From Ilumatobacteraceae bacterium (lineage in GTDB: Bacteria; Actinomycetota; Acidimicrobiia; Acidimicrobiales; Ilumatobacteraceae), in contig JAWPMO010000001.1 of NCBI GenBank assembly GCA_033344875.1, positions 2,815,595 through 2,879,594 of the forward strand: a DNA stretch of 64,000 nt, in the 5' to 3' direction. Every line of letters starts with the position of its first letter. The stretch's first letter is position 1. Below, one piece after another: positions 1-64,000 of the stretch. The translations under genes were made by a program, and so were the position numbers. The notes beneath the pieces are model-generated. The model searched no databases. It worked only from the letters and a program-made list of their open reading frames with translations, and was not told the origin of the DNA.

Positions 1-2207
1 CGGGTGAGGTCGGCATCGGGAGGCTGATACGGCGGGGTGCCCGAAACGGTGTGGACCGGGTCGCCGACCCGCGAGGCGATGTTGAAGTCGAGCAGCTTGA
101 CGCCCGTGCGAGTGAGCATGATGTTCTGCGGCTTGATGTCACGGTGCACGAGTGCGTTCTCGCTCATCGACATCAGCTCGCCGTACTCGTCCTCGGAGAT
201 CTCACCATCCCGCTTCTTGGCTTCGAGCGCGTCGAGGCGTTCGCTGTCCGGGTGGATTGCCGTCAGCGCGCCGAGCAGCTTGAGGGCGACGTCGACGGCG
301 TCGGGGTCACGCATCTGTCGCTTGCCACTGGCGTATTCGGCGAGCATCTCGCCGTCGATGTACTCCATGATGAGGTACCACTCGCCGTTGTCCGTCCGGT
401 CCGCCCAGATGACCTGGACGACGTTCGGGTGTTGCACCTTGCGCAGTGCACCGATCTCACGCCTGACCGCGTCGTAGCCGGCGGCGTTGTCGAACAGCTT
501 GAGAGCACGCACCTCACCCTCGACGACGTCGCGCACCCGGTAGACCTTCGAGAAGCCGCCGCTGCCCAGGAGTTCCTCGACCTCGAAGCGGCCGCCGATC
601 TGGTCCCCCACCGAATAGTCGCGTGCAGGCACCTTCGACGAGACCTCTCGCTGGTCGGGCGCTGGCAGTACCTCTCTGTCGGGGGCTGCATCGTCGATGT
701 CGACTCCAGCGTCGGCACCGCCACTCAGGCGATGCTGCACCGATTCGTCGCACTGCACGACGACCTCGGGGCCGTCACCGATCCGGAAGGAGAGATCGAC
801 CTGGCCGAACTCCTTGGCGCCGATGAACGACTGGGCCTCCTTGACCCGGCGACGCATCTCGACCGCCAGCGTCGCCGCCCACGACAGGAACTCGTCGGGT
901 ACGTCCATCGACGGGTCCGGGTACAGCAACCGCAACAGGCCGTCCACGGTGTTGTTCACTGCCTTGCGGTCTCGTCCACTGAGCGCGCTGCCCCACTCGA
1001 CGCGCCCCTGCAGCACTTCGAGCCGCGAGGTCGACCGGAGTTGACTCCACACCTCGGCGAGGTAGTCGCTCACAAACCCGAAGTGATCGGTGAAGTACGA
1101 CGGGTCGAGTTTCGGTACGTCCCATCCCGGGATGTACGCGTGGATGCGGTCCATGAACGCCGTGTCGTCGCGCATTTCTTTGGGGAGCGGCCCGAGAAGA
1201 TGACCGGTGCGCAGCTGGGTCTGCACGTCGACGTCGAAGTTGCCGACCATGACGATGCCGCCCTCGGCGCGGATCGACTCGCGCCCGCGGCTGAACTCGC
1301 CGGACTCCATGTACCCCTTGAGGATGTTGACGCCTTCCTTCTGGTCGAAGGACACGCCGGACACCTCGTCGAAGCAGATCACGTCGTACTGGGCCACGAG
1401 CCCTCGGCGACCGTTGGCCATGTTCACGAACATGTTGGCGATCGTCGCCTTGCCGCCCGACACGAGGTGTGCGTACGGCGAGATCTGCTGGAACAGGTGC
1501 GACTTGCCGGTGCCGCGTGGGCCGAGTTCGACGGCGTTGTAGTTGCGCACGACGAACGGAACCATGCGTGCGATCAGGATGTCCTGTTGCCGCTCATCGA
1601 GTCGCGACGGCTCGAAACCGACACTGCGCAGCAGGAGGTGGCGCCACTGCTCCAACGTGAACGAGGCGCGCCCTGCAACGAACGTCTGCAACGCGTCGCG
1701 GGTCGACATCTGGATCGGCCGGATCGCAGCGACTCGGAACGGTGACCCGCCCTTCTCCTGTGCGAGGGCGGCGATGTACTCGAGCGTGACCTCGGCGTAG
1801 AAGCCGCCGGTGAGCATCCGCTGGTGCTGTTCGACCAGGTCGGGGCCGATGGCGATGTCGTTGACCTGGAGGCTGGGAAGTTCGGCCTTGTAGCCGTCGG
1901 ACTTGGCGTCGAGGCGGGCACGCAACAGGTCGATGATCTTGATGCGGCCCTTCTCGCGGGCGCGGTGTTTGAAGAGCTCCTCTTCGCCGGCACGGACCGT
2001 GCGGTCGGCCATCGACTGCTTGACCATCTCGAGGCCGGCGGCGATCTCGTTCTCGTCGGTGGTGGCGCAGTAGCGACCCAGCATGAACTCGCCGACGTAG
2101 GTCGGCACGGGGTACTGGCCCCTGAACTGTTGGGCGAGGTCCTTCTTGACGAGGAAGCCGTCGAAGGCGCCGGCAGCGAGTTGGTCGAGGTCGTCGAGCG
2201 TCGTCAT
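1..2207 (-). CDS. brxL: BrxL AAA+ protein fused to a Ser/Thr protein kinase domain (partial, runs off window start)
   Basis: The frame is open from the ATG at 2207 to the window edge (735 codons seen). Residues 1 to about 505 match the BrxL core: Walker A GPRGTGKS near 229-236 and Walker B CFDEVSG near 278-284. BrxL normally continues into a Lon-like protease domain, which is not visible here. After a short acidic linker a protein kinase fold starts near residue 535: glycine loop LLGSGGFSKV, lysine in ALKLF, catalytic loop HRDIKPQN, and DFN where DFG is usual, then SGTPPYQPPD. I translated the junction codon by codon and found no frame break. The start overlaps the pglZ stop by 4 bases (ATGA), so it is the distal gene of the BREX operon. 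In type 1 BREX, BrxL is needed for phage defence. That the kinase regulates BREX or phage proteins, as PglW does in Pgl systems, is inference. The C-terminus is unknown. Confidence 0.9.
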   Translation of the reverse strand, partial: MTTLDDLDQLAAGAFDGFLVKKDLAQQFRGQYPVPTYVGEFMLGRYCATTDENEIAAGLEMVKQSMADRTVRAGEEELFKHRAREKGRIKIIDLLRARLDAKSDGYKAELPSLQVNDIAIGPDLVEQHQRMLTGGFYAEVTLEYIAALAQEKGGSPFRVAAIRPIQMSTRDALQTFVAGRASFTLEQWRHLLLRSVGFEPSRLDERQQDILIARMVPFVVRNYNAVELGPRGTGKSHLFQQISPYAHLVSGGKATIANMFVNMANGRRGLVAQYDVICFDEVSGVSFDQKEGVNILKGYMESGEFSRGRESIRAEGGIVMVGNFDVDVQTQLRTGHLLGPLPKEMRDDTAFMDRIHAYIPGWDVPKLDPSYFTDHFGFVSDYLAEVWSQLRSTSRLEVLQGRVEWGSALSGRDRKAVNNTVDGLLRLLYPDPSMDVPDEFLSWAATLAVEMRRRVKEAQSFIGAKEFGQVDLSFRIGDGPEVVVQCDESVQHRLSGGADAGVDIDDAAPDREVLPAPDQREVSSKVPARDYSVGDQIGGRFEVEELLGSGGFSKVYRVRDVVEGEVRALKLFDNAAGYDAVRREIGALRKVQHPNVVQVIWADRTDNGEWYLIMEYIDGEMLAEYASGKRQMRDPDAVDVALKLLGALTAIHPDSERLDALEAKKRDGEISEDEYGELMSMSENALVHRDIKPQNIMLTRTGVKLLDFNIASRVGDPVHTVSGTPPYQPPDADLT

Positions 2208-4513
2208 GTGTTGCGCCCCACGGTAGTTGCGCGTTGCAGCAGGATTGCTCCGGCGGCGTCAACGACCACGACGTGGACGACCTCGTCTTCGTGATCGTCG
2301 GGGACGAACCATGTGTACTGCCCGGCCTCCTGTGTGACGTCGACGTGGTCGGCGATGACGCTCGTCGGGTCCCCGGCGGTCGCCCGCAACTGGACGGTCG
2401 CGCCGTCGGGTAGACCGGACAGCAGGGCACGGAGCCGGAGGCCTCGCCACAGGAGTTGGCCGAGGGTCACGTCGGATGTCGGTGCCGCACCGGCGGTGAC
2501 GACCAGCCGGGGCACGACGCACTCCTGCGGGCTGACGCCGCCGTGCTCGTACGGCTTGTTCTTCTCGAAGCAGGTGATGCCGACGGCGACGGCGATGCGC
2601 ACGTCGCGGTCCCAGTGCCACGGGACGGTCGGGGTGTCGATGTGGGCGCCCGGCTTCACGCGGGCGCAGCGGCCCTTCTTCTTGACGGTGACGGCGACGG
2701 GGAGGCTCTCGTTCTTGGGGAGCCCGTTCGGCAGGAGGAGCCAGCCGTGGTCGGTGACAACGGTAATTCGGCGCCAGCCGGCGGCTATGAGTTGACGGAC
2801 GCGGTCGGCGATGCGGTCGACCTGATTGTCGAGTTCGTCGACGAGGTCGACGCCGAGCTTGTGTCCGCGACTGTCGATCTCTCCGGTCTCGGTCCAAGCG
2901 ACACCGCTGGGGTCCCCGGTCTCGGCGCCTCGCAGCACCTGGATCCTGGCCTTCTCCATGAGACCTTCCAGCACTGCCATACCGGCGGACGGGCCGTCGG
3001 GAGCTCGTCGTGCATCGAGCACGTCGCCGGCGGCGAGCTGGCCTTGGTCGACGGGGACGAGGACGGGTTTCGCGGTCTCGGTGATGGTGGGGAGTGCGGC
3101 AAGGCTCGACGTGAGTTCAGTGTCGAGCCCGACGCTCTCGAGGCGACCCCGCAGCCGGTGGGCGACGTCGAGTCGCAGCCCGTCGACGAACACCACGGCA
3201 TCACCGTCGGCGACGACGGGAGCCGCGCCTGCGGCATACGTGTCCGCGTTGGCTTCGGGCCCGATGGCCGTCTGGAGTGCGGTGGCGAGATCGTGGAGCC
3301 ACGGGCGGTAGATCGCGTCCAGTACGGCGGCTACAGCGTCTCGGGCGGGGCCCGTGGGTGCATCTGCGATCGCATCGATCGCCGCCTGGTCCACCCGCCA
3401 ACCGTCGCTGGCGTAGCCGCTGGCGATTGCATCGACGGTCGCCTGTTGTACGGCAGGGGTGGTGAGCTCGGCGACCCGGGCGATGTGCTCGAGGGCGTTG
3501 GCGAGTGGTGCCTCACCGAGTTGGCTCCACACCCAGTTGCGTCGCTCACGATGCTCGGCTTCGAGCTGCAGGAGCGTCGAGCGAGCCGGGGCCGCGTGCA
3601 GGTTGGGGAGGTCGAGCAATGCGGCACGGAGTTGGTCTTCCTTCGCCTCGTTCTCCTGGGGCCATGCGCTCATCGGCTCGGGCAGGAGTTCGTCGGGGCG
3701 TGCGGCGCGGAGCCGGTCGGGGATGTTCGGGTAGTCGCTCGGGTGTTCCCGATACCGCTGCCACACAGCGCCCCATGCACCCTTGGCCAGTCCGAGGAGG
3801 CGGGCGGCTTCGACCTCGCCGTCGCGCTCGGGTGAGAAGCGGTAGTCGTGCTCGGCCTGTTGCAGGAACGCCGTCCACGCCGCGTTGTCCATCGTCGACC
3901 GTGCGCGCGCGGGGTCGCCGATGTAGTTCAACAGGGCGCGAACCGGGTCGGGGTTGAGCAGCCCGTGGACAAAATCGGCGTCGATGTGCCGGTGTGCGAG
4001 TTGGGCAACCGGCATGTCGAGCAGGCGGGCCATTCCTGCGGCGAGACCCTTGGCGGTCTCCTGGTCGCCGGCGACCGACAGCCCGAGCCCGCTGTCGGGG
4101 TTGGAGAGCAGCGATGTGACGGTCCAGTCCTTGCCGTTGGGGTGGCCGAACAACTCACAGCGGTGTTGCAGTCCGGCGATCGGCGCGAGCGCGGAGTCGA
4201 TGTCGGCGATGGCGCGCAGGTCGCCACGGGAGGCGCCGGGCAGGTACACGATCGGCAGCCCGCCCGGTGAGCCGTCGACGACGAGTTCGCCGGAGATCAC
4301 CGTCCGGAGCCAGTAGGCGGGGCCCTGCCAGATTGCAGGGTCGTACGCTCCGAGCGTGAGGATCAGCCGGTCGCGTCGCAGTTGCCCGACGGCGCCGGCC
4401 CACTGGCGGGCTTCGTCGGTCCACAGCAGCGCGATCGGCGCGTCGAGCGCGTTCCCGTCGTGACCGGCGGCGTGGTCCAGCGCGTCGAGCAACCGGTCTC
4501 GAACGGTGCTCAC
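2204..4513 (-). CDS. pglZ: BREX alkaline-phosphatase-superfamily protein PglZ
   Basis: 769 aa, GTG start inside a 4-base overlap (GTGA) with the end of pglX. The alkaline phosphatase-like metal site is visible in two pieces: FVDGLRLD near residue 440 and VVTDHGW near 588, as expected for PglZ. The N-terminal half is helical and carries no other motif I recognise. PglZ is a core component of BREX and Pgl phage-resistance systems and probably acts in the cytoplasm together with PglX and BrxC. The end overlaps the brxL start by 4 bases, so translation is probably coupled. Family assignment rests on the motifs plus the position between pglX and brxL, which is the type 1 order. Confidence 0.93.
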   Translation of the reverse strand: MSTVRDRLLDALDHAAGHDGNALDAPIALLWTDEARQWAGAVGQLRRDRLILTLGAYDPAIWQGPAYWLRTVISGELVVDGSPGGLPIVYLPGASRGDLRAIADIDSALAPIAGLQHRCELFGHPNGKDWTVTSLLSNPDSGLGLSVAGDQETAKGLAAGMARLLDMPVAQLAHRHIDADFVHGLLNPDPVRALLNYIGDPARARSTMDNAAWTAFLQQAEHDYRFSPERDGEVEAARLLGLAKGAWGAVWQRYREHPSDYPNIPDRLRAARPDELLPEPMSAWPQENEAKEDQLRAALLDLPNLHAAPARSTLLQLEAEHRERRNWVWSQLGEAPLANALEHIARVAELTTPAVQQATVDAIASGYASDGWRVDQAAIDAIADAPTGPARDAVAAVLDAIYRPWLHDLATALQTAIGPEANADTYAAGAAPVVADGDAVVFVDGLRLDVAHRLRGRLESVGLDTELTSSLAALPTITETAKPVLVPVDQGQLAAGDVLDARRAPDGPSAGMAVLEGLMEKARIQVLRGAETGDPSGVAWTETGEIDSRGHKLGVDLVDELDNQVDRIADRVRQLIAAGWRRITVVTDHGWLLLPNGLPKNESLPVAVTVKKKGRCARVKPGAHIDTPTVPWHWDRDVRIAVAVGITCFEKNKPYEHGGVSPQECVVPRLVVTAGAAPTSDVTLGQLLWRGLRLRALLSGLPDGATVQLRATAGDPTSVIADHVDVTQEAGQYTWFVPDDHEDEVVHVVVVDAAGAILLQRATTVGRNT

Positions 4514-7500
4514 GTGCTACCCCGGGCGGCCTGCTTCTCGGCGATCGTGCAGTGCAGGTCGTTGTGGCGTTCGTTTCCGTCGGGGTTCTTGCCGCGGTCC
4601 TTGCGCCAGTGGACGTTGAAACTCGACCGCAACACACCGGCCTCGACGAAGGGGCGCACGTTCAGCCGTACGCCGTCGTTCAGGTCAGGGTCCCAACCGA
4701 TCGCCTGTTCGTGGAGCTCCTTCCACCGGACGTAGATGTCGTACGGCGGCTCGCCCTCCAGGATCAGCACCAGCTTGCGCTGCAGTTCCTGCGCCGCCGC
4801 CAGCCTGTCGTCGGCACCAGCGACGTCCTCCTGGACGGCAGCCTGCTGCCGTTCGATCCAGTCATTGAGGTAGCTGTAGGTCAAGCGCTGAAGATTCCCG
4901 GCATCGAGCCGGTGGTAGTTCACGAGTGCGGAGAAGCCGTCCTTGCGGCCGTCCCAGACGTGCCAGATGAACGGCCGGTTCTGGAACACCTTGCAGTGCT
5001 GCTTGAAGAAGTCATCCCGCAACCAAGACGCCAGATCCGTCTTCCTCGACCCCGACCGCTCCAACAACTCGCCAGTACGCGCCGGCGACCACGTCCCACC
5101 GAACGCCCGCGCCAACAGCTCCTGCAACCGATCCGCCGCCGACCGTTCACCAAGGACGGACGGCAGGCAGACGATCCCGTCGTCATCAGCCAGCTCATCG
5201 AGATGATCCGACTCTGCCTGCTCCGGCCACCGATACCGCAGCAACCGACCAACGGCCACCTGCAACGGCTCCGTCGCCATCTCGGGACGACCCTCGAACA
5301 ACCACTGCGTCGGGTCATCCGACCACGGCTCCGGCAACCCATCCGGAAACCGCTCCTCCGCCACACGCCGCCAACGGTCAACCTCAAACGGCACTTTCAA
5401 CAAAGTGGCATTCATGACCTTCAAGGAGTCATCGATATTTCGGACGGCTTCGTTGTAGTCAAGCGACGAGCAGAAAGCCCAGAGGGTAGGAAGGTCCCGT
5501 TCGTTCATCGGCCAGACAACAGCGCAGTTGTTGTCGAAGCTCGTTCCCTCGTACAGAGTGCTCTTCAACTCGCCAGTGAGGGCGACTGCGATCCCTCTCC
5601 TACCCCAAGCATCGTGACCTTGCAGCGCTGCTATGCCCTCATCTGCCAGCCGATGTAACGCACCTTCACCGCCGCTCCAATCGAGGACGTGCTCACGGCC
5701 ACTGTACGGCAGCGACCTCCTGACAGTGCTTTGATGATTCCGCCAGCGGTCGGAGCACGGCCCCAACTCCCAGAACTTTCGGATTAGACGGTTTGAGTCA
5801 CCGGTTCTGAGCCCGTACCTGCTGTCCGCGAACTCAGAGAGCAGCGACGCCGAGCCGACCGGAGCGCTCAGAATCCTCGCGTCAGGATTTTGAAGTTGCG
5901 ACGCCTGGGGGAAGTTGGTGAGCTCGCGAAGGGCTAGGTCCTGACGCGCCTCCACTGGCGAAATCGTCGAAGACGTATCGATCATGGAACTCACAGCACC
6001 CGGCTCAGGAGCACCGCTATTCACAACGGCTAGCACCACGCGGACGCGAGTTCCGATCGCGTCGGTCTCAAAGGCGCGAGCACCAAGCCACGCGATGACG
6101 GGCAGGCCGAACGTACCCAGCAGATCACGCCGCATCGCCTCATAGCGCGAAGTGTGCATCCAGTTCTCTGGCAGGACCATCGCGACTTGTCCGCGAACCC
6201 GACGGGTTAGAAGCTGCCGCAGGAATACCGTCGACAGGTCATGTTTCGCCTCCGGGTACTCAGCGTTGGCGTAGCGCCGGAGCACCGTATCCATTCTGCC
6301 AATCGCCAGAAACGGTGGGTTGGTGCAGATGAGTGTGAAGTGGCGGGAGAGGTAGTCGGCGGCTCTGGCGATGCCAGCGGCGTCGGCGCCCAACACCGAG
6401 GTGGCGGGGTCCTCGGCTTCGCGGGTCAGTGCTGTGTCGAGGAGGGGTTGGATGTCGTCCCAGTCGACATCCTCGAACGACGACTGCAGGCCCGTCGGAT
6501 CAGTGATCTCGACGACGCGCTTCGGATCGATCAGCGAACCGAGCGTGTCGGCGTCGCGAAACAGAATGTGCAACCGGACGAGCGCGTTCTCCAACCGCTC
6601 ATCACCACGAGCGAGCGCCTTCCAGTCGTCGACCGGCGCTTTCACCGGGATCCCCGAACACGCGATGTGCGGGGTCGGCAACTCACGCCACCCGCCCCCC
6701 GCCTTCCAGGCAGAAAGAGCGACAGCGAACATGGCGATCTGGACACACCGCGGATCGAGCTCCAACCCGAACAGGTTGTCGCGCAGCACCGCATCCTGCG
6801 CATCGACCGGATCGAGGCCTTCTTCTTCGGCGCGCATCTGCCACAACATGCCGAACGCCTCGACCAGGAAGTGACCCGACCCGCAACACGGATCCATCAC
6901 CGTCACCTCACCGACGGTTTCGGGCCAACCGTCGAAGCTGCCGGCGGCCGGGTTGCCGTCGTCGTCGAACCGCAGGAACTCCCACCCCTCGAGCAGCGAA
7001 CTGTCAGGATGACGGGCCGCCCACCACGCCCCGAGCGAGTTCTCGAGCAGGAACCGCACCATGTAGTTCTCGGTGAACAACTGCGTCACCGGCCCCAGAT
7101 CGGCGCCGCCGATCTTGCGTTCCGACGCGTTGACCTCATCCTTCTTGTCGCGCTGCCAGTACTGATACACCCATCCCAACGCATCGTCGGCGACGAACAC
7201 CTCGGCCGGCAACGACGCCACCAGGGCCTCCAGCCGGGCCAGACCGTCAGGCGTCAGCCGCAGTCGAAATGCCGGGTCGTCGAGCCCGAAGATCCCCGGC
7301 AGAATCTCAGCGGCGAAACGTGCCGCCACCGACCAGCCGTCGGGTTCGCCCATCGACTCGGCCAGTTCTTCACACTCGGCCAACGACACCGGTGCGCCGA
7401 ACTCCGGGTGCACCAACAGACGGTTCTCGGCCAGGAACCGGGCGAACAGCAGGCGATGCCACTGCTCGTACGCACACTCGGCGACCAGCAACTCGATCGA

Positions 7501-7704
7501 GCCGTCGGTATCACCCAACTGACGAGACCGCGCCCGCAGGCCGCGACGCAGCAGGCGTTGCTCATCGGTGAGGAACGCCGGCGGGCGGTCGCCCCACACG
7601 TCCCACGGCTCGAGCACGGCACGGCACGCGGCATCGGCTTCCCGGCGCCCAGCGACACACACGTTCTCGAGCTGCTTGCGATACTCCGAACCCAACACTG
7701 CCAT
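4510..7704 (-). CDS. pglX: BREX adenine-specific DNA methyltransferase PglX
   Basis: 1,064 aa. The N6-adenine methyltransferase motifs are clear: motif I MDPCCGSGHF at 270-279 and catalytic NPPF at 462-465. In BREX, PglX methylates one strand of a 6-7 base non-palindromic site, marking host DNA. The region after NPPF should hold target recognition. Its DNA (about 5,395-6,300) is visibly lower in GC than the flanks, for example 28 of 60 bases at 5401-5460, which suggests a swapped recognition module. The gene starts 25 bases after brxC behind a GGGAG ribosome binding site and ends in a 4-base overlap with pglZ. No frameshift or phase-variable tract was seen. Confidence 0.95.
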   Translation of the reverse strand: MAVLGSEYRKQLENVCVAGRREADAACRAVLEPWDVWGDRPPAFLTDEQRLLRRGLRARSRQLGDTDGSIELLVAECAYEQWHRLLFARFLAENRLLVHPEFGAPVSLAECEELAESMGEPDGWSVAARFAAEILPGIFGLDDPAFRLRLTPDGLARLEALVASLPAEVFVADDALGWVYQYWQRDKKDEVNASERKIGGADLGPVTQLFTENYMVRFLLENSLGAWWAARHPDSSLLEGWEFLRFDDDGNPAAGSFDGWPETVGEVTVMDPCCGSGHFLVEAFGMLWQMRAEEEGLDPVDAQDAVLRDNLFGLELDPRCVQIAMFAVALSAWKAGGGWRELPTPHIACSGIPVKAPVDDWKALARGDERLENALVRLHILFRDADTLGSLIDPKRVVEITDPTGLQSSFEDVDWDDIQPLLDTALTREAEDPATSVLGADAAGIARAADYLSRHFTLICTNPPFLAIGRMDTVLRRYANAEYPEAKHDLSTVFLRQLLTRRVRGQVAMVLPENWMHTSRYEAMRRDLLGTFGLPVIAWLGARAFETDAIGTRVRVVLAVVNSGAPEPGAVSSMIDTSSTISPVEARQDLALRELTNFPQASQLQNPDARILSAPVGSASLLSEFADSRYGLRTGDSNRLIRKFWELGPCSDRWRNHQSTVRRSLPYSGREHVLDWSGGEGALHRLADEGIAALQGHDAWGRRGIAVALTGELKSTLYEGTSFDNNCAVVWPMNERDLPTLWAFCSSLDYNEAVRNIDDSLKVMNATLLKVPFEVDRWRRVAEERFPDGLPEPWSDDPTQWLFEGRPEMATEPLQVAVGRLLRYRWPEQAESDHLDELADDDGIVCLPSVLGERSAADRLQELLARAFGGTWSPARTGELLERSGSRKTDLASWLRDDFFKQHCKVFQNRPFIWHVWDGRKDGFSALVNYHRLDAGNLQRLTYSYLNDWIERQQAAVQEDVAGADDRLAAAQELQRKLVLILEGEPPYDIYVRWKELHEQAIGWDPDLNDGVRLNVRPFVEAGVLRSSFNVHWRKDRGKNPDGNERHNDLHCTIAEKQAARGST

Positions 7705-7729
7705 GGTGATTGCTCCCGTCCCCGTCGGC

Positions 7730-10700
7730 TCAGATGATGACGATCGCGTCGTCGTCGATGTACTGCTTGAGCTGGTCGCGGAGCGAATCGACGTAGTGGT
7801 TCACGTCGTCGTGCGATTTCAGCGTGGCGCTCGGCGGCGTCACCTCGACCCGCTTCTCCTCCGGCTCCAGGAGGCCGGCGGCGACGCGGCGTGCCGCCTG
7901 CACACGGGCGGGAATCACCAGCGTCAGCTCGTTCAGTGCCTTCAACGGCCGCGCGTCGAGCGCCGCGAGCAGCTCGTCGTGCGACGTCGCGTCGGCGGCG
8001 GCGAAGGGCTGCAGCGAGTGGGCGGCGCGGAGCTCGCCCTGCTGGTCGCCGGTCAGCCGCTGCCAGCCGTCGTCCGATTCGAGCGCCGCTCGCTCGCGCT
8101 CGTCGACCTCGGTGACCCGCGCGATCGCCTCGTCGCGGGCAGCCCGGAGCATCGAGCAGACCTGTTCGACAAGCGGTGCAACCGGGTCGGGATCGTCGAG
8201 GAGTTGGCGGCCCGTCTCGACGGCGTCGCGCTGCTGCGCCACGCCGTCGACGCCGGCAAGGCCTGTGGCGTGGGCGAGCAGGCGGTTCAGTCGGTCCCAC
8301 TGGTCGAGCCTGGTCTGCCGCGCCTCGACGAGTTCCTTCCAGCGGCCGATGTCGGCCTTGAGGTCTGCCGCGTGTTCGGCGGTCTTCTTGACCAGCGCGT
8401 TGCCGGCCAGCTGCTGCAACTCGGCGACGTGGGCGGCCTCAGGGGCCGCGGGCAGCGGAGGCGCGCCGCCTGCCTGGCCGGCGAGATCGGTGACGTACTG
8501 CAGCAAGCCGCTCACAGCCGCACCCTCCTGGCCTTCTGTGTACTTCACCCCGGCCGCGGTCAGCGCTCCGCGCACCGCCATGCGCTCCTGCAGCGTCGGC
8601 GGTTCGTCCTCCTTGTAGAACGTCGCCTTGCCGATCTGTGTCGGAGGGAGTTCCTTCGGGCCGGCCACCGCCTTGCTGTCGAGCTCGGCACGAACGTGGC
8701 CGTTGGCCAACAACACCAGCAGGGCACCGTGAATCGCGTCGGACTCCCAACCGTACGGCGGCTCCTTGAGGAACTTCACGACCTCGCTGCCCTTCACCCC
8801 GCCGCCCGGGACGCGCGACAGCACCTCCTTTGTCACCGGGTTGGCGAGCACCTCGCCCGACCACCCCACCTGGGCCAGCGCGTCGCTCGCGCCGTCGCGT
8901 ACCTTGCTGACGACCTTGCCCCAGCCGTCCTGGTCGGCGACGCCGAACTTGGAGAACTGACGGACGAGAGACTTCTCGGCCGCCTGCTGCACCGTCGCCC
9001 GCAACGTCGTCACGGTGAGCTCGTTCCCCCCGCCCTGGAACACTCGGGCCCCGGCGACGACCTGGTCGAACAAGGTCGTGAGCGTGCGCTCCGCATCGCG
9101 AATCCTCGACTGCATAGCGTGCTTGGCCTGCCGACCCTCGTCGGTCTGCGGTTCCGGGCGGCTGTTGACGGTCTCCTCCGCCGCAGCGTGGGTGGCGAGG
9201 GCGTCTCTGATGGCGTCGGCCTCGACCTTCGGGAGCAGGACGAAGACGACCGGGCTGTCGGGGCCGGCCGTGGCCGCTGCGTTCTTCACCGTGGTGTCGG
9301 TCACCGACCACTCGTCACGGAACCACACCGGAACGGCGTTGCCCTCGGCCGTCGGCAGGTCGTCGTCCCACTCGCGCGTGATCGACCGTGGCACCTTGGC
9401 GAGCCCCTGGTCGATCTTGATGCCACCCATCTCGGCGTCGACCGCCGTCAACAACCGACTGTGGCGAAGTGTCGCCAGACGACCCGAGTCGGCCCGGATC
9501 GCCGCACGCCGGCGGTTGTAGTCGGCGGTCCACTCCGCCCCCTCCTCGGTCTGGAGCAGGTACTGCTCGTCGATCTTGACGACACGGCCGTCGGCCACCA
9601 GATCGGCGAGCAGGGCGGGTACCTGCTTCCGCAGCTCCGCGCCGTCCTCGGCGAGATCCTCCACCAGGAGATCGGCGATCCACGGTGCGGTCGCCCGGAG
9701 CCCCGAGTCGTTGACGCCGTCCTGGGGAAGCTGGGAGATCAGGAAGATCAGCGCACAGATGCGCGACTTGAGCAGGCCCGCCGGGGTGCCGTCCTGGAGC
9801 CCGCGGATCGTCTCGTCGATCTCCTTGAGTAGCACGCCGCTCTGCTGCATGCTCGCCGCTTCCGACGTGAACACGAAGTCGCCACCGATCACGTGTCCGA
9901 CCGGCTCGTCGGCCACGCTCTTCACCGCCTCGTGCACGATCTTGAGCTGAGTCCGCAGCACCCCCGCCTTGCCCGCCTTGTCGATCGACCGGAGCGTGCG
10001 CTCGAAGAAGCGGCGTCGGGTGGGCAGCAACGGGTAGTCGGCAACCAAGGTGTCTCGATCGGCGCCCTTCGCCTCGAGTCGGGTGCCGCCGAGGTGTTGA
10101 TCGATCTCGCCGCTGACCCCGGCGAGCGTGGTCTTGATCGCGTCGACCTGATCGGGCTTCTTTCGCAGCACCACCTGGCGGACAACCGTCTCGACGTCGG
10201 TGTCCGAGAGCTGCACCGTGACCGAGAAGCGATCCTGCAGCTTCTGCAGGGTGGAGTTCGCGGTCAATGCCGCCTGACCGGTGGCGACCACCAACACCTG
10301 GCTGTCGAAACGCGACGAACACCCCTCGACCACGTGTTGCACGTCGAGCGCGCGGGCATTGTCGTCGTTGATGTACTGCTGCATCTCGTCGAGCACGACC
10401 AACGTGAGCGGCACCTTGCCCGGGGTCGTGCTCTGGAGCTGCAGCACCTCGTCCATGGTGTCGAGCATCTCGTCGTCGCTGATGTCGCCGACCCTCGGGT
10501 ACTGGTCGCGCAGCGCCGCGGACACCTCCGCCGGGGTCGTGCCGAACGACGCCCCGGCGTCGATCAAGGCCTGGGCCAGGATCGGTGACACGTAGAGGTT
10601 GCGGAGTTCGCGATCGAACTCCTTGCCCTTCGCCTTCACGCTGTCAGCGACCTGGTCGAGCATGCCGTTCTGCCGGAGGAACAGCGCCAGTCGGGCGAGC

Positions 10701-11200
10701 TCGTACTGGTTCGGCAGGCCAGCGGCAGCGAAGATCACGTTGAGGAACGCCAGGCGGACGGATCCGGCGGCGCTGCTGCTCATGGTGCCGGCAGCCGACC
10801 AGATCCCGCCCTGGCGGTTACCGGCGTTCGTGAGCTCGACGAGATGCCGGTCGATGTCCGGAGTGAGTCGCGCCAGGTCACGGGCTGTGGTTCCCGACGG
10901 GAGCACCGGGTTACGCCAGAGGTACTCCAGCACCTTCATCAGGTGCGACTTGCCGCTGCCGAAGAATCCACTCACCCATGCAGCGGGCTGCTCGTCCTGG
11001 CCGAGATGGGAGAGGTACTGATCGAGGATGCGCTCCAGGCCGCGCTCGTACTCGCCCTCGCAGACGAAGCTGCGGAGTTCCCACTCCAGCGTGGACCAGG
11101 CCTTCTGGTCCTCCGGGTTGCCGACCTTGGCCACGCCTAGGTTGGGGATGTCTCCAGCGGTGGGGTCGACAGCGAAGGTGTCACGGTTCTTGAGCGTCAC
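7730..11200 (-). CDS. brxC: BREX ATPase BrxC (PglY-like)
   Basis: 1,156 aa, the size expected for BrxC/PglY. An N-terminal P-loop GFFGSGKS lies at 78-85, and a Walker B-like VVLDEMQQ follows near residue 270. The C-terminal half (beyond about 900) is rich in helices and leucine/alanine heptads. The GTG start at 11200 has GAGGA about 10 bases upstream. BrxC is a large ATPase required for BREX defence and, in studied systems, for host methylation. The 72-base gap from brxB is the largest in the operon and holds the ribosome binding site; I see no separate promoter in it. Confidence 0.94.
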   Translation of the reverse strand: MTLKNRDTFAVDPTAGDIPNLGVAKVGNPEDQKAWSTLEWELRSFVCEGEYERGLERILDQYLSHLGQDEQPAAWVSGFFGSGKSHLMKVLEYLWRNPVLPSGTTARDLARLTPDIDRHLVELTNAGNRQGGIWSAAGTMSSSAAGSVRLAFLNVIFAAAGLPNQYELARLALFLRQNGMLDQVADSVKAKGKEFDRELRNLYVSPILAQALIDAGASFGTTPAEVSAALRDQYPRVGDISDDEMLDTMDEVLQLQSTTPGKVPLTLVVLDEMQQYINDDNARALDVQHVVEGCSSRFDSQVLVVATGQAALTANSTLQKLQDRFSVTVQLSDTDVETVVRQVVLRKKPDQVDAIKTTLAGVSGEIDQHLGGTRLEAKGADRDTLVADYPLLPTRRRFFERTLRSIDKAGKAGVLRTQLKIVHEAVKSVADEPVGHVIGGDFVFTSEAASMQQSGVLLKEIDETIRGLQDGTPAGLLKSRICALIFLISQLPQDGVNDSGLRATAPWIADLLVEDLAEDGAELRKQVPALLADLVADGRVVKIDEQYLLQTEEGAEWTADYNRRRAAIRADSGRLATLRHSRLLTAVDAEMGGIKIDQGLAKVPRSITREWDDDLPTAEGNAVPVWFRDEWSVTDTTVKNAAATAGPDSPVVFVLLPKVEADAIRDALATHAAAEETVNSRPEPQTDEGRQAKHAMQSRIRDAERTLTTLFDQVVAGARVFQGGGNELTVTTLRATVQQAAEKSLVRQFSKFGVADQDGWGKVVSKVRDGASDALAQVGWSGEVLANPVTKEVLSRVPGGGVKGSEVVKFLKEPPYGWESDAIHGALLVLLANGHVRAELDSKAVAGPKELPPTQIGKATFYKEDEPPTLQERMAVRGALTAAGVKYTEGQEGAAVSGLLQYVTDLAGQAGGAPPLPAAPEAAHVAELQQLAGNALVKKTAEHAADLKADIGRWKELVEARQTRLDQWDRLNRLLAHATGLAGVDGVAQQRDAVETGRQLLDDPDPVAPLVEQVCSMLRAARDEAIARVTEVDERERAALESDDGWQRLTGDQQGELRAAHSLQPFAAADATSHDELLAALDARPLKALNELTLVIPARVQAARRVAAGLLEPEEKRVEVTPPSATLKSHDDVNHYVDSLRDQLKQYIDDDAIVII

Positions 11201-11272
11201 GGCGACGTATTCCTCAGTTCGGTTCGAATCGGGTCACGGCGGGTTCGTTTCTCGACTGGTTCGGGTGGTTGG

Positions 11273-11824
11273 TCATGTGCGGGCGGAGATGACGGTGGCG
11301 TGGTAGTTCCAGCCGTCCTGGGCGCCGAGGAGGCGGAAGTTGTTCCCCTCCACCTCGCCGGGGAAGAACATCAGGAGCCGACCCTCGTTGGCGTCCTCGA
11401 CCGCCTCGACCAGGGCCGACATCTTCACGTGAGGGCCGAGCCCGAACAGGCTGGAGCCCCCGAGCAGGCCGATCACGGCGTCGGGGCCGGTGTGCTCCTC
11501 GACCTGCCGGCGCACCTGGTTCGCCAGATCGTCGAAGAAGCCAGCCAGCTCGGGCTCCATCAGTTCGGGTGACTCGAAGTACGCATCTCGGTAGTCGTGG
11601 GCTGCCATCCAGCGTTCGAACTCGTTGCTGACGTCGATCAGCGCCCAGCGATAGCCGGCCTCGACCGTGCGGTGCTCGAACATCGGGAGGTTGGCGCGCA
11701 GCCGGCGTTCGTCGGAGGGCGCGTACACCGCAGCCCAGACGCGTTGCGGCGGGGCGAGATTGGCCGGCCAGGGCAACTGGATGAACTGCTTGTAGCTCTG
11801 GATGAGCTGCTCGACACGGTTCAC
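11273..11824 (-). CDS. brxB: BREX protein BrxB (DUF1788)
   Basis: 183 aa from a GTG start at 11824 that overlaps the brxA stop as GTGA. The frame stays open further upstream, but that extension is antisense-like sequence inside brxA, so I reject the longer start. The family pattern is visible: N-terminal VEQLIQSYKQF, central GGSSLFGLGPHVKMSALV, and C-terminal FFPGEV followed by LLGAQDGWNYH, typical of DUF1788. BrxB is a small core protein of type 1 BREX whose biochemical role is not settled. Confidence 0.92.
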   Translation of the reverse strand: MNRVEQLIQSYKQFIQLPWPANLAPPQRVWAAVYAPSDERRLRANLPMFEHRTVEAGYRWALIDVSNEFERWMAAHDYRDAYFESPELMEPELAGFFDDLANQVRRQVEEHTGPDAVIGLLGGSSLFGLGPHVKMSALVEAVEDANEGRLLMFFPGEVEGNNFRLLGAQDGWNYHATVISART

Positions 11825-12588
11825 AGCAGCTGCCCTTCCATCGGTCGCATCAGCGTGCTGAAGCCGACCTCGATGACCCCGGCGCTGTGTCGGAAGTCGA
11901 TGAGCGAGCGCTGCGAGGCCAACGTCGCCAACTCGAGGAGGTGCGGAACCGGCCGATCGAGCACCTTCGCCCACTCGGTGTGGAAGAGCGCCTCACCGCC
12001 GACGCCTTCGAGGTGGCCGAGCAGGAGTGCGTAGGCGACCGTCGAGGCGGTCGCGTCCGCCCGCCGCCGGCGCTTGACCTGACCGTCGGCAGGGTCGAGG
12101 TGGCCGGTCTGCTGCCACGACGAGTAGCTGTTGCGCCCGATCTTGCCAATCGTCGATGCGCTGTAGACGCCGGGGAACTGTTCCTCGGCCGCCTCGCCGA
12201 GCTCGTCGCGGTTCACCTCGTCGCCCGGCTCGCGACTGATGATGACCTTGGCGGTCGACCGGAACACGGAGTCAGTGGCGAGCGCGCAGAGACCGGCGAG
12301 CAGCGGCTGCCCCTTCGGGTCGTCGGACCAGACGTCGCGCAGCGCCCGGAACAGGATCCGGTCGTTGCTCAGTACGTAGAGCTCGCGGAGCGAGCGGAAG
12401 GTGCGCTTGCGGACCTCGGCCGTTTCCTTGCCGAGGACATTCTCTTCGATGACCGTGCGCTCGTAGTCGTCATACGTCGACCCGTACGGCGTGTTGTCGA
12501 GCAGCTGCACAAGCATGGGCACGATCAACGTGTTGGACGTGGTAGTGCCACCGCTGACGTCTGCCGGCGCGATCCCGTACTCGCTCAC
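11821..12588 (-). CDS. brxA: BREX protein BrxA (DUF1819)
   Basis: 255 aa from a GTG start at 12588, with GAGGTC just upstream and a GTGA overlap with the preceding small HTH gene. The sequence fits the DUF1819/BrxA family: a helical N-terminus (VERTVIEEN-like segment near 35, RTFRSLREL near 60) and a C-terminal winged-helix-like half. In other species BrxA is a small DNA-binding protein. Assignment rests on fold pattern, length and conserved position as first core gene of the type 1 order. Confidence 0.88.
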   Translation of the reverse strand: MSEYGIAPADVSGGTTTSNTLIVPMLVQLLDNTPYGSTYDDYERTVIEENVLGKETAEVRKRTFRSLRELYVLSNDRILFRALRDVWSDDPKGQPLLAGLCALATDSVFRSTAKVIISREPGDEVNRDELGEAAEEQFPGVYSASTIGKIGRNSYSSWQQTGHLDPADGQVKRRRRADATASTVAYALLLGHLEGVGGEALFHTEWAKVLDRPVPHLLELATLASQRSLIDFRHSAGVIEVGFSTLMRPMEGQLL

Positions 12589-12788
12589 GATGACCTCCCC
12601 TCGCTCCACTCGATGATGTCCTGTCGCACCCACAGCCGGATGCGGCTTCCACTCAGATCGACCACGGGACGAGGGAAGTCCGCGTAGCGATTGAGGTAGG
12701 TCGTGACGCTGCTCGGATGGGAGAGACGAAGGATCGTCTGCACCTCCGCCGCGCCAATCAGCTCGCTCGCATCAACCTGCCTCCCCAT
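12585..12788 (-). CDS. Small AlpA/MerR-like helix-turn-helix protein, first gene of the BREX operon
   Basis: 67 aa, too short to stand out by length. It begins MGRQVDASELIGAAEV and continues as an AlpA-type winged HTH (IGAAEVQTILRLS, then YLNRYADFPRP, then WVRQDIIEW). Such proteins bind DNA as small regulators or excisionase-like factors. It starts 8 bases after a -10 box and ends in a 4-base overlap with brxA, so it is made from the BREX message and is a plausible autoregulator. Small regulators upstream of BREX are common, but this one is not a WYL-type BrxR. Confidence 0.8.
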   Translation of the reverse strand: MGRQVDASELIGAAEVQTILRLSHPSSVTTYLNRYADFPRPVVDLSGSRIRLWVRQDIIEWSEGRSS

Positions 12789-12796
12789 CGCCGACG

Positions 12797-12825
12797 AGTC
12801 TAGGTTTATAGACAGTCTTTCGCAA
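12797..12825 (-). promoter_or_regulatory. Predicted promoter of the BREX operon
   Basis: Read leftwards: TTGCGA (12820-12825), a 17-base spacer, TAGACT (12797-12802), then 8 bases to the ATG at 12788. This implies an almost leaderless message. An inverted repeat GTCTA/TAGAC (12798-12802 and 12809-12813) overlaps the -10 box and could be the operator of the small HTH protein; the arms are short, so this is weak. Confidence 0.55.
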
Positions 12826-12913
12826 GCGGGGTTCGCCTGTTGCCGCCGAGAGCGAGCCGCTGACGCTAGCCAGCCGGCAAACCGGGTACGTTTGCGCAGC
12901 GGAGGAGAGCACG

Positions 12914-14752
12914 GTGTCAGATTTCGAAGTGATCCAGGACATGATGGTTGCCAATGCGTTCGAGCCATTTATCAGGTCAATCGAGTTTCCACGTTTCAAG
13001 AATCTGGAGCCAGGGACGCGGATCGATTTCGATTCTCCAATCACGGCTTTGATCGGCCCGAACGGAACGAACAAGAGCTCGATATTGCGGGCGATACAGG
13101 CTTGTCCACAGCAGTACGACATCGGGGACTACTGGTTCGACACCCCGTTGGATCCTGTCGGCGCCGACAGCCAGCTCGGCACGCACCGGTATATCCACCG
13201 CTATCAGTTGCCGAGTGGCTCAATGGCAGAGGTCATCAAGGCTCGCGTCGGCACAGCATCCCGGGGCCCCGACTACTTCGAAACGAGCGCACCCCGTATT
13301 CGAGACGGAATGGCAAACATGCCCGATCTGACGCCAGCGTCCGATGAGCGGTTTCGCAGCAAGACTCGTTGGTCGCCGATCGAGAAGCCGGTGACCTACC
13401 TCGACTTTCGCCAAGAACTCCCTGCGTACGACATCTTCTATTTCTTCGACCTCGGGGTCGGCGCGAAGTCGGCTTCCGACAAGAAACAGCGCATCAGACG
13501 CACAAGCGGCCACATCCGTTCCGCTATTCAGAATCGTCGAACGTCGTTCAAGTGGTACGGGAACGAACGCATCATTGAACCCGCTCAAGATCTTGGGCAC
13601 GACGAGCTTGATGATCTGCGTTCGATTCTCGGCAGGAAATACACCTCAGTTTCGATGATCAAACACTCCTTCTTTGGTGTACCCGGCTTTACCGCGCGAC
13701 TACATACGGGCCACTCGACCTACTCCGAGGCCTATGCAGGAAGTGGCGAATTCGCAGCGACTATGATCACACGAGCGCTGCACAGCGCTCCGTCCAACAG
13801 TCTCATCCTTCTCGACGAACCCGAGACCTCACTCCATCCGGGGGCGCAGAGTCAGCTCATGCGGGTCGTGGCGAGATTGACCAAGGAACGCAAACTTCAA
13901 GTCGTTCTTGCGACGCACTCGGAACACATCGTTCGCGAACTCCCGGACAATGCGCGGAAGCTGTTAGATACCCGACCCGACACAGGCGTTGTGTATGTCG
14001 CAGCCCAGCGCGCCTCCGTTAGTGAATCCTTCGTTCGCTTGGGGTCTGCTCACGACAAGATCCAAATACTGGTTGAGGACCAACTCGCAACCGCAGTTGT
14101 CGAGCGCGCAGCGCGACTGATCGGCCCAGCAGCGCTCGGCGCCCTTCGAGTCGACCCAGTTCCGGGTGGTGCAGGAAACCTGACCAGCAGGGTGATTCCT
14201 GTTCAGGCTGCTATCGGGTCGAGTTCCATGGTTCTGCTCGACGGCGACCAGAAGCCACAACGGTCCGACGGTGTGGTGGATGCGACGGAGGACGAGCTGT
14301 TCGCGTGGGAGAGCAACCCTGGTCGCCCGACGAATGCGATGACGGAGGAGGAGGTGGACGCTGAGCTCACGACACGCTTCGGCATCAATCCATCCCTCAT
14401 TGTTTCCGATGGTGGAAACGATCCGAACGCTGCAGGCAGGGCGGTTGTTCAAAAACGAGTGACGCTTGGGTGGGCCCGAACCCACGTCTTCTTCTTGCCG
14501 GGCACTTCTAATCCGGAAGCGCTGCTTTGCGGGTTCATTGGCGCCGATCTGGGGTCCACCTCACCGAAGGAATACTGGAGGGCCCTCGCAACGGAAGAGC
14601 TCGGTCTGCTCGACTCCGAGGAGGTCTCCGCTCCACAAATCCTTCATTCCCAGAAGGCTGCGCTCGCCAAAGTGACCGAGCAATCGCCGGTGATGGGCGA
14701 TCTGGTGACACTTCTCCGCAGGTTGCTGGGAACGGCCGCGGCCAACCCCTAA
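12914..14752 (+). CDS. OLD-family-like ATPase with C-terminal TOPRIM-like region
   Basis: 612 aa, GTG start behind GGAGGA. The ABC/SMC-type ATPase has Walker A GPNGTNKSS (48-56, with NK where GK is usual, as in several OLD-like proteins) and Walker B LILLDEPETSLHPG near 297-310, followed by a H-loop-like LATHSEH. A TOPRIM-like half follows: ILVEDQLA near 383 and MVLLDGDQKP near 438. OLD nucleases combine these two parts and occur in several anti-phage systems. No UvrD-type partner is next to it, so it is not a Gabija pair. GC is clearly lower than the neighbours (26 of 60 bases at 13621-13680), indicating recent transfer. It diverges from the BREX operon and converges on a cytosine methyltransferase. 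Confidence 0.82.
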   Translation: MSDFEVIQDMMVANAFEPFIRSIEFPRFKNLEPGTRIDFDSPITALIGPNGTNKSSILRAIQACPQQYDIGDYWFDTPLDPVGADSQLGTHRYIHRYQLPSGSMAEVIKARVGTASRGPDYFETSAPRIRDGMANMPDLTPASDERFRSKTRWSPIEKPVTYLDFRQELPAYDIFYFFDLGVGAKSASDKKQRIRRTSGHIRSAIQNRRTSFKWYGNERIIEPAQDLGHDELDDLRSILGRKYTSVSMIKHSFFGVPGFTARLHTGHSTYSEAYAGSGEFAATMITRALHSAPSNSLILLDEPETSLHPGAQSQLMRVVARLTKERKLQVVLATHSEHIVRELPDNARKLLDTRPDTGVVYVAAQRASVSESFVRLGSAHDKIQILVEDQLATAVVERAARLIGPAALGALRVDPVPGGAGNLTSRVIPVQAAIGSSSMVLLDGDQKPQRSDGVVDATEDELFAWESNPGRPTNAMTEEEVDAELTTRFGINPSLIVSDGGNDPNAAGRAVVQKRVTLGWARTHVFFLPGTSNPEALLCGFIGADLGSTSPKEYWRALATEELGLLDSEEVSAPQILHSQKAALAKVTEQSPVMGDLVTLLRRLLGTAAANP

Positions 14753-14763
14753 GCTTCTCGCCG

Positions 14764-15855
14764 CTAACTCAGGCTCGCGCGTACGGTCCAGGCGATTGAC
14801 GACGCGAGCAACGGCGGAACTGCGTTGCCGATCTGGCGTGCGATCTGAGTCTTTGTGCCGCACCACAGGTAGTCCTCCGGGAAGGACTGAACTAGCGCTG
14901 CCTCGAAGTGAGTCAGTGCCCGATTGACCCTCTTCCGGCGGCTCCGCTTCTCCCACTGCGGGTGGAGATAGCGTCCCTTCTCGGGCTTGTTGAACTCGGT
15001 ACGGATCGTCACCGAGGGCTGTTCCCAACGGAGACGACCCATCACATCCGTCGTGCCGGTCTTCTTGTTCTGCCAGCACGGCGGCTGCATGTCGAATGGC
15101 AGGTCGAACCGGCCGCCACCCGGCGGGATCACGTCATAGCGCTTCAAAGACAGCTCGGTCGGATTGCGGCCGACGTGAACGTCGAGACCCTTGTACACCC
15201 CAGGCACACGCTGACCGAAGAACTCGACCGAACTCTTCGGCAGCGTCGTTGTCGGCACGTCCCAATCCACCGAGCCGATCGCATCACGGAGCGTCACCCA
15301 GGGCTCTAATCCGTCGGCGCCACCTTTTGCATGCGTGGGCGTCGGCAACGAGATCGGCCCGACGCGGGACGCGACGATGACGGTCCGCTTGCGGGTCTGC
15401 GGTACACCGAAGTCGGCGGCGTTGACGACACCCACGCTGGCGTGCTTCCATCGCTTCAGCTGGCCAGTCGTCAACTCACCCATGAGGAGATCGAACTCGG
15501 CCGACTTACAGAACCGGCCGACGTTCTCCAACACGAACACCTGCGGGTTCGCTTCGAGCACCACCCGCATGTACTCGCGCCAGAGCGAGTTGCGAGGGTC
15601 GTCCGGGTCACGGGTGCCGATCTGCGAAAAGCCCTGGCACGGCGGGCCTCCGACAACCACGTCGGCCTGGGGCACATCGACGAAGTCCGCGATGTCGCCA
15701 TGCGACACTCCCGTCTCGCCAAAGTTCGCGGCGAACGAACTCGCGGCGGCCAGATCCAGCTCGTTGGCCGCGATGTGGGTGAATCCGGCGTCAGCGAAGC
15801 CCCGCGTCAAACCGCCGCACCCTGCAAACAGGTCAATGGTGGTTGGCCCGCTCAT
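14764..15855 (-). CDS. C5-cytosine DNA methyltransferase (Dcm type)
   Basis: 363 aa. Motif I DLFAGCGGLTRGF at 8-20, catalytic GGPPCQGFS at 69-77 (Cys73), motif VI ENV at 110-112, motif VIII QTRKRT, and C-terminal IARQIGNAVPP. It transfers a methyl group from SAM to C5 of cytosine within a target set by the variable region between motifs VIII and IX. No restriction endonuclease of a known family is adjacent. The convergent OLD-like ATPase is the nearest candidate partner and the gap between the stops is 11 bases. The start is supported by a -10 box TAGTGT 7 bases upstream. Confidence 0.93.
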   Translation of the reverse strand: MSGPTTIDLFAGCGGLTRGFADAGFTHIAANELDLAAASSFAANFGETGVSHGDIADFVDVPQADVVVGGPPCQGFSQIGTRDPDDPRNSLWREYMRVVLEANPQVFVLENVGRFCKSAEFDLLMGELTTGQLKRWKHASVGVVNAADFGVPQTRKRTVIVASRVGPISLPTPTHAKGGADGLEPWVTLRDAIGSVDWDVPTTTLPKSSVEFFGQRVPGVYKGLDVHVGRNPTELSLKRYDVIPPGGGRFDLPFDMQPPCWQNKKTGTTDVMGRLRWEQPSVTIRTEFNKPEKGRYLHPQWEKRSRRKRVNRALTHFEAALVQSFPEDYLWCGTKTQIARQIGNAVPPLLASSIAWTVRASLS

Positions 15856-15862
15856 GAGTCGA

Positions 15863-15868
15863 ACACTA
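15863..15868 (-). promoter_or_regulatory. -10 box TAGTGT of the cytosine methyltransferase gene
   Basis: Read leftwards, TAGTGT is followed by 7 bases and the ATG, giving a leaderless message. No convincing -35 element. It implies the methyltransferase can be transcribed apart from the upstream gene on the same strand. Confidence 0.5.
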
Positions 15869-15943
15869 GCCGGCAGGTGTACGCCGCCCGTCCACCTGGT
15901 CGAGCATGGGAGCCGTCACGCATGCCCGACCGGCTGCCGGCGC

Positions 15944-17287
15944 TTACCGAGGTTCGTCGTGTGAGTTGGTGGTGTCGCTGTCGTCGCTGGAGGGACTCGC
16001 CTTACGCCCGGCCAGCTTCTCGGCGAGCTTGTCCTTCGCCGACCTGGCCTGGCCCCGGGTCCCGCTGCCGAGCTGCTTGACGCTGGCCAACCCGCCGAGC
16101 CCGGTCTCGCGGGCTCTGGCGCCGGCCGACTTGGCGTGGCCGAGGGACTCGCCTCCGACGTGCTTTGCGGCGTCGACACCGGTTGACCCAACTTCGCGCA
16201 CCTTGCCCCAACTCTCGGCGGCCGCCTCCTTCCATGGCCGCGCCTCGGACGAGTCGCCGGCGGACTCGACCCCAATCAACTGGCGAAACTCGTGGACTTC
16301 GGTCACGACGTAGTTGCTCGACCTGACCACCGCCGGCGACTGCACGGGATTGAGCAGCACCTTCGAGTTGGCCGTATCGACCGCCTCGGCCATGCGAAGG
16401 AGAAGTTGCTCGGTCTTTCCGGAAATGAGTTCCAAACGATCCTGCCGAGCTGCCTTCAGTCCGATGCGGTGTCGGTCGAGTTCGTCCGGGTCGGCGTCGA
16501 GCACGCGGTCGAGTTCGAGCACACCCACTGCATCGTGAAGTTCGAAGCAACGGGCCAGCACATAGAGCCACTTCTGAACGTCCGACTCAGCCTCCTTGAC
16601 CACATCGGCGAGCTCGTTGAACTTGGTCTTCTCTTCGATCTTGTCGGCGAGGTCACTGAGCTGACGAACGGCGTATCCCTGCGTCTCGTTGATCGTCTGC
16701 GCAGAGCTCTGCAGCTTCGACCACGTGATCTCGGAAACCCGGCCGACCGACTCTCGGATCGTCGCCGCCTCCTTGACAGCAAGCTCGACACCGTCCATTC
16801 GGGCCAACACTTGATTCGTTTGAGCACGGAGGACGGCATCGAGCTTCTCGTCGATCGTCGCGAGATAATCCGTGATCTCGGCCATGGACTGTTCCATGGC
16901 CACCTGAGCCATGATTCCCGCGCCGCCTGCAAGTGCCGCCGGGTTGCCCACCAGTGCGGTGGGGGACTTTGCAATCTGAATCCACTGCTGGATATCGCCC
17001 GGCCGGCCGATCATCGCGTGCTTGACGCCCGGTGTCTTCGTGTCCATCAGGCCGAACTTCCTGACCTTCTGTGCTGACTCCTCCGTCAGTTTCACCCAGC
17101 GACCGGACTCCGCTGCGACGTCAGCGCCGGCCTTGGCCACCGCCGCGCCGAAGTTGAGAACCGCTCCTCGAGCCGCTCCGCTGTCGGGCGACAGACCGAC
17201 CGACGCCATGAATCGTTCGACCGCCGACGAGTTCCCGATCACCGCCAAACCGTCGCCGTCGCTGATCAACTCGATCTCGTTGCCCAT
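15944..17287 (-). CDS. Unrecognised 447-aa protein, helical, charged tail
   Basis: I do not recognise a family. The start MGNEIEL is chosen because GAGGAG lies 7 bases upstream; two upstream in-frame ATGs are possible. A hydrophobic, Ala/Gly-rich stretch near residues 113-135 (ALVGNPAALAGGAGIMAQ) is followed by long amphipathic helices (about 135-300) with repeated Ile/Leu heptads, suggesting a coiled coil. The last 90 residues are Lys/Ala/Ser/Gly-rich and low complexity. It lies on the same strand as, and 88 bases upstream of, the cytosine methyltransferase, and may belong to the defence island. A -10-like TACTGT lies at 17333-17338. Confidence 0.75.
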   Translation of the reverse strand: MGNEIELISDGDGLAVIGNSSAVERFMASVGLSPDSGAARGAVLNFGAAVAKAGADVAAESGRWVKLTEESAQKVRKFGLMDTKTPGVKHAMIGRPGDIQQWIQIAKSPTALVGNPAALAGGAGIMAQVAMEQSMAEITDYLATIDEKLDAVLRAQTNQVLARMDGVELAVKEAATIRESVGRVSEITWSKLQSSAQTINETQGYAVRQLSDLADKIEEKTKFNELADVVKEAESDVQKWLYVLARCFELHDAVGVLELDRVLDADPDELDRHRIGLKAARQDRLELISGKTEQLLLRMAEAVDTANSKVLLNPVQSPAVVRSSNYVVTEVHEFRQLIGVESAGDSSEARPWKEAAAESWGKVREVGSTGVDAAKHVGGESLGHAKSAGARARETGLGGLASVKQLGSGTRGQARSAKDKLAEKLAGRKASPSSDDSDTTNSHDEPR

Positions 17288-17503
17288 CATCCCGCTCCTC
17301 TGCACCGGCTCCCGCGCGCCCTGGCACGTGGAACAGTACCGGTCGCGTCCGGCCGCCTACCGGTCGACGATCCGGAAGAGTCCGTTGACTCGACGCCTCA
17401 CCGACTCCCGACCGGGAACTCGGGGTGGTGCTGTCGACGGGAGTGGCAGGATGAGAGCTGTTCACGGCGCACCTGGTCGTGAACCAGGGCGAAGGAGACG
17501 GCG

Positions 17504-18487
17504 ATGAGGGGCAACGGCAAGGCATCGAGGCTGGGCATCGCTCTCGTGGGCGCGGTGTTGCTGCAGGCCGGATGCGGGGGTTCGTCGGAGCCCGACCAGG
17601 GAGGGCTGTTCGGTCAGGCCGAGGTCGACGACGACGCATCAGACTCCGACACATCCGACGGCGGTGCCGGGGACCAACCGTCGTTCGGCGACCCGATTCC
17701 AGGTGCGCTCCCAGCCGGGCCGGTCACCGTCGCCACTGAACCGGGCCACGCGGTCGTCACCGTCGCGGATGGCTCGACCACCGACCACACTCCCGTCGGA
17801 CCCGGCACCACGTTCCGGTGCGTCTTCGCCGACGATCAGATCAACCTCGACGTGCGCAGCGAACACGGCGGCATGCTGCTCACCGCACTCCGCGGCGACG
17901 ACGGTTGGACCGGCCGGTTCACCGCCGACGCCGACGAAGGCGCGGCCGACGACTGGATCCAGTACTCGGCCCAACCGTTCAACGGCGAACTCGGTATCGA
18001 CCACGACACCAAGACGTTGAGCTACGTCGGCTCAGCCGTCCGCCAAGACCGCAACGCCATGTCCGACGGCGACATCGACACACCGACGGTCGCCGTCACG
18101 GTCGCCGTCAACTGCGGCATCGAACCCGCCGTCATCGAGGTCGCCGACCAGACCTTCACGTTCGCTCCGTTCGAGGCCGACAGCATGACCTGCCAGATCA
18201 CCGGCCCCGACTCGATCGACGTCACCCTGAACTCGCTCGGCAGCCAAGACCGACAGCTCCAGTTCGACCTTCGACCCGACGGCGACGGCGTCATCGGCGG
18301 CGTGTACGTGACCGACGGTGACGACAACTGGAGAGCCATCATCTCGACGTCGGGCGACACGGCCGGCGGCCTCTCGGTCGACGGTGCCACGGCGACGTTC
18401 ACCGGCACGTTCGAGCACACGTCCGACGTCGACCCCGACCTCGCCGAGGAGTTCGAGGGGACGGCGACCGTCACCTGCCCGACCTGA
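17504..18487 (+). CDS. Secreted lipoprotein, function unknown
   Basis: 327 aa. Signal peptide with lipobox-like QAGC at 22-25, then a Ser/Asp/Gly-rich linker. The mature part has two similar beta-rich halves (each with a CxF or MTCQI cysteine and a repeated VTVADG/VEVADQ pattern), so it is probably a duplicated surface domain. GAAGGAGA precedes the ATG by 7 bases. Exported and anchored to the membrane; no catalytic motif seen. Confidence 0.82.
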   Translation: MRGNGKASRLGIALVGAVLLQAGCGGSSEPDQGGLFGQAEVDDDASDSDTSDGGAGDQPSFGDPIPGALPAGPVTVATEPGHAVVTVADGSTTDHTPVGPGTTFRCVFADDQINLDVRSEHGGMLLTALRGDDGWTGRFTADADEGAADDWIQYSAQPFNGELGIDHDTKTLSYVGSAVRQDRNAMSDGDIDTPTVAVTVAVNCGIEPAVIEVADQTFTFAPFEADSMTCQITGPDSIDVTLNSLGSQDRQLQFDLRPDGDGVIGGVYVTDGDDNWRAIISTSGDTAGGLSVDGATATFTGTFEHTSDVDPDLAEEFEGTATVTCPT

Positions 18488-18520
18488 CGCTCGCCGGTTC
18501 AGCGCTTCCGGAGGCGAGCG
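18488..18520 (+). terminator. Hairpin after the lipoprotein gene
   Basis: CGCTCGCC (18488-18495) pairs with GGCGAGCG (18513-18520), an 8-bp perfect stem directly after the stop codon. No U-tract follows, which is common in high-GC actinobacteria. Confidence 0.45.
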
Positions 18521-18547
18521 GGTCCGCGATCTGCTCGAACACCCCTC

Positions 18548-18597
18548 TGGTACCGTTCTTGGTACCGAATTCCCCTCGTTCACGCGATCGAGGAGAA
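18548..18597 (+). promoter_or_regulatory. Promoter plus leader hairpin covering the ribosome binding site (copy 1)
   Basis: Extended -10 TGGTACCGT (18548-18556). In the leader TTCCCCTCG (18570-18578) pairs with CGAGGAGAA (18589-18597) across a 10-base loop, with one C-A mismatch. The 3' arm contains the Shine-Dalgarno sequence of the gene at 18602, so the fold would hide it. Confidence 0.6.
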
Positions 18598-18601
18598 CGA
18601 C

Positions 18602-18874
18602 ATGCCGGTCGACGACCGCACCCGATTGAACCTGCACCGAAAACTCGAAGCCGCACTCGGCCGAGAGGAGGCCGACACTCTGATGGCACACCTACCACCG
18701 GTCACCTGGAACGAGGTCGCCACCAAGGACGACCTCCGCACCCTCGAGACCGTCCTCACCTCTCGGATCGACGGTGCGATCTCGCAGGCGATGGAGCGTC
18801 AGATCCGGTGGATGGTCACGTTCAACACCGGGCTCGTCGCCCTCGCGCTCGCCGCCGCCCGACTGCTGCTCTGA
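18602..18874 (+). CDS. Small single-pass membrane protein with coiled coil, paralogue 1
   Basis: 90 aa. Conserved head MPVDDRTRLNLHRKLEAALG then EEADTLMAHLPPVTW and VATKDDL, a short heptad helix, and a C-terminal membrane segment (about 72-90). The ATKDDL-helix-membrane layout resembles DUF1640-like coiled-coil proteins. Function unknown. Two relatives follow at 18966 and 20987; this copy has the shortest coiled coil. Start supported by GAGGAG 6 bases upstream. Confidence 0.8.
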   Translation: MPVDDRTRLNLHRKLEAALGREEADTLMAHLPPVTWNEVATKDDLRTLETVLTSRIDGAISQAMERQIRWMVTFNTGLVALALAAARLLL

Positions 18875-18911
18875 TCCACGCCGGCTGCCCGCTCACGCTG
18901 CGACAGCCCTC

Positions 18912-18961
18912 TGGTACCGTTTCTCGTACCGACTTCCCCTCGCTCACCTGATCGAGGAGAA
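18912..18961 (+). promoter_or_regulatory. Promoter plus leader hairpin (copy 2)
   Basis: TGGTACCGT at 18912-18920. TTCCCCTCG (18934-18942) pairs with CGAGGAGAA (18953-18961), loop 10 bases, same geometry as copy 1. The loop sequence differs while the arms are identical. Confidence 0.6.
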
Positions 18962-18965
18962 CGAC

Positions 18966-19304
18966 ATGCCGGTCGACGACCGCACCAGACTCAACCTGCA
19001 CCGCAAACTCGAAGCGGTGCTCGGCCAACAGGAGGCCGACACCCTGATGTCCCATCTGCCGCCCGTCACCTGGCACGACGTCGCGACGAAGGACGACGTG
19101 CGCGCGTCGGAGGTGGCCGTGCGCGCCCACGTCGACGCCTCCGTCGAACGGCTCGGGACGGAGCTTCGCAGCGAGATGCACGTGCTGGGGGCTGACCTCA
19201 GGCGTGAGTTCGTCGAGGCGACGAACCGCCAGATCAAGTGGCTGGTCACGTTCGCCGCCGCATGGACGTCGGTGCTCGTCACCGTCGTCCGACTCGTCCC
19301 GTAG
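18966..19304 (+). CDS. Small single-pass membrane protein with coiled coil, paralogue 2
   Basis: 112 aa. Same head as paralogue 1 (MPVDDRTRLNLHRKLEA, LMSHLPPVTW, VATKDDV), then a longer heptad region near 45-88 and a membrane segment near 91-110 (WLVTFAAAWTSVLVTVV). The predicted topology is cytoplasmic coiled coil with a C-terminal anchor. Function unknown. Confidence 0.82.
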   Translation: MPVDDRTRLNLHRKLEAVLGQQEADTLMSHLPPVTWHDVATKDDVRASEVAVRAHVDASVERLGTELRSEMHVLGADLRREFVEATNRQIKWLVTFAAAWTSVLVTVVRLVP

Positions 19305-19406
19305 CCGGGCCGCATCTCACACCGACGGTGGGCCTGGCAGTGACGACGGTCCGGGCGGATTGCCCGGCACGGCGACGGGCCCAGAAAGTCTGCAACACCC
19401 GCTCGG

Positions 19407-19456
19407 TACCGTGGCAGTTGCCGACTTCCCCTCCCGACACGCACCTGTTCTGGAGG
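19407..19456 (+). promoter_or_regulatory. Promoter plus leader hairpin (copy 4, with compensatory change)
   Basis: TACCGT at 19407-19412 (without the TG extension), then the conserved CCGACTTCCCCTC leader. CCTCC (19430-19434) pairs with GGAGG (19452-19456). The last pair is C-G here and G-C in the other copies, so both sides changed together. The loop is 17 bases. The paired GGAGG is the ribosome binding site of the gene at 19461. Confidence 0.55.
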
Positions 19457-19460
19457 AACC

Positions 19461-20228
19461 ATGACCGTGCATCCCTTCCGGCCACGCACCGCCAACCCCC
19501 GCCCCTCTGCCGATCCGACGATCGCCGACCTCGACGACGACTTCCCCGACGACTTCCACGAGGACTTCGCCACGTTCGACGATGCCGATGACTCGATGCG
19601 CCGTTTCGGGTCGCTCGACCGGCAGTACCGATATGCGCACCGGACGGTCTCCCCGACGGTGCTGGCGGCGCTCACCGACATCCAAGTCCCGGTGTGCCAG
19701 GCATTCCACTGCTCCTTCTTCGGCCTGCTCGAAGACGTCGGTGTTCTCGATGGGCTGATCGCGACTCCGAGCTTGCTCGTCGCCGGGCGCCCGGAGCGAG
19801 TAGCCGCGGCGTCCAGTTGGCTCGACGGGCACCCACCGCTCGACGTTGAGGCCATGATCGCCGCAGCAGATTCCGACGAGCCGGCAGGCGACCTCGATCT
19901 GCGGATCACCGAGACCATCAAGCGACACTCACTCGACCTGGCGGACGCTACCGGCGCGAATCCGTCGCTCACACTCGGGTCGGTGATGGCGCTGCACGAT
20001 CGCGTCATCGACGAGTTCCTCGACCTCGTGTCGTCGTGCCGGATCGACGAGGTCGAGCGGCTGACCGACGTCGCGATCGATCTGCTGCGTCGCATGCCCA
20101 CCTCCATCCGCCCGCTCGGTGGCGCCGTGCTCGTCCCGCTCGGCCCACGATGCGACAGCCAAATCACCGGCGTGGCGAGCCGCCCCGACACGGCGCGATA
20201 TCCGAGCGTAGCGTATGACGAAGTATGA
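19461..20228 (+). CDS. Hypothetical protein, 255 aa
   Basis: Not recognised. The N-terminus is Pro/Asp-rich and probably disordered (DLDDDFPDDFHEDF near 25-40). The rest is helical, without membrane segments or catalytic motifs, and reads as cytosolic. GGAGGAA lies 3-9 bases upstream of the ATG. Its stop (20226-20228) lies inside the promoter of the toxin-antitoxin pair, and it shares the leader type of the neighbouring small membrane proteins. Confidence 0.7.
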   Translation: MTVHPFRPRTANPRPSADPTIADLDDDFPDDFHEDFATFDDADDSMRRFGSLDRQYRYAHRTVSPTVLAALTDIQVPVCQAFHCSFFGLLEDVGVLDGLIATPSLLVAGRPERVAAASSWLDGHPPLDVEAMIAAADSDEPAGDLDLRITETIKRHSLDLADATGANPSLTLGSVMALHDRVIDEFLDLVSSCRIDEVERLTDVAIDLLRRMPTSIRPLGGAVLVPLGPRCDSQITGVASRPDTARYPSVAYDEV

Positions 20229-20239
20229 TGGCTGTATGA
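20213..20239 (+). promoter_or_regulatory. Leaderless promoter and triple GTATGA repeat before the toxin-antitoxin pair
   Basis: GTATGA occurs at 20213, 20223 and 20234, that is 10 and 11 bases apart, on one face of the helix. The middle copy contains the -10 box TATGAT (20224-20229), 6 bases before the ATG at 20236. Direct repeats spaced one helical turn apart are typical ribbon-helix-helix operators, so autoregulation by the antitoxin is likely. Confidence 0.55.
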
Positions 20240-20505
20240 CGATGCTCAGCTTCCGCGTCGACGACGAGGACGCCGACACGATCCAACACTGGGCCGACGT
20301 GCTCGGCGTCGATCGATCAGCGCTGCTACGCGACGCCGTCCGCCTCCACCTGAACCGGCTGGCGTCCGAACACGACGCCGACCGATGGCAGGCGCTCCCC
20401 CTCACCGACGGCGAGTCGGCCCTGGCCGCGATCGCCGACTGGGGCCCGGCAGAGGATTGGGCCGACTGGGCCGACACAGGTCCAGACGAAGCGGCACGAC
20501 CATGA
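20236..20505 (+). CDS. Ribbon-helix-helix antitoxin
   Basis: 89 aa. N-terminal beta strand MTMLSFRVDDED followed by helices WADVLGVDRSALLRDAVRLHL, a classic RHH DNA-binding domain (1-45). The acidic, Trp-rich tail (60-89) should bind and neutralise the toxin. An upstream in-frame ATG at 20215 exists, but the -10 box 6 bases before 20236 favours this start. The toxin gene starts 10 bases after the stop. Confidence 0.85.
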   Translation: MTMLSFRVDDEDADTIQHWADVLGVDRSALLRDAVRLHLNRLASEHDADRWQALPLTDGESALAAIADWGPAEDWADWADTGPDEAARP

Positions 20506-20515
20506 AGCCACGACC

Positions 20516-20821
20516 ATGAGGCACGGTGAGGTCTGGTGGGCCGCCACTCCAGGCGGCGATCGCCCAGTACTCGTCCTCACCCGAGACCCTGTCGCCGACC
20601 GCATCGGCTCGATCGTCGTCGCAGCCATCACGCGCACCGTGAGAGGCCTGGTCTCGGAGCTGGCGCTCAGCCCCGCCGACGGCGTGCCCACCGAGTGCGT
20701 CGCCAACTTCGACAACCTCCACACCATCCCCCGCGACACCTTCCGACGACGGGTCACCGCCCTCCCACCCCACCGCATGCCCGAGCTGTGCCGAGCCCTG
20801 CAAGCAGCGTCAGGCTGCTGA
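20516..20821 (+). CDS. MazF/PemK-type toxin, probable mRNA endoribonuclease
   Basis: 101 aa. Begins MRHGEVWWAATPGGDRPVLVLTRD, the MazF/PemK pattern RGEVWxxxxxxxxGxxRPVLVLS, with conserved IVVAAITRTVRG and a C-terminal short helix. MazF enzymes cut mRNA at short sequences in the cytoplasm. It follows the RHH antitoxin in an operon. Codon use matches the neighbours. Confidence 0.88.
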   Translation: MRHGEVWWAATPGGDRPVLVLTRDPVADRIGSIVVAAITRTVRGLVSELALSPADGVPTECVANFDNLHTIPRDTFRRRVTALPPHRMPELCRALQAASGC

Positions 20822-20932
20822 ACCACACGCCGCGACGAGCGAGTTCAGAACGATGCCGACGCTGGACTGGCCCCCCGACTCGTCGAACCGGGTTCGCGCC
20901 ATTGGGCGCACGGGCACGCCGCCACACCCCTC

Positions 20933-20982
20933 TGGTACCGTTCGTCGTACCGACTTCCCCTCGCTCGCCCGATCGAGGAGAA
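20933..20982 (+). promoter_or_regulatory. Promoter plus leader hairpin (copy 3)
   Basis: TGGTACCGT at 20933-20941; TTCCCCTCG (20955-20963) pairs with CGAGGAGAA (20974-20982) with a 10-base loop. It is intact although the gene behind it is frameshifted. Confidence 0.55.
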
Positions 20983-20986
20983 CGAC

Positions 20987-21279
20987 ATGCCGGTCGACGA
21001 CCGCACACGATTGACCTGCACCGCAAGCTCGAAGCCGCACTCGGCCGAGAGGAGGCCGACACCCTGATGGCACACCTACCACCGGTCACCTGGAACGAAG
21101 TCGCCACCAAAGTCGACGTCGACACCGCCGTCGACCGGCTCGGCACCCAGCTGCGCAGCGAAATGCAAGAACTCCGAACCGAGTTCGTCGAGGCGACGAA
21201 CCGTCAGATCAAGTGGCTGGTCACCTTCGCCGCGGCGTGGACGTCGGTGCTCGTCACGCTCGTCCGATTCATCCCGTAG
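20987..21279 (+). pseudogene. Small coiled-coil membrane protein, paralogue 3, frameshifted
   Basis: The ATG at 20987 opens the same head (MPVDDRTR) as the other two paralogues. One A is missing near 21014 (TTGACCTG here, TTGAACCTG in copy 1), which moves the frame. After the shift the remainder is intact and conserved: LHRKLEAALG, LMAHLPPVTW, VATKVDV, a heptad helix and membrane segment WLVTFAAAWTSV. Restoring the base would give about 97 aa. Either a recent inactivation or a base-call error. Confidence 0.75.
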
Positions 21280-21336
21280 CCGCACGCGACACGTGTGCCC
21301 GATGCGGCGGAGACGAGCGGCGGGCTGACACTCGCT

Positions 21337-21345
21337 TGCTACCGT
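21337..21345 (+). promoter_or_regulatory. Extended -10 promoter TGCTACCGT
   Basis: Same TACCGT hexamer as the neighbouring promoters, 20 bases before the ATG at 21366, with GGGAGG (21351-21356) as ribosome binding site. Confidence 0.45.
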
Positions 21346-21365
21346 CCCGTCGGGAGGTTCGATTC

Positions 21366-21743
21366 ATGCCGATGCCACTGTGGTGGGGACAGATCAACAA
21401 GCGAGTGTTCAATCCGCGGGCGCTGCGTGGCGGCAAGTGGCAGGTCATCCACCACGTCGGCCGAACGTCCGGCACGGAGTACCGCACACCACTCGAAGCG
21501 GTGCGAGTCGACGGCGGAGTGATCACCATGCTCGTCTACGGGTCGCGTTCCGACTGGGTGCAGAACGTCCTCGCCGCCGGGACCGCGAAGCTGGAGATCG
21601 ACGGTGACGTCATCGACCTCGTCGACCCGGAGCTGATCACCGCCGACGAGGCCTTCGCCCGCCTGCCGCCCGAGACGAAGCGACCGCCGAAGCTGCTCAA
21701 GATCAGCGAGTTCCTCGCGATGCGAACCCTCGCCGACAACTGA
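21366..21743 (+). CDS. Nitroreductase/deazaflavin (F420)-dependent oxidoreductase, DDN family
   Basis: 125 aa. Family pattern: N-terminal basic helix (NKRVFNPRALRGGKW), VGRTSGTEYRTPLEA, a beta strand with VYGSRSDWVQNVLAAG, and C-terminal FLAMRTLADN. DDN-type proteins are split-barrel enzymes that use F420H2 for ene or nitro reductions in actinobacteria. Longer in-frame starts exist, but promoter and ribosome binding site fix this ATG. Confidence 0.88.
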   Translation: MPMPLWWGQINKRVFNPRALRGGKWQVIHHVGRTSGTEYRTPLEAVRVDGGVITMLVYGSRSDWVQNVLAAGTAKLEIDGDVIDLVDPELITADEAFARLPPETKRPPKLLKISEFLAMRTLADN

Positions 21744-21887
21744 GCGCCATGGTGGCGCCGTCGCCACGGGGAGGTGTGGGTTGCGATCGAAGCGCGACAC
21801 GCATCGCCGATCGATCACGCAGCCCCACCTCGGAAAAGGCGGAGCTCGCGAGTCGCTCTCCGGCGTAAGGTCGATGCCCCGGCACCG

Positions 21888-23282
21888 ATGGGAGGCGGCT
21901 TGTCGTCACCAGACCGAACCGAGCGGCAGCAGCCCCGAATCGTCCTCGTCCATGGGACGTTCGCGAGGAAGTCGCGGTGGACCTTTCCTGGTAGCGAGCT
22001 CCACCAACAGCTCTCGTCGCGCTTTCCCGATGCTCGAATCGACCGACACGAATGGAGTGGCGGCAACCGCCATCGTGCCCGCCACCGTGGCGCAGAGCGC
22101 CTCGCCCACTCGATCGACCTCGACGGACGCCCCACGGTGCTCATCGCCCACAGCCACGGCGGAAACGTCGCCCAACAGGCGCTCACCCGAGTCGCAGAGT
22201 CGGGCGAGCGAACCCGGCTGATCACGATCGGGACACCGTTCCTCGGGTACCGGGATCTTCGACACATCGAGGACATACACCGACGCCCCCTGCTCAGTTG
22301 GGGTCGGATCTCGTGGCTGACGTTCTCGGCCGCCATGGGACTCGCTCTCGCGTACGGCCTCTTGACCCTCGATCGGAAACCGGGGCCCGACCCTGAAGAC
22401 TTCGCCACCTGGGTCCCGTTGGACGGGTTCACCAAGACGGTGGCGTTGCTCACGGCATCGTTCGCACTCGGGGCTGCAGCGCTGGTCGCGGTGATGATCG
22501 GCGTCACGGTCGTGAGCCTGGCCGTCGTACGGCTGCAGCCCGCCGACATCTTGCCAACGCTGCGACCCGCCCGACCACGACGGACGAGGAGTTCAGAACG
22601 CGCATCGGAGCGCGAGGCCCCCAGCACCGACCCGCGGACAACCCCGCCGGCACAGGCCCGCGGCGACGGCATGCTTCGAGCCGGACACCTCGACGAGACC
22701 GCGCTTCCTGAGATCACCATGATCCGGACGAAGGGAGACGAAGCCGCCGCACTGCTCAGGTTCGGCACACGACTCTCGTCGCTCGTCGACCGGACGCGAT
22801 GGGCGGCCGACCGACTTCCGACGCTCGTGGCGCTGCCGACGTTCATGATCGGGCTCGCGGTCGTCACGGCGATGTCCATCGCCGGACCGGACGTGAACGG
22901 CCTCGCGCTCGTCGGGTGGGTCGCGCTCAGCGGGTTCCCCTCATCGGAGGTCGTGGCCTTGGTTGCCGCGCTCGCTGCGATCCCTGCAACCGTCGGCATC
23001 GCTGCCAGCGCGCTCGCGCTCCTCGAAGCAGTCACATGCGGTTTCGACGGGATCCCACTTCTGACCCGGGGCCGAGTCTCCATGTACGCCGAACCCGACC
23101 GCGTCGCTGCCGTCCACGAAGTCGAGTTGGGTCCACGCTCCGGCCGATCGCTGCGCCACTCCCGACTCCTGAGCGACGAGAACAGCATCGATGTGATCAC
23201 GCGAAGCTGCGACCGCATGTTTCGGTCGCTCGGCCTGCCCAACGCCGCACCGAGCTGGCCACCGCCTCCACCGCCTGAGTAG
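21888..23282 (+). CDS. Alpha/beta-hydrolase with membrane segments
   Basis: 464 aa from the chosen ATG. An in-frame GTG at 21774 would add 38 Arg-rich residues that look non-coding, so the start is uncertain. Hydrolase signs: oxyanion strand IVLVHGTF and nucleophile elbow IAHSHGGNVAQQA (Ser in HSHGG), then LITIGTPFLGY as in lipases and PGAP1-like proteins. After about residue 145 come two pairs of hydrophobic segments separated by a polar stretch. Probably a membrane-bound esterase or lipase; substrate unknown. The His/Asp of the triad could not be assigned. Confidence 0.72.
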   Translation: MGGGLSSPDRTERQQPRIVLVHGTFARKSRWTFPGSELHQQLSSRFPDARIDRHEWSGGNRHRARHRGAERLAHSIDLDGRPTVLIAHSHGGNVAQQALTRVAESGERTRLITIGTPFLGYRDLRHIEDIHRRPLLSWGRISWLTFSAAMGLALAYGLLTLDRKPGPDPEDFATWVPLDGFTKTVALLTASFALGAAALVAVMIGVTVVSLAVVRLQPADILPTLRPARPRRTRSSERASEREAPSTDPRTTPPAQARGDGMLRAGHLDETALPEITMIRTKGDEAAALLRFGTRLSSLVDRTRWAADRLPTLVALPTFMIGLAVVTAMSIAGPDVNGLALVGWVALSGFPSSEVVALVAALAAIPATVGIAASALALLEAVTCGFDGIPLLTRGRVSMYAEPDRVAAVHEVELGPRSGRSLRHSRLLSDENSIDVITRSCDRMFRSLGLPNAAPSWPPPPPPE

Positions 23283-23386
23283 GCGCTGCTTCACCTCGAT
23301 CTCTCGTCCGGAGGCCAGGCACCCGCTGAGTCGCACATCCGCGATATCGACCGGGAGCAATCAGCCTGCACGAAGCACCACGCCGG

Positions 23387-23392
23387 TACGGT
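23387..23392 (+). promoter_or_regulatory. -10 box TACGGT of the methyltransferase gene
   Basis: Seven bases separate it from the GTG at 23400, giving a leaderless message; no ribosome binding site is present. Confidence 0.5.
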
Positions 23393-23399
23393 CACCCTG

Positions 23400-24014
23400 G
23401 TGAGCGTCTATCGCGATCGGATCTTGCCGCACCTCGTCGACCGGGCGTGCGGCACGCCCGAGCTGCAGGCCTGGCGCGAGCGGGTCGCCGACGGGTTGCA
23501 CGGCACGGTGGTCGAGATCGGGTTCGGGTCGGGGTTGAACGTCGCCGCCTACTCCGACGAGGTCGAACTCGTGTACGCCGTGGAACCGGCCGAGGTCGCC
23601 CGCCGACTCGCCGAACCGCGCATCGCCGCCGGCAGCGTGACGGTGGAACACGTCGGCCTCGACGGCCAGAAGATCCCACTCCCCGACGACTCCTGCGACG
23701 GCGCCCTCAGCACGTTCACGCTCTGCACGATCCCCGACGTCAGCGCCGCGCTCGCCGAACTGCGCCGCGTCGTGAAGCCGGGCGGACGCTTCCACTTCCT
23801 CGAACACGGCCTCGCCCCCGACCCCGGCACCGCCAAGTGGCAACGCCGCATCGAACCGGTGCAGAAGCGGCTCGCCGACGGATGTCACCTCACCCGTGAC
23901 ACCGCCGCACTCGTGACCGAAGCAGGGTTCGAGCTCGAGCACGTGGCGTCGCGCTACGGCAGCGGCCCCAAACCGTGGACGTGGTTCACCGAAGGCATCG
24001 CCCGCAACCCCTGA
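23400..24014 (+). CDS. Class I SAM-dependent methyltransferase
   Basis: 204 aa. Motif I VVEIGFGSGLNVAAY (37-51), acidic strand end YAVEP near 60, motif IV-like ALSTFTLCTIPD near 102, and LRRVVKPGGRFHFLEHG near 121-137. The last resembles UbiE/METTL7-like enzymes that methylate small molecules or lipids. The C-terminal GPKPWTWFTEGIA motif also fits that group. Substrate unknown. Confidence 0.85.
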   Translation: MSVYRDRILPHLVDRACGTPELQAWRERVADGLHGTVVEIGFGSGLNVAAYSDEVELVYAVEPAEVARRLAEPRIAAGSVTVEHVGLDGQKIPLPDDSCDGALSTFTLCTIPDVSAALAELRRVVKPGGRFHFLEHGLAPDPGTAKWQRRIEPVQKRLADGCHLTRDTAALVTEAGFELEHVASRYGSGPKPWTWFTEGIARNP

Positions 24015-24146
24015 TCCCGGCCGCCGCCCCCGGGGCCCGTCTGCAAGAAATCTGCAACTTTTCGCGAGATCGACGCGCCCGTTGCCTCTTGTCCTCCAAC
24101 AAGGCACCCGCCAACCCCGCCAACCCCGCCAACGGAGGCAACGATC

Positions 24147-26150
24147 ATGTCGAACCAGCACACCAGCGTCGGAACCAAGCTCGCTTCGCTCGGAACCAAC
24201 GCCCGCATCCTCACCGGCGTGGCGGGTCTCGCCGTCGCCGCCCTCGCGACCGGCACCGCAGTCACCGTCGCCAGTGGCGGCGACCAGACCGCACCCACCG
24301 AAGTGAGCGCACCAGCGACGAGCCACGAGCTGCCGACGAACCCACCGACCACCGACCCGACGAACCCACCGACCACCGACCCGACGACGGCCGACACCGA
24401 GCCGGTGGCGACGAACGAGCCGGTGGTGGTGGTGCCGGCGACGAACGAGGCCGAGTCCACGGCGAGCCCGGCGACGGCGACGCCGAACGTACCGGCCGAC
24501 GAGGTCGACGAACCCGACGTGGAGGGCAACCCCGGCGAGGCACTGCCGGGCGACGGCGGGAACGACTTCACCCCCGACGACGGCAACAACGACGGCGGCG
24601 ACGGCGAGGTGCCGCTCGACCCGACCGTCGACGACGTGGATCCGTGCGACACGATCGCCGACCCACAGCAACTGTTCGTCCTGCCGGCCGTGACCACGCT
24701 CGACTCGGGCGCGTTCGACGGTCACATCACCGTCCTGAACTGCTCGCCGGCACCGCTGCCGGTCGAGTTCGCCGCCGCCAACGGCATGACGTTCGACCAC
24801 GATGACGCCATCCTCCCCATCGGGACGTCGACCCACACGTTCACGATCGACGAGAACTCCGTCGAGGTCGGTGCGTTCGAGTTCACCTACAAGCTGACCC
24901 AGGTCGGCTGCTGCGCCGACTACGCGAACGTGCACGGGTTCAAGCAGGGCTTCGACCCCGACTACGCCATCGACCTCTCGCTCACCGCCGGGCCCGGCCA
25001 GGGCGGGTGCAAGGCCGGCTGCATCACCAGCGCCTGGATCGAGGGCAACCAGCTCAACACCTCGGTCGAGTTGAACGTCGGCGCCAACGTCGACGCCGTC
25101 ATCGACGCCTTCGTCTCCACCCAGGCACCCGTGCCGAACCAGGTCGGCGACCCGTCGATGCCCGGACTCAGCCCGGCACTCTCCAGCGGCCAACCGACGA
25201 CGGCGCTCAACGGCACGCTCACCGGCCTGCAGGAACACACGCACTACTACCTGCTCGTCCGGGCCGTCGACGGCAACGGCACCTCCACCTTCGTCGGCGA
25301 GTTCACCACCGTCGAGCCGCTGGAACACCCCGACCAGTTCGGCGGCAACGACCCGAACCCGGGATGCAGCACCGGGTGCATCACCCATGCCGTCGTCGGC
25401 GCCGTCGCCGTCGAGTCGGCCCACCTCACCGTCGCCACGTCGATGCCCGCGACGATCGAGGCCTGGCTCAGCACCACACCGATCGACCAGTCCGGATCGA
25501 CCCCCACGGTCACCGACCCGACCCACCACTTCACCACGCCCGCCGACTGGACGAACTGGGAACTCGCCATGAACGACCTCGCCGACGAGACCACCTACCA
25601 CGTCCTCGTTCGGGCCACCGACGAGCACGGCAAGCGCGATCACCAGGTCGGCAGCTTCACCACGCTCGAGGCGCCGCCCGTCCCGGTCCGTGTCTCGGTC
25701 GATCGGATCGACGTGTCGGACAGCGGCGACGTGATCGGCCGGGGCGAGGTGCGGTTCGCCTTCGCCTACAACGGTCACCTCGTCGGTTCGATCTCGGAAC
25801 AGAAGCTGAAGGACTCGGCGACCCTGCGCCCGACCGACCACAACTTCATCACGACGGCGCTCGGGAAGGACGACCGGCTGGCGAGCTTCACCACCTGGGG
25901 CGGCGAGCGTGACGTGTCGCTCGCCGGCTTCTGCGAAGCACCGATCCCCGGTGTGGCGTGCCACGGCATCAACTGGACCGCGGCGTTCGGCGGACAGCAC
26001 ACCCTCGCCGAGATCATGGAGCTGCCGACGTGCGGCGAGTACGGCTTCGACGGCGACGCCGCCGACGACCGCTGCGAACGGATCTCCGGCTACGAAGGCA
26101 TCGGCGACTACGTGCACTTCGAGGTCATCGTCCGCTACGACATCGGCTGA
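24147..26150 (+). CDS. Large secreted protein with Thr/Pro linker and two Fn3-like modules
   Basis: 667 aa. Membrane or signal segment at about 19-43 (GVAGLAVAALATGTAVTVA), then a Pro/Thr linker with NPPTTDPT repeats and an acidic Gly/Asp region to about 165. The middle has an Ig-like domain with a CxCCADY cysteine cluster. Two related modules start at GCKAGCITSAWI (about 290) and GCSTGCITHAVV (about 410), each followed by a Fn3-like sheet ending in EFTTVE or SFTTLE. The C-terminal domain is beta-rich with paired cysteines. No enzyme motif; probably a surface protein. CGGAGG precedes the ATG. Confidence 0.8.
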   Translation: MSNQHTSVGTKLASLGTNARILTGVAGLAVAALATGTAVTVASGGDQTAPTEVSAPATSHELPTNPPTTDPTNPPTTDPTTADTEPVATNEPVVVVPATNEAESTASPATATPNVPADEVDEPDVEGNPGEALPGDGGNDFTPDDGNNDGGDGEVPLDPTVDDVDPCDTIADPQQLFVLPAVTTLDSGAFDGHITVLNCSPAPLPVEFAAANGMTFDHDDAILPIGTSTHTFTIDENSVEVGAFEFTYKLTQVGCCADYANVHGFKQGFDPDYAIDLSLTAGPGQGGCKAGCITSAWIEGNQLNTSVELNVGANVDAVIDAFVSTQAPVPNQVGDPSMPGLSPALSSGQPTTALNGTLTGLQEHTHYYLLVRAVDGNGTSTFVGEFTTVEPLEHPDQFGGNDPNPGCSTGCITHAVVGAVAVESAHLTVATSMPATIEAWLSTTPIDQSGSTPTVTDPTHHFTTPADWTNWELAMNDLADETTYHVLVRATDEHGKRDHQVGSFTTLEAPPVPVRVSVDRIDVSDSGDVIGRGEVRFAFAYNGHLVGSISEQKLKDSATLRPTDHNFITTALGKDDRLASFTTWGGERDVSLAGFCEAPIPGVACHGINWTAAFGGQHTLAEIMELPTCGEYGFDGDAADDRCERISGYEGIGDYVHFEVIVRYDIG

Positions 26151-26174
26151 CCACAAGGTCGATACGGCCCCGCA

Positions 26175-26324
26175 GATGTCGCGTTGTGCCAGGAGGTCGA
26201 GCGGATAGGTGAGGCTCTGCCGAACCTGGCCGCTCGACACTCCCAATGGATACGGGGAGGAATCAGCGGAATGAAAAGGAGCGGAGCGACCTATCCGCTG
26301 ATCCTCCAGGCACAACGCGACATC
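26175..26324. repeat. 150-base element with 36-base imperfect inverted ends
   Basis: Left arm 26175-26210 and right arm 26289-26324 are inverted copies matching at 32 of 36 positions. A partial extra copy (GGAGGAATCAGCGGA, 26256-26270) lies in the centre. The outer parts carry TGTCGCG and CGCGACA, the same ends as the hairpins at 56779-57348. It lies between convergent genes. It may be a non-autonomous mobile or palindromic repeat, or a bidirectional terminator. No open reading frame of note and no clear target duplication. Confidence 0.75.
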
Positions 26325-26336
26325 GGTCGCTGCTCG

Positions 26337-27563
26337 CTACCGCAGGAGGGTGCGGACCGCGGCTTCGAGCACGCGGGCCGTGAGCGCCACCTCGTCGATC
26401 GACACACGTTCGTCGACCGCGTGGGCGTGGGCGATGTCGCCCGGGCCGTACACCGCACACGCAGCCCCGGCCTCACGACGCCACAGCGCCATGTCGCATC
26501 CGTACGGCACCCCGATCGTCGCCGGCCGCGAGCCCGTCTCCGACTCGGCGGCGTCGCACAACGCCGTCACGAGTGGATCACCGGGGTCGATCGACGACGA
26601 GCCGAACGCAGCACCCGTTCGTTCGATCCTCGGCGGGTGCGCATCGAGCCACGGATCCCCCGCGATCGCCTCGCGCAGCGTGCGCTCGAACCGGGCCTCG
26701 GCTTCCTGGATCGATTCGTCGATCGTCACCCCGACCCGCAGTTCGGCGGTGAGCTGCTCCATCACGTTCGACGCCCACACGCCGCCGTGCACCACCCCGA
26801 CCGTGGTCGGGTACGGCAGGCCGGTGGCCCGCATCGCCGGATTCCGCTCCGCGTCGTTGATCTCCCGTTCGAGCCGCTCGACCGCCGAGTACACGGTGAG
26901 GAAGTGCTCGAGTGCCGACTCGCCGAGCAACCTCGTCGCCGCGTGTGCGGAACGCCCCTCGACCTCGATCGTGTAGGTCAGCGCACCGCCGTGGGCCACG
27001 ACGACCTGCGGGCCGTCCGGTCCCGACGTCGGCTCGGGGACGATCACCAGGTCGCCGGTCCATCCCCGGCGGATCGCCGCGAGCGTGCCGGTTCCACCGT
27101 CTTCCTCGCCCGGCACCGCGACGAATCGCAGTTCGCCGGCGAAGTCGCGGTCGCCGTCCGCGATCCGGGTGAACGCCTCGATCGCGGCGACGACCCCGCC
27201 CTTCATGTCGGCGCTGCCACGCCCGTACAGCAGGTCACCGTCGAGTTCCCCTGCGGGGTCGCGGGTCCACCTCGCCCGATCGCCGACCGGCACGACGTCG
27301 ACGTGGCCGGTGAGCACCACGGTGGGGCCCGGCAGAGCGCCGGCGATGCGCGCTGCGACCACCGGGACCTCGTCGCGCTCGACCTCACGGCCCGGGTACG
27401 CCGGGTCGGCCTCGAGCTCGCGCATCGGCGTGACCCACCGGTCGACCTCGTCGGCCACCGGCTCCAACCAGGCTGTGACCAGGTCGATCGCCGGGTGTTC
27501 GTGTCCCGTCTCCGACGCCGCCGCGACCAGCGCGAGCGCCCGTTGTGCAAGATGGTCGCTCAT
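26337..27563 (-). CDS. M20-family metallopeptidase/deacylase (ArgE/DapE/acylase-like)
   Basis: 408 aa from ATG at 27563. Metal-site motifs are in order: TGHVDVVPVGD near 88, GRGSADMKGG near 116, catalytic VPGEEDGGTG near 148 and PEPTS near 171. The dimerisation lid follows (HGGALTYTIEVEG, SAHAA), and a late His is in IAHAHAVDE near 384. These enzymes hydrolyse N-acyl amino acids or dipeptides with two zinc ions. The sequence does not separate ArgE from DapE; no biosynthetic neighbours support either. Confidence 0.88.
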   Translation of the reverse strand: MSDHLAQRALALVAAASETGHEHPAIDLVTAWLEPVADEVDRWVTPMRELEADPAYPGREVERDEVPVVAARIAGALPGPTVVLTGHVDVVPVGDRARWTRDPAGELDGDLLYGRGSADMKGGVVAAIEAFTRIADGDRDFAGELRFVAVPGEEDGGTGTLAAIRRGWTGDLVIVPEPTSGPDGPQVVVAHGGALTYTIEVEGRSAHAATRLLGESALEHFLTVYSAVERLEREINDAERNPAMRATGLPYPTTVGVVHGGVWASNVMEQLTAELRVGVTIDESIQEAEARFERTLREAIAGDPWLDAHPPRIERTGAAFGSSSIDPGDPLVTALCDAAESETGSRPATIGVPYGCDMALWRREAGAACAVYGPGDIAHAHAVDERVSIDEVALTARVLEAAVRTLLR

Positions 27564-27657
27564 CGGCCGTATCACTATCAGATCGCGTCAGCCCGCCGAC
27601 ACGCGACTGCGGTCGCAGCGGAACCGCTCGGGCCGGGTTGTTCCGTGTCGCGGCGGC

Positions 27658-28914
27658 TCAGCGGCAGCCGAAACCGCCGTGTTGCAGGTCGACCCACACG
27701 AGCCGGTGGTCGCTCGACGGGAACGGGAACGTGCCGACCGGGCCGAACGCCGGATCGTCGCTCGTCGGCCAGTACACCGAGGCGTCGTCGATCCGGAGCC
27801 GCTTCGACGGGAGCACGTAGTCGGCCCGGAGGTTGCCGGGAGCGCCGTCGGCGAAGTCGGCGGTGTCGAACCTCGGGTCGCTGAGGTGCGTGTCGTTGGC
27901 ACCACCCTGCGCCGCAGCCTGCTCGACGGCGCCCTCGCTCGACGGGGTCGTCGTAGTGTTGACCCGCGGATGGTCGAGCAGTAGCTGCGCCGACCCGGGG
28001 ATGCTGTCGCCATCGAGCGGATCGGAGTTGAGGTCGCCCGCGATCACGAACATCGTGCCCGGCTCCAACCCGCCCGAGACACCGTCGTCGTCGTAGATGT
28101 AGCTGCCTGCGTCGCGACCAGGGCCGATGTAGTCGGCCCAGAACCGGATCTCGTCGTGGTTGCGGGTGCCGTTGCGGTCTTCGGCACCGTCGAACACCGG
28201 TGGCGTCGGGTGGCTGACCAGGAAGTGCACCGTGCTGCGGCCGATCTCGATCGGCACGTCCCAGTGGCTCTTCGACGACAGCCGGAACACGTCGAGTTCC
28301 TCGGCGCTGTACCAGTCGGCGGGCGCCGCCGTCGCCGGATCGTCGGGCAGGAGCGCGCCCGGCATGTCGGCCCACCGGAAGTGCTGGAACGTGCGCACGT
28401 CGTCGTGCTCGATCGGATACATCGACAGGACCGCCATGCCGAACTGCCCCTCGAAGAAGCCGAATCCGAACGAGTCGTTCGGCACGAAGTCGCCGGCGGC
28501 ACCGGAGTTGTCGAGGTCGAAACCCGAGTAGACCCCCGTGTTCGACGGAGCGATGAACGAGTACTGGTAGTCGATCGGGTCGGCGCCGTTCTGCGAGACG
28601 CCGAGGTAGTTCTGCTGGAAGAGTTCGAGCGCGGCCGGGTCGTAGTCGAACTCGTTCAGCAGGAGCACCTCGGGTCGTGCGTTCTGGATGATCTCGGCGA
28701 CGGCAGCGGGCTGGGCGCTGCCGGGCACCGCCAGTTCGGTGGCCAGGTCGCCGGCGTTGTTCCGATTCAGTGACGCGTTGAACGTGGCGAATCTGACGGG
28801 CTCACGGTCGTGTGGACGGCAGCGGTTGCCGGCGTCGGCCGTGCCGCTCATGGTGGCGGCCGACGTCACGAGCAGCAGCGCGAAGGTTGCGGCGAGGCGA
28901 ACGGAACGGTTCAT
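27658..28914 (-). CDS. Secreted endonuclease/exonuclease/phosphatase (EEP) family protein
   Basis: 418 aa. Signal peptide at 1-28 (LAATFALLLVTSAATMSGTADAG). EEP-fold motifs: RFATFNASL near 40, LLNEFDYD near 87, FLVSHPTPP near 235, VIAGDLNSDPLDGD near 290 and SSDHRLVWVDL near the end, matching the N, E, H, D-N and D-H of DNase I-like enzymes. It probably cleaves extracellular nucleic acid or phosphodiesters. An AGGGAG ribosome binding site supports this start over the frame-open start at 28974. Confidence 0.87.
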   Translation of the reverse strand: MNRSVRLAATFALLLVTSAATMSGTADAGNRCRPHDREPVRFATFNASLNRNNAGDLATELAVPGSAQPAAVAEIIQNARPEVLLLNEFDYDPAALELFQQNYLGVSQNGADPIDYQYSFIAPSNTGVYSGFDLDNSGAAGDFVPNDSFGFGFFEGQFGMAVLSMYPIEHDDVRTFQHFRWADMPGALLPDDPATAAPADWYSAEELDVFRLSSKSHWDVPIEIGRSTVHFLVSHPTPPVFDGAEDRNGTRNHDEIRFWADYIGPGRDAGSYIYDDDGVSGGLEPGTMFVIAGDLNSDPLDGDSIPGSAQLLLDHPRVNTTTTPSSEGAVEQAAAQGGANDTHLSDPRFDTADFADGAPGNLRADYVLPSKRLRIDDASVYWPTSDDPAFGPVGTFPFPSSDHRLVWVDLQHGGFGCR

Positions 28915-29067
28915 CTGGACTCCCTGTCGGTGTGGCCGGCGACGCGAATGACGACGTCGAACTCCACCGACCACATTCGCGCCTCCCGGTTGCCGATGTG
29001 CGAGGACGAGGTGAACTCGGCTTGGAGATTTCGCGAATTCGGTCGCCGGAGCGGGCCTGCCGGGGCG

Positions 29068-29886
29068 TCAGAAGGGGACGGCCGCTTCGAGGAGGGGGTG
29101 GGTCGCCGGTGCTCGACCCGAGACGATCCGGCAGAACTCGAGCGCGTCGAGATCGATCACGTCGCCACCCGACCCGGCGGTGATCGTGCCGCCGGCATCG
29201 CCGGTCAGCGTGAGCGCCACCGGTTGCGTGTGCCGCGCACACCACTCCACCGCGACGTCACCGATGATCTCCCGGTCGGTCTCGTCCAGTGCCAGGGACA
29301 CGCCCAGCGAGTCCGCCAGGTCGACACGATGCAGCCAGGCATCGCGGGTCAGGATCGTCGAGAGGAAGTAGTCGAAGGTCCAACGTTCGTCGATCGTCCC
29401 CATCTCGACGTCGATCCCCGCCCGGCGCCGCACGAACGCCGGCATCCGGCCGCGGCCCGTGACCGCCTTCGGCACGAGGGCGCCCATCTCGCGCACCACC
29501 TCGTCGTTCGACAACGCTGCCGTCCGCTCCACCTGCGTCGCGGTCAGCGCGTCGACCTCCTGCTCGCCGGTGCGCTGCATCCGCTGCTTGACCGAGCGCT
29601 GCTGCGACACCGTCTCGCGCAGGCTCGCGGCACTGCGCATGGCACCGACCACGTGGCCGGCCAGGTCGCGCACCGACCACCCCGCACACGGTGTGGGCGC
29701 CGTCCACGCATCGGAGGGCACCGCCGCGAAATCGTCGGCGAGGCGCCGGTAGCTCGACGCCGCGAGCACCATCCACCGGTCGAAGTCGGCAACCGGACGG
29801 AAGTCGCCCGTCCGGTCGGGTCCGGCCGTGAGATCGATCGGTGTCGCGATGGTCGTGGTCGACGTGGAAGCAAACGTCTCGGTCAT
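29068..29886 (-). CDS. Maleylpyruvate isomerase N-terminal (MDMPI/DinB-like) domain protein
   Basis: 272 aa. Thr-rich first 25 residues, then the four-helix DinB-like domain: PCAGWSVRDLAGHVVGAM (near 68-85) and DAWLHRVDLADSLG (near 180), a pattern that gives the metal-binding His residues. The C-terminal half is SCP2-like (EWCARHTQPVALTLTGDAGG). Such proteins are often mycothiol-dependent enzymes in actinobacteria; substrate unknown. GGAGGG precedes the ATG at 29886. It lies 71 bases after a TetR gene on the same strand and is probably controlled by it. Confidence 0.85.
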   Translation of the reverse strand: MTETFASTSTTTIATPIDLTAGPDRTGDFRPVADFDRWMVLAASSYRRLADDFAAVPSDAWTAPTPCAGWSVRDLAGHVVGAMRSAASLRETVSQQRSVKQRMQRTGEQEVDALTATQVERTAALSNDEVVREMGALVPKAVTGRGRMPAFVRRRAGIDVEMGTIDERWTFDYFLSTILTRDAWLHRVDLADSLGVSLALDETDREIIGDVAVEWCARHTQPVALTLTGDAGGTITAGSGGDVIDLDALEFCRIVSGRAPATHPLLEAAVPF

Positions 29887-29957
29887 GCTGTGCCCTCCGT
29901 GGTGAGTGGTGTCGTTACCGGTCGTGTCGTTGCCGGTCGTGTGGCGGTTGGTCGCGA

Positions 29958-30623
29958 TCAGTCGTGTCGTGAAGCGAGCCGGGACGGGTAGTGGGCGAGG
30001 AACATCTCGGTCGCGTCGTCGGCGAGGCGCGCCCATCGGTCGCCGCCCGGGTCATTGCTGATCTGCTGCGACGTGAGGCCCGTCATGATCGCCGTCCACA
30101 TGTCGACCGCCCGCTCGTCGACGATGCCCACCGCGGCGAGCGCGGCTCGCGTCCGGTCGATGAACGCGAGCGCCAATCCATAGCTCTCGGGACTCGGCTC
30201 CCAGTCGGGCACCGTGCGCTGGAAGAGCAGCTGATATCGAACCGGATCGTCGACGCAGAACCGGACGAATCGACGGTTGCCCTCGACGAACGCCGACCGC
30301 GGGTCGGCGTCGCCGACGTCGCCCACCCACCCGGCCGACGCATCGAGCAGCTCGCGGTACCCCTCGGCGAACATCGCGTCGTAGAGCGCCCCCTTCGAAC
30401 CGAAGTACGAGTACAGCGACGACGCCTTCAACCCGACCCGCTCGCCCAGCGCCCGCAGCGAGATCACCAGCAGGCCGTCGCGTCGAGCCAATTCCCATGC
30501 GGCAGCGAGGATCTCGTCGCGGGTGGCGACGTGACGCCGCTCACGCGGCGTCGACCCGGTGGTCGGGGGCGCCTCGGCGGGATGGGGCGAGTCAGCGGCC
30601 GTGGTCGGAGAATCGAACATCAT
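29958..30623 (-). CDS. TetR-family transcriptional regulator
   Basis: 221 aa. HTH region: ATRDEILAAAWELARRDGL, then SLRALGERVGLKASSLYSYFGSKGALYDAMF (about 35-85). The C-terminal ligand domain (TetR_C-like WHG type, with FVRFCVDDPVRYQLLFQR) is helical. The start is at MMFDS (30623). Its own promoter holds two palindromes, so autoregulation is likely, together with the MDMPI gene downstream and possibly the divergent lipoprotein. Confidence 0.9.
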   Translation of the reverse strand: MMFDSPTTAADSPHPAEAPPTTGSTPRERRHVATRDEILAAAWELARRDGLLVISLRALGERVGLKASSLYSYFGSKGALYDAMFAEGYRELLDASAGWVGDVGDADPRSAFVEGNRRFVRFCVDDPVRYQLLFQRTVPDWEPSPESYGLALAFIDRTRAALAAVGIVDERAVDMWTAIMTGLTSQQISNDPGGDRWARLADDATEMFLAHYPSRLASRHD

Positions 30624-30656
30624 TCGTAGTATCGAACACTGTTCGGCATTTGTCAA
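30614..30656 (-). promoter_or_regulatory. TetR promoter with two operator palindromes
   Basis: Read leftwards: TTGACA (30651-30656), 17-base spacer, GATACT (30628-30633). The palindrome CGAACACTGTTCG (30633-30645) fills the spacer. A second, weaker CGAACATCATTCG (30614-30626) covers the start codons. Both are CGAA/TTCG half-sites 5 bases apart, 19 bases centre to centre. Confidence 0.7.
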
Positions 30657-30733
30657 ACCTCGACCATGCTGGGCTCGACGCGAAGGCGAATCGCGACCAG
30701 ATCCGGCAGGCGAAACGAGCAGTTCTCGTCGCG

Positions 30734-30739
30734 TAGTGT
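30734..30739 (+). promoter_or_regulatory. -10 box TAGTGT, leaderless promoter of the sialidase-like lipoprotein
   Basis: Six bases before the ATG at 30746, same arrangement and hexamer as at 47591. Confidence 0.5.
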
Positions 30740-30745
30740 TCGGAC

Positions 30746-32032
30746 ATGCGGCCGAGGGTTCTCGTTGCGGTCGGCCTCGTGTTGGCAGCGGGGTGCGGCG
30801 CCGACGATCCGGACGACGGCGTGACGACACGGACCGAGAGCACCGCCGGGACGAGCGTCGGCGACGCCACCGTCGACGCCACCGTCGCCGGCACGAGCGC
30901 CACGACCGGCACCGCCGAAGGCGTCGGACGCACGGCGACGCCGATCCGCCTCGTCGACATCGATGATGCGGTCGCCGTCAACGTGGCGACCAACGGCACC
31001 GGTGCACCCGTCCTGGCGTGGACCGAGCACGACGCAGTGCAGGTTGCGCGGCTGGATCCCGACTCGTTCACCCTCGGCACGCCGATCGTCATCAGCGGTG
31101 AGCTGGAGCCGATCGCACATCAGATCGAGCGCCCGGCGATCTCGATCGGGCCCGATGGCATCGTCCACGCTGCGTTCACGAGCGCCGTGGGAACCGGCGG
31201 CACCGTCCAGTACGTCGACCTCGTCGGCGACACGCCGACCGCGCCGCTCCGGATCAGCGGCGAGCCCCTCCCCGAGACGAACCTCGTCCACATGACGCTC
31301 GTCGACGACACCCCGACGCTCGCCTGGCTGGAGGACTCGACGTTGTCGGTCGCCTCACCGCGCGACGGCGTACCCGCCGAAATCGAGGGGGTCGACGACC
31401 TCACCTGCGACTGCTGCAACCCTGCCCCCATCCGCCTCGGCAACCGGCTCGTCGTGGCCTACCGCAACCTCGAACGAACCGACGACGGTGTGATCCGCGA
31501 CGTCTACGCCACCACCACCGGCGACGACGGAGCGACGTTCTCCGATCCGGTCCCGGTCGCCGACGACCACTGGCTCCTCGACGGCTGCCCATTCTCCGGG
31601 CCGGCCGTCGCCCAGGTCGACGACGCCCTGATCGTCGCATGGATGGACGGCCGTCAATCCCGGCACCCCGACCAGGACGGCACCACCATCTGGGTCGATC
31701 GCAGCAGCGACGGCGGGGCCACGTTCGGCACCGACGTCGCGCTCACCGACGCCGGCATCCACCGCTGGCCGATGCTCACCGTCGACACCGCCGGCACGAC
31801 CCACATCGTCTGGGAAACCCAATCCGGCGACGCCGGCGGCATCACCTACAGCAGGTCGATCGACGGCGGCATCACGTTCGATCCACCCACCGTGCTCCTC
31901 CCCGACACCGACGACAGCGGCCCACGACGCGCTCCCTCCGTCGTCGCCCACGGCGAGCACCTCCTGGTCACCTGGACCGACCGCGACGGCGGCCACCTCG
32001 CCGTCTTCACCATCGCCGACCTCCCCCGCTGA
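30746..32032 (+). CDS. Lipoprotein with sialidase/BNR-like beta-propeller
   Basis: 428 aa. Signal peptide and lipobox LAAGC near 13-17, Thr-rich linker to about 60, then repeated blades with the Asp-box-like pattern S-D-G-G-x-T-F: TTGDDGATFSDP, RSSDGGATFGTD and RSIDGGITFDPP. The CDCCNP cluster near 218 may form disulfides or bind metal. Beta-propellers of this type bind or hydrolyse sugars; the catalytic Arg triad was not verified, so a binding role is equally possible. Confidence 0.8.
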   Translation: MRPRVLVAVGLVLAAGCGADDPDDGVTTRTESTAGTSVGDATVDATVAGTSATTGTAEGVGRTATPIRLVDIDDAVAVNVATNGTGAPVLAWTEHDAVQVARLDPDSFTLGTPIVISGELEPIAHQIERPAISIGPDGIVHAAFTSAVGTGGTVQYVDLVGDTPTAPLRISGEPLPETNLVHMTLVDDTPTLAWLEDSTLSVASPRDGVPAEIEGVDDLTCDCCNPAPIRLGNRLVVAYRNLERTDDGVIRDVYATTTGDDGATFSDPVPVADDHWLLDGCPFSGPAVAQVDDALIVAWMDGRQSRHPDQDGTTIWVDRSSDGGATFGTDVALTDAGIHRWPMLTVDTAGTTHIVWETQSGDAGGITYSRSIDGGITFDPPTVLLPDTDDSGPRRAPSVVAHGEHLLVTWTDRDGGHLAVFTIADLPR

Positions 32033-32077
32033 CCCGCCCCGACGGCACCGCTGCACCACCACACGTCGGCCCCGGCA

Positions 32078-33226
32078 TCAACCCACGAGGGGTTCGGGGA
32101 TCGAGTCCTCGAGCAGACCTTTCAGGTAGTCGTCGCTCTGGTTGACGCTCAACCTCGCCCACAGCACGTTGTGATCCGAGATCTGGTAGGTCCGCCACGT
32201 GCCGTAGTAGTCGTCGAGGTCGTCGGCCTTCTTGCCGTTCGACGATGCCAGCATCGCAGCGTCGTACTCGGCGCGGTCGCCCGTCTTGAACACCGTGTTG
32301 AACGGCTTGAACACACCGGCGTTGCGTTCGTTCGGCTGGTCCGCGTGCCGCTCGATGAACTCCAACACCCGATCGTGCGTCTTGAACGCGATCTGGTCGT
32401 AGAACTTGTCGTCGCCGGTGTTGGTCGTCCGCCGCAACGCCTCGGGCACCCTGAAGCCCGAACTCAACAGGGCCTGCATCGTCTTGTGTTCGGGGCTCAC
32501 GATGTTGAAGTCGCCGAGCAGGATCATCGACCGACCCTCCGACTTCATCGAGATGTCGGCCCGGTCACCGAAGAACTCGGCCACCCGTCGGATCTCCTGC
32601 ACCCGCTCATCGAGCTTCGACCCCGACGCATCGCCGAAGTAGATGTGCACCGTGCAGATGTCGAACTTGAACCAGCCCGACTGGAACGCGGCGACGAACG
32701 GCGAACGCCGGAACTGCTTCCCCGGCGGAGGCGGCGGCAACTCGTCGTCGTCATCGGTCGGCACCGCCAACGCGGCCGGTGAGATCAACAGGTGGTTGGG
32801 CAGAACGAGCTCGCCGGCGATGTTCTGATGGCGCACCTTGCGCTTGTCCCACACGTACGTCAGCCGCTCACCGTTCCCGCCGAGCGACGTGTCGGTCACC
32901 TCGGTCGCCAGGTACTCCCACTCGGGGCCGAGGATGCTCATCACACGTTCCCACTCGTCGAGGTCGTTCACCTCCTGCACCGCGACGAAGTCGAACGCCG
33001 AGATGACCTCCGCGATGTAGAAGTGCGTCTCCGGGAGACGCTCCCCGAACCCTCGCCGGTTCTTCTTGGCGAAGTCGCGAATGTTCCACGTCGCCAGCAA
33101 CAGGTGATCGTCGGCGTCCATGCCGGGAACCATGCGCTCCAACGATCCGCGAAGCGCGAGCAGGCGCTCGGTGACCCGGGTCCGATCGGCCTGCTTGATC
33201 CGATACCTCAGCTGGAAGTACTGCAT
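32078..33226 (-). CDS. Cytosolic EEP-family nuclease/phosphatase
   Basis: 382 aa, no signal peptide. EEP motifs: LLATWNIRDF near 44, VAVQEVNDL near 80, ICTVHIYFG near 182, LLGDFNIVSPEH near 235 and ISDHNVLWARL near 358. A proline run (ELPPPPPGK) lies near 160. It probably cleaves DNA, RNA or a phosphodiester. GGGGGTGG before the ATG at 33226 supports this start. It is divergent from the HNH nuclease gene, with 266 bases between them in which I see only the HNH -10 box. Confidence 0.87.
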   Translation of the reverse strand: MQYFQLRYRIKQADRTRVTERLLALRGSLERMVPGMDADDHLLLATWNIRDFAKKNRRGFGERLPETHFYIAEVISAFDFVAVQEVNDLDEWERVMSILGPEWEYLATEVTDTSLGGNGERLTYVWDKRKVRHQNIAGELVLPNHLLISPAALAVPTDDDDELPPPPPGKQFRRSPFVAAFQSGWFKFDICTVHIYFGDASGSKLDERVQEIRRVAEFFGDRADISMKSEGRSMILLGDFNIVSPEHKTMQALLSSGFRVPEALRRTTNTGDDKFYDQIAFKTHDRVLEFIERHADQPNERNAGVFKPFNTVFKTGDRAEYDAAMLASSNGKKADDLDDYYGTWRTYQISDHNVLWARLSVNQSDDYLKGLLEDSIPEPLVG

Positions 33227-33492
33227 CGCCACCCCCGATGGTCGCTCGACGCGACCGTACCCAACCCCCGACGGCCGCTCGGCCGAATATCCACGGCGGG
33301 CACGGGCGGTCCGATCGTCCGTCTGGCCGTTCGTCTCGGAGCGAGTCGGGTGGGGCCGACCCGGTGCCGGGCGGTCATGGGTCGACGGGGTCCCCGACCA
33401 CGAGTTCGTCCACTCGGATCCGTCAATCCTCTTCTCGAAAATGTCGAACACCAGTTCGAAACACTGTCACACCCCTCCGTCATGATGGCCGC

Positions 33493-34713
33493 ATGGATCT
33501 CGCCACCGTCGTCGAGCAGGTGCAGCACATCGCTGCCGTGCGCGCCGCCGAGTCGGCGGGTCGCGAGCACCTCGAGTCGGCGATGCGCGACGTCGGCCGA
33601 CTCGAGTCGTGGTTGGCCGGCACCAAAGCGGCGATCACATCCAAACTCGCATCCCAGGTGTCGTTCCCCGAGCAGACCATCGCCGACTGCACCCGCGGCA
33701 CCACCCGCGACGCGATCAACGACACGGCACGTGCCGACACCCTCGGCGCGGCGCCATCACTCGCCGCTGCGCTCGATGATGCCCGCGTCACAGCCGGCCA
33801 CGTCGACGAGTTGACCAAGGCGACCAAGGCGCTCGATGCCGAACAGCGAGACGAACTGCTGGGTCGACTCGATCGTGGTCTGCTCGACGTGGCCGAGGTC
33901 GCGACCATCCCCGAGTGGCGCCGCCGCCTGGCGATCGAGGTCAAGAACATCCAACGCGACGACGGTCTCGATCGGCTCGAGCGTCAGCGGCGGGCCACGA
34001 GTGTCCGCACGTGGACCGACGGCGAGGGCATGTGGTGCCTCTCCGGCCGATTCGACCCCGTCACCGGCGTTCGGCTCGCCGCCAAGCTCGACGCAGCGGC
34101 CAACGCGCTGTTCGCCGAGCAGACCCCGAGCACCTGCCCCGACGACCCGATCGACAAGCAGCGCCACCTGAGCGCGCTCGCCCTCGCCGGCCTGATCGAG
34201 GGCGTGGCGACGACAGGCGGGTCGGGGCGACCCGAGTACGTGGTCGTGGTCGACAGCTCGCAGCCCGACGGCGCCGGAGGCCCCGCAGTCGATTGGGGGT
34301 TGCCGGTCGAGGTGCCGCACCGCGTACTGGCCGAACTGATGAGCGAAGGCGCCGTGCACACGGTCGTCGTCCGCAACGGTGTCGTGCTCCACGCACCGGG
34401 CCGGGTCGACCTCGGGCAGTCGACCCGGCTCGCCAACCACGCCCAACGGCGTGCGCTGCGAGCGCTCTACTCCACGTGCGCGATCCCCGGCTGCTCCGTT
34501 CGATACGACCGCTGCAAGCTGCACCACGTCGTGTGGTGGCGCCATGGTGGCCGCACCGATCTCCTGAACCTGCTGCCGGTGTGCACCCACCACCACTCGA
34601 AGATCCACGATGCCGGATGGATCGTCGAACTCGGGGCCAACCGCGAGCTCACCGTTCGATTCCCCGACGGCACGATCCGCAACACCGGCCCGCCCTCCCG
34701 GCAGGCGGCGTGA
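33493..34713 (+). CDS. DUF222 / HNH endonuclease-like protein
   Basis: 406 aa. N-terminal DUF222 helical region (about 1-290: GRFDPVTGVRLAAKLDAAANALF is diagnostic) and C-terminal HNH domain: RALYSTCAIPGCSVRYDRCKLHHVVWWRHGGRTDLLNLLPVCTHHH in pieces near 322-368, with Cys pairs and the catalytic HH. This family is abundant in actinobacterial genomes, often in many copies, and some copies behave like mobile introns or 13E12 repeats. A -10-like CATGAT 6 bases upstream suggests a leaderless message. Confidence 0.9.
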   Translation: MDLATVVEQVQHIAAVRAAESAGREHLESAMRDVGRLESWLAGTKAAITSKLASQVSFPEQTIADCTRGTTRDAINDTARADTLGAAPSLAAALDDARVTAGHVDELTKATKALDAEQRDELLGRLDRGLLDVAEVATIPEWRRRLAIEVKNIQRDDGLDRLERQRRATSVRTWTDGEGMWCLSGRFDPVTGVRLAAKLDAAANALFAEQTPSTCPDDPIDKQRHLSALALAGLIEGVATTGGSGRPEYVVVVDSSQPDGAGGPAVDWGLPVEVPHRVLAELMSEGAVHTVVVRNGVVLHAPGRVDLGQSTRLANHAQRRALRALYSTCAIPGCSVRYDRCKLHHVVWWRHGGRTDLLNLLPVCTHHHSKIHDAGWIVELGANRELTVRFPDGTIRNTGPPSRQAA

Positions 34714-35040
34714 GCCCGCCGGTGCTCGAGACCATCAGCTCACCGAACGGCCCCAACTCGGTGTCGCTCGACCACCCCAAGCCGTCTCGCGCAGGTCGAG
34801 AACGGCCGTTCCTTGACAACCGAAGATCCTGCGGCGCGGCGCCACACCAGGCTGCAGGCCGAGTCGGGGCGGCGCCATCGCACCATGGCGCGCCACGCCA
34901 CCGCCACGCCACCGCCGCACCCCGCCCTCAGCGCGGGGCCGGCCACGCACGCTGCGAGTGGTCCGGCGGTGCGGGTCACCGTGCAACTGCGCCACCGGCT
35001 GAGCGAGTCAACCGCGGGGGCGACCTGGCATCCTTGGGTG
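34714..35040. other. Intergenic, no gene seen
   Basis: 327 bases. It holds a 12-base perfect palindrome GAACGGCCGTTC (34800-34811) directly followed by TTGACA (34813-34818) without a matching -10, and CGCCACGCCACC-type short repeats near 34892-34920. The final CATCCT (35029-35034), with a TGG extension, is the likely -10 of the next gene. Frames are open here, but residue content looks non-coding. Confidence 0.5.
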
Positions 35041-35469
35041 ATGGCGAAGTCGGCCGAGCGGGCCTACGTCGACGACGTACCCGACGACGTGATCGAACGG
35101 TTGCGTGCCATCTGCGCCGAGCTGCCGGATGCATACGAGGAGCCGGCGTGGGTCGGTGTGCGCTGGCGGGTTCGGAAGAAGACGTTCGCCCACGTGTTGG
35201 CGATCGATGAAGCCGGAGCCGACCGGAGGGTCGTGCTCACCTTCCGATCCGAGGGCGACGAACTCGACGCGCTCCGACGTGCCGGTCCGCCATTCCGCTT
35301 CCTCGGCTGGGGCCGGAACGCGCTGGGCGTCGACATCGACGACCGGACCGACTGGGACGAGCTCCGCGAGCTGATCACCGACAGTTTCTGCGTCATGGCG
35401 CCGAAGAAGCTCGTCGCCCTCGTCCCACGACCTCCCGATGGCGATTGCGACACCGACGACGCGGACTGA
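35041..35469 (+). CDS. MmcQ/YjbR-family protein
   Basis: 142 aa. Pattern of the YjbR/CyaY-like fold: AICAELPDAYEEPAWVGVRWRVRKKTFAHVL in pieces near 21-55, then VVLTFRS, GWGRNALGVDID and ELITDSFCVMAPKKL. These are small proteins of uncertain role, sometimes annotated as DNA-binding. The ATG is 6 bases after a -10 box; a longer in-frame start at 34813 would add residues that look non-coding. Confidence 0.85.
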   Translation: MAKSAERAYVDDVPDDVIERLRAICAELPDAYEEPAWVGVRWRVRKKTFAHVLAIDEAGADRRVVLTFRSEGDELDALRRAGPPFRFLGWGRNALGVDIDDRTDWDELRELITDSFCVMAPKKLVALVPRPPDGDCDTDDAD

Positions 35470-35816
35470 GCGAGCCGGGATCGGCCGCGACAGGTGGTGC
35501 TCACTGGGCGCCTCACCGACCGGAGCTCGTCGTCGGCTACCCGACACGCTCGGCGCCGGCGGCCCCTTGCTCCCCGCCTGCTCACCGACCACGGTGGGCG
35601 CGGGCTCTCCTTGTACGTCGCCGACGAGCCCGCCGACCTCGACCGGACCAGCCACGACCAGTGCGCGCTCGTGACGCCGGTCGGCCCCCGACACGAGCGC
35701 CCAGCCCACCCTCCCCACACTCCTCGGCCACTGACGCCGCGGCCGCCGCCGATGTCGGGCGACACGTTCCGCGACTCCTCTACACTCGCGACACCGAATT
35801 CGGGAGGACGGCGGAG
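35470..35816. other. Intergenic, promoter of the glycosidase gene, possible gene remnant
   Basis: 347 bases. TACACT (35781-35786) is a -10 box for the gene at 35817, which also has GGGAGGA. A stretch near 35570-35690 reads in one frame as a plausible protein fragment (LSLYVADEPADLDR) but has no good start, so it could be a decayed gene. Nothing else seen. Confidence 0.4.
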
Positions 35817-37580
35817 ATGACACGACGGGGTGGAAGTGCCGCTGTCGTGCTGGCGGCGGCTCTCGTTGCGAGCTGCGCCGGCTCGTCCGACACGGCGAGC
35901 GACGACGACCCGACCGACGCCACCACGTCACCGACGACGACCGCCGCGCCGACCGACTCGACCGCCGCCTCCGTCAACACACCGACCAGCACACCGACGA
36001 CCACGCCCCCCACCACCGCACCTCCCCCGCCGCAGGAACACTGGATCTCGGTGCGAGACGGCCAGTGGATCGACCGACGGACCGGCGAGGTCTTCGTCCC
36101 CCGTGGCGTCAACCTGCAGCGCCGGATCAACAACGGCGGCGACCAACTGTTCGGCCGGTACGACCCCGAGTGGGTCGCCGAGCAACTCGACGAGATGGCG
36201 GACCTCGGCGTCAACACCGTGCGCTTCTTCCTCGACCTCTGCATGACCTGCACCGCCGACGCCGACGGCGTCCGTCCCGAATACCTCGACGACCTCACCG
36301 ACCTGCTCGGCCAGATGGCGGAGCGCGGCATCGTCGCCCTCCCCACCAGCAACGACGTGCCCGACCCCGGCTACTCCGAACGACTCCCCTGCTGCGAACC
36401 GTTCGGCGGCTACCGCAACTCGCTCTACCTGGCGCCCGACGGCCACACGATCGCGGCCGAGTACTTCACCGACCTGATCGAGGGCCTCCAAGCCCGCGGC
36501 GCGCCGCTCCACGTCGTCATGGGGTGGCAGCTCGCCAACGAGCAGTTCTTCCTCCGCGACGTGCCACCGATCTCGCTCACCTCCGGCACCGCGACCACCG
36601 CCGACGGCAACACGTACGACCTGTCCGACGACGCCGCCGTCGTCACCATGGTTCGGAGCAACCTGCTCGCGTACATCGACCACGTCGGCAGCACGATCCG
36701 CTCCCTCGACGAGGGCGCGCTCGTGACCATGGGCTTCTTCCCCGCCGACGAACCGGGCGCCGGTCGCGTCGCCGCCGACCACCGCTGGGTCGAACCCGAA
36801 CTCGTCATGCGCGAGGGAGCCGTCGACTTCATCGACCTGCACGCCTACCCCGGCCTCGGCGGCCGCTGGGACCTCATCGGCCCCGCCTACGGTCTCGACG
36901 AGCCACCCGCCATCCCCCTCCTGCTCGGTGAGTACGGCGCCTTCAACGGCTCGCATCTCAGCGTCGACGAAGCAGCGATCGCCGTCGTGGACTGGCAGGT
37001 CGAATCGTGCGACTGGGGGTTCGCCGGCTGGCTCGCCTGGCTGTGGGGCGAGCAGACCGACCCCGAGGTGATCACCCTCAACTCAGGCGACGCCGAACTC
37101 GCGACCGCGGTGTCACCGATCACCCGGCCCGACCCCTGTGACCCGGGCCCGTACACCTCGCCCAACCTCGCACTGAACCGGCCCGTCACCGCATCCCAGG
37201 AGGAACTCGGCAACAACGACGAGTACCGCGCCCGATCGGTCAACGACGGCAGCATCCGCACCTGGTGGAGCGCGGCCGACGGCGCACCACAGTGGGTCGA
37301 GATCGACCTCGGATCCGAGCGGTTGGTCGGTCGCGTCGAAATCCACATCGGCGACGTCACGCCACGCGGCCGACAGACGCACCTCATCCACGTCCGCAAC
37401 GAGGGCGAGCCCGCCCCCGGCCGGCTGGTCGGCGAGGCCACCGGCGATGTACGCGACGGCGACATCCTGACGGTCGAAGTCGACGCCGACGCCATCGGCC
37501 CGGTGCGCTACGTGCGCATCGACACCGTCGAGATCGACGGCTGGGTCATCGTGCACGACGTCGCCGTGTTCGCCCCCTGA
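35817..37580 (+). CDS. Lipoprotein glycoside hydrolase (GH5-like) with discoidin-like C-terminal domain
   Basis: 587 aa. Signal peptide with lipobox VASC near 18, Thr/Pro linker to about 75. The (beta/alpha)8 barrel shows FVPRGVNLQ near 96, the acid/base motif MGWQLANEQFF near 240 and the nucleophile LLLGEYGAFN near 370, typical of GH5 mannanases and cellulases. From about 445 a discoidin/F5-8C domain (NLALNRPVTASQEE, WWSAADGAPQWVEIDLG) should bind sugar. It is exported, anchored and acts on beta-linked polysaccharide; exact substrate unknown. Confidence 0.86.
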   Translation: MTRRGGSAAVVLAAALVASCAGSSDTASDDDPTDATTSPTTTAAPTDSTAASVNTPTSTPTTTPPTTAPPPPQEHWISVRDGQWIDRRTGEVFVPRGVNLQRRINNGGDQLFGRYDPEWVAEQLDEMADLGVNTVRFFLDLCMTCTADADGVRPEYLDDLTDLLGQMAERGIVALPTSNDVPDPGYSERLPCCEPFGGYRNSLYLAPDGHTIAAEYFTDLIEGLQARGAPLHVVMGWQLANEQFFLRDVPPISLTSGTATTADGNTYDLSDDAAVVTMVRSNLLAYIDHVGSTIRSLDEGALVTMGFFPADEPGAGRVAADHRWVEPELVMREGAVDFIDLHAYPGLGGRWDLIGPAYGLDEPPAIPLLLGEYGAFNGSHLSVDEAAIAVVDWQVESCDWGFAGWLAWLWGEQTDPEVITLNSGDAELATAVSPITRPDPCDPGPYTSPNLALNRPVTASQEELGNNDEYRARSVNDGSIRTWWSAADGAPQWVEIDLGSERLVGRVEIHIGDVTPRGRQTHLIHVRNEGEPAPGRLVGEATGDVRDGDILTVEVDADAIGPVRYVRIDTVEIDGWVIVHDVAVFAP

Positions 37581-37654
37581 ACCGCGCGCGCAGGACCGAA
37601 CGGCCCTGTTCAGATCGACTGACCGGAGAGATGATGGCGTCGAGGAGATTGGTC

Positions 37655-38662
37655 ATGCGTGTCGCTCGAACCTGCTTGGCGATCGCGCTCGTCGCCGCGT
37701 CGGCGGCGTGCAGCGGTGACGACGCGACGTCGTCACCGACCTCGACGGCCCCGACCGTCGTGACGGCCTCGACCGTCGTGACGACATCGACCACCCCGGT
37801 CACCACGACGACCGACCCGACGACCACGACCACCTCGACGGCCGACACGTCGTCGACGCAGCCGACCACGGCCACGACCACGACCACGACACCACCGACG
37901 ACGACCACGTCCGAACCGGCCCCGAGCACCACCGTCGCGGCAGAGGTCGACGTCAAGGTGTACTTCCTCCGCGACGAACAACTCGTCATCGCCCACCGCG
38001 AGGTCACCGGCCCGGCCGTGCTGCGCGGCGCACTCACCGAACTGCTCACCGCACCGACCGCCGACGAGGTCGCAGATGGACTGCACTCGGAGATCCCGGC
38101 AGGCACCGAGCTGCTCGGCGTGGATCTCGTCGACGGACTGGCAACGGTCGACCTGTCGTCGTCGGTCGAGGGCGGTGGCGGCTCCCTGTCGATGACCGCT
38201 CGCATCGCACAGATCGTCTTCACCGCGACCCAGTTCCCGAACGTCGACGAGGTGCTGTTCTGGCTCGACGGCGAACCGGTCACGTTCTTCGGCGGCGAGG
38301 GCATCGTCCTCGACGAACCGGTGAGCCGCAACGGGATCCAGCGGACCTTCACGGGCGGCCTGCTGTTCGACACCCCGGCGTACGGCTCCACGGTGCGCAG
38401 CCCGTTCGTCGTCACGGGCGAGGGCGACGTCTTCGAGGGACAGTTCGCGATCGAGGTGTGGGCCGACGGCGTCCAGATCGACACCGTCGCACCGGTGACC
38501 GCCGGGGCCTGGGGCAACTGGGCCGACTTCACCACGACGGTCCGACTCGACGACGTGTCCGGACCGATCCAACTCATCGTCCGCGACGGCGGCGGGTGTG
38601 GCACGGACCCCGAGTGCCCACCGGCCGTCGACACCGTCCTGCCGCTCACCCTCGCTCCCTGA
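37655..38662 (+). CDS. Lipoprotein with GerMN and Gmad2 domains
   Basis: 335 aa. The start is set at the ATG preceded by GAGGAG with 7-base spacing; in-frame ATGs at 37631 and 37634 are alternatives. Signal peptide ending in SAAC, a long Thr/Ser linker (about 25-95), GerMN domain (VKVYFLRDEQLV, GALTELLTAPT, VDLSSSVEGGG; about 100-225) and C-terminal Gmad2 Ig-like domain (DTPAYGSTVRSPFVVTGEG; about 235-335). GerMN-Gmad2 proteins sit on the cell surface of actinobacteria and spore formers; molecular role unknown. Confidence 0.86.
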   Translation: MRVARTCLAIALVAASAACSGDDATSSPTSTAPTVVTASTVVTTSTTPVTTTTDPTTTTTSTADTSSTQPTTATTTTTTPPTTTTSEPAPSTTVAAEVDVKVYFLRDEQLVIAHREVTGPAVLRGALTELLTAPTADEVADGLHSEIPAGTELLGVDLVDGLATVDLSSSVEGGGGSLSMTARIAQIVFTATQFPNVDEVLFWLDGEPVTFFGGEGIVLDEPVSRNGIQRTFTGGLLFDTPAYGSTVRSPFVVTGEGDVFEGQFAIEVWADGVQIDTVAPVTAGAWGNWADFTTTVRLDDVSGPIQLIVRDGGGCGTDPECPPAVDTVLPLTLAP

Positions 38663-38742
38663 CGGGCGCCGACACGTCCCCGCCTCGACGATCTCGAGCC
38701 GTCGAGCAGCACACGCCCGTTCGCGGCGCGAGACTGCGGAAG

Positions 38743-39039
38743 GTGACGACGGATTCGTGGCGTTCGTGGCGCTGGTGGTTCGAGAACCGGGAGACCGGAC
38801 GCATCACGATCGCGCAGGTCCCCAACTGGCCGATCTGGTGCATCGGCGTGGGTTGGCTCGCACGTCTGGCACTGACCGAGGGCTCGATGGTGCACGACAT
38901 CGTCGGCTGGATGATCCGAGGTCTCTGGCTCATCTGGGGCGCCGATGAAATCGTCCGGGGCGTCAACCCGTGGCGCCGGTTGCTCGGTGCCGGCGTGATC
39001 GCGTGGCAGACGATCTCGATCGTCACGACACTCACGTAG
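38743..39039 (+). CDS. Small integral membrane protein
   Basis: 98 aa, GTG start 7 bases after GAGACT (38730-38735), a -10-like box. A basic Trp-rich N-terminus is followed by three hydrophobic segments (about 28-48, 52-74, 80-97). No family recognised. The start is uncertain because the frame is open upstream. Confidence 0.55.
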   Translation: MTTDSWRSWRWWFENRETGRITIAQVPNWPIWCIGVGWLARLALTEGSMVHDIVGWMIRGLWLIWGADEIVRGVNPWRRLLGAGVIAWQTISIVTTLT

Positions 39040-39121
39040 CCACCGGTGACCCGGCGACGTGTCTGCCATCGTGGTGACCGTGACCACGACCCCGACCGCG
39101 ACCACGACCACGAGGCCGACC

Positions 39122-40135
39122 ATGACAGCGGCGGTCACGGTCGGCCACGGCGGGCCCGACCGGATCGAGGTTCGCCACGATTGGCCACGCCCTCGCCCCG
39201 GGCGCGGCCAGGCATCGGTCCGGGTCACGGCTGCCGCGGTCAACAACACCGACATCTGGTCACGGGAGGGCGCGTACGGCACCACCGATGATCCCGAAGC
39301 CGTCGTGGGATGGAAGGGCGTACCGCTCGACTTCCCGCTGATTCAGGGCATCGACATCGCCGGCGAGGTCGTCGAGGTCGGGCCCGACGTCGACCCCGCC
39401 TGGATCGGCAAGCGGGTCATCGTCGACCCCGCCGCCGAGTACGACGGCGACTATCCCAGCCACATCGTCGGCAGTGAGGTCGACGGCGGGTTCGCCCAGT
39501 TCTACGTCGGCGACGAGCGTCGGCTGCACGACGTCACCAAGTCGCCGTTGACCGACGCCCAGTTGTCCTGCCTCCCGACTGCGTACGGCACCTCGCTCGG
39601 CATGTTGAACCGGGCTGACTGCGCCGCCGGCGAGCGGGTGCTCGTCACCGGAGCGTCGGGCGGCGTCGGCATGGCGTCGCTCCAACTCCTCCTCGCCCGC
39701 GGCTGCGAGGTGATCGCCCGCACGAGCGAGGCGCGTCGCGACCAGGTCGCCGAGCTCGGCGTCGCGGAGGTGTCGGTCCGCGGTGTCGACGACATCTCGC
39801 GGCTACGGCCCGTCGATGCCGTCGTCGACGTGGTCGGCGGCGACGAGTTCGGCCTGATCATCGATCGGGTCCGCGACGGCGGTCGCATCGTGACCGCCGG
39901 AGCGATCGCCGGACCGGTGGTGCCGTTCGACATCCGTCGGCTCTATCTCCACCAGCGCACCCTGATCGGCTCGACGATGCACACCCCGGCGGATTTTGCG
40001 CAGCTGGCCAGGCTCGCGCTCGTCGGTGCCGTCGCGCCGCTGGTCGCCGCCACCTACCCCCTGGCCGACATCCACGCCGCACAAGCCCGCTTCACCACTG
40101 GCGACTTCGTCGGCAAACTCGTCCTCGAACCCTGA
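39122..40135 (+). CDS. Zinc-type alcohol dehydrogenase/quinone oxidoreductase family protein
   Basis: 337 aa. MDR-family motifs: GHGGPDRIEVRHDWPRP, VNNTDIWSREG, IQGIDIAGEVVEVG near 72, and nucleotide-binding VLVTGASGGVGMASLQLL near 172. The zinc-ligand Cys/His of true alcohol dehydrogenases is not obvious, so an NAD(P)H-dependent reductase is likely. The start matches the family N-terminus; an alternative GTG at 39080, 7 bases after a TGCCATCGT box, would add a Thr-rich leader. Confidence 0.85.
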   Translation: MTAAVTVGHGGPDRIEVRHDWPRPRPGRGQASVRVTAAAVNNTDIWSREGAYGTTDDPEAVVGWKGVPLDFPLIQGIDIAGEVVEVGPDVDPAWIGKRVIVDPAAEYDGDYPSHIVGSEVDGGFAQFYVGDERRLHDVTKSPLTDAQLSCLPTAYGTSLGMLNRADCAAGERVLVTGASGGVGMASLQLLLARGCEVIARTSEARRDQVAELGVAEVSVRGVDDISRLRPVDAVVDVVGGDEFGLIIDRVRDGGRIVTAGAIAGPVVPFDIRRLYLHQRTLIGSTMHTPADFAQLARLALVGAVAPLVAATYPLADIHAAQARFTTGDFVGKLVLEP

Positions 40136-40236
40136 TCGGACCGCCCGACGCACACCAAGGCGAACCCCGCACCACCCGGTCGGGCGAGTCTCCGCCGGGA
40201 GCCCGTTCGGCCGGGCCACGCGCTGCGACCGATGTC

Positions 40237-40280
40237 GACCCGAGGTCGTCCCGAGGTCGACCCGAGGTCGACGCGAGGTC
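40237..40280. repeat. 11-base tandem repeat, four copies
   Basis: GACCCGAGGTC-type units at 40237, 40248, 40259 and 40270 with one or two changes each; each unit is itself a partial palindrome. It lies upstream of the FAD oxidoreductase promoter. Confidence 0.7.
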
Positions 40281-40313
40281 GACGCGGCGCGACACCGATG
40301 AGAGGATGCACAC

Positions 40314-41711
40314 ATGTCCGAGCGATATGACGCCGTGGTGATCGGAACGGGACAGGCCGGCCCAGGGTTGGCCGCCCGCGCCACCCAGGAGGGGTGGCGC
40401 GTCGCCGTCGTCGAGCGACACCTGCTCGGCGGCACCTGCGTCAACGCCGGCTGCACGCCGACCAAGGCGCTCGTCGGCAGCGCCAAGGCGATCCATGCCG
40501 CACGCCAGGGTGACCAGTTCGGGTTCCGCATCGAGCACGGGCCGATCGTCGACATGCCGCGGGTCACGGCCCGCATCAGGGCGATCGCCCAGAAGTCGAA
40601 CGACGGCCTCGCCAAGATGTTCGAGGAGAACGAATCGATCGACCTGATCCGCGGCCATGCCCGGTTCGACGGCCCGAACCGGGTCGTCGTCGGCGACCGT
40701 GTGCTCGAGACCGACCGCGTGTTCGTCAACGTCGGCGCCCGACCGCGCATCCCCGACCTGCCGGGCATCGACGACATCGAGTTCCTCACCAGCACGAGCA
40801 TCCTCGAACTCGTCGAGGTCCCCGACCACCTGGTCATCATCGGTGGCAGCTACATCGGCCTCGAATTCGCCCAGATCCACCGCCGGCTCGGAGCTCGCGT
40901 CACCGTGATCGAGCAGGGCCCGCGCCTGATCTCACGCGACGACCCCGACGTTTCCGATGCGATCCGGCAGATGCTCGAGGACGAAGGGGTCGAGTTCCGG
41001 CTGAACGCCGAGTGCATCGGCTTCTCACCCGCCGACGACCCCGCCGACCGCAGCGCACGCATCCGCGTCGACGTCGACTGCACCGACGGACCGCCTCAGC
41101 TCGTCGGCTCCCACCTGCTGCTCGCCGTCGGGCGGGTCCCGAACACCGACGATCTCGGCCTCGACACCGTCGGCGTCACCACCGATGACGCCGGCTACAT
41201 CGACGTCGACGACCAACTCCGCACCGGCGTCGACGGCATCTGGGCGCTCGGCGACTGCAACGGCCACGGTGCATTCACGCACACCTCCTACAACGACCAC
41301 GAGATCGTCGTCGCCAACCTGTTCGACGACGATCCCCGCCGCGTCACCGACCGCATCGTCTGCTACGGCCTGTTCACCGACCCGCCGCTCGGCCGCGTCG
41401 GCATGACCGAAGCGCAGGCCCGCGACAGCGGCCGCAACGTGCTCGTCGCCACCCGACCGATGTCGCGGGTCAGTCGTGCGGTCGAGATGGGCCAGACGGC
41501 CGGCTTCATGAAGTTCCTCGTCGACGCCGACACCGACGAGTTGCTCGGCGGGGCGATCTTCGGACTCAGCGGCGACGAGGTGATCCACCTGATCGCCGAC
41601 GTCATGTACGCCAAGGCGCCGTACACCACGATCAGCCGAGCGGTGCACATCCACCCGACCGTCGCCGAACTGGTGCCGACCACCCTCCAGGACCTCCACC
41701 CACTCGAGTGA
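40314..41711 (+). CDS. FAD/NAD(P)-dependent disulfide oxidoreductase (mercuric reductase-like)
   Basis: 465 aa. FAD site VVIGTGQAGPGLAARA (8-23), redox-active GGTCVNAGCTPTKA (39-52), NAD site VIIGGSYIGLEFAQI near 178-192, second FAD site GIWALGDCNGHG near 304, and C-terminal dimerisation region ending AVHIHPTVAEL (active-site His). It belongs to the class I pyridine nucleotide-disulfide group. The N-terminal heavy-metal domain and C-terminal Cys pair of true MerA are absent and no mer genes are nearby, so the substrate is open. GAGGAT ends 6 bases before the ATG. Confidence 0.88.
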   Translation: MSERYDAVVIGTGQAGPGLAARATQEGWRVAVVERHLLGGTCVNAGCTPTKALVGSAKAIHAARQGDQFGFRIEHGPIVDMPRVTARIRAIAQKSNDGLAKMFEENESIDLIRGHARFDGPNRVVVGDRVLETDRVFVNVGARPRIPDLPGIDDIEFLTSTSILELVEVPDHLVIIGGSYIGLEFAQIHRRLGARVTVIEQGPRLISRDDPDVSDAIRQMLEDEGVEFRLNAECIGFSPADDPADRSARIRVDVDCTDGPPQLVGSHLLLAVGRVPNTDDLGLDTVGVTTDDAGYIDVDDQLRTGVDGIWALGDCNGHGAFTHTSYNDHEIVVANLFDDDPRRVTDRIVCYGLFTDPPLGRVGMTEAQARDSGRNVLVATRPMSRVSRAVEMGQTAGFMKFLVDADTDELLGGAIFGLSGDEVIHLIADVMYAKAPYTTISRAVHIHPTVAELVPTTLQDLHPLE

Positions 41712-41738
41712 CGAAACGACCGCGAACGGAACGACCGC

Positions 41739-41767
41739 GAACGGAGCGACCCGCGTTCGCTCCGTTC
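41739..41767. terminator. Bidirectional hairpin between convergent genes
   Basis: GAACGGAGCGA (41739-41749) and TCGCTCCGTTC (41757-41767) form a perfect 11-bp stem with a 7-base loop. It lies between the FAD oxidoreductase stop and the TetR stop. A related GAACGGAACGA precedes it. Confidence 0.65.
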
Positions 41768-42398
41768 AGCGCCGCGCAGCCTCGGTGACGTCGCCGTCGC
41801 GATCGAGGCCCGCCCGTCGCAGCGTTTCGGCGACGACCGCCTCGGCGGCGAACAAGGTGATCTCACGTGCCTGTTCCACGTCGAGACCGCAGGTGTCCAA
41901 CAGCGCCGGTACGACCTGCGACCCCATCGTGAGCGCGAGCGCGTAGCGAAGCCGTTCGATCTCCTCGGCGTCGAGGCGATCGTGCAACGGCGCCAGCGCG
42001 GCATCGATGTACACGAGACGGCGGGCCGTGCGGTCGTCGGGCAGGGCAGCGCCGGTGAGCCGGCGGTCGATCGCCGCACGCTCGAAGGCTCGGGTCCCGT
42101 CCGGGTCGCCGAACAGATGGTCGTTGATGACGCGCTCCGCGACCCCGACCCGTTCGACGATGTCGTCGCCGACGTCGGCGAAGGTCTCCTCGGCCGGTTC
42201 GATCAGCCGGTCGGCGACGACCTGCCAGATCACGTCGGGCGCCGAGTCGAAGTAGCGGTACATCGTCGCTCGCGACACCTTCGCGTGTTCGGCGATCTCC
42301 TCCATCGTCGGTGAGGCGCGGCCGTCGTCCAGCAGGGCGGCAGCTGCGTCGATCACCGCTTGTCGGGTGCGGGCGCGTTGGTTGGTGCGAACGGTCAT
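41766..42398 (-). CDS. TetR-family transcriptional regulator
   Basis: 210 aa. HTH: RQAVIDAAAALLDDGRASPTMEEIAEHAKVSRATMYRYF in pieces, about 12-50, then a helical ligand domain. The ATG at 42398 is taken because the frame upstream covers the operator region. It is divergent from a cupin gene, with two operator-like palindromes between them. Confidence 0.88.
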   Translation of the reverse strand: MTVRTNQRARTRQAVIDAAAALLDDGRASPTMEEIAEHAKVSRATMYRYFDSAPDVIWQVVADRLIEPAEETFADVGDDIVERVGVAERVINDHLFGDPDGTRAFERAAIDRRLTGAALPDDRTARRLVYIDAALAPLHDRLDAEEIERLRYALALTMGSQVVPALLDTCGLDVEQAREITLFAAEAVVAETLRRAGLDRDGDVTEAARR

Positions 42399-42432
42399 GC
42401 TCGGCGCTCGACCCGCCGTGAGGCTGCGTTCG

Positions 42433-42481
42433 TGAGACAAGTGTCTTGCGAGTCGGTGTTCATCGTGATACAAGTATCTCA
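42433..42481. promoter_or_regulatory. Two TetR operator-like palindromes
   Basis: TGAGACAAGTGTCTTG (42433-42448) and TGATACAAGTATCTCA (42466-42481) share a core of AnACAAGTnT, with inverted arms around it, 33 bases apart (three helical turns). They lie between the divergent TetR and cupin genes, so both genes are probably repressed by this TetR. Confidence 0.65.
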
Positions 42482-42518
42482 TAACGAAACAGCGGTGTCA
42501 CGCCGCAGGAGGCACATC

Positions 42519-43031
42519 ATGAGCATCGACCCCACGACCATCGACCCCGGCAACGCTACGGACCTCCACTGGTTCGACGGCATGCTGATGGACGTCAAGC
42601 TGCCGGCGACCGAGACCGAGGGCCGGATCTCGCTCTGCGAGCAGTTCCACGCCAACGGATACGGCACACCGGTCCACGTCCACGAGCGGGAGGACCAGAC
42701 GCTGTACGTGCTCGCCGGCAGCATCACCGCTTGGCTCGATCCGAACGGTGACCTCGGCGACACCACCGAGCTGCAACTGTCCGAGGGCGACACCGTCTTC
42801 CTGCCTCGCCAGGTCCCGCACGCGTTCCGCGTCGATGCCGAAGGCACCCGACTCCTCGAGATCAACACCCCCGGCGGATTCGAGCGGTTCCACATCGAGG
42901 CCGGACAGCCGACCACCGAACGCCGGCTCCCCGATCCGCAGGCACCCGACATCGAGAACCTCGTCCGGGTCGGCGCCGACTACGGCTGCGAGATCCTCGG
43001 CCCGCCCGTCGGCGCACCGACCGGCGCCTGA
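42519..43031 (+). CDS. Cupin-domain protein
   Basis: 170 aa. Cupin motif 1 GTPVHVHEREDQTLYVLAGS in pieces near 46-66 (two His and a Glu as metal ligands) and motif 2 VFLPRQVPHAFRV near 95-107. It is a single-domain cupin similar to quercetinase-like or storage cupins; activity unknown. AGGAGG (42507-42512) fixes the ATG. Confidence 0.88.
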   Translation: MSIDPTTIDPGNATDLHWFDGMLMDVKLPATETEGRISLCEQFHANGYGTPVHVHEREDQTLYVLAGSITAWLDPNGDLGDTTELQLSEGDTVFLPRQVPHAFRVDAEGTRLLEINTPGGFERFHIEAGQPTTERRLPDPQAPDIENLVRVGADYGCEILGPPVGAPTGA

Positions 43032-43179
43032 ACGCCGCCCGTTCCCCCTCCGTTTGCTGGAGAACACGGCGCCACCTCGAATCGCCGGGCCGCCGAGGGG
43101 GAGGAGGCGACCCGACGTCCGAGGTGGTGGTGTTCGCGGCGTGGGTGGGTGAGACCGACGCCGCGATCTTGCTGCCCCG

Positions 43180-46100
43180 TCAGGGGCAGGCGATGGTGCC
43201 CTCACGGAACGAGTGACCGTCGGTGTCGCTGTCGTCGGTCCACAGGACCGGACGGGCACCGGCGACGCATTCGACTAGCGGGGTGATCGTGAAGCCTTCG
43301 TTGTTGATGTTGGGCATCGCGGTCGGGCGCTCGAAGCTCTCGGCCACCGTGAACGCCCCACCGTCGATCCGCAGGATCGACGAGCGGCCCTGGCACCCGT
43401 CGTCGCAGACCGCCCACAGGTCTCCGAGCTCGCTGTCGAACTCGAGCGCCATCACCGACGGGAAACCGCTGTCGATCGTCGCGATCCGGGCGAAGGTGCC
43501 GTCGTCGTTCAAGGCGTAGGCGTACACACCGCCGGTCGCCTCGAGGCCCACGAAGAACAGGCCGTCGCCGTGGCCGGGGTGATCGGCCGGCACGTAGGCG
43601 AGCCCGGTCGTCTCGTCGACGAAACCGTTGGCGACCAGGAACGTGTCGGGCACCCAGGCCATCGCCTCGATCCCGGCGTTCGCACCCGTCACCGGAAGAT
43701 CGGCCGTGAGATCCCATTCGGTCGTGGCGGCGATCGTGCCGCCGACGCCGGTCGTGTCGAACAGCAGGACGCTGTTGCGGCTGGTGCTGCTCGCCGTGTT
43801 GTCGCGCTCGGCGCCGACGTACACCGCGCCGCCGTCGCCGGCCGCGAGCGTCACGCCCTCGGCGTCGACCGTGCCGGTGCCGCCCGGATACGAGAGCACC
43901 TTGCCGGTCTCCCACCCCGTGTCGGGCGTCCACGTCGAGCCGGTCCGGACCATGCGGTACAGCAGACCGTTGCCGTTCTCGACCGCCCACACCACACCGG
44001 GTGCCGACGTGCCCGACGCTTCGTACGCCAGGCCGCTCATGTCGCCCGAGAACGTGGTCGCATCGTCGGCCACGTTCACGTCCGAGCTGCCGGGCCATGG
44101 TCCGAAGAACGTGACCCCGGCGCACCGGTTCTGCCCACCCTTCGTCGGCTCGAGCGTCGTCTCGAACTCGCCGGAACCGTCGGGGCACCGGCCGTACGTC
44201 GTCGCCGCATGCGATGTCCACGTGTACGAGTCGACGAGATCGCCGGCGACATCGAACAGGCGCACGCTGTCGGCGCCACCGAGCCCGAAGTCGAGCGTGT
44301 CGATGACGAGGTGGCCGAGTGGATCGATGGTCGTGCCAGAGGGGATGACGAACACGTGCGTGTCGTCGTCGTCGCTGATCGTGAACCCGGCGACGGAGGC
44401 CGTGGCACCGGTCGGGTTGTACAGCTCGACCCAGTCGGTCACGTCACCGTTCGACTCGACCTCGTTGACGACGATCGGCGAGCCGCAGGCGTTCGGACCG
44501 CCCTTCGTCCCGACGAGCGTGGTCGTGAACTCGCCGATGCCGTCTGGGCATCGGCCGTAGGTGGAGGTGGCGTGCTCGGTCCACGTGTGCGACGTGACCA
44601 GGGCGCCGGTCGTGTCGAACAGGCGCACGCTGTCGGCACCGCCGAGACCGAAGTCGAACCCGGTCGGCGCACCGTCATTGTCGACCGCGAGGTAGGCACC
44701 CGGCGCCAGCACCGTGCCGGCCGGGAACACGAACGGCGTCTTGGAGTCGTCGTTGTCGAGGAACGAGTAGCCCGACAGATCGATCGGACCGGCACTCGTG
44801 TTGAGCAGCTCGAACCAGTCGGTCGCATCGCCGTTCGACTCGACCTCGTTGAACACCAGCGTCGGCAGCGGGCAGTCGTTCGCCGCGCCCCTCGTGGCGG
44901 CGGTCGTCGCGCCGAACTCGCCGGTGCCGTCGGGGCACCGGCCATAGGTCGTGGTCGCGTGCTCGGTCCAGGTGTACGAGTCGGCGAGGGTGCCGTCGCC
45001 ACGGAACAGGCGCACGCTGTCGCCGCCGCCGAGACCGAACGTCAGGCCACCCGGCGCATCGTCCACCACCAGGTAGCCACCGGCGTAGATCGTCGTCCCG
45101 GCCGGGATCTCGTACGGGGTGTGCGTGTCGTCGTTGTCGAGGATCGTCCAACCGGAGACGTCCACCGGCCCGTCACCGATGTTGATCAGCTCGACCCAGT
45201 CGGTCGAGTCACCGTTCGACTCGACCTCGTTGACTCGAACGGTGTCGACCGCCGGAGCCTCGCAATCGTTGGCCGCGCCCTTCGTGGGCGAGCCGGTGTC
45301 GGCGAACTCGCCGGTGCCGTCCGGGCAGCGACCCCAGGTCACCGCGGCGTGTGCGGGCTGCGTGAACGAGTCGACCAACGTGCCGTCCGGACTGAACAAC
45401 CGGGCGGTGTCGGTCGAACCGAACCCGAAGTCGAAGTCGGTGCCCTCGTCGATGACGACGTAGCCGCCGGCGGGGATGACGGTGCCGAGCGGGAAGTCGT
45501 AGGTGTGCGTGTCGTCGTCGTCACGGAACTGCCAGCCGCCCAGATCGACGTCGTCGCTGCCGATGTTGATCAGCTCGATCCAGTCGCCGGGGTCGCCGCC
45601 ACTGGATTCGGTCTCGTTGATCTTCACGGTCGTGACCGGCTCGCCGCACACGTTGGCGGCTCCCTTGGTCGGCTCGTAGGTCTCGGCGAAGTCGCCGACC
45701 CAGTTCGGGCAGCGGCCGTAGGTGACCGCAGCGTGCAAGGTCCAGCTGTACGAGTCGACGAGCGTGCCCGCGGTGTCGAACAGGCGCACCGAGTCCGCGC
45801 CGCCGAGCCCGAAGTCGAACCCGGTCAGCTCGTCGCTGTCGAGCACCAGGTACTCGCCGGCGGCGACCACGGTCCCGGCCGGGATCGTGTGGGTGTGGGC
45901 GTCGTCGTCGTCCGAGAAGGTCCAGCCCGACACGTCCGACACGCTCGGGCCCGGGTTGTACAGCTCGACCCAGTCGCCGGGCTCGCCGCCCGACGACTCG
46001 ACTTCGTTGAAGCCGATCAGCGCGGTGCAGTCGTTCGCGGCGCCCTTCGTGCTCGACGTCGTCACCTGGAACGTGCCGGTGCCGTCGGCGCATCGACCCC

Positions 46101-47433
46101 ACGTGGAGGCGGCGTGACCGGCCCAGGTGGTGGCGTCCAACAGCGTCGTGCCGTTCGGCGCGTACAGCCGCACCGTGTCGCTGCCGCCGAGCCCGAAGTC
46201 GAACCCGGTCAGCTCGTCGCTGTCGATCGCGAGGTACCCGCCGGCGGGGATCACGGTCCCGGCCGGGAGGGCGTAGTTGTGGGTGTCGTCGTCGTCCTTG
46301 ATCACGAAGCCCGACACGTCCGACGCCGTCGGCGCCAGGTTGACGAGCTCGACCCAGTCGCCGGGATCGCCGCCCTGCGACTCGACCTCGTTGATCTTCA
46401 CGCCGGTGAAGGCGGTCAGTTCGTACGGCACCCGGTCGTACGACCACTCGCCGTCGACGACCGTGAACTTCATCCACTCGTCGACCGCGGTCGACCCCTC
46501 GACGGTGATGCGGGTGAGGTTGTCGACCGACTTCACGCCGTACACGTCGAGCCACCGCGACCCTGCGGCGAGCGGTTGATCCTCGTGGAAGGTGTGGCTG
46601 TCGCCGTCGAGCAGGAGCACCTCACCGTCGAAGCGCGCCGCGAGGTTCCGGATGGTGCGCACGATCGGGCGGAATCCGTACAGCTCGTCGAACGACGGAT
46701 CGGTCGAGCCCGGGTCGAACATGTCGGCTTGCATCATGACGACGACGAGCGACGAACGTCGACGGCGCGCGTCCGCGAAGGTCTGCTCGATCAGTCGGAT
46801 GCTCGCGTGGGTGCGCCACGCCACCTCCAGCCGCTGCTGCCAGTTCGGAGCTTCCATGCCGGTCCAGGGGGCGAGGCCGTTGTTGCTCCCGACCACGTGC
46901 ACGGCGGCGAAGGCTGCATCGCCGTCGCGGAAGCGGACGTTCTCGGGCAGTCCCCACAACCACTGCGACGTCACCCGCATCGCGGTCTGTCCGAGGGTCC
47001 GGTTCTTCCGCGGGAAGAACGTGTCGCGGATCGCGTCGAGCCGCTCGTACGGGTCGTAGCTGCCGTTGTTGGCGCGGTGGCAGTCGGTCCACTCGTTGTC
47101 GCCCGGGCTGTACACCAGCGGCTCGACGAAGCGGTCGAACTGTTCGCGCACGTCGGCGAAGTACTCGTCGGTGCATTCGCTGCTTCCCGACTTGATGTCG
47201 CCGACATGGCCGACCCATTCGACGTCGGTGTCGGCGTTGATCTGGTCGACCACGTTCGGGAAGTTGAGGATCTGCGCATCGCCGTACGGGATGTCGCCGA
47301 TCAGCGCGAACGTGGACGTGTCACGGGGCCCGCGACGGTCGGGCTGGTGACCGAGCCCTGCCGACACCACGGACGGCACGAGCACGAGCGACGCGGCGGC
47401 GAGCCCGATGAAACAACGGTGGAGTGACCTCAT
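43180..47433 (-). CDS. Giant secreted protein: metallophosphatase-like head, six lamin-tail domains, beta-propeller tail
   Basis: 1,417 aa. Signal peptide 1-25. The head (about 38-340) has a calcineurin-like metal site: IGDIPYG, GHVGDIKSG, SPGDNEW and LLDGDSHTFH. Six lamin-tail (LTD) repeats follow (about 345-1110), each starting NEVES(N/G)G..DWVEL and ending with CPDGTGEF..TKGAANDC. The tail (about 1115-1417) is a phytase/esterase-like propeller (GDMSGLAYE, AEGVTLAAGDGGAVYVG, NNEGFTI). Exported; it may release phosphate or bind surfaces. The start is chosen for the signal peptide; 90 upstream in-frame residues look non-coding. Confidence 0.85.
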   Translation of the reverse strand: MRSLHRCFIGLAAASLVLVPSVVSAGLGHQPDRRGPRDTSTFALIGDIPYGDAQILNFPNVVDQINADTDVEWVGHVGDIKSGSSECTDEYFADVREQFDRFVEPLVYSPGDNEWTDCHRANNGSYDPYERLDAIRDTFFPRKNRTLGQTAMRVTSQWLWGLPENVRFRDGDAAFAAVHVVGSNNGLAPWTGMEAPNWQQRLEVAWRTHASIRLIEQTFADARRRRSSLVVVMMQADMFDPGSTDPSFDELYGFRPIVRTIRNLAARFDGEVLLLDGDSHTFHEDQPLAAGSRWLDVYGVKSVDNLTRITVEGSTAVDEWMKFTVVDGEWSYDRVPYELTAFTGVKINEVESQGGDPGDWVELVNLAPTASDVSGFVIKDDDDTHNYALPAGTVIPAGGYLAIDSDELTGFDFGLGGSDTVRLYAPNGTTLLDATTWAGHAASTWGRCADGTGTFQVTTSSTKGAANDCTALIGFNEVESSGGEPGDWVELYNPGPSVSDVSGWTFSDDDDAHTHTIPAGTVVAAGEYLVLDSDELTGFDFGLGGADSVRLFDTAGTLVDSYSWTLHAAVTYGRCPNWVGDFAETYEPTKGAANVCGEPVTTVKINETESSGGDPGDWIELINIGSDDVDLGGWQFRDDDDTHTYDFPLGTVIPAGGYVVIDEGTDFDFGFGSTDTARLFSPDGTLVDSFTQPAHAAVTWGRCPDGTGEFADTGSPTKGAANDCEAPAVDTVRVNEVESNGDSTDWVELINIGDGPVDVSGWTILDNDDTHTPYEIPAGTTIYAGGYLVVDDAPGGLTFGLGGGDSVRLFRGDGTLADSYTWTEHATTTYGRCPDGTGEFGATTAATRGAANDCPLPTLVFNEVESNGDATDWFELLNTSAGPIDLSGYSFLDNDDSKTPFVFPAGTVLAPGAYLAVDNDGAPTGFDFGLGGADSVRLFDTTGALVTSHTWTEHATSTYGRCPDGIGEFTTTLVGTKGGPNACGSPIVVNEVESNGDVTDWVELYNPTGATASVAGFTISDDDDTHVFVIPSGTTIDPLGHLVIDTLDFGLGGADSVRLFDVAGDLVDSYTWTSHAATTYGRCPDGSGEFETTLEPTKGGQNRCAGVTFFGPWPGSSDVNVADDATTFSGDMSGLAYEASGTSAPGVVWAVENGNGLLYRMVRTGSTWTPDTGWETGKVLSYPGGTGTVDAEGVTLAAGDGGAVYVGAERDNTASSTSRNSVLLFDTTGVGGTIAATTEWDLTADLPVTGANAGIEAMAWVPDTFLVANGFVDETTGLAYVPADHPGHGDGLFFVGLEATGGVYAYALNDDGTFARIATIDSGFPSVMALEFDSELGDLWAVCDDGCQGRSSILRIDGGAFTVAESFERPTAMPNINNEGFTITPLVECVAGARPVLWTDDSDTDGHSFREGTIACP
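44110..46406 (-). repeat. Six tandem LTD-coding repeats, about 386 bases each
   Basis: The conserved start of each unit recurs near 46390, 46000, 45610, 45225, 44845 and 44455. Units 1-3 carry a GG(D/E)PGD motif, units 4-6 a shorter N-G-D-x-T-D motif, so the array looks like two sub-blocks. Confidence 0.8.
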
Positions 47434-47590
47434 GGTCGACAGGCTGACGGGTCGTTCTGACCGGAGACCGTCCGACGGATGAACGTCGACTGAACAGTGT
47501 CTGCACGATCGGGACGAACCCCGGATCTGCCGGCACCGTCCGATTCTGCTCGGCGTCGAATCCGACAGCGAGCACGACGTTCGGTCGCCG

Positions 47591-47596
47591 TAGTGT
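47591..47596 (+). promoter_or_regulatory. -10 box TAGTGT, leaderless promoter of the EamA gene
   Basis: Six bases before the GTG at 47603; identical hexamer and spacing to 30734. Confidence 0.5.
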
Positions 47597-47602
47597 GCCG
47601 CT

Positions 47603-48538
47603 GTGCTCCGATCGGTCGCCCGCGCGTTCGTCGGCGAGGAAGAACTCACCGAACGCCAGGGAGCGATCCTCGTCGCCACCGCCGGCGTGGTCTTCAGCTT
47701 CACGGCGATCGCCTACCGTGCGGTCGACAGCGCGACCGACTGGCAGTTCCTCGCCTACCGGGGCCTGTCGACCACCGCCGCGATGGTCCTGCTCACCGTG
47801 GCCAGGAGCCGCCACCGACCGGTCCCGTTCCGCGAGACCAACGCCCGCGTCGTGCTCGCCGCGCTGCTGCTGGCGCTCACGTCGATGTTCTACATCCTGG
47901 CGCTGAGCCGCACGTCGGCCGCCACCACGCTGTTCCTCCTCGCGACTGCGCCGCTCTTCGCCGCGCTCATCGGGTGGCTCGCGCTGCGCGAACGGGTCGA
48001 CCGGGCGACGGTCGTCGCGATCGGCATGTCCGGGGTCGGCATCGCGATCATGGTCGGCTCCGGACTCGAGGCCGGATCGGGCGTCGGCGTGCTGTTCGCG
48101 GCGACGATGCCGATCCTGATCGGGTCGTACAACGTCGCACTTCGATCGGCCGGCCACGTCGACCCGGTGATCCCCGCCCTGATCTCGGGCGTCATGCTCG
48201 CCGTCGGTTCGGGAGCGATGGCCTTGTTCGACGGCGGGCTCGGCGTCACCTGGCACGACGCCGTGCTGGCCAGCATCACCGGCGGCTTCGCGCTGGGGGT
48301 CGGCCTCCCGCTGTTCAACCTCGGTCATCGCTCCGTGGCGTCGGCCCGCGTGTCGCTCCTCCTGATGACCGAGATCGTGCTCGCCCCGCTGTGGGTGTGG
48401 ATCTGGCCCGGTGAACGACCGCGCAACTCCACGTTGGTGGGCGGTCTGATCGTGCTCACCACGGTTGCCTGGCTCCTGACACGGGCGTCAGCGCGCGACC
48501 CCGACGACGACCAGCTCGCCACCACGCCGGCGGTCTGA
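47603..48538 (+). CDS. EamA (DMT) family transporter
   Basis: 311 aa. Two EamA repeats with about ten hydrophobic segments; repeat ends LAATAPLFAALIGWLALRERV (near 122) and LLLMTEIVLAPLWVWIWPGE (near 251-270) show the typical P-x-(F/L)-x(3)-(I/W) and E-R/P pattern. A drug/metabolite exporter of unknown substrate in the inner membrane. It is divergent from the LTD protein. Confidence 0.88.
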   Translation: MLRSVARAFVGEEELTERQGAILVATAGVVFSFTAIAYRAVDSATDWQFLAYRGLSTTAAMVLLTVARSRHRPVPFRETNARVVLAALLLALTSMFYILALSRTSAATTLFLLATAPLFAALIGWLALRERVDRATVVAIGMSGVGIAIMVGSGLEAGSGVGVLFAATMPILIGSYNVALRSAGHVDPVIPALISGVMLAVGSGAMALFDGGLGVTWHDAVLASITGGFALGVGLPLFNLGHRSVASARVSLLLMTEIVLAPLWVWIWPGERPRNSTLVGGLIVLTTVAWLLTRASARDPDDDQLATTPAV

Positions 48539-48585
48539 CGGACGCACGGCTCCCGATCGGGCGACGAGCGGCGCGAGACTCGCGC

Positions 48586-49806
48586 ATGGCCTACATCGAA
48601 CGTCGAGTGCACGATGCCGACGCCCACATCATGGAACCGCCGACCTGGCTGCGCGACCACGCCGACCCCGACATCCGGGACCGCATCGAGATCCCGACCT
48701 ACGCGAACGAACTGGTGCAGACCGGCGAGGCACCGGCCGGCGAGGCACCCGACCCGGCCGAACTCGACGACATCTTCGCCCGGCTGACCGAGCGTCATCA
48801 CAGCGACGAGTTCCTCGCCACCGAGGAGACCGACGTGATGCAGCGGAAGAACTTCGCCGCGACCGGCGCCTTCCTCGCCGAGGATCGACCTCGCGTGCTC
48901 GACTTCATCGGCGTCGACAGCCAGCTGCTGTTCAACACGTTCCACAACAGCCGGCTCTACCAGTGGGAGCACGGCGACGGCGGCCCGGTCGACCTGGACC
49001 TCGCCTACGGCACCGCCCGCGCCCACAACCGGGGCATGACCGAGTTCTGTTCGGTCGACGACCGACTGCTCGCCACCTGCTACGTCCCGCTCGCCGACTT
49101 CGACCGCTCCGACGCGATGGCGACCGAGGCGATCGAGATGGGTGCGGCGGCGCTCCTGGTCGCCTCCGGCTGCCCGGCCGGGCACTCGCCATCGCACCGC
49201 GAGCTCGACCGGGTCTGGCGGCAGGCCGAGGAAGCCGGCATCCCGGTCGTCTTCCACGTCGGCGGCACCGGCGACCTGATCGACCCGAACTACTTCCACA
49301 ACGGACTGCCGATCCCGCCCGATTTCCACGGTGGCGCCGAGAACTTCCGCTCGGTCGACTACATGGCGATCCCGTTCCCGCCGATGCAGACGCTCGCCAC
49401 GATGATCTTCGACGGTGTGCTCGACCGGCACCCGAACCTGCGCATCGGCGTCATCGAGCAGGGCTGCATCTGGTTGCCGAGCTGGCTCAAGCAGATGGAG
49501 TCGGCGATGGATGCGTTCGGTCGTCACGAGGAACGACTGCGGCAGCTGTCGATGAAGCCAGGCGAGTTCGTGGAGCGGCAAGTGCGGGTGACGCCGTATC
49601 CGACCGAAGACGTGGGGTGGGTGACCGATCAGGTCGGCCCGAACATCTTGCTGTTCAACACCGACTATCCGCACGTCGAGGGTGGCCGGCGCCCGTTCGA
49701 ACGGTTCGAGCGCAGCCTCGGCGATCGCTCCGACGAGATCCGAGACCGCTTCTACGCCGACAACTTCGTCGACCTGATGGGGTCGGCCGTCAGCGCGCTC
49801 ATCTGA
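48586..49806 (+). CDS. Amidohydrolase family 2 (metal-dependent hydrolase)
   Basis: 406 aa. N-terminal metal motif DADAHIMEPP (10-19), PVVFHVGG near 220, IGVIEQGCIWLP near 290 and FNTDYPHVEG near 360. Family members decarboxylate or hydrolyse aromatic and small carbonyl compounds (ACMSD-like). No pathway neighbours point to a substrate. A GAGACT box ends 5 bases before the ATG. Confidence 0.87.
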   Translation: MAYIERRVHDADAHIMEPPTWLRDHADPDIRDRIEIPTYANELVQTGEAPAGEAPDPAELDDIFARLTERHHSDEFLATEETDVMQRKNFAATGAFLAEDRPRVLDFIGVDSQLLFNTFHNSRLYQWEHGDGGPVDLDLAYGTARAHNRGMTEFCSVDDRLLATCYVPLADFDRSDAMATEAIEMGAAALLVASGCPAGHSPSHRELDRVWRQAEEAGIPVVFHVGGTGDLIDPNYFHNGLPIPPDFHGGAENFRSVDYMAIPFPPMQTLATMIFDGVLDRHPNLRIGVIEQGCIWLPSWLKQMESAMDAFGRHEERLRQLSMKPGEFVERQVRVTPYPTEDVGWVTDQVGPNILLFNTDYPHVEGGRRPFERFERSLGDRSDEIRDRFYADNFVDLMGSAVSALI

Positions 49807-49815
49807 CGCTTCGAA

Positions 49816-49853
49816 CCCGTCGACCCCGGCAGGCAGGCATCGGGGTCGACGGG
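49816..49853. terminator. Strong bidirectional hairpin after the amidohydrolase
   Basis: CCCGTCGACCCCG (49816-49828) pairs perfectly with CGGGGTCGACGGG (49841-49853): 13 bp, loop 12. It lies between convergent genes. Confidence 0.7.
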
Positions 49854-49861
49854 TCGACCAC

Positions 49862-49886
49862 CCGCCAGGGCGTCACGCCCTGGCGG
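49862..49886. terminator. 25-base near-continuous palindrome over the stop codon of the leftward gene
   Basis: Twelve-base arms (49862-49873 and 49875-49886) are perfect inverted copies around one central C. They include the stop codon at 49873-49875 of the coiled-coil protein gene. Probably part of its terminator. Confidence 0.5.
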
Positions 49887-50895
49887 TGAGCTCGGCGCTG
49901 CTGAACGCCAGCACGGCCGGGCAGGTCCCGACGGCGGGAGCCTCGACCGTGATCACCGCGTTCAACCCGGTGATCGTGCTCGTGCCATCACGACCGGCGG
50001 TCACGCCGCCCGGGAAGATCGTCATCGTCACGCTCGCGGTCCGTGCCGCGCCCGCGCACGACGGCACCGCCAGGTTCGAGTCGGCGACGAGGTGCAGTGC
50101 GCCGTCGGCGCGGAACAGGCCACCTTCCACGAGTCCGGGGATGTTCGCCCGCAGGTACCCCTCGGGAGTGCTCCGGATCGTGACGTCGGAGATCGACGGT
50201 GCCGCGCCACACGTGGTGAGACCCGCGCAGTAGATGCGGGTCGCGTCGACGCGGTGGACACCCACGAGGTCGACGGCGTCGAGCGACGCGTCGAACGTCA
50301 TCGGGAACAACCGGGCGAAACGGTCGCGATCCGCGGTCACATCGGTCAGTCGCTGCTGCGTCGCCGCGAGTTCCTGCTGTGCCAGCGTCAGCTCGGCGTC
50401 GAGTGCATCGATCGACGCCAGTGCCGTACTGCGCTGGTCGGTGAGCGCCGCGACGCGCGCCTGCAACGTTCCGACCTGACCGGCGAGATCATCGGCGCCC
50501 CCCTGCGCCGCGAACAGGAGTTCGCGGAGCGAGACGAGTTCGGCGTCGAGCACGGCGACCGCCTCGATCGCGGCACCGCGTTCCGACGTGAGGGTCGCCA
50601 CCTGGCCGCGCAGTTCGCGCTCGGTCGAGTCGTCGTCGCCCGATGCGAATCCGGCGGCGGTGCCGACGGCACCCAGGACAGCCGCGATCGCCAGGAGCGC
50701 GACGAGCACGACACCACCCTTCGGCCACGGGGAACCGTCGCGTCGGCCACGACCCGCACGCTCGCTGCGCGTGCCACGCTCCAGCGAGAACACGGTGGGA
50801 GGCGATGCGTGGGGCTGCGGAGCCACCGGCCTCGTGACCCGGGTGACGTCGCCGCCGCCGGTTCGGCTCCGATGGAGCACGTTCGTGATGTTCAC
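49873..50895 (-). CDS. Single-pass membrane protein with long coiled coil and extracellular domain
   Basis: 340 aa. Basic, Ser/Arg-rich cytoplasmic head (1-58), membrane segment about 62-85 (VVLVALLAIAAVLGAVGTAAGF), coiled coil about 93-190 with heptads (ELRGQVATLTSERGAAIEAV; LAQQELAATQQRL), then a beta-rich extracellular domain with paired cysteines (IYCAGLTTCGAAP, VPSCAGAA). An AGAGGTG ribosome binding site precedes the ATG. Probable envelope protein of unknown role. Confidence 0.8.
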   Translation of the reverse strand: MNITNVLHRSRTGGGDVTRVTRPVAPQPHASPPTVFSLERGTRSERAGRGRRDGSPWPKGGVVLVALLAIAAVLGAVGTAAGFASGDDDSTERELRGQVATLTSERGAAIEAVAVLDAELVSLRELLFAAQGGADDLAGQVGTLQARVAALTDQRSTALASIDALDAELTLAQQELAATQQRLTDVTADRDRFARLFPMTFDASLDAVDLVGVHRVDATRIYCAGLTTCGAAPSISDVTIRSTPEGYLRANIPGLVEGGLFRADGALHLVADSNLAVPSCAGAARTASVTMTIFPGGVTAGRDGTSTITGLNAVITVEAPAVGTCPAVLAFSSAELTARA

Positions 50896-50917
50896 GGTTC
50901 ACCTCTGTGTGTCGAAT

Positions 50918-50936
50918 GACCCGAACCGTTCGGGTC
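50918..50936. promoter_or_regulatory. Palindrome GACCCGAACCGTTCGGGTC upstream of the coiled-coil protein gene
   Basis: Nine-base inverted arms around one central base, 23 bases upstream of the ATG at 50895. A candidate operator; it could also serve the divergent MFS gene. No regulator gene is adjacent. Confidence 0.45.
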
Positions 50937-51071
50937 GTGCAGTGATTCGACGCCACGGTCACCCACCCGGTTCCCGGCCGAATGTCACAGTTCGCGCGCG
51001 ACCCGCCGGGTGGACCGACGGCCGGGCACCGCGCGGTCGACCTCGACGCTCGCCCGATCGTCCCGCGTCGC

Positions 51072-51077
51072 TAGCGT
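51072..51077 (+). promoter_or_regulatory. -10 box TAGCGT, leaderless promoter of the MFS gene
   Basis: Seven bases before the ATG at 51085; no ribosome binding site. Confidence 0.5.
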
Positions 51078-51084
51078 GCGCCGG

Positions 51085-52572
51085 ATGACGACGGAGGTGG
51101 AAGGCGAGACGGACGGTGGCATCTGGTCGTCCCGGTACCTTCCCGTCACCCTCGCCAACCTCACGATCGTCGCGATCGCGGCGTTCGACGGGCTCGCGCT
51201 CATCGCCGCCCTGCCGTCGATCGCCGACGATCTCGGCGATGTCGCCCTGCTCCCCTGGGTGATCACCGCATTCCTCGCGACGTCGGCCGTCGCCGGCATC
51301 ACGGCCGGTCCGATCATCGACGCGGTGGGTGTCCGACGGACGTTCCGCGTGACCGGCCTGTGGTTCCTGCTGTCGAGCGGCGCGGCGGCCGCCGCGCCGA
51401 ACATGCCGCTCCTCGTCGTGGCCCGCGCACTCCAGGGCATCGGCGGCGGCCTCGTGATCTCCGTCGCGCTCGCGGCGGTCGGTCTCAGCTATCCGAATCG
51501 GCTCCGCCCACGGGCGTTCGCGGCGATCTCCATGGTGTGGGGTGTGTTGGGCTTCGGTGGCCCCGCGATCACGGCCGGCCTCCTGGCCGTCTCCGGCTGG
51601 CGCATGATCTTCGTCGTGCAGTTGCCGATCACGGCGCTGGCGCTCGCCGCCGGGTGGCGAACCCTGCCGAGCACGCGGGAGCGTCCGCAGCGGATCGTGA
51701 TGGACGTGCGCGGCATCCTGCTCATCGCCGGCCTGGTCGTGATCTCGCTGGTCGCGGTGTCGCAGTCGGGCATCCGCTGGTGGTTCACCGGGCTCGGCAC
51801 CGCGATCGCGATCGCGCTCGGCGCCGTGTTCTGGGTCCACGCCGGGCGGGCCGAGAACCCGCTGGTCGCCCGTGAGCACATCACCCGCTTCCCGCTCAAG
51901 CGCGTGCACGTGACGTCGGGGCTCGTGCTGATCGCCGGCCTCGCTGCCGACAACTACCTGCCGCTCTACATGCAGACGACCCGCGGGCGATCCGAGTCGT
52001 TCGCCGCGTTCTCCGTGCTGTTCCTGACCGTCGGGTGGACGTCGGCCGCGTTCGTGGTCAGTCGGTTGCTCGAGCATCGCTGGCGGGAGTCCGACGCGAT
52101 CCTGCTCGGGTCGCTGATCCTGGTGCCGGCGGTCGCGCTCGGCGGTGTCGGTGTGGCGCTCTCGTGGCCGATCCCGGTGATCTTCGTCGCCTTCTTCTTC
52201 ATGGGGACCGCGATCGGCTTCGTGTCGACGTCGGGGTTGACGTTGCTGCAGTCGGCCGCCGACGAGTCGGAGATGGGGCGGGTCAACGCCGCACACCAGT
52301 TCGTGCGCACGATCTGCATCACCTACGGCGTCGCCGTCGGCGGTGCGATCCTGCTGTTCGTCGTCGATCGGCAGATCGGCGACGTCGAGGTCGTCCGCGA
52401 CGCGCTCGGCGGCGAGGAGATCGACACCTCGGGCCCGATCCTCGACGCGATCCGCGACGGCCTCGCCTGGGTACACGTGTTCAGCGGCGTGGCCGCGGTG
52501 GGGTGCGTGGCCGCGGCGACGGTGCTCTGGCGGCAGACCGCAGCACGGTCGGCAGCACCGGCACCACGCTGA
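51085..52572 (+). CDS. MFS transporter, probable drug exporter (DHA2-like)
   Basis: 495 aa with about 12-14 hydrophobic segments. The first helix and loop read VAIAAFDGLALIAALPSIADDLGD, and the motif C-like GGPAITAGLLAVSGWRMIFVVQLPI near 160-185 is typical of the 14-TM drug:proton antiporter family. ARALQGIGGG near 115-125 is the family's central motif. Substrate unknown. Confidence 0.88.
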   Translation: MTTEVEGETDGGIWSSRYLPVTLANLTIVAIAAFDGLALIAALPSIADDLGDVALLPWVITAFLATSAVAGITAGPIIDAVGVRRTFRVTGLWFLLSSGAAAAAPNMPLLVVARALQGIGGGLVISVALAAVGLSYPNRLRPRAFAAISMVWGVLGFGGPAITAGLLAVSGWRMIFVVQLPITALALAAGWRTLPSTRERPQRIVMDVRGILLIAGLVVISLVAVSQSGIRWWFTGLGTAIAIALGAVFWVHAGRAENPLVAREHITRFPLKRVHVTSGLVLIAGLAADNYLPLYMQTTRGRSESFAAFSVLFLTVGWTSAAFVVSRLLEHRWRESDAILLGSLILVPAVALGGVGVALSWPIPVIFVAFFFMGTAIGFVSTSGLTLLQSAADESEMGRVNAAHQFVRTICITYGVAVGGAILLFVVDRQIGDVEVVRDALGGEEIDTSGPILDAIRDGLAWVHVFSGVAAVGCVAAATVLWRQTAARSAAPAPR

Positions 52573-52581
52573 CGGTGCCGG
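52558..52581. terminator. Hairpin between the MFS and SRPBCC genes
   Basis: CCGGCACC (52558-52565) pairs with GGTGCCGG (52574-52581), loop 8 bases, covering the MFS stop codon and ending just before the stop of the convergent gene. Confidence 0.55.
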
Positions 52582-52582
52582 G

Positions 52583-53554
52583 TCAGACGGCGACCAACGA
52601 TTCGAGTCGGGCGTAGGAGGCCTCCATGCCCTCGACCATGCCGGTCTCGAGCACCTGGTCACGGACCTCACGGCTCGGGTAGGTGACGACCAGGGTCACC
52701 AGGGTGGCGTCGCCGACGGGAGTCAGGGTGAGTTCGTTCGTCACGCCGGAACCGTCCATGCCGATCATGCGTTCCGTGGTGACGGCACGGCGAGGCGGGT
52801 TCGACTCCAGCACCTCGCCCTCGAAGCCGAAGCTCCCGCTGCCGTCGTCGGCCTCCCACTCGTAGCGGAACGAGTCGCCGACCTGCACACCGACCTCGCA
52901 CACGGGCATCGACCACCCGTCGGGGCCGAGCATCCAGCGGCGCATCAGGTCGGCGTCGTGGTGTGCCCGCCACACCTGCTCGACCGAACCACGGACGATC
53001 CGCGTGATGCGGACATGTGTGTCGTCGAGCAGTTGCGATTCGGTCCCGCGGTCGGCTGCGAACGTGGCGAGGTCGGCGAGCACGTCGTCCATCTGCGACA
53101 TCGCCGACGTGGCACCCTCGACCATGCCCATCTCCGCCAGCTGCTCCATCGAGGCGAGATCGGGGAACGTCGTGACGGTGGTGTAGCGCGAGCCGGTCGG
53201 CGTCGTCGTGAACTCCATCCGCATCGTCATCGACGGCATCGACGCGTTGGGTTCTCCGTCGTCGCCGGCGAACCCGTCGATGACCTCGAAGCTCCGTCCT
53301 GGGTTCACCGACGTGAAGATCCAGTAGCCGCTCGACGTCTCCCCGTCGGGCCCGGTCATCGTGTAGTTGCTGCGCCCGCCTTCGGTCATGTCGTGTCGGG
53401 CGAACGTGGCCGGCCAGGTCGGCGGCCCCCAGAAGCGTTCGAGCTGGCGCGGGTCGGCGAAGGCTTCCCACAGCCGTTCGACCGGGACGGGGTAGTCGCC
53501 GACGAGGGTCATCGTGAGCGCTTCGGGATCGGAGGTGACGGAGGTGACGGGCAT
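52583..53554 (-). CDS. Tandem SRPBCC (AHSA1-like) protein
   Basis: 323 aa made of two AHSA1-type domains. The first (about 10-150) has VPVERLWEAFADPRQLERFWGPP; the second (about 178-320) has GSVEQVWRAHHDADLMRRWMLGPDGWSM. Both show the F/W-x-GP motif of START-like folds that bind hydrophobic ligands. The pairing with the ArsR gene upstream on the same strand is a well-known arrangement, and the two are probably co-transcribed. AAGGAG precedes the ATG. Confidence 0.9.
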   Translation of the reverse strand: MPVTSVTSDPEALTMTLVGDYPVPVERLWEAFADPRQLERFWGPPTWPATFARHDMTEGGRSNYTMTGPDGETSSGYWIFTSVNPGRSFEVIDGFAGDDGEPNASMPSMTMRMEFTTTPTGSRYTTVTTFPDLASMEQLAEMGMVEGATSAMSQMDDVLADLATFAADRGTESQLLDDTHVRITRIVRGSVEQVWRAHHDADLMRRWMLGPDGWSMPVCEVGVQVGDSFRYEWEADDGSGSFGFEGEVLESNPPRRAVTTERMIGMDGSGVTNELTLTPVGDATLVTLVVTYPSREVRDQVLETGMVEGMEASYARLESLVAV

Positions 53555-53655
53555 GGTGACTCCTTGCGGGTTCGTGTGCGGGTGCGAATCGGCGTGCTGG
53601 TGATGTGCCGGCGGGTCGGGTGTCGGCAGGTCGGCAGGGACACGGGCTGGGGTGC

Positions 53656-54018
53656 TCAGGCCTCGGTGGTTCGGGCCTCGCCGGTCGGGTTGGCGAGCAC
53701 CTCGTCGAGTTGGCTGAACCGGGCGTGCCAGAGCGCCTCGAGCTCGGTGAGCACCGCCCGCGCCCTGGCGATCCGATCGGCGTTGCCGCGCACGAGGCGT
53801 TCTCGACCGTGGCGGTGTTTGCTCACGAGCCCGGCTCCTTCCAACACGGCGACGTGCTTCTGCACGGCGGCGAAACTCATGTCGTAGTCGGCCGCCAGTG
53901 CGCTGACCGAGGCTTCACCGGTCAGCGTCCGCCGGACGATGTCGCGTCGGGTCGCATCGGCGAGTGCTCGGAAGAGCCGGTCGACCTCGGCGTCCGACAT
54001 CTCAGTTTGTACAACCAT
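53656..54018 (-). CDS. ArsR/SmtB-family regulator
   Basis: 120 aa. Winged helix: VDRLFRALADATRRDIVRRTLTGEASVSALAADYDMSFAAVQKHVAVLEGAGLVS in pieces (about 11-68). No metal-site cysteines, so it is probably not a metal sensor. The start at 54018 lies inside the operator, which a leaderless transcript would allow; an internal ATG at 54000 (MSDAEVDR) matches the family N-terminus and is the alternative. It should repress its own gene and the SRPBCC gene. Confidence 0.9.
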   Translation of the reverse strand: MVVQTEMSDAEVDRLFRALADATRRDIVRRTLTGEASVSALAADYDMSFAAVQKHVAVLEGAGLVSKHRHGRERLVRGNADRIARARAVLTELEALWHARFSQLDEVLANPTGEARTTEA

Positions 54019-54055
54019 ATGGTTGTAGGTTACGCACTGCGGCGTCGCCCGTCAA
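54010..54055 (-). promoter_or_regulatory. ArsR promoter with a perfect 18-base operator
   Basis: Read leftwards: TTGACG (54050-54055), 17 bases, TAACCT (54027-54032), then the perfect palindrome TACAACCATATGGTTGTA (54010-54027) across the transcription start. Binding would block initiation. Confidence 0.75.
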
Positions 54056-54151
54056 GGGGCGCGCGACATCTGCTTCGCAACCATGTCGGTCGGTGTGCGG
54101 GCAACGTCCCGGCAGGGCCGGCCCGGCGGACGGGTGATCGGCTGCGGGTCG

Positions 54152-55060
54152 TCAGTCGGCCGGCGGCGTCATCCCGAGCGCCGCCATGACCTCGGCGACG
54201 ATCTGCGACCGCGGTGGCATGCCGGGGAACTCCTCGGGTTGCACCGGGTTCTGCGCGTCGCCGATCCGGTGGAACCGCTCCATCGCGATCTCCAGCCACT
54301 CGGGATGCGGGAAGATCCAGTACCGACCTTCACGAACCGCGTCGACGACCAGATTGGCGACCGCTCCCGGCTGCATGCCCTCGTCGATCGCACGCTTCAC
54401 GTAGTTCCGACTCACCTCGGCACCCGGGTCGATGTCGGGCAAGGGCCCGAGCTCCGACGGCCAGTTGCGGTCGGAGTCGAGGATGCCGGTCTTCACCCAA
54501 CCCGGACACAGACAGCTGACACCGACCCCCAACTGCGCCGCCTCCATCGCGTGGTGGAGGCTCTCGGTGAGCGCGACGACGCCGTGCTTCGTGGCGTCGT
54601 ACGCGGGACTCAACCCGGCGTACAGACCCGCCATCGAAGCCGTGTTGACGATGTGCCCGCCACCGCCGGCGATCATGTGTGGGAGGAACGCCCGCACGCC
54701 GTACACGACGCCCCACAGGTTGACGCCGAAGGTCCACTCCCAGCCTTCGATCGGACCGAACCACGGATCGCCCGCCCCCGAGACGCCGGCGTTGTTGCAC
54801 AGGACGTGCACGCCACCGAACCGCTCGATCGTCGCCTGGGCGAGTGCCTCGACCTGCGCCCGGTCGCTCACGTCGACGATCATCGCCATCGTCTCGACGC
54901 CATGCTCGGCGACGGCCGCAGCGGCGGCATCGAGCGCGTCCTGCTGCACGTCGGCGAGCACGACCGAACACCCCTGCGCGGCGAACGCGTGGCTGAGCGC
55001 CAACCCGATACCGCTCCCTGCGCCGGTCACCACCGCGACCTTGTCTGCACCGATCTCCAT
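54152..55060 (-). CDS. Short-chain dehydrogenase/reductase (SDR)
   Basis: 302 aa. Cofactor site VVTGAGSGIGLALS (10-23), NNAG near 88, catalytic Ser in NTASMAGLYAG near 140 and YDATKHG near 153 (Y-x-x-x-K). The acidic residue after strand 2 (VLADVQ) favours NAD. C-terminal extension of about 50 residues. A TACCGT -10 lies at 55084-55089, with GAGGGGG before the ATG. Substrate unknown. Confidence 0.9.
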   Translation of the reverse strand: MEIGADKVAVVTGAGSGIGLALSHAFAAQGCSVVLADVQQDALDAAAAAVAEHGVETMAMIVDVSDRAQVEALAQATIERFGGVHVLCNNAGVSGAGDPWFGPIEGWEWTFGVNLWGVVYGVRAFLPHMIAGGGGHIVNTASMAGLYAGLSPAYDATKHGVVALTESLHHAMEAAQLGVGVSCLCPGWVKTGILDSDRNWPSELGPLPDIDPGAEVSRNYVKRAIDEGMQPGAVANLVVDAVREGRYWIFPHPEWLEIAMERFHRIGDAQNPVQPEEFPGMPPRSQIVAEVMAALGMTPPAD

Positions 55061-55562
55061 CACGAACCCCCTCGTGCACCAGGACGGTAGCCCACCCCGC
55101 TCCACCCGCTCGACGGCACGCCCCAACCGGAAGTCGGCGAGCAGATCGGATTCAATCTCGCAGGGACTTCGCATGGATCTGGCATGGACCTCGCACGAGC
55201 GCGAGCACGTCGGTGATCGCCCGACGATCACCCGTACGTTGCGCTCTCCGAACGGATCCGGGCACGAGCACCGACCGCGATGTCGGCAGTAACGGAATGA
55301 ACGAGATCACCGGGGCATCACCTGGGCACCCGGTGGGCGAGCGAGGCGAAACGCGACCGCGCCCCTGAGGTCGTCGACCTCACCCACATCATCCTGTCGT
55401 CACCTCGTCCCGTCGTCACCTCGTCGTGACACCAGCTCGTCCTGTCGGCACCGACGGTGCACCGAGCATCCCCGGACGTCGACGCGATCCCGACCGTCGT
55501 GTCGGCGACCGATCGTTCGCACAATTGATCCGACGGAAACATCGTGCTGCGAGAATGGCGAC
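55061..55562. other. Divergent intergenic region, no gene seen
   Basis: 502 bases between the SDR and LLM genes. Contents: the SDR promoter (TACCGT, 55084-55089), the short inverted repeat TGAGGTC/GACCTCA (55366-55382), and CGTCACCTCGTC-type direct repeats near 55391-55430. A -10-like GAGAAT (55551-55556) ends 6 bases before the LLM start. Open frames here look like shadows. Confidence 0.5.
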
Positions 55563-56723
55563 ATGCGTGTTGATGCGAACTTCTACGGCTCGGTTCCGAT
55601 GCCCGACGCCGGCAACGACGGCCCCCAACCCGTCGATCGACGGTACGGCAACGCCGACTTCCTCGCCTGCTACGACCACCTCACCCACTGGGCCAAGACG
55701 ATGGACCGGCTCGGCTACGACACGATGTGGCTCACCGAGCACCACTTCCAGTACGAGGGGTACGAGGTCACGCCCAACCTGATCCTGTTCGGCCTGCACC
55801 TGGCGAAGGAGACCGAGCGGTTGCGGCTCGGCCAGATGTTCAACGTGGTGCCGCAGTGGCACCCGCTGCGCCTCGCCGAGGACGCTGCCATGATGCAGAT
55901 CCTCACGAACAACCGGATCCAATTCGGTGTGGGTCGCGGCACCGTGCCGCGTGAAGCCCAGTCGCTCGGCGGCGTCGTCGCATCCGGCGACAACGAGATG
56001 TCGGCCGAACTCGACCGCGTCAACCGCGAGATGTTCGAGGAGTCGATGGAGATCATCAAGTCGGCGTGGACGAACGAGACGTTCTCGTTCACCGGCAAAC
56101 ACTTCGTGCTCCCGCCACCCGGCATCCCCGACCGCGGCTCGACGGTGCAGGATCTCACGCTGATCCCCAAGCCCATCGCCCCGATCGACGTGTGGCAGGC
56201 GGTGACCTCGCCCCCGACGCTCGACTACGCGGCTCGGGCGCGCCATCATGCCGTGCTGCCGGCGCGCGGGATCGAGAGCACGAAGAAGTGGTGGGACGAC
56301 TTCGGCAACAAGGCCGCCGACGGCGGCTGGGACATCGGCCGCAGCGACGCACGCTGCCTGGCGATCAACATGCACGTCGGCCCGACCCGTGACGATGCGA
56401 TCCGCACCGGCCGCAACGCCCACGACGAGTGGATCCGGTTCCTCGCCCCGTACGGCCGGTTCCGGGCGTACACGTTGCCCGACGGCAGCCCGGTGCCGTT
56501 CGACTTCCGCCCGACGATCGAGGACTCGATCGAGCAGGACATGATGCTGATCGGGTCGCCCGAGGAGTGCGCCGACCTGCTCGGTCGCTACCGCGACGAG
56601 GTCGGCGTCGAGCACGTCGTGCTGTTCTTCGACATGCCCGGTCTCACCCAGGAGCAGATGGACGAGCAGTTGGAGATGACCGCCACCGAGGTCCTCCCCA
56701 AACTCGGCGTCACCCTCGCCTGA
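55563..56723 (+). CDS. LLM-class (luciferase-like) flavin-dependent oxidoreductase
   Basis: 386 aa. TIM-barrel pattern: MDRLGYDTMWLTEHHFQYEG near 46-65, LRLGQMFNVVPQWHPLRLAEDAAMM in pieces near 85-110, FGVGRGTVPRE near 121 and LIGSPEECADLLGRYRDE near 327. The family uses FMN or, in actinobacteria, F420; the cofactor cannot be told from sequence alone. A leaderless start is supported by GAGAAT 6 bases upstream. Confidence 0.88.
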   Translation: MRVDANFYGSVPMPDAGNDGPQPVDRRYGNADFLACYDHLTHWAKTMDRLGYDTMWLTEHHFQYEGYEVTPNLILFGLHLAKETERLRLGQMFNVVPQWHPLRLAEDAAMMQILTNNRIQFGVGRGTVPREAQSLGGVVASGDNEMSAELDRVNREMFEESMEIIKSAWTNETFSFTGKHFVLPPPGIPDRGSTVQDLTLIPKPIAPIDVWQAVTSPPTLDYAARARHHAVLPARGIESTKKWWDDFGNKAADGGWDIGRSDARCLAINMHVGPTRDDAIRTGRNAHDEWIRFLAPYGRFRAYTLPDGSPVPFDFRPTIEDSIEQDMMLIGSPEECADLLGRYRDEVGVEHVVLFFDMPGLTQEQMDEQLEMTATEVLPKLGVTLA

Positions 56724-56778
56724 CCCCGGCCGGCAGGGCCCCCACTGGACCCGCGCACCCGAGCGCCACAGCCGGCCA

Positions 56779-57348
56779 TGTCGCGAACCTGCGGCCCGCA
56801 AGCCCAAGAACGCGACACACCCCACCAGCCACACCCACCATCCACGCCCAACCGACCATGTCGCGAACCTGCGGCCGCCCGACCAGCCGTGTCGCGAACC
56901 TGGAGCCGCCCGCCAGGCCGTGTCGCGAACCTGGGCCCCGCACGCCCAACACCGCGACACGCCCCACCCCACCGCACACACCCGACCGGCCGTGTCGCGA
57001 ACCTGGGCCCCGCACGCCCAACACCGCGACACGCCCCACCCCACCGCACACACCCGACCGACCGTGTCGCGAATCTGGGCCCCGCACGCCCAACACCGCG
57101 ACACACCCCACCCCACCACCCACACCCGACCGGCCGTGTCGCGAACCTGCGGCCAGCACGCCCAACAACGCGACACCGCCGACACCTCCGCTCGACCGAC
57201 CATGTCGCGAACCTGGGGCCGCCCGCCAGGCCGTGTCGCGAACTGGGCCCCGCACGCCCAACAACGCGACACACCCCACCCCACCCCACCACCCACACCC
57301 GACCGGCCGTGTCGCGACTCTGAGCCCCGCACGCTCAACATCGCGACA
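56779..57348. repeat. Array of seven 39-base hairpins plus three 31-base half units
   Basis: Each full unit is TGTCGCG, 4 bases, TGGGC, 7-base loop, GCCCA, 4 bases, CGCGACA. Units start at 56779, 56921, 56993, 57065, 57137, 57234 and 57310, and the arms are 32 bases apart in six of seven. Four units are exactly 72 bases apart. In the last unit the inner stem is TGAGC/GCTCA, a paired change. Three half units (56859, 56890, 57203) have only TGTCGCGAACCTG and are 31 bases long. Long frames crossing the array exist on both strands because 72 is a multiple of 3; I regard them as spurious. Confidence 0.85.
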
Positions 57349-57392
57349 CGGCCCGCGGGGGTTGGCGGGGACCGATCTGGCAGAGTGGCGGC

Positions 57393-58019
57393 ATGGCTCT
57401 CACCACGTACCGCATCGACCGCGACGGCGCCGATCGGCTGCTGATCCTGCTCCACGGATGGAGCGCCGAGCAGCATCATCTCGCCGCCTACGTTCCCCTC
57501 GTCGACCCCGACGAGCGGTTCACCGCCGCCTGCCCCCGGGCCCCGCACGACCTCCCGGAGGGTGACGGTGCCTCCTGGTACGACCGCACCGACACCGGCC
57601 CCGACGCCGCCTCGTTCCGGCAGGCGGTCGACACCCTCGACACGTTCGTCGCCGACGAGATGGCCCGAGCCGGCGTCGGCCCCGAACGGACCGTGCTCGG
57701 CGGATTCTCACAGGGCGGCTTCCTGGCGCTGGCGCTGGCGCTCCGACCGACCGGGCCGGCCTTCGCCGGTGTGTGGGCGATGTGCTGCGCGCTCCCCGAG
57801 ATCGAGGGCCTCGATCTCGACACCGGGTCCGGCGACGGTCGCCCGGCCCTGATCCAGGTCGGCGAGCACGACCCGATCATCACGCCAGACCGTGGCCGCG
57901 CCGCGGCCTCGACGCTCGCCGGCGGCGGCTGGAACGTGTCGACGTACGGATACGACATGGCGCACAGCCAACGACTCGAGATGATGGCCGACGCCAAGTC
58001 CTGGCTCGCCGCCATCTGA
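57393..58019 (+). CDS. Alpha/beta-hydrolase, phospholipase/carboxylesterase family
   Basis: 208 aa. Oxyanion strand LLILLHGW (15-22), SWYD near 62, nucleophile GGFSQGGFLALALAL near 108-122 (Ser in GFSQGG), Asp in GEHDPII near 162 and His in DMAHSQR near 192. A cytosolic esterase of the YpfH/lysophospholipase type. CAGAGT with a TGG extension ends 6 bases before the ATG. Confidence 0.9.
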   Translation: MALTTYRIDRDGADRLLILLHGWSAEQHHLAAYVPLVDPDERFTAACPRAPHDLPEGDGASWYDRTDTGPDAASFRQAVDTLDTFVADEMARAGVGPERTVLGGFSQGGFLALALALRPTGPAFAGVWAMCCALPEIEGLDLDTGSGDGRPALIQVGEHDPIITPDRGRAAASTLAGGGWNVSTYGYDMAHSQRLEMMADAKSWLAAI

Positions 58020-58066
58020 GTCGGTCACGACCAGGGCGGAGCGCCCCACTGACTAACGTGACCTCA

Positions 58067-58972
58067 ATGGCGCCGCGCACGTTCTTGACCGCGTTCGTCG
58101 TCGGCTCGCTCGTCCTGTCGGCATGCACCCGACCCGACGACTCGGCGGCGGCGCCGTCGATCACGCCGGCCGACGCTGACGACGACACGGGCATCGACGA
58201 GTCCAGCGACGACTCGGGCGACGGCGGCGACACCGACGACACCACCGGGTCCGACGACAGCGACGAGTCCACGGAGCGGTCGACCGAGTCGTCCGACGAC
58301 TCACCCGACACCACCACGAGCACCCCCGCCACGAGCACCCCCACCACGAGCACCACCCCGACCCCCACGACGATGGCCAACACGGTCGCGCCGACGACGA
58401 ACCCCCTCGACGACCCGTCCGACCTCACGCTGATCTTCGACGGCGTCCTGCCGTTCCGGTTCGGCGACCGCGACGTCGACATCGTCCCCGCGCTGACCGG
58501 CCTGTTGGGCGACCCGACGATCGACGAGCTGCGCGAGTACCCCGACATCGACCAAGGGATGTACTTCGACGCGAGTGGCGAGGAACGGTTCGTCGCCCCG
58601 TTCGGCCGCATGGTCTGTTTCGCCCAGAGTCTCTGTCTGCAGTTCGGGGCCGGCGCACCCGAGACGCTGATCTTCACCGGCTGGCGTGTCGACGGCCCGT
58701 CGGACCTCGCGACCGACGACGGGCTCCGATTCGGATCGACGCTCGCCGACTTCGCCGACCTGATCCAGTTCGATCCGAGTGCCGCCTGTTACCGGACGGC
58801 ATACGGACAAGCCGGCGGGATTTACGTCACGCTGTTGAGCGCCGAGGAGAACTTTACGACGCCCGACGAGGACGGTACAGGGCTCGTCGTCGGCGAGCCG
58901 GACCCGAGCCAGGTGACCGTGACCGCGATGCAGGCCGGCCATCTCCCCGTGTTCGTGCTCCGTGACTGCTGA
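58067..58972 (+). CDS. Lipoprotein with acidic/Thr linker, function unknown
   Basis: 301 aa. Signal peptide with lipobox LSAC near 17-20, then about 90 residues of Asp/Ser/Thr. The mature domain (about 120-301) is mixed alpha/beta with three cysteines (MVCFAQSLC, AACY) and a C-terminal Cys. Similar domain layouts occur in many actinobacterial surface lipoproteins. The -10 box TAACGT (58054-58059) is 7 bases upstream. Confidence 0.8.
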   Translation: MAPRTFLTAFVVGSLVLSACTRPDDSAAAPSITPADADDDTGIDESSDDSGDGGDTDDTTGSDDSDESTERSTESSDDSPDTTTSTPATSTPTTSTTPTPTTMANTVAPTTNPLDDPSDLTLIFDGVLPFRFGDRDVDIVPALTGLLGDPTIDELREYPDIDQGMYFDASGEERFVAPFGRMVCFAQSLCLQFGAGAPETLIFTGWRVDGPSDLATDDGLRFGSTLADFADLIQFDPSAACYRTAYGQAGGIYVTLLSAEENFTTPDEDGTGLVVGEPDPSQVTVTAMQAGHLPVFVLRDC

Positions 58973-59340
58973 ACGGTCGAACGATCAGGACGCCGCTCAG
59001 AACGGCGCGGGAATCGTCGGTCGATGCTGCCCTCACGACCTGGCGAAGCGGATCGGAGACCTGGTCGGTCGACGGCGTGACCGGCTCGGCGACGGGTTCG
59101 ACGTGGGCTGGATGGTCGCTCGACGACAATGGGCGCACAGAGAACTGGGAGCCACCCGGGCAACCCGGGCCACCCGGCCAACCGGCCAACCGGCCGTCCA
59201 CCCATCCGGCCACGCGGGTGGCGATCTTGAGATCGTCGCACCCGCCGACCCGGCAGACCCGACTTCCCGACCCGACAGGCCCGACTTCCCGATCCGGACA
59301 GCGGTTCGGAACCTCAGCTTCTCCTACGCAGGCGCCCGGA
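58973..59340. other. Intergenic, short direct repeats, no gene seen
   Basis: 368 bases. Near 59153-59212 are repeats of ACCCGGGC/ACCGGCCA type, and near 59240-59290 GACCCGACTTCCCGA-type repeats. Frames are open only because of the repeats. It separates the lipoprotein from a convergent oxidoreductase. Confidence 0.5.
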
Positions 59341-60315
59341 TCACACGTCGGGGATCAGCAGCACCTTGCCGGTCGTCTCACGCGCTTCGATCGCCCGGTG
59401 GGCATCGGCGGCTTCGGCCAGCGCGAACCGGTGACCGATCCGAACGTCGAGATCACCCTCGCCGATCCAGTGGTACAGGTCGGCCGCGCGGCGTTCGAGA
59501 TCGCTGCGTTCGGCGATGTAGTGGAACAGGGTCGGTCGGGTCAGGAAGATCGAACCGTTCGCCGACAGCGCCAACGGTGAGACCGGGTCGACCGGACCGG
59601 AGGCGTTCCCGAACGTCACCATCATCCCCCGCGGCCGCAGCACGGTGAGGCTCTGCTCGAACACCGATTTGCCGACGCCGTCGTAGACCACGTCGAGCGG
59701 ACGCGGCCCGGCGATCTCGGTGACCGCCTCGGCGAAGTCGACGTCGCGGTACAAGATCGTGTGGTCGGCGCCGGCGGCCCGTGCCAACTCGGCCTTCTCC
59801 TCGGTGCCGACGGTCGTGAACACCTCGGCGCCCAGCAGCTTGGCCATCTGGATCAGCAGCAGTCCGACGCCCCCGGCCCCGGCGTGCACGAGGCAGCGGC
59901 TGCCGGCACCGAGCTCGAACGTGTCGGTGACGAGGTAGTGCGCGGTCATCCCCTGGAGTGGGATCGCCGCTGCGGTCTCGAGATCGACCGACTCCGGTAC
60001 CGCCACCACCTGGTCGGCGGCGAGGGCGACCTGCGTCGCGTACGAACCGGCGGCGCCCGGCCAGGCGACACGGTCGCCGACCGCCCACTGCGACACACCT
60101 TCGCCGACGGCGGTCACGACGCCGGCGCCCTCCAATCCGAGCACGTACGGCGTGGGGACGTCGTAGAGACCCGACCGCTGGTACGTGTCGATGTAGTTGA
60201 GACCGGCCGCGGCGACATCGACGACGATCTGTCCGTCGCCGGGCGCCGGGTCGTCGAGCTCGCGCCACTGCATGACCTCGGGTCCACCGGACTGATCGAT
60301 CTGGATCGCCCACAT
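59341..60315 (-). CDS. Quinone oxidoreductase (Qor-like, MDR family)
   Basis: 324 aa. MWAIQIDQSGGPEVMQW start as in Qor, GLNYIDTYQRSGLY near 39, GLEGAGVVTAVG near 60, nucleotide site VHAGAGGVGLLLIQMAK near 143 and DVVYDGVGK near 207. No zinc ligands. It reduces quinones or enones with NADPH. The start is backed by TAGGGT (60323-60328) 7 bases upstream; the TAG of that box is also the stop codon of the upstream gene. Confidence 0.9.
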   Translation of the reverse strand: MWAIQIDQSGGPEVMQWRELDDPAPGDGQIVVDVAAAGLNYIDTYQRSGLYDVPTPYVLGLEGAGVVTAVGEGVSQWAVGDRVAWPGAAGSYATQVALAADQVVAVPESVDLETAAAIPLQGMTAHYLVTDTFELGAGSRCLVHAGAGGVGLLLIQMAKLLGAEVFTTVGTEEKAELARAAGADHTILYRDVDFAEAVTEIAGPRPLDVVYDGVGKSVFEQSLTVLRPRGMMVTFGNASGPVDPVSPLALSANGSIFLTRPTLFHYIAERSDLERRAADLYHWIGEGDLDVRIGHRFALAEAADAHRAIEARETTGKVLLIPDV

Positions 60316-60325
60316 GGGGCCGACC

Positions 60326-60922
60326 CTACCGATCGAGCGGACGGCGCCGGAGGTCGGCGAGCACCGTGTGCCCACGAGGTGACAGCTCGTAGCCGGGGCT
60401 GTGACTGATCGTCAGCCCGAGCGCTTTGAGCTTGGCGACGTTCGTCTTGAACGGCTTGGTCTCCCACCCGATCGACGCCGCGAGGTCCGGGGCGCGCGTG
60501 TGCGGTTGCTCCGACAGCATCGTCATGAACCGCACGGTCCACGCGCCGGCCGGACTGCGCGTGTCGAGCCGCTCGAGGCGAGTCCGGACGTCGGCCAACT
60601 CCTCGTCGGACAGCTCCGACCGTTCACGCAGCTCGACGCGGGGATCGATCCCACCCACGCGCACCCGGACCCGGTAGAAGTCGCCCTCCGGCTTCTGGGT
60701 GAGCTCGGCGATCACCTCGGCGACCGAGCCGAATCCGGCCCGTTTCGCATCGAGGTCGGTGATGTCGTCGAGTTCGATCCGCTCGACGCCGACGATGTCG
60801 AGCATCCCCGCACGGGTGCGCAGACTGCCGCCCGTCTTCACCGTCGGCCGCTTCTGACGCCGGAACAGCGTGTCGATCTCGCCGGTCACGATTCGTTCGA
60901 GCACCGCGTTCTTGATCAGCAT
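60326..60922 (-). CDS. ASCH/PUA-like domain protein with winged-helix C-terminus
   Basis: 198 aa. The N-terminal 110 residues match the ASCH pattern: IVTGEIDTLFRRQKRPTVKTG, IVGVERIEL, GFGSVAEVIAEL and DFYRVRVRVGG. Such domains bind nucleic acid or modified nucleosides. From about 125 a winged helix follows (APDLAASIGWETKPFKTNVAKLKALGLT in pieces, then YELSPRG). An unusual pairing that suggests a nucleic-acid-binding regulator. The ATG at 60922 has AGGGAG upstream. Confidence 0.75.
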   Translation of the reverse strand: MLIKNAVLERIVTGEIDTLFRRQKRPTVKTGGSLRTRAGMLDIVGVERIELDDITDLDAKRAGFGSVAEVIAELTQKPEGDFYRVRVRVGGIDPRVELRERSELSDEELADVRTRLERLDTRSPAGAWTVRFMTMLSEQPHTRAPDLAASIGWETKPFKTNVAKLKALGLTISHSPGYELSPRGHTVLADLRRRPLDR

Positions 60923-61015
60923 GCGGCAGCTCTCCCTGCCATGCAGAGCCGGTCACCGGAAGACACGCCGCCGACCGTAGCGACTCCGCCTCCGAGACCA
61001 ACGGTCGACGGTATT

Positions 61016-63931
61016 TCAGAGGGCGCGGGTGTACTCCAGTGCGCTGGCTCGCGTGCCACTGAGCGCGACCCACACCTTGTCGTGGTTGAACATCAGCCGG
61101 AGCCGAAGCATCCGTCCTGCGGGGATCGTCGCGTCGACCGATCCGATCGTGATCTCGCGCTCGACCCAGGTCGAACGCCCGCGATTCCACTCGTCGACGT
61201 GGACATCGACGGAACTGGCGAGCGTTACACAGCCGGTGCCGTTCGCGGCGCAGTCCTGGAGCCACACGGAATAGTCGACGTCCTCCTCGACCTCGAAGTC
61301 CTCGACCGTGCTCCACAGCACGAGCCGAACCGGCCCGTCGAGTACGAGATCGGACGCCGGCTCGAAGCTCCAGTGCTGGAACTTGCGGGGATCGGTGTCG
61401 TCCAGCTTCTGGCTCGACGGTTCGATGGTGAGGCCCGGCGAGCCGTCGCCGTCGTGATCGGGCTCGGGCGATGCATTCGCCGGCTTCGTCGGTGTGAGCG
61501 CCCAGTCGGTCGCCGACTCGCCGTTCGTGCCGAGGTAGAAGCGCTGGTCGACTCCGGTGCTGCCGACGTCGATCGTGACGGTTGCGACGTCGGAGCGACC
61601 GGTCCCGTCCGAGACCCGGTAGGTGAACGCGTCGGAGCCGACGAATGCGGGTGCGGGTGCGTAGGTGAACGAACCATCCGCCGCGAGGGAGAGGGTGCCG
61701 TGGTCGGGACCCGAGTGCAGTGAAGCGGTGAGGGTGTCACCGTCCTCGTCGCCGTCGTTGTCGAGCACGCCGGGCGCAGCCACGATGAGCGCGGTCGACT
61801 CCTGCGCTGCGTAGGCATCGCCACCCGCCGACGGAGGGTCCGGCCGGGGGTTCACGGTCACGAACACGGACGCGGCCGCCGTCCGCCCGGTGCCATCGGA
61901 GATCGTGTAGCGGAGCTGCATCGGCCCGAACTCGTTCGGGTCCGGCGTGAACCGGACGACTGCGCCGTCGGTGGAGGCCACTCCATCGTCGGCGGTGACC
62001 GTCAAGATCGTGAGCGGGTCCCCGTCGGGGTCGGTGTCGTTGGCGAGCACGGCCACGTCGATCGAGTCGTCCTCGTCCATCGCGACGGTGTCGTCGCGAG
62101 CGATCGGGGGATCGGGTACCGCGCTGACCGAGATCACCACCGACGCCGACGAACGTGCGCCGCGGACGTCGACCGCCGTGTACCGGAAGGTCGTCTCACC
62201 GGACCAGTTCGGCAAGGGGACGAACCGGAAACGGGTGGGGCCGACACGGGTGATCGTACCGTTCGCCGGCACCGAGTCGAGCGACGCCGACGTCACCCGT
62301 GCGTCGTTGGCCGCAACGTCGATCTCGACCGGCGAACCCTCAGCGGTCGCCGCGAGGTCGTCGACCGCCACCGGCCCGGGCGGCGCCGTCGTGGTCGTCG
62401 TCGTGGTGGTCGGAGTGGTCGTCGGAGTGGTCGTCGGAGTGGTCGTCGGAGTGGTCGTCGGAGTGGTCGTGGTCGACGTGGACGTGGTGACCGACGGGGT
62501 GACCGGAGTGGACGGCGTGGTCGTGGGCGGCACGGGAGCCGACGGGATTCGACCGTCGGAGATCGAGATGTTCGGGCGGAACGGGAGCGTCACGACCACC
62601 GTTGTCGTCGCGGCCGTGGACGGCGCCGACGTGGACGTCGACGGCCGGACGGTCGTGGTCGTGGTCGTGCTCGTCGGCGGGCTGGTCGTCGGCGCGGCGG
62701 TCGGCACCACCGTGCTCGCGGGTGTGGTGGATTCCGGGATCGCGATCACCGCACCGGGCAGCACGATGGTGGTCGTGCTGGTCGTCACCGGCATCGTGAC
62801 CACGACCTCCTGCCCCGCAGCCTCGACCACGGCGCGATCGGTCGCCGGCGGGTCGAGCAAGCCACCGGCGACGAGCGTCACCGCGGTCGCGGTGGCGCTC
62901 ACCGCAGCGCCGGCGACCGAGCCGACCGGCATTCGACCGACGACGGGCAGCTGCGCCAACCACGACAGCGGACCCATGATGAGTCGGAGGCGACCGAGCG
63001 AGATGTTCATGAACGCCCGCACCACACGAGGATCGAACTGCGTGCCGGCACAGCGGGCCAGTTCCTGGCGGCCCTCGACGGCGGTGCCCGCCGCCTTGTA
63101 CGACCGAGCACTGGTGATCACGTCGTAGACGTCGGCGACCGACACGATCCGAGCTGCGAGCGAAATCTCCTCACCGGAGATCCCCGATGGGTAACCGCCA
63201 CCGTCCCAGCGCTCGTGGTGCTCACCGACGGCATCGACCCACTCGCCGAGCCAGCCCCGCAGCGGTTGGCACATCTCGGCGCCCCAACCCGGGTGCTGTT
63301 TGATGATCTCGAACTCGGCGTCGTCCAGCCGACCGGGTTTGTTGAGGATCTCGCCCGGGACGAACAGCTTCCCGACATCATGGGCGAGTCCGGCCCACTG
63401 GAGCAGGTCGAGCTCGTGCGAGTCGAGGCCGAGTTCTTCGCCGATCATCCGGCTGTAGGCCCGCACACGTTCGGCATGGCCACGGGTGAGGCGGTCGTGT
63501 GCGCTCAGATCGGCGACGAGCTCGATCAGCGTCTCTGCAGCGAGCGCTGGATCGTCAGGGAGACCGGTCTGGCGGAGTTCTGCGATCCGCAACTTGAGCT
63601 GATGCACAGTCTGCGTTCGCATGGCGGTCTTGAAGCGCGACGGCGCCTGATCCGGGAACACGAGCGAGAGTTGCAGGAGTGCGGCCAGCGGCAGCAGCTT
63701 GCGGGCGAGACGGTCGGCGACGAACAGCACGCCGGTCGCGAACACGCTGAGCGCGATCCACCAGACGATCGTCGAGAGGAGCTCCGCCGGTCGTGGAACC
63801 ACCTTCGAGATCAGATGGGTCGCCGCGACCGAGATGAGGATCGGGGCGATGAAGACAAGCGCCTTGATCCCGAACGCGGCGCGCGGACGCCCCGTCCAAC
63901 GACTCTGCTGCGGCCGCTCCTCAGCGCTCAT
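61016..63931 (-). CDS. HD-GYP phosphodiesterase with extracellular cadherin-like repeats
   Basis: 971 aa. Membrane segments near 24-42, 53-74 and 80-92, then a cytoplasmic HD-GYP domain: GHAERV (151-156), HDVGK (184-188), HHERWDGGGYPSG (238-250) and DVYDVITSARSY near 270. All main metal and GYP residues are present, so c-di-GMP hydrolysis is likely. A further membrane segment lies near 330-356, followed by a Thr/Pro linker (to about 500) and three cadherin/Big-like domains with DDxxxxxED..VANDxD patterns (about 505-795). The last part is beta-rich with a calcium-like DHDGDGSPG. The start overlaps the previous gene's stop as ATGA. Confidence 0.88.
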   Translation of the reverse strand: MSAEERPQQSRWTGRPRAAFGIKALVFIAPILISVAATHLISKVVPRPAELLSTIVWWIALSVFATGVLFVADRLARKLLPLAALLQLSLVFPDQAPSRFKTAMRTQTVHQLKLRIAELRQTGLPDDPALAAETLIELVADLSAHDRLTRGHAERVRAYSRMIGEELGLDSHELDLLQWAGLAHDVGKLFVPGEILNKPGRLDDAEFEIIKQHPGWGAEMCQPLRGWLGEWVDAVGEHHERWDGGGYPSGISGEEISLAARIVSVADVYDVITSARSYKAAGTAVEGRQELARCAGTQFDPRVVRAFMNISLGRLRLIMGPLSWLAQLPVVGRMPVGSVAGAAVSATATAVTLVAGGLLDPPATDRAVVEAAGQEVVVTMPVTTSTTTIVLPGAVIAIPESTTPASTVVPTAAPTTSPPTSTTTTTTVRPSTSTSAPSTAATTTVVVTLPFRPNISISDGRIPSAPVPPTTTPSTPVTPSVTTSTSTTTTPTTTPTTTPTTTPTTTPTTTTTTTTAPPGPVAVDDLAATAEGSPVEIDVAANDARVTSASLDSVPANGTITRVGPTRFRFVPLPNWSGETTFRYTAVDVRGARSSASVVISVSAVPDPPIARDDTVAMDEDDSIDVAVLANDTDPDGDPLTILTVTADDGVASTDGAVVRFTPDPNEFGPMQLRYTISDGTGRTAAASVFVTVNPRPDPPSAGGDAYAAQESTALIVAAPGVLDNDGDEDGDTLTASLHSGPDHGTLSLAADGSFTYAPAPAFVGSDAFTYRVSDGTGRSDVATVTIDVGSTGVDQRFYLGTNGESATDWALTPTKPANASPEPDHDGDGSPGLTIEPSSQKLDDTDPRKFQHWSFEPASDLVLDGPVRLVLWSTVEDFEVEEDVDYSVWLQDCAANGTGCVTLASSVDVHVDEWNRGRSTWVEREITIGSVDATIPAGRMLRLRLMFNHDKVWVALSGTRASALEYTRAL
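62409..62470 (-). repeat. 12-base tandem repeat in the Thr/Pro linker
   Basis: Five copies of a GTCGGAGTGGTC-type unit (CGGAGTGGT at 62411, 62423, 62435, 62447, 62459), coding TTPT repeats in the HD-GYP protein. Length is likely to vary between strains. Confidence 0.8.
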
Positions 63932-64000
63932 TCGCCGATCACATAGGTGTATCGGCTCGGTCCGCTACCGGGTTGAGACGAAACGACGAACTCGCCGGGC
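63928..64000 (-). CDS. C-terminal end of a gene entering from the right edge (partial)
   Basis: The last 23 codons are open and end in TGA at 63928-63930. The reading is GEFVVSSQPGSGPSRYTYVIGE. The stop overlaps the HD-GYP start by 4 bases, which is typical of an operon. Family cannot be judged from this fragment. Confidence 0.6.
   Translation of the reverse strand, partial: PGEFVVSSQPGSGPSRYTYVIGE

What the first reader, a model, noticed from the sequence alone, without database searches (positions are those of the whole stretch)
1..2207. BrxL with a Ser/Thr kinase in place of the Lon protease domain
Seen: one open frame joins a complete BrxL AAA+ core (Walker A near 229-236, Walker B near 278-284) to a protein kinase fold with VAIK-like lysine, HRDIKPQN and activation segment. 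Known: type 1 BrxL has a Lon-like domain there; Pgl systems use a separate kinase, PglW. Inference: this is a hybrid between BREX type 1 and kinase-controlled Pgl, where phosphorylation rather than proteolysis or a DNA-acting C-terminus controls the outcome. I know of no described example, but I could not search.
Basis: partly seen in the sequence, partly recalled or inferred. Interest (0 to 1): 0.88.

Follow-up and report, generated by a model that had tools for sequence, protein, structure and literature searches.

The report
BREX BrxL protein carrying a kinase
A bacterial anti-phage (BREX type 1) operon carries a version of its DNA-binding ring protein BrxL whose usual dead protease tail has been exchanged for an intact-looking protein kinase; at least two other intact copies show it is a conserved, apparently undescribed way for BREX to turn detection of phage DNA into protein phosphorylation.

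Summary
Confirmed. On the minus strand, window 2207..1 plus 253 bases beyond the left edge encode one 819-residue protein: BrxL_N (14-144), BrxL AAA+ ATPase (157-472), a variable linker (~489-530) and a Ser/Thr kinase (~541-815), then a stop; no Lon domain follows. It ends a full BREX type 1 operon (brxA-brxB-brxC-pglX-pglZ-brxL). It is not a sequencing artefact: two other genomes carry the same intact fusion (72-73% identity end to end, same operon), a fourth has a copy with broken frames, a fifth a remnant. The four BrxL cores form one clade (100/100) beside Lon-type BrxLs; kinase catalytic residues are invariant and dN/dS is about 0.14-0.28. The kinase groups with MAD6 (MADS), not PglW, kinases, so 'Pgl hybrid' is only partly supported. 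The ordinary Lon-like tail is itself catalytically dead, and other BrxLs carry PLD/HKD or Schlafen AlbA_2 tails: the C-terminus looks like an exchangeable output slot. Most likely mechanism (inferred): ring assembly on unmodified phage DNA clusters the kinases, which trans-activate and phosphorylate host, phage or BREX proteins. No held paper describes a BrxL-kinase. New variant of a known kind.

The parts
1..2207 (-). brxL-kinase fusion gene (BrxL-K), 735 of 819 codons lie in the window; the gene ends 253 bases left of the window (L002:12343)
1776..2168 (-). BrxL_N domain, residues 14-144
   Evidence: Pfam PF20442, 144.8 bits
792..1739 (-). BrxL AAA+ ATPase domain, residues 157-472
   Evidence: Pfam PF13337, 407 bits; aligns with BrxL 8EMC over 6-478
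1500..1523 (-). Walker A GPRGTGKS, residues 229-236
   Evidence: translation; alignment A1
1365..1382 (-). Walker B VICFDE, residues 276-281; E281 aligns with E280 of Acinetobacter BrxL
618..743 (-). variable linker, residues 489-530
   Evidence: 38-42% identity over 481-530 between fusions; pLDDT under 50 for 489-527
1..587 (-). protein kinase domain, residues 541 onward (continues left of the window to residue ~815)
   Evidence: Pfam PF00069 113.5 bits
123..146 (-). catalytic loop HRDIKPQN, residues 688-695
   Evidence: invariant D690, K692, N695 in A1
81..89 (-). DFN (DFG position), residues 707-709
2204..4513 (-). pglZ, type B of BREX-1; overlaps the brxL-kinase start by 4 bases
   Evidence: NF033450 765 bits, cut-off 400; PDLC02566
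4510..7704 (-). pglX (BrxX) adenine methyltransferase
   Evidence: PDLC02528 1281 bits; NF033452 345.6 bits, under its cut-off of 500
7730..11200 (-). brxC
   Evidence: NF033441 707.6 bits, cut-off 400; PDLC02489 1276 bits
11273..11824 (-). brxB
   Evidence: PDLC02469 198.7 bits; Pfam BrxB 23.7 bits, just under its cut-off
11821..12588 (-). brxA
   Evidence: PDLC02450 239.4 bits

Best explanation
The gene is the brxL of a complete BREX type 1 operon whose inactive Lon-like C-terminal domain was exchanged, once in evolution, for a kinase related to the kinase of MAD6. Shown by sequence: the DNA-binding/AAA+ core and the kinase catalytic residues are kept, the linker is free to vary, and the fusion is inherited as a unit with the operon. 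Inferred: the BrxL core assembles as a ring on unmodified invading DNA, as solved for Acinetobacter BrxL. Six or seven tethered kinase domains are thereby brought together and trans-autophosphorylate (invariant T720 and S722 in the activation segment are candidate sites). They then phosphorylate host, phage or BREX proteins and so stop phage replication or the infected cell. The kinase is thus a DNA-triggered output module, in the slot that other BrxLs fill with a PLD/HKD nuclease or a Schlafen AlbA_2 domain. (The identity part is near certain, about 0.95; the confidence given is for the mechanism.)
For: Identity: domains and motifs; two further intact fusions at 72-73% over the full length in complete syntenic operons; one BrxL core clade, 100/100, beside Lon-type BrxLs. 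Function: K570, E584, D690, K692, N695 and D707 invariant; dN/dS about 0.14-0.28 for the kinase against ~40% identity in the linker; Lon, AlbA_2 and kinase tails follow the same RRRVKE...hairpin; alternative tails are enzymes or nuclease-like domains. Kinase related to MAD6 kinases of another methylation-based defence system. Ring assembly on DNA, with the C-terminal domains at the equator, is known for BrxL (PMC10164562).
Against: No activity or phage defence has been measured. DFG is DFN and APE is PPD, so catalysis is likely but not certain. In Acinetobacter BrxL the Lon-like domain joins two rings; whether BrxL-K still assembles is unknown, and K287 of that protein is D288 here. BrxL is dispensable for defence in Salmonella BREX (PMC12839542), so an effector role is not universal. 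No substrate is known; the effector and regulator readings cannot be separated by sequence.
Confidence: 0.5

Rival explanations
1. Regulator, not effector: the kinase phosphorylates BREX components (PglX, PglZ, BrxC or BrxL itself) to set when the system modifies or attacks DNA, in the way PglW is proposed to control Pgl.
For: It is the only kinase in the operon, in a system with PglZ, an alkaline-phosphatase-fold protein; [quoted passage not shown] BrxL co-purifies with BrxX and other BREX proteins (PMC11842806; PMC12205998).
Against: Most type 1 BREX systems work without any kinase. PglZ of type 1 is now reported to be a nuclease (PMC12205998). The kinase is not of the PglW clade. The other occupants of the slot are nuclease-like or dead domains, not regulators.
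Confidence: 0.3
2. Structural stand-in: the kinase fold only replaces the Lon-like domain as a spacer or ring-joining domain and its catalysis is irrelevant.
For: The Lon-like domain it replaces is catalytically dead and has a structural role (PMC10164562; PMC12839542); DFG is DFN and APE is PPD.
Against: All catalytic residues are invariant and the domain is under purifying selection. The nearest relatives, including one MAD6 (L035) with the same DFN, also keep HRDIKPQN or HRDVKPSN.
Confidence: 0.12
3. Artefact: two neighbouring genes joined by a sequencing error.
For: Copy G850 does show several frame breaks around the junction and in the kinase.
Against: Uninterrupted frames of 816-819 codons in three genomes of two classes, conserved across the junction.
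Confidence: 0.02

Closest known systems
BrxL of BREX type 1 with Lon-like C-terminal domain (Acinetobacter BrxL, PDB 8EMC/8EMH; close relatives L033, L127-L130)
   Same: N-terminal and AAA+ domains, Walker motifs, hairpin after RRRVKE, operon position after pglZ
   Different: No Lon-like domain; linker plus kinase instead
BrxL with C-terminal HKD endoDNase (1030 of 2913 BrxL-bearing type 1 taxa in PMC12839542)
   Same: Exchange of the Lon-like domain for another C-terminal module
   Different: Nuclease instead of kinase; its core lies in other branches of the tree
MAD6, NERD-pseudokinase-kinase protein of MADS
   Same: Closest kinase by profile (182-191 bits in all three fusions) and grouped with it in the tree; the Cyclobacteriaceae MAD6 (L035) shares DFN
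   Different: No NERD or pseudokinase part; far under the MAD6 cut-off of 460 bits; no other mad genes identified in the operon
PglW of BREX type 2 (Pgl)
   Same: A Ser/Thr kinase working beside PglX and PglZ
   Different: Separate large NERD-kinase-wHTH protein; kinase in another clade; type 2 lacks BrxL (PMC12839542)

Membership tests
[quoted passage not shown]
   All six found in this order by PADLOC and NCBIfam models
BrxL | BrxL_N plus BrxL_ATPase with Walker A and B | tested here: met
   TIGR02688 431 bits, cut-off 329
BrxL | Lon-like C-terminal domain (most, not all, BrxLs) | tested here: not met
   No Lon match; kinase to the stop codon; full-length model TIGR02653 only 500.9 bits, cut-off 628
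BrxL | ATP-dependent ring assembly on dsDNA | not testable with these tools
   Needs purified protein
BREX type 2 / Pgl | PglW kinase present | tested here: not met
   No PglW match at E 1e-40 in this genome
BREX type 2 / Pgl | kinase domain of the PglW clade | tested here: inconclusive
   Separate clades; joining them costs 25.6 lnL units, p-AU 0.07
Hanks-type Ser/Thr kinase | Gly loop, VAIK Lys, alpha-C Glu, HRD Asp, Lys, Asn, DFG Asp | tested here: met
   G548-V555, K570, E584, D690, K692, N695, D707 present; DFN and PPD are variants of DFG and APE
Hanks-type Ser/Thr kinase | kinase activity | not testable with these tools
   Inferred from residues only
MAD6 (MADS) | NF047741 over its cut-off (NERD plus tandem kinases) | tested here: not met
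   187 bits against 460

The most novel reading that the evidence does not exclude
The C-terminus of BrxL is a general exchangeable output slot, and in BrxL-K the loading of the ring on unmodified phage DNA switches on a protein kinase, so BREX answers infection by phosphorylation signalling, a kinase-effector branch of type 1 BREX.
Probability: 0.4. Interest if true: 0.82.

Novelty: new variant of a known kind. Interest (0 to 1): 0.68.

Why it matters
How BrxL contributes to BREX defence is an open question; the Lon-like tail gives no clue because it is dead. A natural swap of that tail for an enzyme with well-known point mutants makes the question testable: if a kinase-dead BrxL-K fails to defend, the BrxL C-terminus is where BREX delivers its output. 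It also contradicts the published remark that no kinase homologue other than PglW of Pgl is present in BREX systems (PMC9009780).

Tried and rejected
Sequencing-error fusion: rejected by two further intact copies. Lon domain after the kinase: none. PglW origin of the kinase: disfavoured. Recent capture of a housekeeping PknB-like kinase: disfavoured; holding BrxL-K with the STKs against the two MAD6 rows costs 11.6 lnL, p-AU 0.025, with long branches in play; an earlier version of this test with a third, misplaced MAD6-like row is confounded and not used. Plasmids: no record covers 80% of the query. Viral contigs: only Lon-type BrxL tails among the complete ones. The genome-contig scan was swamped by ordinary kinases, so absence outside Actinomycetota is not shown. 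The phylum search redrew largely the same sample as and added nothing. The AlphaFold model (shallow alignment, window part only) has a poor AAA+ region (pLDDT under 50 for 225-366) and was used only for the disordered linker and as a weak fold check (8EMC/8EMH and PknB/Stk1 kinases top the list). The literature search covers open-licence PMC papers only; supplements of PMC12839542 could not be read.

Full report
WHAT IS THERE. The finding lies on the minus strand. The frame starts at ATG 2207, overlaps the end of pglZ by four bases, and leaves the window on the left. The window is G000:C1:2815595-2879594 of a single-contig 4.97 Mb genome. With the neighbouring sequence the gene is complete: 819 codons, stop 253 bases left of the window. 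Pfam finds BrxL_N 14-144, BrxL_ATPase 157-472 and a protein kinase from 541 to near the end, and no Lon domain. The next gene on that side is a GmrSD-like protein.

OPERON. Upstream, on the same strand, lie pglZ, pglX, brxC, brxB and brxA of BREX type 1 (transcribed in the order brxA-brxB-brxC-pglX-pglZ-brxL), with PglZ of type B. No PglW was found in this genome.

IT IS REAL AND CONSERVED. Full-length fusions of the same build occur in G172 (same class; 73%, residues 2-817; L122:14467-16917) and in G751 (another class of the phylum; 72%; L153:13344-15794). Both sit last in a complete brxA-B-C-pglX-pglZ operon. Between genomes, the other proteins are 47-61% identical and BrxL-K 71-72%. A fourth copy (G850, 82% in the core) has several frame breaks, from draft errors or decay. 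A fifth genome (G122) holds a 3' remnant, 72% identical, beside what read like IS21 genes. In a tree of 32 BrxL cores the four fusions are one clade (100/100), inside a group otherwise bearing Lon-like tails and one AlbA_2 tail. So the fusion most likely arose once.

THE KINASE LOOKS ACTIVE. Gly loop, K570, E584, D690, K692, N695 and D707 are invariant in the three intact copies. DFG reads DFN, as in a Cyclobacteriaceae MAD6, and APE reads PPD. By Nei-Gojobori counts, dN/dS is about 0.14-0.28 in the kinase and 0.13-0.19 in the core, while the linker 481-530 is only 38-42% identical. The linker is also predicted disordered.

WHERE IT CAME FROM. The best NCBIfam match of the kinase is MAD6 in all three members (182-191 bits; PknB 134-142; PglW 80-88; all under cut-off). 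Trees place it with MAD6 kinases and with the second kinase of a stand-alone tandem kinase in G120, apart from ordinary STKs. In these trees the G120 kinase falls among the BrxL-K kinases, though a single BrxL-K kinase clade is not rejected (p-AU 0.08), so the module may have moved between the two contexts. PglW kinases are a separate, distant clade. Branches are long, so this placement is moderate evidence.

THE C-TERMINAL SLOT. Among BrxLs of Actinomycetota I found tails of four kinds: Lon-like, PLD-like (Pfam MIT_C, probably the HKD domain of the literature), Schlafen SLFN_AlbA_2, and kinase. Lon, AlbA_2 and kinase tails follow the same conserved hairpin after RRRVKE. AlbA_2 tails arose at least twice. 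A 2026 survey of BREX (PMC12839542) names only LonP (lacking the catalytic dyad) and HKD; none of its main-text mentions of 'kinase' is a BrxL fusion. Searches for BrxL with kinase or kinase domain found no report.

HOW IT MOST LIKELY WORKS. Acinetobacter BrxL forms rings on dsDNA, with the C-terminal domains at the equator where two rings meet (PMC10164562). From established knowledge of Hanks-type kinases, closeness favours trans-autophosphorylation. I infer that loading of BrxL-K on unmodified phage DNA clusters the kinases and switches them on, and that the phosphorylated targets end the infection. The steps shown here are the fusion, its conservation and the retention of both catalytic sites; ring formation, DNA triggering, activity and targets are inferred. 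The main rival is that the kinase tunes BREX components. A purely structural role is less likely because the catalytic residues are kept.

LIMITS. The scan outside Actinomycetota was incomplete. Literature was limited to open-licence papers, and the survey's supplements could not be read.

Noticed in passing
L123:9789-11798, L136, L115, L119, L149, L150, L154, L142, L143, L147: BrxL proteins whose C-terminal domain is a Schlafen AlbA_2 domain; at least two independent origins in the BrxL tree; not mentioned in the main text of the 2026 BREX survey.
   Followed up: partly
L124:4651-6432 (-) and L124:3179-4582 (+): Stand-alone tandem kinase whose second kinase is 58% identical to the BrxL-K kinase, beside a SIR2_2-like protein: a possible two-gene defence unit.
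   Followed up: no
L168:4190-10055 (G850): Two pglX-like stretches in one BREX operon with pglZ split around the second: recombination/phase variation or misassembly.
   Followed up: no
L122:709-3828 and L122:17032-19530 (G172): TrwC relaxase just upstream and a PHP-plus-ATPase gene just downstream of a BrxL-K BREX operon, suggesting carriage on a mobile element.
   Followed up: no
L125:1325-1672 and 2892-4807 (G122): Remnant of a BrxL-K-like kinase end beside genes that read like IS21 IstA/IstB.
   Followed up: partly
window:12914-14752 (+), window:14764-15855 (-), L002:9911-11860 (-), L002:8113-9339 (-): Defence-island neighbours of the operon: OLD/AAA ATPase, C5-cytosine methyltransferase, GmrSD-like type IV restriction protein, NERD-domain protein.
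   Followed up: partly
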